From Treponema sp. (GTDB lineage: Bacteria > Spirochaetota > Spirochaetia > Treponematales > Breznakiellaceae): DNA of 38,169 bases. Each line of letters starts with the position of its first letter. The stretch's first letter is position 1. The DNA lies in contig JAISCD010000110.1 in the NCBI GenBank assembly GCA_031265825.1, positions 1-38,169 of the forward strand. The letters are read 5' to 3'. Made by a program: the position numbers and the translations under genes. A model generated the notes under the pieces. That model did not search any database, was not told where the DNA came from, and saw nothing but the letters and a program-made list of their open reading frames with translations. Below, piece after piece: positions 1-38,169 of this stretch.

Positions 1-164
1 CTTTACTACTTTGCTCATTACTTTTTAAGAAAGCGCCGCCCGGCTTTAACCCCAGACGGCTCCCTCTTCCTTTGCTAACTGCTATTTGTTCTCTCCTTAT
101 TACGCCTTTACGACTTCGCTTCGCTTGTCCGGGTCAGCGGAGACTCCTTCCTAACAACGCGGAG
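1..164. repeat. Repeat-rich intergenic DNA with partial copies of dispersed elements
   Basis: No gene is visible. On the minus strand, positions 1-30 and 60-95 read as runs of the heptamer-like words AGCAAAT, AGCAGTT and AGCAAAG, which also occur near 19118-19140, 19785-19800, 29440-29550 and 33895-33938. Positions 117-160 resemble the middle part of the dispersed element that follows (cgggtcagcgg, then ccttcctaacaac). Nothing here supports a coding region. Confidence 0.6.
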
Positions 165-262
165 ATTCCGCTTGCAAGGCAAGCGTAACCGTCAGGTCGG
201 GGACAGCGGCGCCCCCTTTCTTATAACAACCATTGTGAAGTATTTAAACACGCCTCGCGTGG
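165..262 (+). repeat. Dispersed gene-upstream element, copy A
   Basis: This copy holds two hairpins and a conserved middle: CGCTTGC-aag-GCAAGCG (172-187 area), then gcgccccctttc, aacaaccattgtgaag, tatttaaa, and CACGC-ctc-GCGTG at the end. The same order of parts recurs at 29672-29829 (plus) and, inverted, at 18176-18300 and 37642-37744. Arm sequences differ between copies but remain complementary. Here the element points toward mtlA, with about 180 bp between. Its function is unknown. Confidence 0.7.
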
Positions 263-270
263 ACTTCTTG

Positions 271-301
271 AATTTTGGCACACTGACAGAGCGCCAAAAT
301 T
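271..301. promoter_or_regulatory. Perfect 9-bp inverted repeat, candidate MtlR operator
   Basis: AATTTTGGC (271-279) and GCCAAAATT (293-301) are perfect inverted arms separated by 13 nt. The left arm continues into TTGGCACA, which fits the half-site TTGNCACA described for the mannitol activator MtlR of Firmicutes; the right half-site is a weaker match and the spacing differs. It lies just upstream of the candidate mtlA promoter, where an activator site would be expected. The assignment to MtlR is an inference. Confidence 0.5.
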
Positions 302-314
302 ACGAATGTTTTTC

Positions 315-343
315 TTGCGTACTGCGGTTTTTTGTGATTTAAT
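315..343 (+). promoter_or_regulatory. Candidate promoter of the PTS operon
   Basis: TTGCGT (315-320) and TTTAAT (338-343) are separated by 17 bp, so transcription would start near position 350. The boxes are imperfect, as expected for an activator-dependent promoter. The predicted start coincides with a second dyad, AAGCTTC (349-355) and GAAGCTT (365-371). Confidence 0.4.
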
Positions 344-348
344 ATTAA

Positions 349-371
349 AAGCTTCATTAATATAGAAGCTT
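349..371. promoter_or_regulatory. 7-bp inverted repeat in the mtlA leader
   Basis: AAGCTTC and GAAGCTT flank 9 nt of AT-rich sequence. This could be a second regulator site or a small hairpin in the 5' leader of the PTS mRNA. No T-tract follows, so it does not look like an intrinsic terminator. Confidence 0.35.
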
Positions 372-445
372 GACGCTTGCGGGATTGTTCCAAATTGGTT
401 TAGAATAACCTTGCGGCGACAACATCAAAATAAGAGAGGAAAATT

Positions 446-1846
446 ATGATTAAACAATCTGTGCAAAGATTCGGACGAACCCTGAGCGGAATGGTAATGC
501 CAAACATCGGCGCATTTATCGCCTGGGGTCTCATTACAGCGTTCTTCATCCCCACCGGCTGGCTTCCCAACGAAAGATTCGCTTCGTTGGTTGATCCAAT
601 GCTCAGCTTTCTCCTGCCGCTCCTCATCGGTTACACCGGAGGCAACCTTATAGGCAAGGGAGTACGAGGCGGCGTGGTCGGCGCCATCGCCACCATGGGC
701 GTTATCGTCGGCGCGGGAATTCCTATGTTACTAGGGGCTATGATCGCAGGACCTCTGGGCGGCTGGTGTATTAAGAAATTCAACGAAGCCTTTGAGGAAA
801 AAATCCCAGCCGGTTTTGAAATGCTGGTGAATACCTTCTCAGTCGGTATCATAGGCGGCGCGTTAGCCCTCATTTGTAACGCAGGCATCGGCCCCATCGT
901 CGAAGTCCTGACCACGGCTCTAGGAAACGGCGTGGGTTGGCTGGTATCTCACGGGTTGCTTCCTTTAACATCAATCATTGTTGAGCCCGCGAAAATATTG
1001 TTCCTGAACAACGCCATCAACCACGGAGTATTTACTCCCCTCGGCACCCAACAGTCCCAAGAAATAGGGCGATCCATCTACTTCATGATCGAATCAAACC
1101 CCGGCCCCGGACTTGGACTCTTGCTTGCCTATTGTCTCGTGGGCAAAGGTAGCGCGAAATCAAGCGCGCCCGGCGCGGCGATCATCCACTTCCTCGGCGG
1201 TATCCACGAAATCTACTTCCCCTTCGTCATGATGAACCCTATCCTCCTCCTCGCCGTGATTGGCGGCGGATTCTCAGGCGTATTAACCTTAACCCTCTTG
1301 GGCGGCGGTCTCATCGCTCCAGCTTCCCCCGGCTCGATCTTCGCCGAACTTGTTATGACCCCCAAAGGCGCGTATCTGCCCAATATTCTTGGTATCTTGA
1401 TAGCCGGAGGCGTGTCCTTCATCCTGTCCATGGTACTGCTCAAAGCTTTTGGAAAAGAAGACGCTAACCTCGAAGCGGCTCAACAACAGACTAAAGCCAA
1501 CAAAGCCGAATCTAAGGGTATCGGTTCTGAGAAAGTAGCAACGGCGTGGGATAATACCCCGTCCGCAGTGGTGCAAAAGATAGTCTTCGCCTGCGACGCC
1601 GGCATGGGATCAAGCGCTATGGGCGCGACTAAACTGCGTAAAAAAATGCAAGCCGCAGGTATTACGGGCATCACGGTTATCCACTCTCCGGTGAGCGAAG
1701 TACCCAAAGACGCTGATCTGATCATTTGCCATAGAGAGTTGGGAGAGCGAGCGAAAAACTCCAATCCCAAAGCCCGATTGGTTACTATCACCGATTTCCT
1801 CAGCGCGCCGGAATATGATGAAATAGTCAATGGACTGAAAAAATAA
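446..1846 (+). CDS. mtlA: PTS mannitol-type transporter, EIICB
   Basis: Inner-membrane sugar-alcohol permease that phosphorylates its substrate during uptake. The 466-residue protein has a hydrophobic EIIC domain (about residues 12-345) with the GIHEIYFPFV motif of mannitol EIIC and a C-terminal EIIB domain (about 375-466). EIIB carries the phospho-cysteine in ACDAGMGSS, Cys383, almost the same position as Cys384 of E. coli MtlA. The E. coli protein is about 637 residues because EIIA is fused; here EIIA is a separate gene (4170-4604). The start has AGAGAGGAAA just upstream. It is the first gene of a seven-gene operon with very short gaps. Mannitol is the family substrate; another hexitol cannot be excluded because the downstream dehydrogenase is not MtlD. 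Confidence 0.93.
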   Translation: MIKQSVQRFGRTLSGMVMPNIGAFIAWGLITAFFIPTGWLPNERFASLVDPMLSFLLPLLIGYTGGNLIGKGVRGGVVGAIATMGVIVGAGIPMLLGAMIAGPLGGWCIKKFNEAFEEKIPAGFEMLVNTFSVGIIGGALALICNAGIGPIVEVLTTALGNGVGWLVSHGLLPLTSIIVEPAKILFLNNAINHGVFTPLGTQQSQEIGRSIYFMIESNPGPGLGLLLAYCLVGKGSAKSSAPGAAIIHFLGGIHEIYFPFVMMNPILLLAVIGGGFSGVLTLTLLGGGLIAPASPGSIFAELVMTPKGAYLPNILGILIAGGVSFILSMVLLKAFGKEDANLEAAQQQTKANKAESKGIGSEKVATAWDNTPSAVVQKIVFACDAGMGSSAMGATKLRKKMQAAGITGITVIHSPVSEVPKDADLIICHRELGERAKNSNPKARLVTITDFLSAPEYDEIVNGLKK

Positions 1847-1856
1847 GGAGATTATT

Positions 1857-2114
1857 ATGCGGGAGTTTTCACATACTATCGCCGATCCAAATGGGATCCA
1901 TGCGCGACCGGCGGGATTATTAGTGCAGTTGATGCAGAAGTTTAAAAGCAATATTACCCTTAATAGGGATGGACAAAGCGCCGATGCTAAAACGCTTTTT
2001 GCCGTGATGAAGTTGCGTCCAAAATGCGGTCAGATCATTGTCGTTAGAGCTGAAGGCGAAGACGAAGCGGCGGCAATAGAAGCGGCTCGTGAATTTTTAA
2101 CAACAAATATGTAA
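1857..2114 (+). CDS. ptsH: Phosphocarrier protein HPr
   Basis: Cytoplasmic carrier that takes phosphate from EI and passes it to EIIA. It has 85 residues, the usual HPr length. The active-site histidine is His15 in GIHARPAG. The regulatory position equivalent to Ser46 of Bacillus HPr is Thr46 in AKTLFAVMKL. Thr can in principle be phosphorylated by an HPr kinase, but no such kinase gene lies in this window, so carbon catabolite control through this site is uncertain. It starts 10 bp after mtlA behind AAGGAG. A copy inside a sugar operon suggests a dedicated HPr rather than the housekeeping one. Confidence 0.94.
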   Translation: MREFSHTIADPNGIHARPAGLLVQLMQKFKSNITLNRDGQSADAKTLFAVMKLRPKCGQIIVVRAEGEDEAAAIEAAREFLTTNM

Positions 2115-2125
2115 GGATTCTAGCG

Positions 2126-4156
2126 GTGGCAAACATGATTCCTGTTGCAAAGCTTTCTCCTCGATCTTACGCATTGCTTGAATATTTGTTACGTTCCAAC
2201 GAGCCTGTGAAGATTGACGTTCTTACTAATGCGCTTAACACCAGCCGCCGAACGATTTTTCGAGAGCTGGAAAACATCGGGAGCATACTTGCCGCCTCTA
2301 ATACCGAACTGGTTTCCGTGCCCGGTAAGGGTATCGCCTTTTCCGGGCGCAGTGAAACCCGCCAAAAATTGCTGGAAGAATTGGCTGAATACGCCCCGTC
2401 CCCCCAATCTGCTTCAAAACGAATCAGGCAACTTCGTCTGCTCATCGAGCTTATTGCTAACGCTGGGGAAACGCAAAAGATGTTTTGTTACGCGAAGATT
2501 CTTGAAACGAGCGAATCTACAGTGAGCCGTGATCTCGACGAACTAGATGCGTGGCTTGTTGGCAGAGGCGTTGTTATTACCCGCAAGGCGGGGCTGGGCG
2601 TTCAGTGCGAGGGGGCGGAAGAAAATCTGCGCGCCACTCTGGTGAGTCGTTTCATGCTTGAGGAAGACTTTGATGATTATTCTTTGGTTTTTGACTTCCC
2701 CGGCGAAGATATAGAAACCGGAGTACGGGAGATCTTGTGCAAGAAAGCCGCCGTGGTTGATTGGATGACTTCCGAATCTTTGCGTCTTATTACTACCTAT
2801 CTCTTGGTAATGGTTGAACGGGTCCATAACGGGAATACAATCACCGTAGCGCCTGCGTCCACGAGGTATTTTCAAACCGCGGTCGCCGAAGAGCTGTCGG
2901 AAGCAATCGCAGAAGAATTTACCCTTGTATTGCCAGAAACAGAACGGCAGGCATTGGCGGTGTGGATTCAGTCGTGCCGCTCAAAACAAGATAGCCCTCC
3001 TGAGCCAGCACTTGAGGGAAAGCAGTCTCTCATGCAACATATTACGCTGAAGATGATTGATCGCTTTGATCCCTCTATCGCCGCGGTACTTAAAACTAAT
3101 GATCAACTAATACGGCTCTTATGCCGCCATCTGGAATCCGCGGTGCCGCGGCTCAAGGACGGTATTTATCTTCCTAATCCGTTGGAAGAGGAACTCATCA
3201 AAAATTACCCTGAAGTGTATGAGAAAACCTGTAGGTCGGTAGAGGTGCTTGAAGAAGTCTTTGGTATACCGATTCCGTCAAACGAAGTTTCGTATATTCA
3301 GATACATTTTTTGGCGGCTCTCGCCGTTTTAGGGGAACGGAACACGAGGCGGCGAATCCTTAGAGCGGGTATTGTGTGCGTCTCTGGCATCGGTACGTCC
3401 TATATGCTGGCTTATCAGATAGACAAAAGATTCAAAGGTGAACTGAAAGTTGAAGTCTCAGATTGCGACGACTGCATCTCCTGGGCAAACATGGATTTTC
3501 TTATCTCAACAATACCCTTAGAAGGGACCGAAAAGCCCGTAATCTTGGTACAAACTATATTGGGCGAAAAGGATTTTCAGAAGATACAGGAAGCCGTTAC
3601 TGCCTTTGCCTTTACCGAGCGAAAAGCGGAACAAGGCGAACATCCCCATTCTCTTGAAAAACGGCTTGACAACATGATTGAGATTTTTATGCAGTCAAGG
3701 AAACTGCTTGATAATTTTGCCGTTGAATCAATCAGAGCGGATTGTTCTTTTGATGAACTAGTTCGTTTTGCCGCAAACCGTTTTGCACCAGAAAACCCAT
3801 CAGCCGTCTGCCGCGCCCTCATAGCGCGGGAAGCGATTGCCAGCCAGGTTGTTGACGAATTGGGAATAGTCTTGTTGCATACCCGAAGCGCCTATCATAC
3901 ATCTCCGCTCTTTGCGGTGATTGTTCCCGAAGGAAAATTTTTTACAGATGCTTATTTTAAGCAAACTGAAAGTTGCGTGTTCATGTTACTACCCGAAAAT
4001 GCGCCTCGTGAAATGACCGATCTCATGGGCGGCGTTTCTAGCGCGTTAATTGACTTGCCTCCGTTTCTTGAGGCTGTCCGTATCGGCAACAAAGAGACTA
4101 TTCAGGCAGTTCTTGAAAAAGAAATATCAGAAATCATTGCCCATTGCGGCATATAA
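2126..4156 (+). CDS. mtlR: MtlR-type PRD-containing transcriptional activator
   Basis: Operon-specific regulator controlled by PTS phosphorylation. The order of domains in 676 residues is: N-terminal helix-turn-helix (about 10-65), a second helical HTH-like part (about 95-165), two PTS regulation domains (about 190-400; conserved histidines in VERVHNG, CRHLESAVPRL and IQIHFLA), an EIIB-like domain beginning RAGIVCVSGIGTS, and a C-terminal EIIA-like domain (about 530-676; GIVLLHTRS). The EIIB-like cysteine is Cys418, matching the regulatory Cys419 of Bacillus MtlR. The GTG start is preferred because AAGGAT lies 7 nt upstream; an in-frame ATG follows at 2135. The presence of all phosphorylation modules suggests that activity depends on EIIA/EIIB of this operon. 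Candidate binding sites are the dyads at 271-371. Confidence 0.9.
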   Translation: MANMIPVAKLSPRSYALLEYLLRSNEPVKIDVLTNALNTSRRTIFRELENIGSILAASNTELVSVPGKGIAFSGRSETRQKLLEELAEYAPSPQSASKRIRQLRLLIELIANAGETQKMFCYAKILETSESTVSRDLDELDAWLVGRGVVITRKAGLGVQCEGAEENLRATLVSRFMLEEDFDDYSLVFDFPGEDIETGVREILCKKAAVVDWMTSESLRLITTYLLVMVERVHNGNTITVAPASTRYFQTAVAEELSEAIAEEFTLVLPETERQALAVWIQSCRSKQDSPPEPALEGKQSLMQHITLKMIDRFDPSIAAVLKTNDQLIRLLCRHLESAVPRLKDGIYLPNPLEEELIKNYPEVYEKTCRSVEVLEEVFGIPIPSNEVSYIQIHFLAALAVLGERNTRRRILRAGIVCVSGIGTSYMLAYQIDKRFKGELKVEVSDCDDCISWANMDFLISTIPLEGTEKPVILVQTILGEKDFQKIQEAVTAFAFTERKAEQGEHPHSLEKRLDNMIEIFMQSRKLLDNFAVESIRADCSFDELVRFAANRFAPENPSAVCRALIAREAIASQVVDELGIVLLHTRSAYHTSPLFAVIVPEGKFFTDAYFKQTESCVFMLLPENAPREMTDLMGGVSSALIDLPPFLEAVRIGNKETIQAVLEKEISEIIAHCGI

Positions 4157-4169
4157 TAGGAGAAATATA

Positions 4170-4604
4170 ATGGAAAACATACTCAAAAAAGAGAATATTA
4201 TTTTGAATCAACCTAAAATGGAGCGGGAAGCGGTGATCCGCCGTTGTGGACGTATGCTGGTTGATTCCGGTTATACCAATGAAAACTATATCGAAGGTAT
4301 GGTTAAGCGGGATAATTCTTTCAGTACCGGAATCGGCAATTTTATCGCCATTCCCCACGGCGAGGAAGCTTATAAGAAGGACATCATCAGCACCGGCATT
4401 GTGATACTGACTTACCCTGAAGGTATAGATTGGCACGGAACGCCGGTGTATCTGGTGATCGGTATCGCGGCTAAAGGGGACGAACACCTTGATATTATGG
4501 GGAACGTGGTTGACCACCTTGAAACAGGGGACGATACGATAAAACTCGTCAAGAACGCCGGAGTTGATGAAATTTACCAAATGTTAAGTGGAGAAGCGGT
4601 ATGA
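4170..4604 (+). CDS. mtlF: PTS mannitol-type EIIA
   Basis: Cytoplasmic phosphocarrier between HPr and the EIICB permease. The 144 residues form a single EIIA domain of the mannitol/fructose class. The active histidine is His63 in FIAIPHGEEA, close to His65 of family members. The ATG at 4170 follows TAGGAGAAATATA. The last codons overlap the next start in an ATGA arrangement (4601-4604), indicating translational coupling with the kinase. Confidence 0.93.
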   Translation: MENILKKENIILNQPKMEREAVIRRCGRMLVDSGYTNENYIEGMVKRDNSFSTGIGNFIAIPHGEEAYKKDIISTGIVILTYPEGIDWHGTPVYLVIGIAAKGDEHLDIMGNVVDHLETGDDTIKLVKNAGVDEIYQMLSGEAV

Positions 4605-5551
4605 TCATTACCGTAACTCTGAATCCCGCGCTGGACAAGACGGCTTATGTTGACGCGGTGCGTCCTCGCGCCTTGAACCGATTGCGAGATGTACAGCTTG
4701 ACGCTGGAGGCAAGGGGGTCAATGTTTCTTCAATGATTCACGCCTTAGGCGGGAAAAGTACTGCTGTAGGTTTTGCGGGCGGCGGCGCGGGGAAAGAGCT
4801 TTTATCTCTTATCGCCCAAAAAGGGTTGTACACTGACTTTGTGCATATCATCGCCGTAACCAGAACCAATCTGAAGGTGGTAGACAATGACGGCGTATTG
4901 ACTGAATTCAACGAACCGGGTCCGCATATTAACAGTGATGAATGGGGCGCTCTGGAACAGAAGCTCGCGGGTTTAGCGGTAAAAGGTAATACGGTTGTAC
5001 TGTCAGGAAGTCTCCCCGCAGGGCTTGGCAAAGATACCTATAAGAAACTTTCCGCCGTGTTACGCCAGAACGGGGCGGCGGTATTTTTAGATGCGGACGG
5101 AGACGCTTTCAAGTTGGCTCTGGAAAACGAGTCTGACGCAATTCCCGATTATATCAAGCCGAACCGTTTTGAATTGTTACAATATTTCGGTGTAGCGGAC
5201 GACGATAGCATACTCGACGCTAAATTAGTGGAACTCTGTCGATCTTTGCTTGAAAAGGGCGTTAAACTAGTCGTGCTTTCAATGGGAGAAGCTGGGGCGA
5301 TCTTTGTAAATAAAGGCGGAGTCTGGCGCGCCTCGGCTCTTCCGGTACAGGTACGTTCAACTGTGGGAGCCGGAGACAGCATGATCGGCGCATTGGTTTA
5401 CGGGTTTGCAAACGCTTTGCCTGACGAACAATGTTTTGCCCTGGCGATAGCGGCGTCCGCCGGAGCCTGTACCACCGAAGGTACCAATCCGCCGAATCGC
5501 TCATTGGTTGATAAACTTTTAGAACAAACGCGAATAGAGAGAATCGCGTAA
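4601..5551 (+). CDS. fruK: 1-phosphofructokinase (PfkB family)
   Basis: Cytoplasmic kinase expected to convert fructose-1-phosphate to fructose-1,6-bisphosphate. At 316 residues it has the typical FruK/LacC layout: N-terminal ITVTLNPALDKT, the GGKGVNVS sugar-binding motif near residue 37, and the C-terminal ATP-site STVGAGDSMIGAL with catalytic Asp259. It overlaps mtlF by 4 nt. FruK in a mannitol-type operon is unusual: standard mannitol catabolism gives fructose-6-phosphate and needs no 1-phosphofructokinase. LacC (tagatose-6-phosphate kinase) is the main alternative, but no tagatose genes are present. Confidence 0.85.
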   Translation: MIITVTLNPALDKTAYVDAVRPRALNRLRDVQLDAGGKGVNVSSMIHALGGKSTAVGFAGGGAGKELLSLIAQKGLYTDFVHIIAVTRTNLKVVDNDGVLTEFNEPGPHINSDEWGALEQKLAGLAVKGNTVVLSGSLPAGLGKDTYKKLSAVLRQNGAAVFLDADGDAFKLALENESDAIPDYIKPNRFELLQYFGVADDDSILDAKLVELCRSLLEKGVKLVVLSMGEAGAIFVNKGGVWRASALPVQVRSTVGAGDSMIGALVYGFANALPDEQCFALAIAASAGACTTEGTNPPNRSLVDKLLEQTRIERIA

Positions 5552-5564
5552 TTAAGGAGAAAAT

Positions 5565-6830
5565 ATGGGACAGAAAACAAGAGCTGTACGGCTCTACGGA
5601 GCTGATGATTTACGAATGGAAACATTTGAACTTCCTGAAATCAAGGACGATGAGATACTCGTCAAGGTGGTAAGCGATAGTATCTGTATGTCAACTTACA
5701 AACTGTTAAAACAGGGTAAGAAACACAAACGTTGTCCTCAAAATGTTGATACTAACCCTATCATTATCGGGCATGAATTCGCCGGAGATATTGTTAAGGT
5801 TGGCGCCAAATGGCAACATGAATTCAAAGCCGGTGAAAAGTTTGCCCAGCAACCCGCGCTCAATTACAAGGGGAGCCTGGCATCTCCCGGCTATTCCTAT
5901 GAATTTTTCGGCGGCGATGCCACCTATTGTATCCTTCCTCACGAGGTGATGGAGCTTGGTTGCCTCCTCCACTATGACGGGGACGCTTATTTCTACGCTT
6001 CGCTGGCGGAGCCGGTAAGTTGTATCATCGGCGGCTACCACATTATGTACCACACTAACAAGCAGAACTACAATCACGCTATGGGAATAAAAAGCGGCGG
6101 CAATGTGCTTATCCTGGGCGGCGCGGGTCCTATGGGACTTGGCGCGGTTGAGTACCCCCTCTACGGCGGCAACCGCCCTTCCCGCATTGTCGTAACCGAT
6201 GTGGACGACGGAAGGTTGCGCCGTGCGGAACAGCTTATCAGTCCCGAATTGGCGCAGAAACAAGGTGTGGAACTGTACTATATCAATCCCCGCAACTACG
6301 CCGATCAGTACGCCGCCCTGATGGATATAACCGGAGGAGTTGGTTACGATGATGTCTTTGTCTATGCCCCTATTCGGGAACTTGCCGAAATGGGGGATAA
6401 ACTCATGGCTTTTGACGGTTGCCTCAACTTTTTCGCCGGCCCTGAAGATAAAAATTTTTCCGCTCTGATGAATCTCTACAACTGCCACTATACCAGCACC
6501 CATATTTTGGGAAGCACCGGCGGTAACACCGACGACCTCAAAGAAGCATTGCGCCTCTCTTCAGAAAAGAAAATCCGGCCGGCGGTGATGATAACCCATA
6601 TCTGTGGACTTGACGCCGTTGCGGAAGCGGTGGCAAATCTGCCCGGACTGCGGGCAGGGAAGATACTCGCCTATACTCATATCAATCTGCCCTTGACCGC
6701 ATTGACTGATTTTGAAAAACTTGGGGCTCATAATCCCCTTTTTGCGAGACTTCACCAAAGTTGTGAGTCCCATCAAGGTTTGTGGAACGCCTCAGCGGAA
6801 ACTTTACTCTTAGATCATTTTGGAGGATAA
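5565..6830 (+). CDS. Zinc-type dehydrogenase, sorbose-1-phosphate reductase/YggP-like
   Basis: Medium-chain dehydrogenase of 421 residues, longer than ordinary alcohol dehydrogenases (about 350) and close in length and flavour to SorE/YggP. Visible parts are an N-terminal catalytic domain with GHEFAGDIVKVG (about residues 67-78), and a nucleotide-binding fold with VLILGGAGPMGLGAVEY (about 183-200) followed by the acidic strand end VVTDVDD. The structural-zinc cysteine cluster of standard ADHs is not evident. E. coli yggP lies beside the cryptic mannitol PTS genes cmtAB, a similar neighbourhood. L-sorbose-1-phosphate reductase acts on the carbon next to the phosphate, which would turn mannitol-1-phosphate into fructose-1-phosphate, the substrate of the preceding gene. 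The exact substrate is an inference. Confidence 0.75.
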   Translation: MGQKTRAVRLYGADDLRMETFELPEIKDDEILVKVVSDSICMSTYKLLKQGKKHKRCPQNVDTNPIIIGHEFAGDIVKVGAKWQHEFKAGEKFAQQPALNYKGSLASPGYSYEFFGGDATYCILPHEVMELGCLLHYDGDAYFYASLAEPVSCIIGGYHIMYHTNKQNYNHAMGIKSGGNVLILGGAGPMGLGAVEYPLYGGNRPSRIVVTDVDDGRLRRAEQLISPELAQKQGVELYYINPRNYADQYAALMDITGGVGYDDVFVYAPIRELAEMGDKLMAFDGCLNFFAGPEDKNFSALMNLYNCHYTSTHILGSTGGNTDDLKEALRLSSEKKIRPAVMITHICGLDAVAEAVANLPGLRAGKILAYTHINLPLTALTDFEKLGAHNPLFARLHQSCESHQGLWNASAETLLLDHFGG

Positions 6831-6832
6831 TA

Positions 6833-8452
6833 ATGATTACATTACAAGGCAAAGGCGTCAGCGCCGGTATAGCGAAAGGGAGGCTTTCCTTTCTCAAACG
6901 AGAAAGCCTTTCTGTTAAAAAACGTATCATAGACAATATTGAAGAAGAAATTGAACGATTTAATGTGGCGCGACAGACCGCGGCGGATCAGCTTGATGCA
7001 TTAGCCGTGTCAATGGTGGATAAGATCGGGGAAGAAAACGCCCTGTTGTTTGAGATACACCGTATGATGTTGGAAGATGCTGACTATTGCGAGCCGATTA
7101 TTGATATTATCAAAACGGAAAAAGCCTGCGCGGAATACGCCGTCAATACAGCAGGTTCCCGCTTGGCACAGGAATTCGCCGATATGGACGATGAATACAT
7201 GAAAGCGCGGTCAATTGATGTATACGATGTTTCCAAACGGGTGATAAGAATACTATCCGGTGAAGAACAAGACCTTGCCAGAAGCGACGAGCCTGTAATT
7301 CTTGCTACCGATGATTTCACCCCGAGCGAAACCGCCCAGCTTGACCGAAGTAAAGTGCTTGCCTTGGTGTCTCGCCAAGGAGCGGCCAATTCCCACACAG
7401 CGATTTTCGCCCGGACTATGGGAATACCGGCTATTATTGGCTTTGGCGCTTTTCTTTCCGGCGATCTTTCAGGCAAAGAGGCGATATTGGACGGCGATAC
7501 CGGCGTTTTGTATCTCGACCCTGAGCCAAAAATCATCATGAAGCTGGAAGCGAAAAAGGAAGAGCTACTAAAGGAAAAAGAAAAACTTGAACAAATGCGA
7601 GGTAAACCCACTATTAACAAAAACGGCAAGTTACTGAAGCTTTACGCTAACATTGGTTCTGTTAGCGATGCGGACGCCGCGCTTATCGGAGACGCCGAAG
7701 GAATAGGACTCTTCCGTAGCGAATTCCTCTACCTTGGCAGGGATACTTATCCTGACGAAGAGTTCCAATACGAGAGCTATCGGAAGGTGCTGGAGAAAAT
7801 GGGAGAGCGTCAGGTGGTAATCCGTACCCTGGACATTGGCGCGGACAAACAGGCTGACTACTTCAATCTCCCCAAAGAAGAAAATCCCGCTATGGGTATG
7901 CGGGCTATCCGTATCTGTCTTACCCGCCATGATATTTTCAAGACCCAATTACGCGCCATTTATCGGGCATCCGTCCACGGCAATGCGGCGATTATGTTCC
8001 CCATGATAAGCTCTCTTGACGAACTGCGACGTTCAAAAGAACTAGCAAAAGCCGTGCGGGAAGAACTTGCCGCTGAAGGCGTTCCTTTTAACGCGGACAT
8101 TCCCATTGGTATTATGATTGAAACTCCAGCTTCGGCGATTATAAGCGATATATTGGCGGAGGAGGCTGATTTTTTCAGCATCGGCACCAACGATCTCACC
8201 CAGTACACGCTCGCCATAGATCGGCAGAACGATTCTCTGTCTCCTTTTTGCGATACCCATCACGAAGCGATACTGCGGCTTATCAAGTTGTCCTGCGACA
8301 ACGCGCACAAAGCGGGTATCTGGTGCGGTATCTGTGGGAGTCTAGGCGCGGACCTGACCTTGACGAAAACCTTTGTTGAAATGGGATTGGATGAACTCTC
8401 GGTGGAACCGTCGCGCATCCTTAAATTACGTTCTCTGATTTCCGAATGTTAA
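6833..8452 (+). CDS. ptsI: PTS enzyme I
   Basis: Cytoplasmic first enzyme of the PTS: it autophosphorylates from phosphoenolpyruvate and phosphorylates HPr. The 539-residue protein has the N-terminal HPr-binding/phosphohistidine domain with His188 in GAANSHTAIFART (E. coli His189) and a C-terminal PEP-binding barrel with GLFRSEFLYLG, SIGTNDLTQY and the active cysteine in GIWCGICGS. It is slightly shorter than the common 570 residues but shows no missing motif. The ATG at 6833 has GGAGG 6 nt upstream. Its position at the end of the operon completes a self-contained phosphorelay. Confidence 0.95.
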   Translation: MITLQGKGVSAGIAKGRLSFLKRESLSVKKRIIDNIEEEIERFNVARQTAADQLDALAVSMVDKIGEENALLFEIHRMMLEDADYCEPIIDIIKTEKACAEYAVNTAGSRLAQEFADMDDEYMKARSIDVYDVSKRVIRILSGEEQDLARSDEPVILATDDFTPSETAQLDRSKVLALVSRQGAANSHTAIFARTMGIPAIIGFGAFLSGDLSGKEAILDGDTGVLYLDPEPKIIMKLEAKKEELLKEKEKLEQMRGKPTINKNGKLLKLYANIGSVSDADAALIGDAEGIGLFRSEFLYLGRDTYPDEEFQYESYRKVLEKMGERQVVIRTLDIGADKQADYFNLPKEENPAMGMRAIRICLTRHDIFKTQLRAIYRASVHGNAAIMFPMISSLDELRRSKELAKAVREELAAEGVPFNADIPIGIMIETPASAIISDILAEEADFFSIGTNDLTQYTLAIDRQNDSLSPFCDTHHEAILRLIKLSCDNAHKAGIWCGICGSLGADLTLTKTFVEMGLDELSVEPSRILKLRSLISEC

Positions 8453-8461
8453 TTATATTTC

Positions 8462-8510
8462 CGCCTCCCAAGGGAGGCGTGGCTTCGCCGCCTTTGGACG
8501 GGGCGAAGCC
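8462..8510. terminator. Two hairpins between convergent genes, candidate terminator
   Basis: CGCCTCCC-aa-GGGAGGCG (8462-8479) is followed by GGCTTCGCC (8481-8489) paired with GGCGAAGCC (8502-8510). They sit between ptsI (plus) and the acetyltransferase (minus). No clear T-tract follows on either strand, so factor-independent termination is uncertain. Confidence 0.45.
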
Positions 8511-9103
8511 TACTTCTTACTATATTTCATATAGACCAGATAATTTATACCTATATATTTACTGAATCTTTGTTTTTTCCTGTAAACCTCTTTGTACCCC
8601 ATCTTTTCATATAATTTAACGGCTGATATATTGGTATCGGCTACTTCCAGCATATATTCATCATATTCAGGGAATGAATGTAAATAATTCATAATTCCCG
8701 ACGCGACACCTTTTCCTCTATATTTTTCAGATGTTGCCACAAATTCAATTGACGCCGTTCTCTCATTGGTTTTTATAGGGTATTTTGGATATTTCATAAA
8801 ATAGTTTTTGAAGAGAATATTTGCGATTATTCCCTTTATGAATCCAAATTGTTTTATGAATACCTTCCTATCGTGTTTTATACAAAACGTCTTCATATCA
8901 GTACAAGCCATTATTCCGGCAATTTCATTATCTATTATCGCCACATAAAACACATTAAGTACAAAAATATGGGAAAACGCCTTTATCAAGATATTGTCGT
9001 CTTTTGAGAAAAACCTTAAATCTTTGCCAAAACCTTCAACGAATATTTCACTAATTTTTTCCCTTACATTATTGTCCAATTCACTTGACCGTTTAATTTC
9101 CAT
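8510..9103 (-). CDS. GNAT-family N-acetyltransferase
   Basis: Predicted acetyl-CoA-dependent acyltransferase of 197 residues with unknown acceptor. The acetyl-CoA motif is ATSEKYRGKGVASGIMNYL (about residues 128-146), followed by the typical C-terminal EVADTNISAVKLYEKMGYKEV. The N-terminal half is less conserved and contains a hydrophobic strand pair around 45-65. The ATG has AGAAGGAAT upstream. The gene is AT-rich relative to its neighbours and stands alone between ptsI and mtnN, which could reflect recent acquisition. Confidence 0.85.
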   Translation of the reverse strand: MEIKRSSELDNNVREKISEIFVEGFGKDLRFFSKDDNILIKAFSHIFVLNVFYVAIIDNEIAGIMACTDMKTFCIKHDRKVFIKQFGFIKGIIANILFKNYFMKYPKYPIKTNERTASIEFVATSEKYRGKGVASGIMNYLHSFPEYDEYMLEVADTNISAVKLYEKMGYKEVYRKKQRFSKYIGINYLVYMKYSKK

Positions 9104-9256
9104 AAATTTATTCCTTCTAATAATATTTTTCGCATTTATTCAAATATTGTATTAAATCATCTTATTTTTCATTATTCATGTTTTTTTATTCCTATTCTTT
9201 ATATAGGAAAGTATATCCTATGTTTTATTTGCTGTCTATAGTATTTTGAAATAGTA

Positions 9257-9284
9257 TTGACAAAAGTTGCCGCATTGGTATAAT
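9257..9284 (+). promoter_or_regulatory. Consensus sigma-70 promoter of mtnN
   Basis: TTGACA (9257-9262) and TATAAT (9279-9284) are both perfect, with a 16-bp spacer. Transcription should begin near 9291, leaving a leader of about 57 nt before the mtnN start. The surrounding 9104-9347 region is AT-rich and otherwise shows no feature. Confidence 0.8.
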
Positions 9285-9347
9285 AAAAGCGCTTTAAAGA
9301 TAAAAACTTTTGGAAGATTTGACTAAATAGTCAGTAAAGGAGAAAAT

Positions 9348-10067
9348 ATGATAGGAATCATCGGCGCAATGGAGGAAGAGATAGCGCTTCTTCGTGCGTA
9401 TCTTGAAAACCCACGGAAGGAAAAAATAGTTGGGTTTGAATTTCTGAGCGGAGAGTTCAAGGGGAAAGCCGTTGTTCTGCTTCGGTGCGGCATAGGCAAG
9501 GTGAACGCGGCTGTTGGGTGTAGTCTGCTTCTTGACAGGTTCAAGCCCCGCTTTGTTGTGAACACAGGTTCCGCGGGGGGCATAGACCCGTCTCTCAGTT
9601 TCGGGGATGCGGTTATCTCGACCGGGCTTATCCAGCACGATGTGGACGTTACCGGCTTTAACTATGCGCCCGGACAGGTGCCGGGTATGCCGACGGTGTT
9701 CCCTGTGCCGAACAATCTTGTAGAGACCGTGGAAAAAGTCATAGACGCGCTGAAACAGGAGGGGGTTCTGCCCGCGGTGTTCAACTATACGCGGGGCGTC
9801 ATCGGTTCGGGAGACGTGTTCATGAACTGTCCTGAACGTATAGCCGAGATGCGGAATAAATTCCCGGATATACGGGCTGTTGACATGGAGGCGGCCGCCA
9901 TCGCCCAGACCTGTTATTTGTTCAAAACGCCCTACCTTATTATCAGAGCGCTTTCCGACATAGCGGGCGTCGAGTCGCCTGTCGCTTTTGATAAATTCCT
10001 TCCTATCGCCGCGAAGAATTCGGCGGAAATAATCTATAGATTGATACAAATGGCGGACTTATTTTAA
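9348..10067 (+). CDS. mtnN: 5'-methylthioadenosine/S-adenosylhomocysteine nucleosidase
   Basis: Cytoplasmic hydrolase that removes adenine from methylthioadenosine and S-adenosylhomocysteine, feeding methionine salvage and the activated methyl cycle. The 239 residues match the family length. The N-terminal GIIGAMEEEIALL carries the catalytic Glu, the middle has NTGSAGGID, the substrate Met-Glu pair is in AVDMEAAAIAQ, and the catalytic Asp is in RALSDIAG. AAAGGAGAAAAT precedes the ATG. It has its own strong promoter; the immunity-like gene follows at once on the same strand. Confidence 0.95.
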   Translation: MIGIIGAMEEEIALLRAYLENPRKEKIVGFEFLSGEFKGKAVVLLRCGIGKVNAAVGCSLLLDRFKPRFVVNTGSAGGIDPSLSFGDAVISTGLIQHDVDVTGFNYAPGQVPGMPTVFPVPNNLVETVEKVIDALKQEGVLPAVFNYTRGVIGSGDVFMNCPERIAEMRNKFPDIRAVDMEAAAIAQTCYLFKTPYLIIRALSDIAGVESPVAFDKFLPIAAKNSAEIIYRLIQMADLF

Positions 10068-10126
10068 GCTTGAGGTTCAATCCCCGCGCTGTTGTTAATA
10101 AAAAGATTGAGAATACGGAAACTATT

Positions 10127-10837
10127 ATGATATTGCCCAAAATACGTGACAAAAGATTCATCACGGTTCGCCGCGGGGGTACCTTGTCAGATGAGGACCA
10201 TCATCTATTGGCGATTTGGTCCGCGGAATGCGCTTGGCACGTGTTGCCTTATTTTGAATCGGCGCGTCCCAATGACGACCGTCCACGCCGCGCCATTGAA
10301 GCAACTTATGCTTGGGTGAGCGGGGAAATTACAATGAAACAAGCGCGCGTAGCGGCTGGCGCGGCGCAAGACGCGGGCAGGGAAGTAAAAGAAGTATCAG
10401 AAGCCGCGAGAATGGCGGCTCTTTCTGCTGGTCAAGCGGCGGTAGTGGCTCATGTTGCCGCGCACGAATTGGGTGCGGCCGCCTACGCAATCCGGGCTGT
10501 CATGGCAGAATCGCCTAAAGAATACAAAGAGGAAATTTTTCCTCATGTCGGGGAAACTTGCCGACATATCAGAGAAACTTTTCCTTCGGAGGAAAAGAAT
10601 TTTCCTCATGAAGGCAAGACTTTCTCTCATGAAGGCAAGACTTTCTCTCATGAAGGCAAAACTTTCTCTCATGAAGGCAAAACCATCTCTCATGAAGGCA
10701 AAGATTTTGCTTCAGAGGAATATTTCAGGCTTCAGGAGTGTCAATGGCAACGAGAGAGACTGCCCGAAAGAATTCGTGATCTTGTAATTGACGATCAGCG
10801 TTTGCGAAACGATATTTGTTGGTTTGTGTTCAGCTAA
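10127..10837 (+). CDS. Imm5-like putative immunity protein with heptapeptide-repeat insert
   Basis: Resembles the widespread 'putative immunity protein' family: an acidic start followed by LAIWSAECAWHVLPYFESA, then NDDRPRRAIEATYAWVSGEI, an Ala-rich helical part (HVAAHELGAAAYAIRAV) and a C-terminal WQRERLPERIRDLVIDD. From the ATG at 10127 it has 236 residues; a TTG start at 10070 would add 19. Between the helical part and the C-terminal motif sits a five-copy repeat, HEGKTFS, not expected in the family. No toxin gene is recognisable nearby, so any immunity role is an inference; it may be an orphan. It could be co-transcribed with mtnN. Confidence 0.65.
   Translation: MILPKIRDKRFITVRRGGTLSDEDHHLLAIWSAECAWHVLPYFESARPNDDRPRRAIEATYAWVSGEITMKQARVAAGAAQDAGREVKEVSEAARMAALSAGQAAVVAHVAAHELGAAAYAIRAVMAESPKEYKEEIFPHVGETCRHIRETFPSEEKNFPHEGKTFSHEGKTFSHEGKTFSHEGKTISHEGKDFASEEYFRLQECQWQRERLPERIRDLVIDDQRLRNDICWFVFS
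10604..10708 (+). repeat. Five 21-nt tandem repeats inside the immunity-like gene
   Basis: Units of 21 nt start at 10604, 10625, 10646, 10667 and 10688, with core CTCATGAAGGCAA. They translate as HEGKTFS and keep the frame whatever the copy number. The sequence just upstream (TTTTCCTCATGTCGGGGAAAC) looks like a decayed unit. Confidence 0.9.
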
Positions 10838-10918
10838 TCATGCTGGAATTTTCATGATTATAAAATAATCATTGTCTAAAACTCGTAAAATAAATAAACT
10901 TATGGTGAGGTTATTAAA

Positions 10919-12283
10919 ATGGTAAATTGGTCGGATAAAATATTTTATCATATATATCCGCTTGGAATGTGCGGAGCGCCTAAACAAAATGATTTTAATT
11001 CCCCTGCGGGAAGCGGATTGCGTTCATTAAAGAATCATATACCGCGACTTTTATCTCTTGGCATAAATGCGCTTTATATCGGTCCCCTTTTTGAGTCAAG
11101 CTCTCACGGCTATGATACTGTTGATTATTATCATGTCGAGCGAAGGCTTGGTAATAATCAGGACTTTAAAGAATTGGTTCATATATTCCATGATAACGGA
11201 ATATCAGTTATTTTAGACGCGGTGTTTAATCATACAGGCAGGGATTTTTTTGCCTTTAAAGATTTAAGGGAAAATAAAACGGTGTCTCAATATATTGATT
11301 GGTATTTAAATGTGGATTTTTCCAAAAACAATGAATATAATGATGGCTTTTCTTACGAAGGTTGGGCGGGGCACGCCAGCCTTGTAAAACTTAATCTTGA
11401 TTGTCGGCGCGTCCGCGATCATCTTCTTGGCGCGGTAAAATATTGGATCGAGGAATTTGATATTGACGGCTTGCGTTTAGACGCCGCGGATGTTATTTCG
11501 GTTGATTTTTTGAGTGAATTATCAGATTTTAGCTAGAAATTAAAAAAAGATTTTTGGCTTATGGGTGAAATAGTTCATGGTGATTATCGTCGTATCGCGC
11601 ATGAAGGTTGTCTTGATTCGGTTACTAATTATGAATTATCCAAGAGCCTTTGGTCTAGTCTCCGCGATCAAAATGTATTTGAGCTTGCGTGGACGCTTAA
11701 GCGGGAATTTTCCGCGGACGGGCTCTATTCAAACCTCGCTTTGTATAATTTTGTGGATAATCATGATGTTAATCGTGTCTCGTCATCTCTTGAAAATCAA
11801 GCGCATCTTTTTCCGTTATACGGGATATTATTTTGTTTGCCCGGCGCGCCTTCGATCTATTACGGTAGTGAGTTTGGTATTACGGGTCAACGAAGCGAGC
11901 ATATCGATCATGAATTAAGACCGAAATGGGATGATAATTGGGCGCAATCTGAATTAGCAAAAAATCTTTTCAAAGAATTATGTCGTTTTTCAAAAATCCG
12001 AAAAGAATCGGAAGCGTTAAAATACGGCAATTATGGCGAACTTCTCGTAAATTATAATCAAATATTTGCCTTTTTACGCAAATCAAAAAATGAAAAGATG
12101 ATAATTATTCTTAACGCAAAATCTATTAAGAATGAATGTGTAATAAAAAACGAGCAAATTGGAAATGGCAAATGGAAGGATTTGCTCTCAAACGAAGAAT
12201 ATACTGTCAATAATAATGTATTGAAATTACAAATCGAACCATCATGGTTGAAGATATTAAGTCAGGCACACGCGCAGGCATAG
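10919..12283 (+). pseudogene. GH13 alpha-amylase-family gene interrupted by one in-frame TAG
   Basis: A single frame encodes 454 codons of a GH13 alpha-glucan-active enzyme, broken only by TAG at codon 206 (11534-11536). Conserved regions are present in order: VILDAVFNHTG, GLRLDAAD with nucleophile Asp188, WLMGEIVHGD with acid/base Glu217 and FVDNHDVNR with Asp283. The stop falls between the nucleophile and the acid/base, so the first piece (205 residues) cannot be a complete catalyst, and the second piece (ATG at 11561) has no Shine-Dalgarno sequence. No frameshift or other decay is visible, so the stop is recent, suppressed, or an assembly error. An intracellular role is likely because no signal peptide is seen. 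The neighbouring acetyltransferase also suggests maltodextrin metabolism. Confidence 0.85.
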
Positions 12284-12379
12284 CCTATTTAACTATTTTT
12301 GTTTGACGCGGACGGAACATTATTTGTTTATTATGCGGGTGAGTTTTTACCTGTAAAAATTATGAGAAGGGTGAATATT

Positions 12380-12988
12380 ATGACTAACAAAGAGCGAAAA
12401 GAAAAAGGACTGCCGTATCGTTATGACGATCCGGCGGTAATGGGGCCACAGCTTGTTTACATGGAAAAATTATTTGATTTCAATAATACTCGACCATTGG
12501 AACAAGAAAAACGGCAGAAAATCATGAAAGAAATGTTTGCGGAAATAGGGGACGGCTGTCATATAGAGCCGCCGTTAAACGCGAATTGGGGGTGTCGCCA
12601 TGTGCATTTTGGAAAGGGCATTTATTGTAATTTCAATGTAACGTTGGTAGATGACGAACATATTTACGTGGGAGATTATTCCATGATAGCGCCTAATGTG
12701 GTAATCGCCACATCTGGACACCCGATATTGCCGATATTGCGGGAAAATCATTATGTATACAATTTGCCTGTGCATATAGGCAGGAACGTATGGATTGGTT
12801 CGGGCGCCCAGATATTACCGGGGGTAACGATAGGGGACAATTCGGTGATAGGAGGGGGAAGTGTCGTTACAAACGATATACCGGCGAATGTTGTCGCGTT
12901 TGGCGTGCCGTGTCGGGTAATACGGGAGATTGGGGAAAGAGATCGCAAATATTTCTTCAAAGACAGAGAATTGGATGTATGGGAATAG
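12380..12988 (+). CDS. Maltose/galactoside O-acetyltransferase-like hexapeptide protein
   Basis: Transfers acetyl from acetyl-CoA to a sugar hydroxyl; the acceptor is not determined by sequence. The 202 residues begin with the Maa-type N-terminal MTNKERKEKGLPYRYDDPAV and continue as a left-handed beta-helix of hexapeptide repeats (about residues 75-185, for example VWIGSGAQILPGVTIGDNSV). The catalytic histidine is in the TSGHPILP stretch. The ATG at 12380 is chosen because AGAAGG lies 9 nt upstream and family members start there; the frame is open further upstream to 12299. The neighbour is the broken GH13 gene. Confidence 0.88.
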   Translation: MTNKERKEKGLPYRYDDPAVMGPQLVYMEKLFDFNNTRPLEQEKRQKIMKEMFAEIGDGCHIEPPLNANWGCRHVHFGKGIYCNFNVTLVDDEHIYVGDYSMIAPNVVIATSGHPILPILRENHYVYNLPVHIGRNVWIGSGAQILPGVTIGDNSVIGGGSVVTNDIPANVVAFGVPCRVIREIGERDRKYFFKDRELDVWE

Positions 12989-13057
12989 TCAATCGTCTTG
13001 TCAAAGTAAGAAGCGCGAGGCGCAAAGCCAAAGCCCGTGTCTGACACCAGATTAAAA

Positions 13058-13894
13058 ATGAAAACGATATATAAAGCGCTTTTTCTGTTTTTCACGTTTA
13101 GTCTTTTGTGTGTCGGGTGCGCGAAACGCGCGGGGAAGCCCCAGGGTCTTACTATTGAAGAAGGCGTGCTCTTGGTGGGTGTCGAAATCGGCTATCCTCC
13201 TATGGAATACTTCGATACCGACGGCAAGACTCTTATCGGTTTTGACATTGATCTGGCAAAGGCGCTTGCCCAAAGGTTGGGGCTGGAGGTTAGGTTCATA
13301 GATACGGCATGGGAGGGTATTCTGGCTGGGCTGGATACCAACAAGTATGACGTGGCTGTGAATATCACTATCTTACCTGAGCGTCGGGCGCGGTATAACT
13401 TCACGGTTCCTTACATCGACAGTTCCATTACTATCGCGGCTCTCAAGGGTTCTTCTCTGAGGATTGAAAAGCCTGAAGATGTCGCGGGATATAGCGTCTG
13501 TTATCAGGGCGGTACGACTGCCCAATACTTTACCGAAGGGTTGATCGAGCGGGGCGCGCGTTTTACGTCTTATTCCTACGATAAGATACTCAACTGCTTC
13601 GACGATCTCACGCTAGGAAGGGTCGATCTGGTCGTGGTTGATAACATTGTCGCGTTTGACTACGCGGGGAAAGACGATAGCCCGTTTGAAGTGCTTTGGC
13701 AGGGGGCTTCCGACGAATATATTGGTATCTGTCTAAAGAAGGGGAACGACGCGCTTACTAACGCGCTGGATAAGGCGTTGGAAGAACTGTTTGAGGATGG
13801 TACTATGTCGCGGATTTCACAGGAGATATTTAACCGCGATTTGACGTCTTCAGTTAGCGCACCTTTCGGGTGTTCTAAAGGAGGTGGTGACTGA
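13058..13894 (+). CDS. Amino-acid ABC transporter substrate-binding lipoprotein
   Basis: Periplasmic solute-binding protein of the family-3 type, anchored as a lipoprotein. Signal peptide and lipobox are seen in FSLLCVGCAKR (Cys about residue 21). The binding fold contains LLVGVEIGYPPMEYFD, GFDIDLAKALAQRLGL, AWEGILAGLDTNKYDVAV and ITILPERRARYNFTVPYI. It has 278 residues from the ATG at 13058; a GTG at 13037 would make a start inside a GTGTCTGACACC repeat and is less likely. The last dozen codons and the stop run into repeat DNA, so the C-terminus may be repeat-derived. No permease or ATPase gene lies nearby, so it is an orphan. The ligand is probably a polar amino acid. Confidence 0.88.
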   Translation: MKTIYKALFLFFTFSLLCVGCAKRAGKPQGLTIEEGVLLVGVEIGYPPMEYFDTDGKTLIGFDIDLAKALAQRLGLEVRFIDTAWEGILAGLDTNKYDVAVNITILPERRARYNFTVPYIDSSITIAALKGSSLRIEKPEDVAGYSVCYQGGTTAQYFTEGLIERGARFTSYSYDKILNCFDDLTLGRVDLVVVDNIVAFDYAGKDDSPFEVLWQGASDEYIGICLKKGNDALTNALDKALEELFEDGTMSRISQEIFNRDLTSSVSAPFGCSKGGGD

Positions 13895-13975
13895 CACCAG
13901 CACAGCGATAGGCGAAGGCGGTGTCTGACACCACGCAATGAGCAGGGTTTGGAGGCGGTGTCTGACACTAAATCA
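13857..13975. repeat. Dispersed repeats at the 3' end of the binding-protein gene
   Basis: CACCTTTCGGGTGTT (from 13859) resembles a hairpin end of the gene-upstream element. It is followed by three versions of the near-palindrome: GGTGACTGACACC, GGTGTCTGACACC and GGTGTCTGACACT. The first one supplies the stop codon of the binding protein. Repeat insertion at a gene end is the simplest reading. Confidence 0.65.
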
Positions 13976-14012
13976 GGTAAGCCGCGCATTATTCTTAATT
14001 CTTAAAATTAAC

Positions 14013-14041
14013 TAGACAGAATGGAAAAATAGTATTATAGT
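14013..14041 (+). promoter_or_regulatory. Candidate promoter of the Rrf2 regulator gene
   Basis: TAGACA (14013-14018) and TATAGT (14036-14041) lie 17 bp apart in an AT-rich stretch just before the ATG at 14071. Rrf2 proteins are often autoregulated, and the AT-rich region around the -10 box would be the place to look for a binding site. Confidence 0.45.
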
Positions 14042-14070
14042 ATAATTAAAATTAGAGAATAGGAATTGCT

Positions 14071-14490
14071 ATGAACATAACTATGAAAGGACGTTATGCG
14101 TTACGGGCTACATTGGCGTTGGCGGATTTGGGCGCTAACGGCGAGCCTGTTTCAATCAGTAACTTGTCTCGGCGTGAAGGTATCTCTCCAATATTTTTGG
14201 AGCAAATCTTCTTCAGGCTTAGGAAAGACGGTATCGTGTCTTCGGTGCGAGGACCGGGCGGGGGATTTTATTTTGCGAGAACGCCTGATAAGATTACACT
14301 CAAAGACATACTAGAAGCCTCCGGCGAAAATCTAGGCACCGATATTTGCGGGAAACATATAGAAAACTGCTCCAGAGCAGAGGAATGTTTGAGCCACGCG
14401 GTTTGGGCAAAAGCAGACTCTCTGCTCAACGATTTTTTTGAGACGATAACCCTCGCGGAAGTTTTGAAGGGCGATTGGGAGGAAAAATGA
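14071..14490 (+). CDS. Rrf2-family transcriptional regulator with Fe-S cysteines
   Basis: DNA-binding regulator of 139 residues, typical for IscR/NsrR-like proteins. The winged helix occupies about residues 1-80 (YALRATLALADLG, ISNLSRREGISPIFLEQIF, SVRGPGGGFYFAR). Three cysteines, Cys93, Cys100 and Cys106 in DICGKHIENCSRAEEC, match the cluster-binding set, so it probably senses iron-sulfur, nitric oxide or redox state. No isc or suf genes are adjacent. Its stop overlaps the start of the downstream membrane protein by 4 nt, implying co-translation and possibly shared function. Confidence 0.9.
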   Translation: MNITMKGRYALRATLALADLGANGEPVSISNLSRREGISPIFLEQIFFRLRKDGIVSSVRGPGGGFYFARTPDKITLKDILEASGENLGTDICGKHIENCSRAEECLSHAVWAKADSLLNDFFETITLAEVLKGDWEEK

Positions 14491-15992
14491 AGCGGAACGT
14501 AAAGGACAGAGAAGCTTATACCGTTATAACAAACGCTTTTAAACGGCAGAGAAACGGGGCGACGGTCGCGGATATTGCCGCAAAAACGGCTCTTTCACTC
14601 GCAAAGGTGAAGGAATTAGCGCCTGCGGTCGCCGACGAATACTCCGGGCGGCTTCAAGTTACCGAATCGGGCGAGATTCTATACTCGTTTCCTTTCGGCT
14701 TCAGAAGCAAATACCGCGGCTTTGGCGTTTTCCTGCGGAAATTCTCCGACAAATTCCGCAAAGGACTAAAAACATTCGCCTCGTGGTTGTTCAAGGTCTG
14801 GATAACGGTGATGCTTGTCGGCTACTTTGCGCTATTCATGCTTTTAGCGCTCGTTGCTCTGGTGGTTTCCATGAGTGGATCGTCTAGTTCCGATAACCGC
14901 GGTGGCGGTGGTTTATTATTCGCGCACGGCATCTTTGATTTCATCATTAGGATATGGTTTTATTCGGAAATCGCCAAGTCTTTCAACCCAAGCTACCGCG
15001 GCAGACAGGCGCGTCCGGCTGGGCGACCTTTGCACAAAGCGATCTTTTCTTTTGTTTTTGGAGATGGGAATCCCAACGCGGACTGGGAAACGCGGTCGCG
15101 TCAGGCGGTCGCCGCCTATATTCAAGCGAACAAGGGAGTCATCTCCCTGCCTGAATACGTCATGCTTACAGGTTTACCGCCTGCTGAGGCGGAGGGATCA
15201 ATCGCGGCGTTCTGCGCGGAATTCAACGGCAGTCCAGAAGCCACAAATGACGGCACAGTGGTCTACCGTTTCGACGAGCTTCTCCTCCGCGCCGATACCC
15301 GCAGTCGTAGTTTCGGTAGCTCAAGCCTTCTGAAGCGTATGGAAACCTTTTCATCAAACAAGAAAAGCATGAATACTTGGTTCAGCATTATCAACGGGGT
15401 GAATGTGCTTTTCGGCGGGTATTTCTTGTTTAATGTTATCAAATATGGTGAGCTTATCACTCGTGAATTGCATAGAGGCGGCAAAACCTTCATACAACTC
15501 ATCTCACAAGTAACCGAAACCGCGCCGTCTTACCTTTACGGCATGACGTATTATTTTTTAGGAAAGTTCTCCGCTAACCCTCTGCCAATCATCGCTATAG
15601 GTCTGGGTGTAGTGCCTCTCGTGTTTTCCGTCCTGTTTTGGCTCATTCCTGCGATTCGTTCACGTCTTGTCAAAAAGAATAACGAAGTAATCAAGTTTGA
15701 GAATTTACGAAAACGCAGTTATGGTCATGTATGGACTTTTCCGCGTGGAGTGCGCCCTACGGATATTGGAGGCGGAGACGAGACGTGGACGCCTGCGAAT
15801 TTGCCGCGCGCTCAGGACAAGCTCATCAAGGAAATCGGCGCTTACAGTGTGCCTGAAGTGCGCGTGGACTCGATGGGTGAAGTAGTCTACGACTTTCCGG
15901 AGCTTGAGCGTGAGAAGTCCGCAATCGCGGTATACCGCTCAACGGTGCACCCGACAGAAATAGGCGGGGTGGTGTTTGACAGCGAAGAGTGA
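14487..15992 (+). CDS. Membrane protein of unknown function with three HTH-like modules
   Basis: Not a family I can name. From the ATG at 14487 (GGGAGG upstream) it has 501 residues. About four membrane segments are visible: WITVMLVGYFALFMLLALVA (about 97-118), GLLFAHGIFDFIIRIWFY, INGVNVLFGGYFLFNVI and IIAIGLGVVPLVFSVLFWLI (about 370-393). Three cytoplasmic modules share a pattern of helix, helix and a terminal Gly-x-x-x-Tyr-x-Phe: ESGEILYSFP (about 62-71), NDGTVVYRF and SMGEVVYDFP. The first module reads like a winged-helix unit. Overlap with the Rrf2 gene suggests a linked role, perhaps in a membrane stress response; this is an inference. Confidence 0.75.
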   Translation: MKRNVKDREAYTVITNAFKRQRNGATVADIAAKTALSLAKVKELAPAVADEYSGRLQVTESGEILYSFPFGFRSKYRGFGVFLRKFSDKFRKGLKTFASWLFKVWITVMLVGYFALFMLLALVALVVSMSGSSSSDNRGGGGLLFAHGIFDFIIRIWFYSEIAKSFNPSYRGRQARPAGRPLHKAIFSFVFGDGNPNADWETRSRQAVAAYIQANKGVISLPEYVMLTGLPPAEAEGSIAAFCAEFNGSPEATNDGTVVYRFDELLLRADTRSRSFGSSSLLKRMETFSSNKKSMNTWFSIINGVNVLFGGYFLFNVIKYGELITRELHRGGKTFIQLISQVTETAPSYLYGMTYYFLGKFSANPLPIIAIGLGVVPLVFSVLFWLIPAIRSRLVKKNNEVIKFENLRKRSYGHVWTFPRGVRPTDIGGGDETWTPANLPRAQDKLIKEIGAYSVPEVRVDSMGEVVYDFPELEREKSAIAVYRSTVHPTEIGGVVFDSEE

Positions 15993-16003
15993 AACGCAAT
16001 GAA

Positions 16004-18163
16004 CTACTTTGAAGTCGCCTGCCAAAAACCCTTCCATTCGCCCTGACGCTCAATGTAATACCGACACTGTTCCGCATAGAAGAAAGCGGGTCTGTCCGAG
16101 TCGATGATTTCCTCAAAAAGAGGCAACGCTTCTGAAAACTTGCCCTCATAGAACAGATCGCGGGCTTTGTCAAACTGCTGAAGGATTGGCAGAGTTTCCT
16201 CGTAAACGGCTTGCGGCAAAGGCTGATACACGGTCGCCGGCTCCTTCTTGCCCACAACCGCGACAGACGCCAGCTTCCGTCCGAAGAATCGCTCGCGGTC
16301 TGCCGGGATTGCGCTGTTCGCATCGTTGAATGTCTTCTCCGTACACATGAGGAGGGTACCAAACTGCTTGTTCAACCCTTCCAAACGAGCCGCGAGGTTC
16401 ACCGAATCGCCAAGCATCGTGTAGTTGAAGTGCTTATTAGAACCCATATTCCCCACAACCGCAAACCCTGTGTTTAAGCCGATACGGGTGATGAGTCTTG
16501 CCCCGTATTTCTCCTCATAGAAGCTCTGTTGCTCCGCCAGTGACCGTTGACATTCCATAGCCGCGCCGAGCGCGCGCGCCGCGTGGTCAGGGTAACTCAA
16601 AGGGGCGTTCCAAAACGCGATGATGGCGTCTCCTTCGTATTTGTCAACGGTACCGCCTGAGTCAAGGATTATGTTCGTCATAAAAGAAAGGTAATCGTTC
16701 AACATTTCCGTGAGCGTAGTCGGGTCAAGCTTCTCGGAGATTGTACTAAAGCCTTGGATGTCAGAGAAGAATATGCTGATTTCCCGGCGTTCTCCGCCAA
16801 GCTTTAGTTGATCTGGGTTTGCTAGGAGCTGTTCTATGACTGTAGGGCTTAGGTATTGGCTGAACGCGGACTTGATGAACCGTCTTTGACTGCCTTCAGT
16901 CCCATAGTTATAGAGGGTCGCGGTCATGTACGCCATGATGACGCCAAAGAACGGGGCGACCATAGGCGTCCACCAACCGTTTGCGTATGCGAAGAAGCCT
17001 ACGCTCACACAAACAGCGATGGAAGCGATGAGTAATCCGAGTGAGACGTATACTTTATTGGGGAAGATAGTCAGTCCAGCTACGAGGACTATGCCGACGA
17101 ATATGAAGCATAGGTCAAGCCACAGCGGGGTTTCTCGCGTGAAATCGTCTTGGAGGATGTTGTCCATCATGGTAATGTGGGAGCCCATCCCCGGATACAC
17201 GGAGCTTATCGGTGTCGGCGCGGTATCGTAGAGACCGGGCGCGTAATAGCCGAAGAACACGTATTTGTCCTTGAAATCTTCGGGCGGTAGTTCTGGAGTT
17301 CCGCCGTTCTTGTAAGTCTCCGCGCTTTGGAGGATCAGCGAAATCGGATATGGCGCATAGCGGTTAAAGTCGCGTCCGCGGAAGCGGAGGAGGGTCTTTC
17401 CGTTCTCGTCAACCGGAATATTGCGCCCTTCCCAGCCTAGGTTCTTCTTTTTCGCGTCATAAGACACGTGAGGCACGAAGCCGCCAAGTATGAGGGACGC
17501 GGCCGCCTCGCTGGGAACCGCCTTTCCATCAAACAGGGTGAAGAGCGCCAGCCTGCGGACAACGCCGTCCGAGTCAGGTATTCCTACGGTCGAACCTAGA
17601 GCGCCTGCGGATGTGAGCAGTTCCTGTATGGGGAATTGTCCTTTGGTTTCCCCGTCAAGGGAGAACTCTCGCAAGAAACCGTCGAAACCAGCGACGTTGA
17701 AGAAAGGTTTGTCATGCGCCGCTAAAGGCATGGTTTGGCTGTCGCCGACTTGGACGCTGAAGTGGGCGGACTGCATAAACCTACCGAATTCCCGCTCTGC
17801 GCGGGCGAATTCCGCATCGTCCGCGTCGCCGTAGACCGAATGTTCAGTAAAGAGTACGTCAAACGCCAGCGACTTGGCGCCGCCGATCTTCATATATTCA
17901 ATGAACTCTGAATACGCGGAACGGGGCCACGGCCAGCCCCAATTGTGGGTCTTCCGCGCCCAGTCAAGGCTGTTCTGATCCAGAATTACGGCGATGATTT
18001 CGTCAGATGGACTGCTGTTTCCCGCGAATACGTTCACCCGCAAATCATACGTCTTGAATTCAAGGTAATCAAACACCCTGAATATAAACCCCGCGCCTGT
18101 AACGGCGAATATCGCAATCGTAATGATGAGAAAAGCAAGCGCTTTCCTCGCCGACTTCTTCAT
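16004..18163 (-). CDS. CHASE2-domain adenylate cyclase (class III)
   Basis: Makes cyclic AMP (or possibly cyclic GMP) in response to an extracytoplasmic signal. The 719 residues comprise an N-terminal membrane anchor, an extracytoplasmic CHASE2 sensor (about 30-330), three membrane segments (about 340-430) and a cyclase domain (about 470-640). The catalytic domain has both metal aspartates in FFSDIQGFS and YEGDAIIAFW, the Lys in DKYEGD and the Asp/Arg set in MLGDSVNLAARLEG, which favours ATP as substrate. A tetratricopeptide-like tail follows. The ATG at 18163 is preferred because GGGAGG lies 4 nt upstream. Its 3' end faces the membrane-protein gene, 11 bp away. Confidence 0.92.
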   Translation of the reverse strand: MKKSARKALAFLIITIAIFAVTGAGFIFRVFDYLEFKTYDLRVNVFAGNSSPSDEIIAVILDQNSLDWARKTHNWGWPWPRSAYSEFIEYMKIGGAKSLAFDVLFTEHSVYGDADDAEFARAEREFGRFMQSAHFSVQVGDSQTMPLAAHDKPFFNVAGFDGFLREFSLDGETKGQFPIQELLTSAGALGSTVGIPDSDGVVRRLALFTLFDGKAVPSEAAASLILGGFVPHVSYDAKKKNLGWEGRNIPVDENGKTLLRFRGRDFNRYAPYPISLILQSAETYKNGGTPELPPEDFKDKYVFFGYYAPGLYDTAPTPISSVYPGMGSHITMMDNILQDDFTRETPLWLDLCFIFVGIVLVAGLTIFPNKVYVSLGLLIASIAVCVSVGFFAYANGWWTPMVAPFFGVIMAYMTATLYNYGTEGSQRRFIKSAFSQYLSPTVIEQLLANPDQLKLGGERREISIFFSDIQGFSTISEKLDPTTLTEMLNDYLSFMTNIILDSGGTVDKYEGDAIIAFWNAPLSYPDHAARALGAAMECQRSLAEQQSFYEEKYGARLITRIGLNTGFAVVGNMGSNKHFNYTMLGDSVNLAARLEGLNKQFGTLLMCTEKTFNDANSAIPADRERFFGRKLASVAVVGKKEPATVYQPLPQAVYEETLPILQQFDKARDLFYEGKFSEALPLFEEIIDSDRPAFFYAEQCRYYIERQGEWKGFWQATSK

Positions 18164-18175
18164 GTTCCCTCCCAC

Positions 18176-18300
18176 GCACACCCGAAGGGTGTTTAAATAC
18201 TTCTTAATGGTTGTTGTCCGAAAGGCACCCTTCGGGTGTTAGACAAATTCACAACGGGTGTTGTACGAAAGGGGGCGCCGCTGACTCCGACAGGACGACC
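18176..18300 (-). repeat. Dispersed gene-upstream element, copy C
   Basis: Read on the minus strand it ends in aagtatttaaacacccttcgggtg immediately before the cyclase start, with a second CACCCGAAGGGTG hairpin (18226-18239 area) and the block gcgccccctttcgtacaac further upstream. The pattern and orientation toward a start codon match the other copies. Confidence 0.7.
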
Positions 18301-18338
18301 TCTTTGTTATTTGCTCATTACCGACCTGGCTTCCTTTA

Positions 18339-19052
18339 TTAATCTCCCTGGGATTCTTCTTCAAAATGTTGAACAAGAGTCATTCGTCGATATTTATTTA
18401 ATTCAAATATATTTATCTGATACACCCTTCCATCATCCTCACATATTGCAATTAAAACATTGTCATTCTTGAGATTCTCTTTATTTAGTATTTTCAAAGG
18501 GTAGGAAAAGCCGCTATCTGCTACTACAATTTCATCAGTGCCAGCAATAAAGTTTACACCCGAACAGATACGGGGATAAAAAATATTCGTTTCAATTTTT
18601 TCATTATTAATGTAAATAATAATATCTTGCCAAGTATCTATTATCGCATGAAAATGCGCAACATCTCTCACTCGAAAATAAAAATAATCAGTAACTCCAT
18701 TTCCATCTATATCAACAATAAGAGATTTATATGCAATATATCCACCCCATATATATCCGGTGCTATTTTTATATTTTATTTTATACCAATCAGACCAAAT
18801 GTCTTCAATTTTTTGTACATACAATGACGGTTCGAGTATTTCTATTTGTTCATGTAAGTTTAGTTTTCCAACAATCTCACTATTTAAGTTTGGCTCCATT
18901 CGTACATTTACAGGATAATCTAACATATAATACAGACCGGGTTGAAAAAGGCCATATACTCCAGCTCTACCAGGCTTCCATTCATCAATGGGTTGAGCCA
19001 TACTAATAATTGAAGTGAAAAAAAACACAACCGTTATATTTATATGTTTCAT
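18339..19052 (-). CDS. Exported SH3b-domain protein
   Basis: Secreted or envelope protein of 237 residues. A signal peptide is visible (ITVVFFFTSIISMAQ, cleavage after AQ likely). A bacterial SH3 domain follows: VNVRMEPNLNSEIVGKLNLH through WYKIKYKNSTGYIWGGYIA (about residues 48-107). The C-terminal half (about 110-237) begins with DIDGNGVTDYFYFRV and resembles a one-repeat FG-GAP-like or calcium-binding strand, without a named family. It shares the SH3b theme with the larger protein at 19865-21388. The function is unknown; peptidoglycan or envelope contact is the usual guess for SH3b. Confidence 0.75.
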   Translation of the reverse strand: MKHINITVVFFFTSIISMAQPIDEWKPGRAGVYGLFQPGLYYMLDYPVNVRMEPNLNSEIVGKLNLHEQIEILEPSLYVQKIEDIWSDWYKIKYKNSTGYIWGGYIAYKSLIVDIDGNGVTDYFYFRVRDVAHFHAIIDTWQDIIIYINNEKIETNIFYPRICSGVNFIAGTDEIVVADSGFSYPLKILNKENLKNDNVLIAICEDDGRVYQINIFELNKYRRMTLVQHFEEESQGD

Positions 19053-19094
19053 AAAAATCCTCTAATGATTTCATGGCTTAACAGCATGGGCTCT

Positions 19095-19123
19095 AGTATA
19101 CCACGTCTTCTTACAATTAGCAA
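19095..19123 (-). promoter_or_regulatory. Candidate promoter with its -35 box inside a heptamer repeat
   Basis: On the minus strand TTGCTA (19123-19118) and TATACT (19100-19095) are 17 bp apart, upstream of the SH3b gene at 19052. The -35 box is part of the AATTAGC repeat (19112-19135), so repeat spread may have supplied promoter parts. Confidence 0.4.
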
Positions 19124-19149
19124 TTAGCAATTAGCAAAGAGGAAAGTGG

Positions 19150-19492
19150 TTAGTGGCGCGGTGTCTGACCCCACACAACGAGCGGAGTTTGGAAGCGGTG
19201 TCTGACACCCGCAACGGGCAGAGTTTGGAAGCGGTGTCTGACACCGGCAACGGCAGGGTTAGGCGGTGGTGTCTGACACCTTGCAACGGGGCGGAGTTTG
19301 GAAGCGGTGTCTGACCCCACACAACGGCGGGGTTAGGCGGCGGTGTCTGACACCATACAACGGCGGGGTTAGGCGGCGGTGTATGACACCTTGCAACGGG
19401 GTGGTTAGGCGGTGGAGTGTCTCCACGCAACGGCGGGGTTAGGCGGTGGTGTCTTTGCAACGGGGCGGTTAGGCGGTGGAGTGTCTGACACC
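19150..19492. repeat. Array of about nine GGTGTCTGACACC-centred units
   Basis: Units of roughly 35-41 nt combine the near-palindrome GGTGTCTGACACC with a G-rich linker (CAACGGGGCGG, then AGTTTGGAAG or GGTTAGGCGG). Several copies are altered (GGTGTATGACACC, GAGTGTCTCCAC). A similar linker is seen inverted at 38080-38150. The long reading frames here are a product of repetition and lack start signals, so no gene is called. Confidence 0.75.
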
Positions 19493-19648
19493 CAAAGCAT
19501 AGTTGGGTATTCTCAAAGCATAGTTGGGTATTCTCAAAGCATAGTTGGGTATTCCCAAAGCATAGTTGGGTATTCTCAAAGCATAGTTGGGTATTCCCAA
19601 AGCATAGTTGGGTATTCCCAAAGCATAGTTGGGTATTCCCAAAGCATA
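19493..19648. repeat. 21-nt tandem array, seven copies plus a partial
   Basis: Unit CAAAGCATAGTTGGGTATTC plus one variable base (T or C) is repeated seven times with almost no divergence and then a 9-nt partial. In one plus-strand frame it reads QSIVGYS, but no ribosome site or conserved start precedes it. Near identity of the units implies recent expansion. Confidence 0.9.
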
Positions 19649-19670
19649 CCGAACTATGTCGGGATCAAGG

Positions 19671-19776
19671 GGGGTGGCGGAAGACCCCGAAGGGGTCTGG
19701 AGACAGGGGGGCGCACCACAAGGGCGCCTGTGTGCCGTCCTCCGTTGTGGAAAGACGCGCCCCCCTCCTACTTATG
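19671..19776 (+). repeat. Structured dispersed element, copy 1
   Basis: About 106 bp matching the inverted copy at 37808-37917 almost throughout. It has a hairpin AGACCCC-gaa-GGGGTCT (19682-19698) and a long-range stem GGGGGGCGC (19706-19714) with GCGCCCCCC (19757-19765), and ends TCCTACTTATGA. The hairpin stem differs completely in the other copy while still pairing. No ORF is evident. Confidence 0.8.
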
Positions 19777-19864
19777 AAAGTGATTAGTTAGCAGTGAGCA
19801 AAGACAGGCGGTGGTGTCAGACACCAGCGGTCGGGGCAGGGCGGGGTTTACATAGCGCCATATT

Positions 19865-21388
19865 TTAATACCAACCCAAGCCAAAATAAATGCTACTTTC
19901 TGGGGTATAATATTTTGGTCCACCTCGTTCTACATCCGCATATCCCCCAAATATCCAACCCTCAACTCCGTGATAATTTATTTTAAGCCACCTGTCGGTT
20001 CTTCCATCTATTGTTTCCATTTCCTCTGTTACTTCTGTAACATCTACAAATACTAGACGAGGGTTATTTTCTGGAGGAATTATTTCTGGGATTATCTTTG
20101 AAATGATTTTTGTATCTACCAACCCCGGTTTGTCGCGTATATTTACTACCGTAGGAACTGAAAGAATTTGCTGAATCATTTTCCTAATTGTCCATGATTT
20201 CCCGCCGATAGTAATATATTCGAGTATTTCCCATCTGTCAGCAAAATAAGGGACGCTAGTCATGGCATATATATAATCATATTTTCCACAGAAAATCCAG
20301 CCGTTTATATTATTATCCGTGATAACATTGACCCAATAATGACATTCATTTTCCATAATTGCTTCCGCAACTTGCGCGATAGTTATATTGTCATTTAATT
20401 TTAATTTGCCAACGATACTACCCTTTTCTAGGCTTGGTTTATCATAAATAGTTAAGTTTTCCTCTCTTGATAAGTCACCAATTTCAACACTTTGTATGTG
20501 TTTTCTGAATACCCATTTTATATTTCCCTCTGTTTTTATTTCAATGATAGTCCCATTACCATTTGCATAATTATTAGATTGAGAAAAAGCGGTTGGTATT
20601 ATCCAATAAGCCATTTCCACTATCATTCCTTCACTAATTTCATAAATCACCGTAAGCTCATATTCAAAATTAAAGTCATTAATTTCAAACTCTGCAATTG
20701 ATATTCTACCACTACTTTGTGGTCCAAGAATTTGTTCAATGTCTCCAAGTTTTGAAACATTATTTAACCCATATAATAATTTCATATCCAATACCTTATA
20801 TTCTTTCCCGTCATTGTACCTTGGTTTTGGGTAGAATTTATACTCAGTTTCTGCGGTTATCTGTGAATTTATATTTTTAATTAGTTCGCTCACCCTATAT
20901 CTTGGATCATCCAATAATTCTTTTGTAAGCTTTTCATAAAAAGTAAAATCTATTTCTCTCTTGATATTGTTTTCACTATATATAAAATAGGTGGTCATGT
21001 TATTTTCATTAATATCCATAATTTTATAATTATCCGTGAAACTATCTGACAATAGTATTGGAAATGTTGCCACATAATACGCATTTATCCAATATTCATC
21101 CGTTTCGGATATTTTGTACCAATAATCCCAAGTACCATTATTCATGGTCATGGAACCCTCGGCTTTATATATATGTATTACTTTGTTTCTATAAAGAATG
21201 ATCCTTTGCCCGTTTATATCAAGATAAGTATTTTCGTTGCAACTGCCTATTACTTTTCCATTTGTTGATGGTGTATCACGAATCCTTAAACCATTTGTAA
21301 ATACAAAACCTTTTTCATAACCAAATATATAAAGTACTGTAAACATGAAAACTGATGCAAACATAATCTTTTTGTATCTGAAATCCAT
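19865..21388 (-). CDS. Large exported protein with three SH3b domains
   Basis: Envelope or secreted protein of 507 residues of unknown role. The ATG at 21388 follows ACGGAGGGCAAATT, and an N-terminal signal segment (KIMFASVFMFTVLYIFGYE) is visible. SH3b-like modules lie at about residues 22-90 (LRIRDTPSTNGKVIGSC), 310-375 (LTIYDKPSLEKGSIVGKLK, NGWIFCGKYD) and 410-500 (VNIRDKPGLVDTKIISKI, EGWIFGGYAD). The region between the first two is not recognised. It shares this architecture with the shorter protein downstream; the repeat block at 19150-19776 separates the two. Confidence 0.75.
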   Translation of the reverse strand: MDFRYKKIMFASVFMFTVLYIFGYEKGFVFTNGLRIRDTPSTNGKVIGSCNENTYLDINGQRIILYRNKVIHIYKAEGSMTMNNGTWDYWYKISETDEYWINAYYVATFPILLSDSFTDNYKIMDINENNMTTYFIYSENNIKREIDFTFYEKLTKELLDDPRYRVSELIKNINSQITAETEYKFYPKPRYNDGKEYKVLDMKLLYGLNNVSKLGDIEQILGPQSSGRISIAEFEINDFNFEYELTVIYEISEGMIVEMAYWIIPTAFSQSNNYANGNGTIIEIKTEGNIKWVFRKHIQSVEIGDLSREENLTIYDKPSLEKGSIVGKLKLNDNITIAQVAEAIMENECHYWVNVITDNNINGWIFCGKYDYIYAMTSVPYFADRWEILEYITIGGKSWTIRKMIQQILSVPTVVNIRDKPGLVDTKIISKIIPEIIPPENNPRLVFVDVTEVTEEMETIDGRTDRWLKINYHGVEGWIFGGYADVERGGPKYYTPESSIYFGLGWY

Positions 21389-21457
21389 AATTTGCCCTCC
21401 GTAATATAAAACTATATTTTCTGTCAATACATTTTAACTCTTGCCAAAATTAGTCGT

Positions 21458-22087
21458 CTAACAGACTTCGCCTGAGACGACGAGCAAAAACTTGCCCTGC
21501 GTTACGGAAATGGAGAAAAGCCCATTTGCCACGTTGCTTATGCCAAAGAAGCCGCGCCTCCAGACTACGCGATCAAGCGGCCACTTCAAGCCTTCGCTCT
21601 TTGCCTGCCACGGACCCTTACCTGTCGGAAATACCGACACAAGTCCGTGGGTTTCATGAGAAAATACGCCTTCTTTAAGGCAAAAGATGTATTCTTTGTC
21701 TGTAATCCATTGATTGGGGCAAGGCTCGCGTTCAAAGAGGGAACGAAGAGCGAAGATGTGATCGATTCTGCCGCCGCCACCGCCTATGATAACGATTTCA
21801 TCGCAACCCTTGCCCCAGAGTAGATTCAGAGCCAACTCCGCGTCTGTGTCGTCCTTATCCGGCGGGTATCGGAGGATTTGGTCGTTTCGGTAATTGTGCA
21901 ACCGCGCCGTAGCTCCCTGCGCGTCTAGGGAATCCATATCGCCCACAATCCAATCGGGCTGTAGTCCCGCTGTTTCAGCGGCGATAAGTCCTGCGTCTGC
22001 GGCGACGATGATTCTGGCGCCTTCTGCGGCTTTCCTGCTCACGGGCGGTTTCGGCGCGTTACCGCCGATGAATACAACGCCTTTCAT
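21458..22087 (-). CDS. thiN: Thiamine pyrophosphokinase
   Basis: Transfers pyrophosphate from ATP to thiamine, giving the cofactor thiamine diphosphate from salvaged thiamine. The 209-residue length is typical. Motifs are IVAADAGLIAAE, PDWIVGDMDSLD and RYPPDKDDTDAELAL, which carry the metal-binding acidic residues, then IIGGGGGRIDHIFAL. The ATG lies 1 nt after the csrA stop and lacks a clear Shine-Dalgarno site, so translation is probably coupled to csrA. It ends the galE-lgt-fliW-csrA-thiN cluster. Confidence 0.92.
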   Translation of the reverse strand: MKGVVFIGGNAPKPPVSRKAAEGARIIVAADAGLIAAETAGLQPDWIVGDMDSLDAQGATARLHNYRNDQILRYPPDKDDTDAELALNLLWGKGCDEIVIIGGGGGRIDHIFALRSLFEREPCPNQWITDKEYIFCLKEGVFSHETHGLVSVFPTGKGPWQAKSEGLKWPLDRVVWRRGFFGISNVANGLFSISVTQGKFLLVVSGEVC

Positions 22088-22088
22088 T

Positions 22089-22292
22089 TCATAAATTGTT
22101 TAATAAGGCGGATTGTACCGCGGCTTTATTCTCGGATTCTATTTCGGTGAACACTTCTTGACGGAAAACTTTCACATGACGAGGCGCATCTACTCCAAGC
22201 CGTACCTGATCGTTCTTTACGTCTATGATGGTAATGGTAATATCATCGCCTATCACTATCTTTTCATTGATTCTGCGCGATAATATCAGCAT
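22089..22292 (-). CDS. csrA: Carbon storage regulator CsrA
   Basis: RNA-binding dimer that represses translation by covering GGA-containing leaders. The 67 residues start with the invariant [18 protein letters not shown] and contain [18 protein letters not shown], including the second RNA-binding arginine. The ATG overlaps the end of fliW by 7 nt, with GGAGGAATC upstream. In flagellated bacteria with this gene pair CsrA limits flagellin synthesis. Confidence 0.97.
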
Positions 22293-22717
22293 GATTCCTC
22301 CACTATCTCAATTTCATGCTGTATTTCCCATCGCGGATCCGAAAGAATCGCTTGTCTACCAAGCCTATTTTTTCTATTGACGATGAGCGGTCCCTGTAAG
22401 TTAGCCGTCATATTACTATCCGGGCGAATGGTAATGATGGCAAAAACCAAGGCATCTTGGGGATCGTGGATACCGATAGCCGCAAGTTCATCGTTATCGA
22501 CATCTGGTTCGTATTCCGGGCAAAAAAGAAACGGGTCTATCAAGATAAACGCGACGTCTTTATTTGTAATTGATTGAAGGTAGAAAAAAGGTGTTTGTTC
22601 CGCGGCGATTAACGCAAAATCTTTTATGTTTTCAAAACCGTAAAGCCCTTCGGGAAAAACGATTTTCTGCTTTTCATCAATTTCTACTGGTCCATAAACT
22701 TTAGTTAAAATTTCCAT
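22286..22717 (-). CDS. fliW: Flagellar assembly factor FliW
   Basis: Binds either flagellin or CsrA, releasing CsrA when flagellin is secreted. The 143 residues start at the ATG at 22717 (GAGGAGAATAT upstream) with the family motif [20 protein letters not shown], then PFFYLQSI and [12 protein letters not shown]-like strands. Overlap with csrA supports stoichiometric production. Together they imply flagella, fitting a spirochaete, though no structural flagellar gene is in this window. Confidence 0.95.
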
Positions 22718-22744
22718 ATATTCTCCTCGAGTCAATGTGTATTA

Positions 22745-23806
22745 TCATTTTCCAGCTTTTCGCCTCTTCGTCCGCCGTGTCTTTCTATTCGCCTCGCGGT
22801 CTTGGGTGGAGAGCTTTTTCCCTCCACTCCCCCAAGGCGGCTCTTTCTCATAAACCCGTATTGGCTCATGATTCGGCAGATTCGCCGCGATGATGAGCCA
22901 GACTACTCCGACGACGATCATCGCAAAGCAGAATATCTGCCCTGTTGAAAAGCTCAAGAGCGGATGGTAAAGGGCAATAGGCAGATCGGTTTTGACGATC
23001 TCAAAGCGATACCCAAGATCCGCATCAGGTTCGCGGAAATATTCAATAAAAAACCGGAAAAACCCGTATCCCAAGATATAAATTCCTGTGGTAAAGCCTT
23101 TGAACGGCTTCTTATTACGGATAAGCCAAATAATCGCCCAGAGCACGACACCTTCGATGATTGCCTCGTAGAGCTGAGATGGATGGCGGGGCAGGTTGAG
23201 CATCGCGTCTGGCGAGGGAATAGGAAAGCCGATCTTCTCCGCGATTTCCTTCATCCAAGGGAGGCTTGCCGAATAGGTTTTCGCCTCAGGAAACACCATA
23301 CCGATGGGAGACGCGGTGATTCTGCCGTAAAGCTCTCCGTTTATGAAGTTGCCAAGTCTACCGAAAGTATAGCCGAGTGGGATGCTTGCCGCGAACATAT
23401 CGGCGATTTCTCGTGCGTCAAAGCGTTTTCTCACGCAGTAGGCGATAAAGCCAAGAGCGCCGCCAATGACGCCGCCGTGGTAGCTCATGCCTTGGAGTCC
23501 GGTAAAATGCCCGTTGCGGAAGGGCCAGAATATAAGCCACGGCTCTCTGCGATAGACATCGCTTGTTTCATAGACGAGGGTGGCGAACACGCGCGCGCCA
23601 ATCAATAGCCCAGCTATACCCCAGGTGAACAAGCTCGACAAATCATCCGCGCTCATAGGGAAATTTCTTTCTTTGATTTGTCTTTTATAGAGAAGATACG
23701 CGATGCCGAAAGCGACTATATACATCAGTCCATACCACCGAAGAAACGGTAGTCCGGGGATAACTTCAGGTTTCAGCCATGACGGAAAATTTACTGACAA
23801 TAACAA
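22745..23806 (-). CDS. lgt: Prolipoprotein diacylglyceryl transferase
   Basis: Inner-membrane enzyme that attaches diacylglycerol to the lipobox cysteine of prolipoproteins, the first step of lipoprotein maturation. It has 353 residues with about seven membrane segments. Family motifs are GLQGMSYHGGVIGG (catalytic-site histidine), FGRLGNFINGELYG and a C-terminal FFIEYFREPD. A basic tail of about 25 residues is extra. The start is TTG at 23806, supported by AAGGAG 7 nt upstream. Its clients in this window would include the binding protein, the adhesin and the esterase. Confidence 0.96.
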   Translation of the reverse strand: MLLSVNFPSWLKPEVIPGLPFLRWYGLMYIVAFGIAYLLYKRQIKERNFPMSADDLSSLFTWGIAGLLIGARVFATLVYETSDVYRREPWLIFWPFRNGHFTGLQGMSYHGGVIGGALGFIAYCVRKRFDAREIADMFAASIPLGYTFGRLGNFINGELYGRITASPIGMVFPEAKTYSASLPWMKEIAEKIGFPIPSPDAMLNLPRHPSQLYEAIIEGVVLWAIIWLIRNKKPFKGFTTGIYILGYGFFRFFIEYFREPDADLGYRFEIVKTDLPIALYHPLLSFSTGQIFCFAMIVVGVVWLIIAANLPNHEPIRVYEKEPPWGSGGKKLSTQDREANRKTRRTKRRKAGK

Positions 23807-23833
23807 AAAAGTCTCCTTAATACTCTCAGCTTA

Positions 23834-24796
23834 TTATTTATGATACGCTTTCCACGTGGTTTCAATCAAGGTTTCCGCGTTTGAATAACGGGCTTGCCAA
23901 TTAAGAACTTCGCGGGCGTATTGAGACGAGGCGGTGAGCTTCGCGGGGTCGCCCGGTCTGCGTCTATCAATTCTTACTGGTATGGGCTTGTTGGTAATGC
24001 GCCGCGCTATTTCGAGCATCTCTTTTACCGAAACGCCGTTTTCACTGCCCAAGTTGAGGGTGAGGCTGGCGTTGTTTTTACTAATATAGTCAAGCGCCGC
24101 GACATGACCTGCCGCAAGGTCGTTCACGTGCACATAGTCGCGGATGCACGTACCGTCCCGTGTGTCGTAGTCATCCCCGAATATGCACAGCTCCCGCCTC
24201 ATTCCTGTCGCCACCTCCATGATAACAGGGAGTAGGTTTGCGGGATTCTGTTCCAGCCCGGTAATACGCCCTTTGACGTCGTAGCCAGCCGCGTTGAAAT
24301 AGCGAAGAGCCGCGAAATGCACGCCTTTCAGCTTTTCATACCACGAGAGAAAGCGTTCAATCTCCAACTTGGTGAAACCGTAATAGTTTGCAGGGTTGGT
24401 TGGGTGTTTTTCGTCAATGGGTAGGTATTGCGGCTCGCCATAGACAGCCGCGCTTGACGAAAAGACTATGTTTCGGACACCCATCTCAAGCGCCGCATTG
24501 AGGATATTGATCGTGCCGCTTATGTTCTGACGGGAATACTTTTCAGGTTTCAACATAGATTCGCCTGCGGCTTTCGCCGCCGCAAGGTGAACCAATGCGT
24601 CAGAACCTCTCATTGCTTGTACAAGCGTAGGATAGTCTAAAATATCTCCGTAGATAAATTCTTCGTCCTTGAACAGGTTTTCCCGCATTCCGCTTGAGAG
24701 ATTATCGAACACCGTTATCCTGTGTCCGTTATCCAGAAATTCTCGCGCCACGTGGCTCCCAATATAACCTGCGCCGCCGATTATAAGTATATTCAC
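23834..24796 (-). CDS. galE: UDP-glucose 4-epimerase
   Basis: Interconverts UDP-glucose and UDP-galactose (or N-acetyl forms) using tightly bound NAD. The 320 residues contain the NAD-binding ILIIGGAGYIGSHVAREF, the catalytic Ser in FSSSAAVYG and Tyr-x-x-x-Lys in YYGFTKLEIE. The start is GTG at 24796 with AAGGAG 6 nt upstream. It heads the cluster leading to lgt, fliW, csrA and thiN, with a 27-bp gap to lgt, so a single transcript is likely. Confidence 0.93.
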   Translation of the reverse strand: MNILIIGGAGYIGSHVAREFLDNGHRITVFDNLSSGMRENLFKDEEFIYGDILDYPTLVQAMRGSDALVHLAAAKAAGESMLKPEKYSRQNISGTINILNAALEMGVRNIVFSSSAAVYGEPQYLPIDEKHPTNPANYYGFTKLEIERFLSWYEKLKGVHFAALRYFNAAGYDVKGRITGLEQNPANLLPVIMEVATGMRRELCIFGDDYDTRDGTCIRDYVHVNDLAAGHVAALDYISKNNASLTLNLGSENGVSVKEMLEIARRITNKPIPVRIDRRRPGDPAKLTASSQYAREVLNWQARYSNAETLIETTWKAYHK

Positions 24797-24813
24797 TTCC
24801 TACTCCTTACCGT

Positions 24814-24842
24814 ACTATACTTCTTTTCATGTTATATTGCAA
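24814..24842 (-). promoter_or_regulatory. Candidate promoter of the galE-lgt-fliW-csrA-thiN cluster
   Basis: On the minus strand TTGCAA (24842-24837) and TATAGT (24819-24814) have a 17-bp spacer. Transcription would begin near 24807, leaving a short leader that contains the galE ribosome site. Confidence 0.5.
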
Positions 24843-24863
24843 GTACGCCGCTGTCTTTGACTC

Positions 24864-24892
24864 TATACCATACCTTTCTTTCATGGTATAAT
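24864..24892 (+). promoter_or_regulatory. Extended -10 promoter overlapped by an 8-bp inverted repeat
   Basis: TGGTATAAT (24884-24892) is a perfect extended -10 box. TATACCAT (24864-24871) and ATGGTATA (24883-24890) form perfect inverted arms that cover the -10 element, as an operator would. The TATAAT ends 6 nt before the ATG at 24899, so transcription probably begins at or next to the start codon. Confidence 0.55.
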
Positions 24893-24898
24893 ACGAGT

Positions 24899-25765
24899 AT
24901 GTTTTTTGAATTAACACGAGCTTTAATTGATGAAATTCTCTTTTGTATGGAAGATCAGAACAGAGATTTTCTTTTAGACACGAGGGAGTCAAAGCTTATC
25001 AATATAGAATATAGTGATATAGAAGACGATTTTAATGAAAAAGAAGAACGTTTCATTGAAATTCCTGAATGGTGTTCGTCAGATGGCTTTTTCATCATGG
25101 AACAATTCGCGTCGGGACGACGGAACAGCGTAATCAGAGACGCTTTGACGCAAAGTCTTGAGCAGGGGAAGGGTGTCTTTCGCGCGTTTAAAGATGTGTT
25201 GAATCAGTATCCTGAAATGGAAAAACGTTGGTTTGTCTTCAAGGAGCGAGAGATGAAGCGGCGCATTGTTCAATGGTATAACGGACTGCGAGAGTCTTGG
25301 GATATGGAAAAAATCGGCTTTGAAGAGCCGGAAGAGACTCAAGAGCTTATTTTAGAAGATTTTATGTTCCGTGACTATAATCCTGACGATGCGACGACGG
25401 TAGCGGCTCTGCACCGCGTTTGTGTTGAAGAGAATCCGCGTAATGCGACATATGCGGAAGACGATTACAGAATGAGCGGCAAAATCATTGTCGCCGAAGC
25501 CGCGGAACGCAGTATAGTGGGTTACTCTGCTATACTAGACCAAAACGGAGACTGCAACTACCGCCTCGTTGTTGAGGTTCATCCTGAATACAGAGGATTG
25601 GGGCTTGGTTCCGAGCTTTGTGATCGTATGGTAAACTTTTTGAAGAACAGCCGTGAGACAGGAAGCGTGTATATTGATGTGCCGATTGAGTCCGATGGCT
25701 TTTCCCGATATTTAATTCGGTCGTCGTTTAGTCCGGTTCTGACGCGGTATGTCCTATCCGTTTAA
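24899..25765 (+). CDS. UPF0158-like N-terminus fused to a GNAT acetyltransferase
   Basis: Protein of 288 residues. The N-terminal part (about 1-135: LTRALIDEILFCMEDQNRDF, LDTRESKLINIE, EWCSSDGFFIMEQFA) resembles UPF0158, a family of unknown role. The C-terminal part (about 150-288) is a GNAT domain with VVEVHPEYRGLGLGSELCDRM, the acetyl-CoA loop. The acceptor is unknown. The start at 24899 has no Shine-Dalgarno sequence and sits 6 nt after a -10 box, so leaderless translation is proposed; starting further upstream would overlap the galE start region. Its last 38 bp overlap ymdB tail to tail. Confidence 0.8.
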   Translation: MFFELTRALIDEILFCMEDQNRDFLLDTRESKLINIEYSDIEDDFNEKEERFIEIPEWCSSDGFFIMEQFASGRRNSVIRDALTQSLEQGKGVFRAFKDVLNQYPEMEKRWFVFKEREMKRRIVQWYNGLRESWDMEKIGFEEPEETQELILEDFMFRDYNPDDATTVAALHRVCVEENPRNATYAEDDYRMSGKIIVAEAAERSIVGYSAILDQNGDCNYRLVVEVHPEYRGLGLGSELCDRMVNFLKNSRETGSVYIDVPIESDGFSRYLIRSSFSPVLTRYVLSV

Positions 25766-26525
25766 TGGAGAGGCTTTTTCCGGTATTTTCATTGATTTCC
25801 ACAACAATGCCTTGAATCGAGCTTTCTCCTAGGGCGCAGGTCATGTGATAGGGAACCTGCTTAACGGCGCGGTCTACGCATATCTGTGTATCCATTCCGA
25901 TAATGCTGTCTTGAACGCCGGTCATTCCTATGTCTGTGATGTAAGCTAGTCCACGGGGCAGAATTCTGTTATCCGCAGTCTGTACGTGTGTATGTGTTCC
26001 CGCCATAACGCTCGCGCGGGAGTCCAAATAGAAACCCATCGCTTCTTTTTCCTGTGTAGATTCCGCGTGGAAATCAACGACAGCGATGACGGGTGGATTG
26101 GTATCGCCGTGCGCCATGAATATAGTGTCAAAGGTTCTGAACGGGCAATCTATGCTTTTCATCTTGTCCCGTCCTTGGAGGTTGACGACGAGCCAATAGA
26201 CGTTGTTTTTTCTTATCTTGAGCCATCCGCGCCCCGGAACGTTCTGTGGGTAATTTGCGGGGCGCAGGATTTGTTTATTGTCTTCTAAAACGCTCCAAAA
26301 TTCGCGCTTTTCCCATATATGGTTACCTGATGTTACTACGTCTGCCCCGCTCTGTAGGATGCGGTTCAGTGTTTGTTCTGTCAAGCCAAAGCCGTCTGCC
26401 GCGTTTTCGCCGTTCACTACTGTAAGATCAGCGTTATATTTGTGTATCAGAAACGGCAATTCTCTTTCCAGAGCTATGAGTCCCGGCTCTCCTACTACGT
26501 CGCCTATCATTATCGTCTTTACCAT
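25728..26525 (-). CDS. ymdB: YmdB-family metallophosphoesterase
   Basis: Cytoplasmic two-metal phosphodiesterase; Bacillus YmdB hydrolyses 2',3'-cyclic nucleotides and affects biofilm and motility choices. The 265 residues match the family. Metal ligands appear in MIGDVVGEPG, VVNGENAADGFG, TSGNHIWEKRE and GTHTHVQTADNRIL. The start has no Shine-Dalgarno sequence and lies 6 nt after a TAATAT box, as for the convergent neighbour. It is transcribed away from trpB. Confidence 0.93.
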   Translation of the reverse strand: MVKTIMIGDVVGEPGLIALERELPFLIHKYNADLTVVNGENAADGFGLTEQTLNRILQSGADVVTSGNHIWEKREFWSVLEDNKQILRPANYPQNVPGRGWLKIRKNNVYWLVVNLQGRDKMKSIDCPFRTFDTIFMAHGDTNPPVIAVVDFHAESTQEKEAMGFYLDSRASVMAGTHTHVQTADNRILPRGLAYITDIGMTGVQDSIIGMDTQICVDRAVKQVPYHMTCALGESSIQGIVVEINENTGKSLSIKRIGHTASEPD

Positions 26526-26531
26526 AGGCTT

Positions 26532-26560
26532 ATATTACTTGGTTTATGATAAAAAGTAAA
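26532..26560 (-). promoter_or_regulatory. Promoter of ymdB, predicted leaderless
   Basis: On the minus strand TTTACT (26560-26555) and TAATAT (26537-26532) are separated by 17 bp, followed by AAGCCT and the ATG. The distance places the transcript start at or beside the start codon. Confidence 0.5.
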
Positions 26561-26650
26561 CAGTGGTGAAAGGAGTTGTTTGTAAGTCTGTGTAAAAGAA
26601 GTAGACAACTTCTCTTTGTTGTAGTAAAGTTAAACGAGGAGTGATAAACG

Positions 26651-27844
26651 ATGCGTAAAGGTAGGTTTGGTGAATATGGCGGGCAGTATATCCCGGAAAC
26701 TCTGATGAATGAGATTATTCGTCTGGAAAATTCTTATGAGCATTATAAAAACGACTCTGGGTTTCAGATGGAATTAGACGGGTTATTAAAGAATTATGCG
26801 GGGCGTCCGTCTTTGTTGTATTTTGCGGAGAAGATGTCTCGTGATCTTCGGGGCGCGAAGATCTATCTCAAGCGTGAGGATTTGAATCATACGGGTTCTC
26901 ATAAGATCAACAATGTATTGGGTCAGGCGCTTTTGGCGAAGAAGATGGGTAAGACGCGGCTGATTGCGGAGACGGGCGCGGGTCAGCATGGTGTTGCTTG
27001 TGCGACTGCGGCGGCGTTGCTTGGGTTGGAATGTGAAATCTTCATGGGTAAGGAAGACACGGAGCGGCAACGGCTCAATGTGTACCGTATGGAATTGTTG
27101 GGCGCGAAGGTCAACTCGGTAACGAGTGGCTCTCAGACTTTGAAGGATGCGGTCAACGAGGCTATGCGTGAATGGGTCAGTCGTGTGAGCGACACGCATT
27201 ACGCGCTTGGGTCCGTGATGGGTCCTCATCCGTTTCCGACTATCGTGAGGGATTTTCAGTCTATCATTGGGCGGGAAGCGCGGGCGCAAATCTTAGAGAA
27301 AGAGGGTAAACTGCCCTGCGCGGTGATTGCGTGCGTGGGTGGTGGGAGTAACGCTATTGGCACGTTTTTTCATTTCATACCGGACGCGGGCGTGCGGCTT
27401 ATCGGGTGTGAAGCGGCTGGGCGCGGGGTTGACTCGGCGTTTCATGCGGCGACTCTGGCAAAGGGTTCTGTGGGCGTGTTTCACGGCATGAAATCCTATT
27501 TCTGCCAAGATGACGAGGGGCAAATCGCGCCTGTTTATTCAATCTCCGCGGGGTTAGACTACCCCGGTGTGGGTCCTGAGCATGCGTATCTTCATGATAT
27601 TGGTCGCGCCGAATATGTGCCGATAACGGACGAGTCCGCGGTCTTGGCGTTTGAGTACTTATCCCGTGTGGAGGGTATCATTCCGGCGATTGAAAGCGCC
27701 CACGCGGTCGCTTACGCTCGTATGCTTGCGCCGAATCTTTCGCCGGAACAGAGCGTCATTGTCTGTCTATCAGGGCGCGGGGATAAAGACGTCGCGGCTA
27801 TGGCTAGATACCGGGGCAAGGAAATCTCAGGCGAAGCCTGCTAA
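26651..27844 (+). CDS. trpB: Tryptophan synthase beta chain
   Basis: PLP enzyme that joins indole and serine to tryptophan. The 397 residues start with [18 protein letters not shown]. The PLP lysine is Lys85 in HTGSHKINN, the active glutamate is in AETGAGQHG, and the phosphate loop is [10 protein letters not shown]; the sequence is full length. GAGGAG lies upstream of the ATG. No trpA or other trp gene is in the window, so it may salvage free indole rather than work in the alpha2beta2 complex; trpA could lie elsewhere. A small dyad AGAAGT/ACTTCT (about 26597-26613) lies in the leader. Confidence 0.95.
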
Positions 27845-27926
27845 CTTCGCAACGGGTGGGTTTCAGATTGCGGGTCAAGTTTAGCGTTTGTTGGCGAGAT
27901 AATTGACAAAAATTATTGTGAATCGC

Positions 27927-27955
27927 TTGACAATGCCGAGCGATTATGATATATT
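27927..27955 (+). promoter_or_regulatory. Strong sigma-70 promoter of the small RNA
   Basis: TTGACA (27927-27932) and TATATT (27950-27955) with an ideal 17-bp spacer. The surrounding ATCGCTTGACAAT is repeated exactly at the next promoter (28057-28069). Transcription should begin near 27962. Confidence 0.8.
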
Positions 27956-27961
27956 AATCAC

Positions 27962-28028
27962 AGAGTACATACAGTACCTCCTTTGTAAGTTGGTCGCCTC
28001 CGTGTGGGTTGGAGGCGACCTTTTTTTT
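27962..28028 (+). ncRNA. Candidate small RNA of about 67 nt with anti-Shine-Dalgarno-like stretch
   Basis: A near-consensus promoter is followed after about 30 nt by a perfect terminator, defining a short discrete transcript. The 5' part can form a small GTAC/GTAC hairpin, then ACCTCCTTT (27976-27984), the same word as the 3' end of 16S rRNA, lies unpaired before the terminator stem. No ORF fits. Pairing with GGAGG ribosome sites of target mRNAs is the obvious hypothesis. Alternatively it could be an attenuator leader, but a second promoter follows directly, which favours an independent RNA. Confidence 0.6.
27992..28028 (+). terminator. Strong intrinsic terminator
   Basis: GGTCGCCTCC (27992-28001) pairs perfectly with GGAGGCGACC (28011-28020) over a 9-nt loop and is followed by eight T. 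It ends the candidate small RNA and may also stop read-through from trpB. Confidence 0.93.
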
Positions 28029-28061
28029 GCGAAATATGGCTGGAAACCTACAAAAGATCGC

Positions 28062-28091
28062 TTGACAATTCTTGATAAGGTAGCGTAAAAT
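28062..28091 (+). promoter_or_regulatory. Second sigma-70 promoter with the same -35 context
   Basis: TTGACA (28062-28067) and TAAAAT (28086-28091) are separated by 18 bp; transcription would begin near 28098. The block ATCGCTTGACAAT is identical to that of the preceding promoter. It would drive the C-tract ORF, the 21-nt array and the gene at 28781. Confidence 0.65.
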
Positions 28092-28115
28092 AAATGCAAA
28101 AGGTTGTTAAATCAA

Positions 28116-28226
28116 ATGGAATATAAAAGAACGTTCAAGTCTGCTAACCATTCTCAAGAAAGTTGCGCGCCAAGCGCAAGCTTCTCCATGATTGGATCCC
28201 CCCCCCCGCTGTGTTTTAGCGTCTAA
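28116..28226 (+). CDS. Small ORF crossing a C10 tract, possibly phase-variable
   Basis: The ATG at 28116 lies about 18 nt after the predicted transcript start, with AAAAGG 12 nt upstream, which is weak. As assembled it encodes 36 residues (MEYKRTFKSANHSQESCAPS onward) and ends soon after the C10 tract. Removing one C would join it in frame to the 21-nt array and give a protein of about 223 residues that ends within the start of the next gene (TAA at 28786-28788). The sequence resembles no family I know. Whether it is translated is unproven. Confidence 0.35.
   Translation: MEYKRTFKSANHSQESCAPSASFSMIGSPPPLCFSV
28198..28207 (+). repeat. Homopolymeric C10 tract
   Basis: Ten consecutive C residues, the longest G/C homopolymer noticed in the window, lie between a promoter and the 21-nt array. 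Tracts of this length slip during replication, and treponemes are known to use poly-G/C tracts for phase variation. Confidence 0.85.
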
Positions 28227-28327
28227 TATAAACAAGACAAACACTTCGCGCTGCTTGTCGTGTGCGCGTTATTCTCCGATTTATACGCCGAGTTCTGCGA
28301 TGTTCGGACTGTCGTCTCTGACACACT

Positions 28328-28705
28328 CGGACTACGGCACGAGAGTCTCGGACGATGGCACGAGCCGCTCGTGCTACGGCACGAGAGTCTCGCACGATGG
28401 CACGCGCAGCTCGAACTACGGCACGGAAGTCTCGCACGATGGCACGCGAGTCTCGTGCGATGGCACGCGAGTCTCGTGCGATGGCACGAGCGGATCGGAC
28501 GATGGCACGCGAGTCTCGGACAATGGCACGCGGGTCTCGGACAATGGCACGCGAGTCTCGTGCAATGGCACGCGGGTCTCGCACGATGGCACGAGCGGCT
28601 CGGACGATGGCACGAGCGGCTCGTGCTACGGCACGCGAGTCTCGCACGATGGCACGCGCGGCTCGTGCTACGGCACGCGGGTCTCGGACTACAGCACGAG
28701 CCGCA
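28328..28705. repeat. Array of 18 mosaic 21-nt repeats, open in all six frames
   Basis: Exactly 18 units of 21 nt, each with constant CG at the start, a GGCACG core (AGCACG in the last unit) and a CT end (apart from units such as GGAT and the last, CGCA). Variation is confined to a few positions: bases 3-4, the triplet before GGCACG (TAC, GAT, AAT) and the bases after it (AGAGT, CGAGT, CGGGT, AGCGG, CGCGG). Many junctions form palindromes such as GCACGAGCCGCTCGTGC. One plus frame reads as GTRVSDD-like heptapeptides. No stop codon occurs in any of the six frames, so open frames are not evidence of coding. Confidence 0.92.
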
Positions 28706-28780
28706 TATTCCAAGTTCCACTAACTATGTTCTCTTTTACCGACCGTAGGGTCGGGAATCAATATCTAGGAGGAATTTATC

Positions 28781-29434
28781 ATGGCTAACATTCCAAAGAG
28801 TTATCCTGCTTTCTCAGATTGGGAGAAGAACCTGCTCACTCATGTGCAGGCTCATCTCACGGAGTTTGCGATACAACAGGCGGTATTAACCCCACTGCTT
28901 GCGTTGCAAACAGAGTTTGAAACCGCGTATGCGCGGTCCCTTGACCCGAATCGGGGACCGGTTGACATCGCGGAGAGGAATCGGGCGCGCGCCGCGTTTG
29001 AAAAGGCGCTTCGCGCCTTCATCAAGGCGTTCCTACAGTACAGTCCTTATGTGAGCGATAAGGATCGGGACGAGATGCGGATTCCTATTCACGACACGAC
29101 GCCTACACCCGTGCCGGTTCCTACGACCTTCCCCGAATATTCGATAGACACGTCGACGCCAGCGCGTTTGGTTGTGCGTTTTTGGGACGAGGCGAGTAAG
29201 CAACGGGGGAAGCCGAAGGGTGTGCACGGCGCGGAGATACGCTGGGAGGAGCGAGAGGACACGCCTGCGAAGGCGGAGGACTTGGCTAACTCAGACTTTG
29301 CGACACGGACGCCGCGCACCTTTGCGTTTACCGGAGATAACCAAGGGCGGAAAGTGTATTTCTGCCTGCGCTGGGAGAACAACACAGGCGAGAAGGGACC
29401 CTGGGGCGCTATCGTTCACGCGATTGTACCCTGA
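28781..29434 (+). CDS. Conserved hypothetical protein with helical N-terminus and beta C-terminus
   Basis: Belongs to a hypothetical family I recall from bacteria with MANIP-type starts; no function is established. The 217 residues have a helical N-terminal half (about 1-100, with many Ala, Glu and Arg) and, after a Pro/Thr linker (TTPTPVPVPTTFPEYSIDTS), a C-terminal fibronectin-III-like beta domain ending RKVYFCLRWENNTGEKGPWG. No signal peptide is visible. The start has AGGAGG 8 nt upstream, and a hairpin CCGACC-gtag-GGTCGG (28739-28754) lies before it. It probably shares the promoter at 28062. Confidence 0.8.
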   Translation: MANIPKSYPAFSDWEKNLLTHVQAHLTEFAIQQAVLTPLLALQTEFETAYARSLDPNRGPVDIAERNRARAAFEKALRAFIKAFLQYSPYVSDKDRDEMRIPIHDTTPTPVPVPTTFPEYSIDTSTPARLVVRFWDEASKQRGKPKGVHGAEIRWEEREDTPAKAEDLANSDFATRTPRTFAFTGDNQGRKVYFCLRWENNTGEKGPWGAIVHAIVP

Positions 29435-29603
29435 CAGGTAGCAGGTAGTAGTGAGCAAAGGAAGAGTCGCGGCGGTGTCAGACATCGGCGGCGTGCGCGT
29501 CAGAGCAAATAGCAATGAGCAGAGAACAGAGAGCAGTGAGTAATGAGCAAAATGGGCGGCGGTGTCGGTGTCAGACACGCGGCGTCAGATATACGAGGAG
29601 GAA
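29435..29603. repeat. Intergenic short repeats
   Basis: Contains GGTGTCAGACATC (29473-29485), a stretch of AGCAAAT/AGCAATG/AGCAGAG words (29502-29550) and GGTGTCAGACACG (29567-29579). No coding potential is apparent. Confidence 0.65.
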
Positions 29604-29829
29604 CCCCGCTTGCGTGCAAGCGTACCCTTCGGGTATTTTAAAGCGCTCCGCCCTTTCTTCTAATAACGAGTAGGTTCCGCTTGTTTACAAGCGTAACCGT
29701 CATGTCGGGGTCAGCGGGTCCCCCCTTCAAACAACAACCATTGTGAAGTATTTAAACACCCGAAGGGTGAGCGGGTCCCCCTTTCAAACAACACCCCGTG
29801 CGAAGTATTTAAACACCCGAAGGGTGTGG
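29604..29829 (+). repeat. Dispersed gene-upstream element, copies B1-B3 in tandem
   Basis: B1 (29604-29660) is partial: CGCTTGC-gt-GCAAGCG then CCCTTCGGGTATTTTAAA. B2 (29672-29769) is complete: CGCTTGT-tt-ACAAGCG, aaccattgtgaagtatttaaa, CACCCGAAGGGTG. B3 (29770-29829) repeats the last half. The final hairpin lies about 10 nt before the start codon of the P13-like gene, against its GGAGG. Confidence 0.75.
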
Positions 29830-29837
29830 AGGTTTTT

Positions 29838-31160
29838 ATGATTTATAAGAAATTAGCGGTAGTATTATTGGCGGCGGCGTTTGTGAACGCGGTATTTGCC
29901 AAGGATAATCTTGCTGTACTGCCGTTCACCGGCGGCACGGCTGTAGAAGGCGAAACTATAGCGGAATTGTTTTCATTCAGTAACGAATTAAACACGGCGT
30001 TTGCGCCTATTCCCCGCACGAGTATCACGCGGGCGATTAGTAGTGAGCAGAATTTCCAGACCAGCGCGGGCATGACAGACCCGGACACCATCGCGGCAAT
30101 CGGACGGCAACTCGGCGCTAAATACGTGGTTGCGGGAAATATCGGGAAGTTGGGTAATCAAAATCTGTTGATTATATCAATATTGAAGATCGACGATCTG
30201 CGGCAGATAGCGGGCGACATTCAGACGTATAAGGATATAGAGGAGATACGGGACAAACTGCCCGGCATGGCGCAAACCATCATTGAGGCGACTGAGATAG
30301 ACTCGGCGCAATTGGATAAGCTTGCGGTAACGCCGGTGGATTTGGGCGAGAACATCGACGCGCGGCTTACGGATACGCTGGCGCAGATTCTATCCATCAA
30401 TCTTATTAAGAGCAAGAAATACGCGGTGTACCCGCGCACTACGACGCTGGAGCAGGTGCAGACGGAATACAGCACTCAGGCGAGTGGGATAACCGCGGAC
30501 GAGAGTATGGTGGACATAGGCAGAGGAGAGAACCCGCGTTTTGTGCTGTCGGTGGTGGCGCGGCAGTTGGGCAATCTGAATATGTTTAACGCATCTATTA
30601 TCAATCTTGAGTCAGGCGTGCAGATAGTCGGGCGGTCGGTGAATTACCAATCGCTGAATGACGGTATAGCGGTGATGGAGAGCCTCGCGCAGGAATTGAC
30701 TGCTACGCCCGCGGATCCTAGTGAGATAGCGCGGATGCTTGCCGAGGCGGAAGCGGCGGCGGCTGAGGCGAAGAATAAGCCAAAGCGCGTGAAACAGTCT
30801 GGGGGCGCGGTGTTTGGCTACGGGGTGTTGAATCTGGCGCTCGGTCTCGGCTCTCTTATTCAAGGAGACGTGCCGGGTTGGCTCGTAACGTTCTTGTCCT
30901 ATGGCGCCGCGGCTGGGCTGGTCGCCTGGGACCTCTCGCTTGACTATGAGTATGAACTCATGGGGATAGAGTTTGCGGGTATTCCGGGAGCCGTGGGCTT
31001 CGGCATAGCCGGGTTTGCGATTCTCTACGGGTTTATCCGCCCCGCGGTGGTCAACCACAACCGCGGGCTTGCGAAGATCATGGACAGCATGGATATAGCG
31101 GTTGTCCCACGGTGGGACGGTCGGGAAACGATTCGGCTTGCGTATTCGGTGAAGTTTTGA
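29838..31160 (+). CDS. Exported protein: LpoB/TolB-like N-terminus and P13-like C-terminus
   Basis: Predicted envelope protein of 440 residues. A signal peptide (KKLAVVLLAAAFVNAVFA) precedes NLAVLPFTGGTAVEGETIAEL, a pattern of periplasmic lipoprotein/TolB-like domains, repeated in a second related unit (about 165-285). An Ala/Glu coil (about 288-312) leads to a C-terminal hydrophobic domain (about 320-440: GGAVFGYGVLNLALGLGSLI, GAVGFGIAGFAILYGFIRP, VNHNRGLAKIM) resembling Borrelia P13, an outer-membrane porin-like protein. The ATG at 29838 has GGAGG 5 nt upstream. It is followed after 11 nt by the adhesin and likely co-transcribed. Confidence 0.7.
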   Translation: MIYKKLAVVLLAAAFVNAVFAKDNLAVLPFTGGTAVEGETIAELFSFSNELNTAFAPIPRTSITRAISSEQNFQTSAGMTDPDTIAAIGRQLGAKYVVAGNIGKLGNQNLLIISILKIDDLRQIAGDIQTYKDIEEIRDKLPGMAQTIIEATEIDSAQLDKLAVTPVDLGENIDARLTDTLAQILSINLIKSKKYAVYPRTTTLEQVQTEYSTQASGITADESMVDIGRGENPRFVLSVVARQLGNLNMFNASIINLESGVQIVGRSVNYQSLNDGIAVMESLAQELTATPADPSEIARMLAEAEAAAAEAKNKPKRVKQSGGAVFGYGVLNLALGLGSLIQGDVPGWLVTFLSYGAAAGLVAWDLSLDYEYELMGIEFAGIPGAVGFGIAGFAILYGFIRPAVVNHNRGLAKIMDSMDIAVVPRWDGRETIRLAYSVKF

Positions 31161-31171
31161 GGGGGCGGGAG

Positions 31172-33889
31172 ATGAAAAGGAAGCTTTTAGCCGCGTTCTT
31201 GGGCGCGGCGTTGTTAGCAGGGTTGCTTACCGGGTGCAGGGACTTACTGCATCCGGAGGGACCCAGGGATCGTGTCGTAACGTTTAGTGTGGAGAATAGC
31301 GCGTGGAAGAAGGTATCGGTAAAGAAAGACGATCCGATTGGCTCCGCGATGCCGTCAAATCCAAGCAGAGAGGGGTATACTTTCGCTGGCTGGTATACGG
31401 AAAGGAACGGCGCGGGCAAGCAGTTTATCGACTCTACGCAGGTGAATGAAGATATGACCGTGTACGCGAATTGGACGGTCGCGCAAAGGATCGTAACGTT
31501 TGACTTGCAGGGCGGGAACATTAACGGCTCGTCTGTACAACAGACGCGGACGTTAAGCAACGGGTCTGCGCTCGGCGTGAATATGCCGTCAAGTCCGAGC
31601 AGGGACAACTACACTTTCGGGGGCTGGTACACGGCAATCAACGGCGGAGGCAATGCGTTTAACGACTCTACACCGGTAACCGCGAGTATGACTATATATG
31701 CAAAATGGACGGCTATACAAAGGAACGTAACATTTGACTTGCAAGGCGGGAACATTAACGGCTCGGTTACATCACTGACGCGGACGGTGAACAGCGGGGC
31801 TTCGCTCGGCGCGAATACGCCGTCAAATCCGAGCAGGGACAACTATATTTTCGGTGGCTGGTACACTGCAATCAACGGCGGAGGCGTTCCGTTTAACGAC
31901 TCTACGCCGGTAACCGCTGATCTAATCATATACGCGAAATGGATGATTCTGCCGCAATACACCGTAACGTTTGACTTACAGGGCGGAAACATTTACGGCG
32001 ATACTGCCCAACAGACGCGGACAGTATACAGTGGCTTCTCCCTTGGCGTGAATATGCCATTCAGTCCGAGCAGGGACAACTATACCTTCAACGGCTGGTT
32101 TACTTCAAGCGGCGGGTACAGCGCTTCATTTATCGAGTCTACGCCGGTAGGCGCGGATATAACGGTATATGCAGATTGGGTGGTTATACAAAGGAACGTA
32201 ACGTTTGACTTGCAGGGCGGGAACATGAGTGGCTCGACCGCACAAGTAACGCGGACGGTGAACAGCGGGGCTTCGCTCGGCGCAAATACGCCGTCAAATC
32301 CGAGTAGGGACAACTATACTTTTGACGGCTGGTTTACCGCGACCAACGGCGGAGGCAATGCGGTTACCAGCTCTACACCGATAACCGTGAATCTAACCGT
32401 ATATGCGAAATGGACGATTATACAGCGGCTCGTAACGTTTGACTTACAAGGCGGGAACATGAGCGGCTCGACCGCACAAGTAACGCGGACCGTGAACAGC
32501 GGGACTGCGCTCGGCGCGAATACGCCATCAAACCCAAGCAGAGACGAATATATCTTCGACGGTTGGTATATTTCCGCAAGCGGGAGTAATACGTTTACCA
32601 GCTCTACGATGGTAACCGCGGATATGACCGTGTACGCGAAATGGACGATTATACAGTACACCGTAACGTTTGACTTGCAGGGTGGGAAGATCAGCGGCGA
32701 TACTGCGGCGCAGACGCGGACGGTGAACAGCGGGGCTTCGCTTGGCGCGAATATACCGTCAAATCCAAGCAGGAATGGGTATACTTTCGACGGCTGGTTT
32801 ACTTCTACAGGCGGGAGTAGTGAGTTTACCGACTCTACGCCGATAAGCGCGAATCTAACCATATACGCGAAATGGACAATTGCACAGATGCCTTCCAATT
32901 TGTCGCTTGCCGAGACGTTAGCGTGGATCAGTAGTAACGCGATAGAAGGTGGGAATTATACTATTACGCTAAAGAACGATGAGACCATCGCGTCCCAGTC
33001 GCTTTCGTATGATGTTAGCAATGTAAGTATAACTCTTGACGGCGGAACCGCGGAACGGATAGTTATCTTGAATTCAAATGGCGTACTCTTTACCATAGGC
33101 GACGGCGTAAGCTTGACACTGGGAAACAACGTTACCTTACAGGGACGGAGTAGCAATACGGCTTCGCTTGTGCGGGTGAACAGCGGAGGGACGCTGACGA
33201 TGAATACCGGCTCGAAGATTACAGGCAACACCAACGCCGCCGCTACTTACTCCTCCTCATCCAACAACGCCTATTCTATCCCTGGGGGCGGCGGGGTGTA
33301 TGTAAACGGCGGGACATTTACGATGAACGGTGGAGAAATCTCTGGCAACTCCGCTTCTCGTACTTCTTCCTCCTACTCCTCCTCCTACTCTTTCGGTGGT
33401 GGCGTATATATATCCGGTAACGGAATGTTTACGATGAGCGGCGGGACTATCAGTGGGAATATTTCCTCTTACTCCTCTTCTTCCAATAACTATTCCTACG
33501 GCGGCGGTGTGTGTGTGTACTATGGAACGTTTACGATGAGCGGTGGGACTATCAGCGGGAATACTTCCTCCTCCTACAACTATTCCTACGGCGGCGGGGT
33601 ATTTGTGTACATTAGCGGTATATTTACCATGACCGGCGGGACGATCAGTGGAAACTCCGCCGCTTACTTTTATGGCGGCGGGGTGTATGTGAATGGTGGG
33701 ACGTTCATCAAGCAGTCAGGCGGGATCATTTACGGGTCAAATGCAAGCAGTACGCTGAAAAACACTGTGTCTGGCAACGATTACGGACATGCAGTCTACG
33801 TCTCCTCGACTAAGATTCGCAACAGCACGGCGGGTTCAGGCGTAACGCTGAACAGCGGAGTAAGCGGCTCAGCGGGCGGCTGGGAGTAA
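31172..33889 (+). CDS. Surface lipoprotein adhesin with Listeria/Bacteroides repeats
   Basis: Large predicted surface lipoprotein of 905 residues. The lipobox is ALLAGLLTGCRDL (Cys near residue 21). Seven tandem List-Bact/InlB-B-type repeats of about 75 residues (residues 32-573) each have VTFDLQGGN, NPSRDNYTFGGW and TVYAKWT; the first is divergent. A spacer (about 575-665) leads to a Gly/Ser-rich tail of about six GGTFTMSGGTISGN units, typical of right-handed beta-helix polymorphic-type proteins. The tail units include runs of Ser and Tyr. Repeat similarity at DNA level suggests recombination-driven copy change. The ATG at 31172 has a GGGGGCGGGAG leader. The operon partner is the P13-like gene. 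Confidence 0.85.
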   Translation: MKRKLLAAFLGAALLAGLLTGCRDLLHPEGPRDRVVTFSVENSAWKKVSVKKDDPIGSAMPSNPSREGYTFAGWYTERNGAGKQFIDSTQVNEDMTVYANWTVAQRIVTFDLQGGNINGSSVQQTRTLSNGSALGVNMPSSPSRDNYTFGGWYTAINGGGNAFNDSTPVTASMTIYAKWTAIQRNVTFDLQGGNINGSVTSLTRTVNSGASLGANTPSNPSRDNYIFGGWYTAINGGGVPFNDSTPVTADLIIYAKWMILPQYTVTFDLQGGNIYGDTAQQTRTVYSGFSLGVNMPFSPSRDNYTFNGWFTSSGGYSASFIESTPVGADITVYADWVVIQRNVTFDLQGGNMSGSTAQVTRTVNSGASLGANTPSNPSRDNYTFDGWFTATNGGGNAVTSSTPITVNLTVYAKWTIIQRLVTFDLQGGNMSGSTAQVTRTVNSGTALGANTPSNPSRDEYIFDGWYISASGSNTFTSSTMVTADMTVYAKWTIIQYTVTFDLQGGKISGDTAAQTRTVNSGASLGANIPSNPSRNGYTFDGWFTSTGGSSEFTDSTPISANLTIYAKWTIAQMPSNLSLAETLAWISSNAIEGGNYTITLKNDETIASQSLSYDVSNVSITLDGGTAERIVILNSNGVLFTIGDGVSLTLGNNVTLQGRSSNTASLVRVNSGGTLTMNTGSKITGNTNAAATYSSSSNNAYSIPGGGGVYVNGGTFTMNGGEISGNSASRTSSSYSSSYSFGGGVYISGNGMFTMSGGTISGNISSYSSSSNNYSYGGGVCVYYGTFTMSGGTISGNTSSSYNYSYGGGVFVYISGIFTMTGGTISGNSAAYFYGGGVYVNGGTFIKQSGGIIYGSNASSTLKNTVSGNDYGHAVYVSSTKIRNSTAGSGVTLNSGVSGSAGGWE

Positions 33890-33894
33890 GAATA

Positions 33895-33938
33895 GTTAGC
33901 AGGTAGCAGTTAGCAGGTAGCAGTTAGCAGGTAGCAAA
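33895..33938 (+). repeat. 14-nt tandem repeat of GTTAGCAGGTAGCA
   Basis: Three near-exact copies of the 14-mer follow the adhesin stop codon. The words overlap those of the other AGCA-type heptamer patches, which recur at 1-95, 19118-19140, 19785-19800 and 29440-29550. Confidence 0.85.
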
Positions 33939-34030
33939 GGAAGACGGGCGGGCGGTGTCAGGGCGCGAGGGCTAGGCGCGAGTGTCAGGCATCGGGGTTG
34001 TGCGTACTAGTTTTGCGATAAGTTTCTAAA

Positions 34031-34057
34031 GGAGCGGTCAAATCCGCTCCTTTTTTT
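34031..34057 (+). terminator. Strong intrinsic terminator after the adhesin operon
   Basis: GGAGCGG (34031-34037) pairs with CCGCTCC (34044-34050) over a 6-nt loop and is followed by seven T. It lies about 140 bp after the adhesin stop and closes the P13-like/adhesin operon. Confidence 0.92.
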
Positions 34058-34229
34058 ATCGGCGGTGTCAGAGGCGCGGACAGGGTCAGGCATGGGCGGA
34101 GTCAAGGCGCGGTGTCAAGTCACGGCGGAGGGTGCGGCGGTGGTGTCGGGTGCGGCGGCGTGCCCGTGAGAGCAGAGCGAGGGCTAGGCGCGGGTGTCAG
34201 GCGCGGCGGTGTCAGGGCGCGGGTGTCGG

Positions 34230-36585
34230 GCGCGGCGGTGTCAGACACCCGCGGTGGGTAAGGCGGTATCTGATACCAACGGCGGATAAGGCGGCGGCTG
34301 ACACCAGCGGCGGGTAAAGCGGTGTCTGACACCACCGGCGGATAAGACGATGTCTGACACCACCGGCGGGTAAGATTGCGGCTGATACCAGCGGCAGGTA
34401 GAGCGGCGGCTGACACCAGCGGCGGGTAAGGCGGCGACTGACACCAGCGGCAGGTAGAGCGGCGGCTGACACCAGCGGTGGGTAAGGCGGTGTCTGATAC
34501 CAACGGCGGATAAGATGGCGGCTGACACCAGCGGTGGATAAGACGGTGTCTGACACCAGCGGCAGATAAGGCGGTGTTTGACACCACAGCGGCGAGTAAG
34601 ACGGTGTCTGACACCAGCGGCAGATAAGGCGGTGTTTGACACCACAGCGGCGAGTAAGACGGTGTCAGACACCAGCGGCGGGTAAGGCGGCGTCTGTCAC
34701 CAGCGGGTAAGGCGGTGTTTGACACCACGGCGGGTAAAGCGGTGTCTGATACCACCGGCGAGTAAGGCGGCGGCTGACACCAGCGGCGGGTAAGACGGCG
34801 GCTGACACCAGCGGTAAGGCGGCGGCTGACACCAGCGGCGGGTAAGACGGCGGCTGAAACCAGCGGCGGGTAAGACGGCGGCTGACACCAGCGGTAAGGC
34901 GGCGTCTGACACCAACAGCGGATTTGGCGGCGTCAGACCCCAGCGGCGGGTAAGACGTCGTCTGACACCACGGCGGTTGAGACGGCGGCAGACACCAGCG
35001 GTGGGTAAGGCGGCGTCTGATACCAACGGTGGATAAGACGATGTCTGACACCAGTGGCGGGTAAGACGGCGTCTGACACCAGCGGTAAGGCGGCGACTGA
35101 CACCAGCGACGGATAAAGCGGTGTCAGACACCAGCGGCGGGTAAGGCGGCGACTGACACCAGCGGCGGATAAGGCGATGTCTGACACCAACGGCGGGTAA
35201 GACGGGGTCTGACACCAGCGGCGGGTAAGGCGACGTCTGACACCAGCGAGTAAGGCGGCGTCAGACACCAGCGACAGGTAAGGCAGGGCTGACACTAGCG
35301 GGTAAGACGGTGTCTGACACCAGCGGTGGATAAGGCGGGTAAGGCGGCGACTGACCCCAGCGGCGGGTAAGGCGGCGACTGACCCCAGCGGCGGATAAGG
35401 CGGCGTCTGACACCAGCGATGGATAAGGCGGGGCTGACACTAGCGAGTAAGGCGGTGTCTGACCCCAGCGGCGGATGAGACGGTGTCTGACACCAGCGGC
35501 GGATAAGACGGCGACTGACACCAGCGGCAGGTAAGACGGATAAGGCGGTGTCTGACACCACGGCGTTAAGCCGGCGACTGACACCAACGGCGGATAAGGT
35601 GGGGTAAGGCGGTAAAGCGGTGTCAGACACCAAAGACGGGTAAGGCGGCGTCTGACACCAGCGGAAAGTAAGGCGATGTCTGATACCAGCGGCGGGTAAG
35701 GCGGCGTCTGACACCAGCGGCGGGTAAGACGATGCCTGACACCAACGGCAGGTAAGACGGCGGCTGACACCAACGGCGGGTAAGACGGCGACTGACACCA
35801 ACGGCGATAAGACGGCGGCTGACACCAACGGCGGGTAAGACGGCGTCTGACACCAGGGCGGGTAAGGCGGCGGCTGACACCAGCGGCGGGTAAGGCGGCG
35901 ACTGACACCAACGGCGGATAAGGCGGTGTCTGACACCAACGAGTAAGACGGCGACTGACACCAACAGGTAAGGCGGCGGCTGACACCAGCAGGTAAGGCG
36001 GCGTCTGACACCAGCGGTTAGGTGGCGACTGAGTCCCGCGGCGGGTGAGTCGGTGGGTGTCACCGCAGGGTAAGGCGGTGTCTGACACCAACGGTGGGTA
36101 AGGCGATGTCTGACACCAGCGGTAAGGCGGCGACTGACACCCCGTAGGAAGCCGGTGTCTGACACCAACAGCGGGTAAGGCGGCATCTGACACCAACGGG
36201 TAAAGGGTAAAGCGGCGCCTGACACCAGCAGGTAAAGCGGCGCCTGACACCAACGGTGGATAAGACTGCGTTTGACACCAACGATGGATAAGGCGGTGTC
36301 TGACACCACGGCGTTAAGCCGGCGACTGACACCAACGGCAGTGTCAGACACCCCGGCGTTAAGCCGACGTCTGACACCAGCGGTAAGACGGCGACTGACA
36401 CCAGCGGGTAAAGCGGCGGCTGACACCAGCGGTGGATAAGACGGTGTCTGACACCAGCGAGTAAGGCGGTGTCTGACACCAGCGGCGGATAAGACGGTGT
36501 CTGACACTAACGGCGGGGAAGGCGGTGTCTGACACCAGCGATGGATAAGGCGATGTCAGACACCAGCGGCGGGTAAGACTCCGCC
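34230..36585. repeat. Array of about 80 units of a 28-nt repeat built on TGACACC
   Basis: The typical unit joins AGCGGCGGGTAAGRCGG to a variable GYGNC and the near-constant TGACACC. The right arm GACACC is well kept while the left arm varies (GGTGTC, GGCGAC, GGCGGC, GATGTC), so a perfect dyad exists in only some units. Some units lack 8-12 nt (AGCGGTAAGG). Neighbouring units are often alike, as expected for unequal exchange. The minus-strand frames are open over long stretches because the unit lacks stop codons; 28 nt is not a multiple of 3, so a translated product would show a 28-residue period. No gene is called, and no spacers or cas genes support CRISPR. Confidence 0.9.
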
Positions 36586-37536
36586 CTATTTGCAATACTT
36601 TTCTATATATTCATTCATCGCTTTGACAAGACGGATTTCCAGCGCCTCGTTATAACGCAACCCGCCGCCTTTAACCTTTTTCGCTCCCAGAATATGACCA
36701 ATACCAGAGTACAAGGCGATAAAGGAATGATCGACCCCGTAGACGTTGAATACGCCATGCAGAGTCGCGGAGTTGGAATACGGCACGATATTATCCGAGA
36801 CGTCATGAACGATAATGGTGGGAGGCGTAACCCTAGAAACAAAAGAAAGCGGGGAAATAGCGTCCATGAGACTCTGACCGGTTTCGCTGTAGCCTTCGTC
36901 GGTAATATCGCCTTCCTGTGGATGATAACCCGTAGCCTTCTCAGCCACTTGATAGAACAACTTGAGCCAGCGCAGTTTCTTGAAGTTGTACAAGAAGGCA
37001 ATATCACTCAAGTCCGCGGGACCCGCCATATCCACACAAAACGCCACAGGTATAGGAGAGGTTTCGTAGTGACTATAGGCGTAAAGCATTGAGAGGTGCG
37101 CGCCTGAAGAATGCCCCATGATGATCAAGTTTCCAACATCTACGCCGCGTTCCTCACAGAAATTCCGTATATACGCGACCGCGGAACCTACGTCTTCCAC
37201 CAGATCGCCAATATGCGTAGTCTCATCAATATACCGGTGGTTCATGGACGCGACGACAAACCTATCCCTGAATACGTCTAAAAAAAGAGGGCGGTCGTTT
37301 TTATCGCCATACATCCATATCCCACCATGAATGAACAGGATAACACCTTCAGGCGTCTGTCCATCTGGAATCGAAACGTCCAGTACATTCCGCTCATGAT
37401 CGCCATAACTCAAATCCTTATGTGCGGTGTAGTGAGTCTCCTGCTGGATTTTGCTCGTTGAAGCGCAACCGGTAAACAAGCATAGTACACAAACTAAAAG
37501 TAACGCTATAAATGACCAATCAATAAATAATCGCAT
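36586..37536 (-). CDS. Lipoprotein alpha/beta-hydrolase (carboxylesterase-like)
   Basis: Predicted envelope-anchored esterase of 316 residues. A lipoprotein signal (LLLVCVLCLFTGCAST) is followed by an alpha/beta-hydrolase fold: oxyanion motif LFIHGGIWMYGDK, nucleophile Ser in IMGHSSGAHLSM, acid in VHDVSDNIVPYS and probable catalytic His in GIGHILGAKK. It resembles the BD-FAE/feruloyl-esterase-like and hormone-sensitive-lipase-like groups; the substrate is unknown. The ATG at 37536 is favoured (AAGGAG 9 nt upstream); another at 37542 sits only 3 nt from that site. The gene's 3' end abuts the 28-nt repeat array. Confidence 0.85.
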   Translation of the reverse strand: MRLFIDWSFIALLLVCVLCLFTGCASTSKIQQETHYTAHKDLSYGDHERNVLDVSIPDGQTPEGVILFIHGGIWMYGDKNDRPLFLDVFRDRFVVASMNHRYIDETTHIGDLVEDVGSAVAYIRNFCEERGVDVGNLIIMGHSSGAHLSMLYAYSHYETSPIPVAFCVDMAGPADLSDIAFLYNFKKLRWLKLFYQVAEKATGYHPQEGDITDEGYSETGQSLMDAISPLSFVSRVTPPTIIVHDVSDNIVPYSNSATLHGVFNVYGVDHSFIALYSGIGHILGAKKVKGGGLRYNEALEIRLVKAMNEYIEKYCK

Positions 37537-37641
37537 ATTCATTTTCTCCTTATTTGAAAACCCCCGCCGCATAACCCTCCGCGGCGGATCGGTTCACGTA
37601 ATATTTATTAGTATTATATAAAAACCATTTCACGCCTACAA

Positions 37642-37744
37642 GCACCCTTCGGGTGTTTAAATACTTCTTAATGGTTGTTGTACGAAAGGGGGCGCCGCTT
37701 CCACTGACTTGACGGTTACGCTTGCTTTGCAAGCGGAACCGTCT
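37642..37744 (-). repeat. Dispersed gene-upstream element, copy D
   Basis: On the minus strand it runs CGCTTGC-aa-GCAAGCG, GCGCCCCCTTTCG, TACAACAACCATTAAGAAG, TATTTAAA and ends in the CACCCGAAGGGTG hairpin, about 100 bp before the esterase start and pointing toward it. Confidence 0.75.
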
Positions 37745-37807
37745 CGTTGTTTGAAAGGAGCCTCCGTTATGTCCGACACCATGTCCAGCGCCGCCGCAAG
37801 GCAGGCG

Positions 37808-37917
37808 TCATAAGTAGGAGGGGGGCGCGTCTTTCCCTAAACGGAGGTCGGCACACAGTCGCCCTTGTGGTGCGCCCCCCTGTCTCCAGCCTGCCTACGG
37901 CAGGCTTCCGCCACCCC
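37808..37917 (-). repeat. Structured dispersed element, copy 2 (inverted)
   Basis: About 110 bp matching copy 1 on the other strand. The variable hairpin reads AGCCTGCC-gta-GGCAGGCT on the minus strand (37888-37906), replacing AGACCCC-gaa-GGGGTCT of copy 1. The long-range GGGGGGCGC/GCGCCCCCC stem is retained. Confidence 0.8.
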
Positions 37918-38003
37918 CAACACCCGCCCCGCCCGCGTGTCTGACACTACGGCATCGGCTACGTGCCTACGGTGTCAGCCACCGATGACGTGTGTGCGGC
38001 GGA

Positions 38004-38169
38004 CGGCACGGGCGGCACGGGCGGCACGGGCGGCACGAGCGGTGTCAGATACGGCGGCGTGGGCTGGTGCCAGCCGCCGCCGCCAAACCCCATCCGTTGC
38101 CTGTGGTGCCAGACACCACTTCCAAACCCCGCCCCGTTGCCTGCGGTGTCAGGTATCGGCGGCGGGCGG
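38004..38169. repeat. 9-nt tandem repeat and further GGTGTC-type repeats to the window end
   Basis: CGGCACGGG is repeated from 38004 to 38039 (three exact copies and one variant). It continues into GGTGTCAGATACG and GGTGCCAGACACC with the linker CCAAACCCCGCCCCGTTGC, the inverse of the 19150-19492 linker. The region is cut by the window end. No gene is apparent. Confidence 0.75.

Follow-up and report, generated by a model that had tools for sequence, protein, structure and literature searches.

Positions 27927-28028 of the window (the whole 38,169-nucleotide stretch of Treponema sp. DNA that was analyzed) contain a putative small-RNA gene in which a body of about 30 nt is placed between a near-consensus sigma-70 promoter and a strong intrinsic terminator. 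Its gene structure, its membership in a family, the conservation of that family, and its linkage to a cassette can be read from the sequence. The interpretation that we favor, with a probability of roughly 0.55, is that it is one of three paralogous genes for a family of Hfq-independent, trans-acting small RNAs (sRNAs) that would mask Shine-Dalgarno (SD) sites through an exposed anti-SD seed. The unit has the following parts:

27908..27955, + strand: promoter P1, with an AT-rich upstream element, a -35 element CTTGACAA (TTGACA at 27927-27932), and a -10 element TATATT (27950-27955)
27962..28028, + strand: predicted small RNA of about 67 nt, its start placed about 7 nt past the -10 element and its end within the T run
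27965..27977, + strand: 5' hairpin GUAC-AUACA-GUAC, 4 bp, preceding CCUCC
27976-27984, + strand: anti-SD word ACCTCCTTT, of which all three copies share CCTCCTTT (27977-27984) unchanged
27992..28028, + strand: intrinsic terminator, with its stem at 27992-28020 and eight T at 28021-28028

The P1 hexamers (TTGACA-17-TATATT, 27927-27955) agree with the consensus at 11 of 12 positions, TG precedes the -10 element, and parts of the spacer (CGAG.G.TTAT) are invariant across the three copies. P1 is the top promoter match within the 4.5 kb that were scanned, a region with 10 promoter-like sites versus 3.2 in shuffled sequences. The terminator stem, the strongest in the region, contains 11 pairs in the fold, 10 of them perfect Watson-Crick pairs and the innermost a G-U pair, and the predicted RNA (27961-28028) folds with an energy of −25.6 kcal/mol (z = −3.5 versus shuffles). 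The promoter with its 17-bp spacer, the body of about 30 nt, and the perfect 10-bp terminator with eight T had all been described in the original prediction, and the scan confirmed each of them. Judged from its sequence, the unit has the general attributes of an anti-SD sRNA gene, namely its own promoter, an intrinsic terminator, and a non-coding body; in the alignment of the copies, the differences in length are not divisible by three, and the unit is therefore not a conserved open reading frame. Such an arrangement is rare in this genome. When 1.79 of the 1.81 Mb were searched for promoters whose hexamers had no more than one mismatch each and which were followed after 40-130 nt by a strong terminator, four units were found, the three family copies and one tRNA gene; random placement of promoters gives a mean of 0.73 units, and only 0.8% of trials get to four.

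The two further copies in the same genome are at C37:1715-1843 (E = 1.8e-18) and C87:7240-7347 (E = 1.6e-12) and are about 75% identical. The final three-copy alignment was built manually and verified with a script, because MAFFT misaligns C87 at the loop and linker, where the loop is one nucleotide shorter and the U run three longer. The invariant blocks of at least five nucleotides are CTTGACAA, TATATT, CCTCCTTT, TGGAG in the terminator, and the T run together with the G after it. All 14 stem pairs of the 5' hairpin and terminator are standard in every copy, with none broken, and double compensatory changes are present at four pairs, two in the 5' hairpin and two in the terminator stem. It should be noted that this covariation is real but limited, since GCGC, common to two of the copies, may go back to a single event, and that the conservation is among three paralogues from one partial metagenome-assembled genome (MAG; 57% complete, 117 contigs). 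The invariant 8-nt block in copies of about 75% identity, taken alone, is no more than modest evidence. Together, the three conserved copies, the covarying stems, and the lack of an Rfam hit give good support to the earlier proposal of a discrete anti-SD sRNA gene that belongs to no known RNA family, the transcript of about 67 nt being itself a prediction.

The word ACCTCCTTT matches, without a mismatch, the final letters of the 16S tail word of congeners, TGGATCACCTCCTTT (TGGATC-ACCTCCTTT). It follows the 5' hairpin, which has the form GCGC-AUAGA-GCGC or GCGC-AUAU-GCGC in the other two copies, and which pairs the first C of CCUCC, leaving CUCCUUUGUAAG as the exposed remainder. In the predicted folds of the C37 and C87 copies, CUCCUUU is mostly open (probability of at least 0.88 per base); the window copy has an alternative fold in which the UUU is partly paired, and its exposed region can form some pairs with the 5' end. 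The CCUCCUUU core, and the anti-SD word with it, is predicted to be mostly unpaired in C37 and C87 and partly unpaired in the window copy. The original prediction placed the anti-SD word in the only unstructured part of the transcript; the word is indeed there, but it is not the sole feature beyond the terminator, the 5' hairpin that precedes it and pairs its first C having been missed.

Because the anti-SD word is exposed, pairing to SD sites is suggested. In the mechanism that we propose, the gene's own sigma-70 promoter would start transcription and its own intrinsic terminator would end it, giving an RNA in which an exposed CUCCUUUG linker, identical to part of the 16S anti-SD tail, lies between a short 5' hairpin and a terminator hairpin. 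The linker would pair in trans with SD sequences, this pairing would block ribosome loading without Hfq, and the choice of target would depend on pairing outside the core. Transcription, repression, targets, and action in trans, whether on numerous mRNAs or on a particular one as the original prediction had it, are the parts of this scheme that we infer. An Hfq gene was found in none of 25 related genomes, in searches with positive controls, the genome under study being itself 57% complete.

Target prediction had been suggested as a check; a genome-wide duplex scan of 1726 predicted start regions produced no specific target common to the three copies, a weak test in that the starts were chosen automatically and some are wrong. 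In the same scan, duplex energies are correlated between copies (r = 0.59-0.72), the predicted affinity is only for SD sites in general, and the top predicted duplexes involve AAAGGAGG-like sites or chance G-rich stretches. The adjacent cassette genes have middle ranks, with no special affinity in the duplex prediction from these automatic starts, and for a 59-member family of 217-amino acid proteins the window copy shows at best a slight preference (mean percentile 0.32). The most stable predicted duplex, between the C37 RNA and L134 (−30.8 kcal/mol), was set aside, its start having been chosen inside a longer open reading frame. Pairing of a G run in the terminator loop to poly-C was also rejected; the run is GGG or GGGG in two copies, too short, and absent in C37.

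That the RNA is instead a decoy, a mimic of the 16S tail that binds a protein (for example, a 16S 3'-end factor) or soaks up SD-like RNA, is in keeping with the identity of the 9-nt word to the 16S tail and with the lack of an apparent specific target in the duplex scan, but it is very unlikely, as it has no positive evidence and the GAUCA part of the 16S end, which known 16S-tail-binding factors such as Era need, is absent beside the word.

The remaining alternatives arise from the neighborhood. Downstream of the unit is a cassette with the following features:

28062..28091, + strand: promoter P2 of the downstream cassette, TTGACA-18-TAAAAT, near-consensus, 34 nt past the terminator
28116..28788, + strand: cassette lead ORF, with a poly-C tract of 10 C at 28198-28207
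28781..29434, + strand: cassette gene of 217 amino acids, with 59 family ORFs in this partial genome
29826..31160, + strand: cassette gene with an LpoB-like region

The general layout of these cassettes is promoter P2, a lead ORF (with a poly-C tract in most), repeats in some, and then a 217-amino acid family gene and/or an LpoB-like gene. P2 leaders occur elsewhere in C37, C87, C23, C24, and C18 and in another Treponema MAG (L092). Immediately downstream of each of the three copies of the unit is a cassette leader that points the same way. The upstream genes differ, being trpB-like in the window, a histidine kinase gene in C87, and an EamA transporter gene in C37, and the unit therefore travels with the cassette and not with its neighbors. 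Among the P2 cassettes of the same genome that have their 5' flank on the contig, the unit is present in three and absent from three (C18, C23, and C24); L092, from the related MAG, likewise has P2 without the unit.

This location raises the alternative that the unit is a cis-acting leader, in which transcription from P1 would be attenuated at the terminator, with signal-dependent read-through into the adjacent cassette. The position of three of three copies, directly before a cassette leader and in its orientation, favors this alternative. However, the cassette is served by P2, a near-consensus promoter of its own 34 nt past the terminator; the P2 cassettes of C18, C23, C24, and L092 are without the unit; and neither a mutually exclusive fold nor an upstream ORF is evident, and no riboswitch family matches. 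In C37, moreover, the adjacent leader has lost its P2 and a new P2 leader is present further on, but the sRNA unit is intact, which speaks against the unit as a mere P2 leader. An attenuator read through into downstream genes, which the original prediction had itself raised as an alternative, is weakened by C37, although a cassette leader does lie downstream in every case, and we consider the cis-acting leader unlikely.

A promoter-terminator insulator, or a passive remnant copied with the cassette, whose RNA would itself be functionless, is quite unlikely. The linkage to cassettes, upstream genes that run toward the cassette at all three loci, and the absence of the unit from half of the cassettes with a visible 5' flank in its own genome are compatible with it, but double compensatory changes occur in the 5' hairpin, for which an insulator would have no use, CCTCCTTT is invariant, and in C37 it is the neighboring leader that has decayed and not the unit.

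The cassette itself has further features. The length of the lead ORF depends on the tract, being 36 amino acids as assembled (10 C), 34 with 11 C, and 223-224 with 9 or 12 C; the 223-224-amino acid version crosses a 21-bp repeat array and overlaps the start codon of the 217-amino acid gene, which looks like phase variation with translational coupling. The 217-amino acid protein has no match in Pfam or NCBIfam, and a poly-C tract on the same strand lies no more than 900 nt upstream of 15 of the 59 family ORFs, against an expectation of 1.3. The LpoB-like gene is followed, at window positions 31112-33889, by a protein with seven Listeria-Bacteroides repeats (PF09479) and a Ser/Gly-rich repetitive end. 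Repeat arrays of the 21-bp type but of quite different sequences (GGCACGAG.CTCG, TATTCTGTAGTAGATGA, and GTGGGAGAGTCTCGCC) occupy the same place in the cassettes at window positions 28305-28700, L016:2340-2700, and L056:1720-2110.

Tracts of at least nine C number about 110 in 1.79 Mb of the genome under study (G000), with a sharp peak at 11 (62 tracts); examples are at L130:12048 and 14475, L111:7131, and L122:13469. Many follow short in-frame lead peptides of recurrent families (MRLAVFIDNKSL.., MQKKRLSRTSIS.., and MNKPYYAPHNAPHL..), a few long ones, located at the ends of contigs, have the look of assembly artifacts, and the G000 tracts make up a very large candidate phase-variation set. Poly-C tracts of at least 10 are also found near a like promoter or cassette gene at L240 and L243 (G011, same genus) and at L092 and L070-L075 (related Treponema MAGs). 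At L037, what lies upstream of a P2 at 11024 on the minus strand resembles the last part of a tyrosine recombinase gene and may bear on the mobility of the cassettes.

The conservation in treponemes that had been anticipated was not found: among 200 genomes of the family, neither the pattern nor the covariance model detected a homologue, and only the genome under study has the unit. A DNA search of 60 relatives gave no match beyond chance, and searches of viral and phage collections gave nothing relevant. The lack of a match in 200 genomes indicates that the sRNA family is very young, fast-changing, or confined to the species. Weak covariance-model hits in the 60 and 200 genomes (G001, G036, G041, G128, G129, and G210) were rejected; in the four best, which were aligned (G001, G128, G129, and G210), the stem pairs are mostly broken and CCTCCTTT is missing, and they read as ordinary promoters with other terminators or genes. 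Two pattern matches were rejected on reading, one in G144 that lies ahead of a tRNA and one in G152 that has no visible terminator. Weak matches within the genome under study, at C105, C46, and C19, were also rejected; the C19 match coincides with an apparent RNase P RNA gene. The nearest named genomes, found through the LpoB-like gene of the cassette, are mainly Treponema MAGs, apparently from termite guts, the host being taken from sample names.

The earlier statement that the RNA resembles no nameable family is borne out by Rfam, in which no family reaches its gathering score and only chance-level matches appear at E values up to 10; one of these, to suhB/mmgR (RF00519) over 27964-28035, was discarded at 14.5 bits (E = 2), far below the gathering score of 41. 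A close parallel to the proposed mode of action is NfeR1 of Sinorhizobium meliloti, whose three CCUCCUCCC motifs are unpaired and which, independently of Hfq, silences ntrB by acting at its start site; NfeR1/alpha-r14 also has its own sigma-70 promoter with conserved upstream DNA (PMC10746234). The RNA described here is similar in having an unpaired anti-SD motif and its own sigma-70 promoter and in the proposed Hfq-free masking of start sites, but NfeR1/alpha-r14 has three hairpins that each expose CCUCCUCCC and is found in alpha-proteobacteria, whereas the present RNA has two hairpins and one CCUCCUUU in the linker. No match to an alpha-r14/NfeR1 family model was obtained in Rfam at E values up to 10, a collection that may not include alpha-r14. 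In Listeria, the multicopy sibling RNAs LhrC1-5 have CU-rich exposed motifs and regulate expression of the adhesin LapB (PMC4132741). The present family is alike in having several homologous copies per genome, three in this case, with an exposed CU-rich motif; it differs in belonging to another phylum, and no sequence relation was found in Rfam, which may not include LhrC. RepG of Helicobacter pylori has a C/U-rich exposed region that binds a poly-G tract and is tied to homopolymer-based variation. Unlike its target, the tracts in the treponeme cassettes read as poly-C on the sense strand, and the CCUCC linker has no complementarity to them. The RNA plausibly works like NfeR1/alpha-r14 or LhrC, and relatedness to either is unsupported by family match or architecture. 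It is predicted to represent a new small-RNA family of a known general kind, the trans-acting anti-SD sRNAs.

No described treponeme small RNA was found in the open-licence literature, so one could be missed. These relatives have no detectable Hfq, which makes their control of translation by RNA of interest, and a compact, three-copy RNA that exposes the anti-SD word of the ribosome and is linked to cassettes that appear to be phase-variable offers a defined, testable candidate. An extension of the trans-acting anti-SD reading, which we regard as doubtful, is that the sRNA family is cassette-borne, is copied with the poly-C phase-variable cassettes in a bacterium without detectable Hfq, and represses cassette or sibling mRNAs. 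The cassette system nearby may merit study of its own and, if this extension is true, cassette-borne sRNA repression would couple post-transcriptional control to phase variation.
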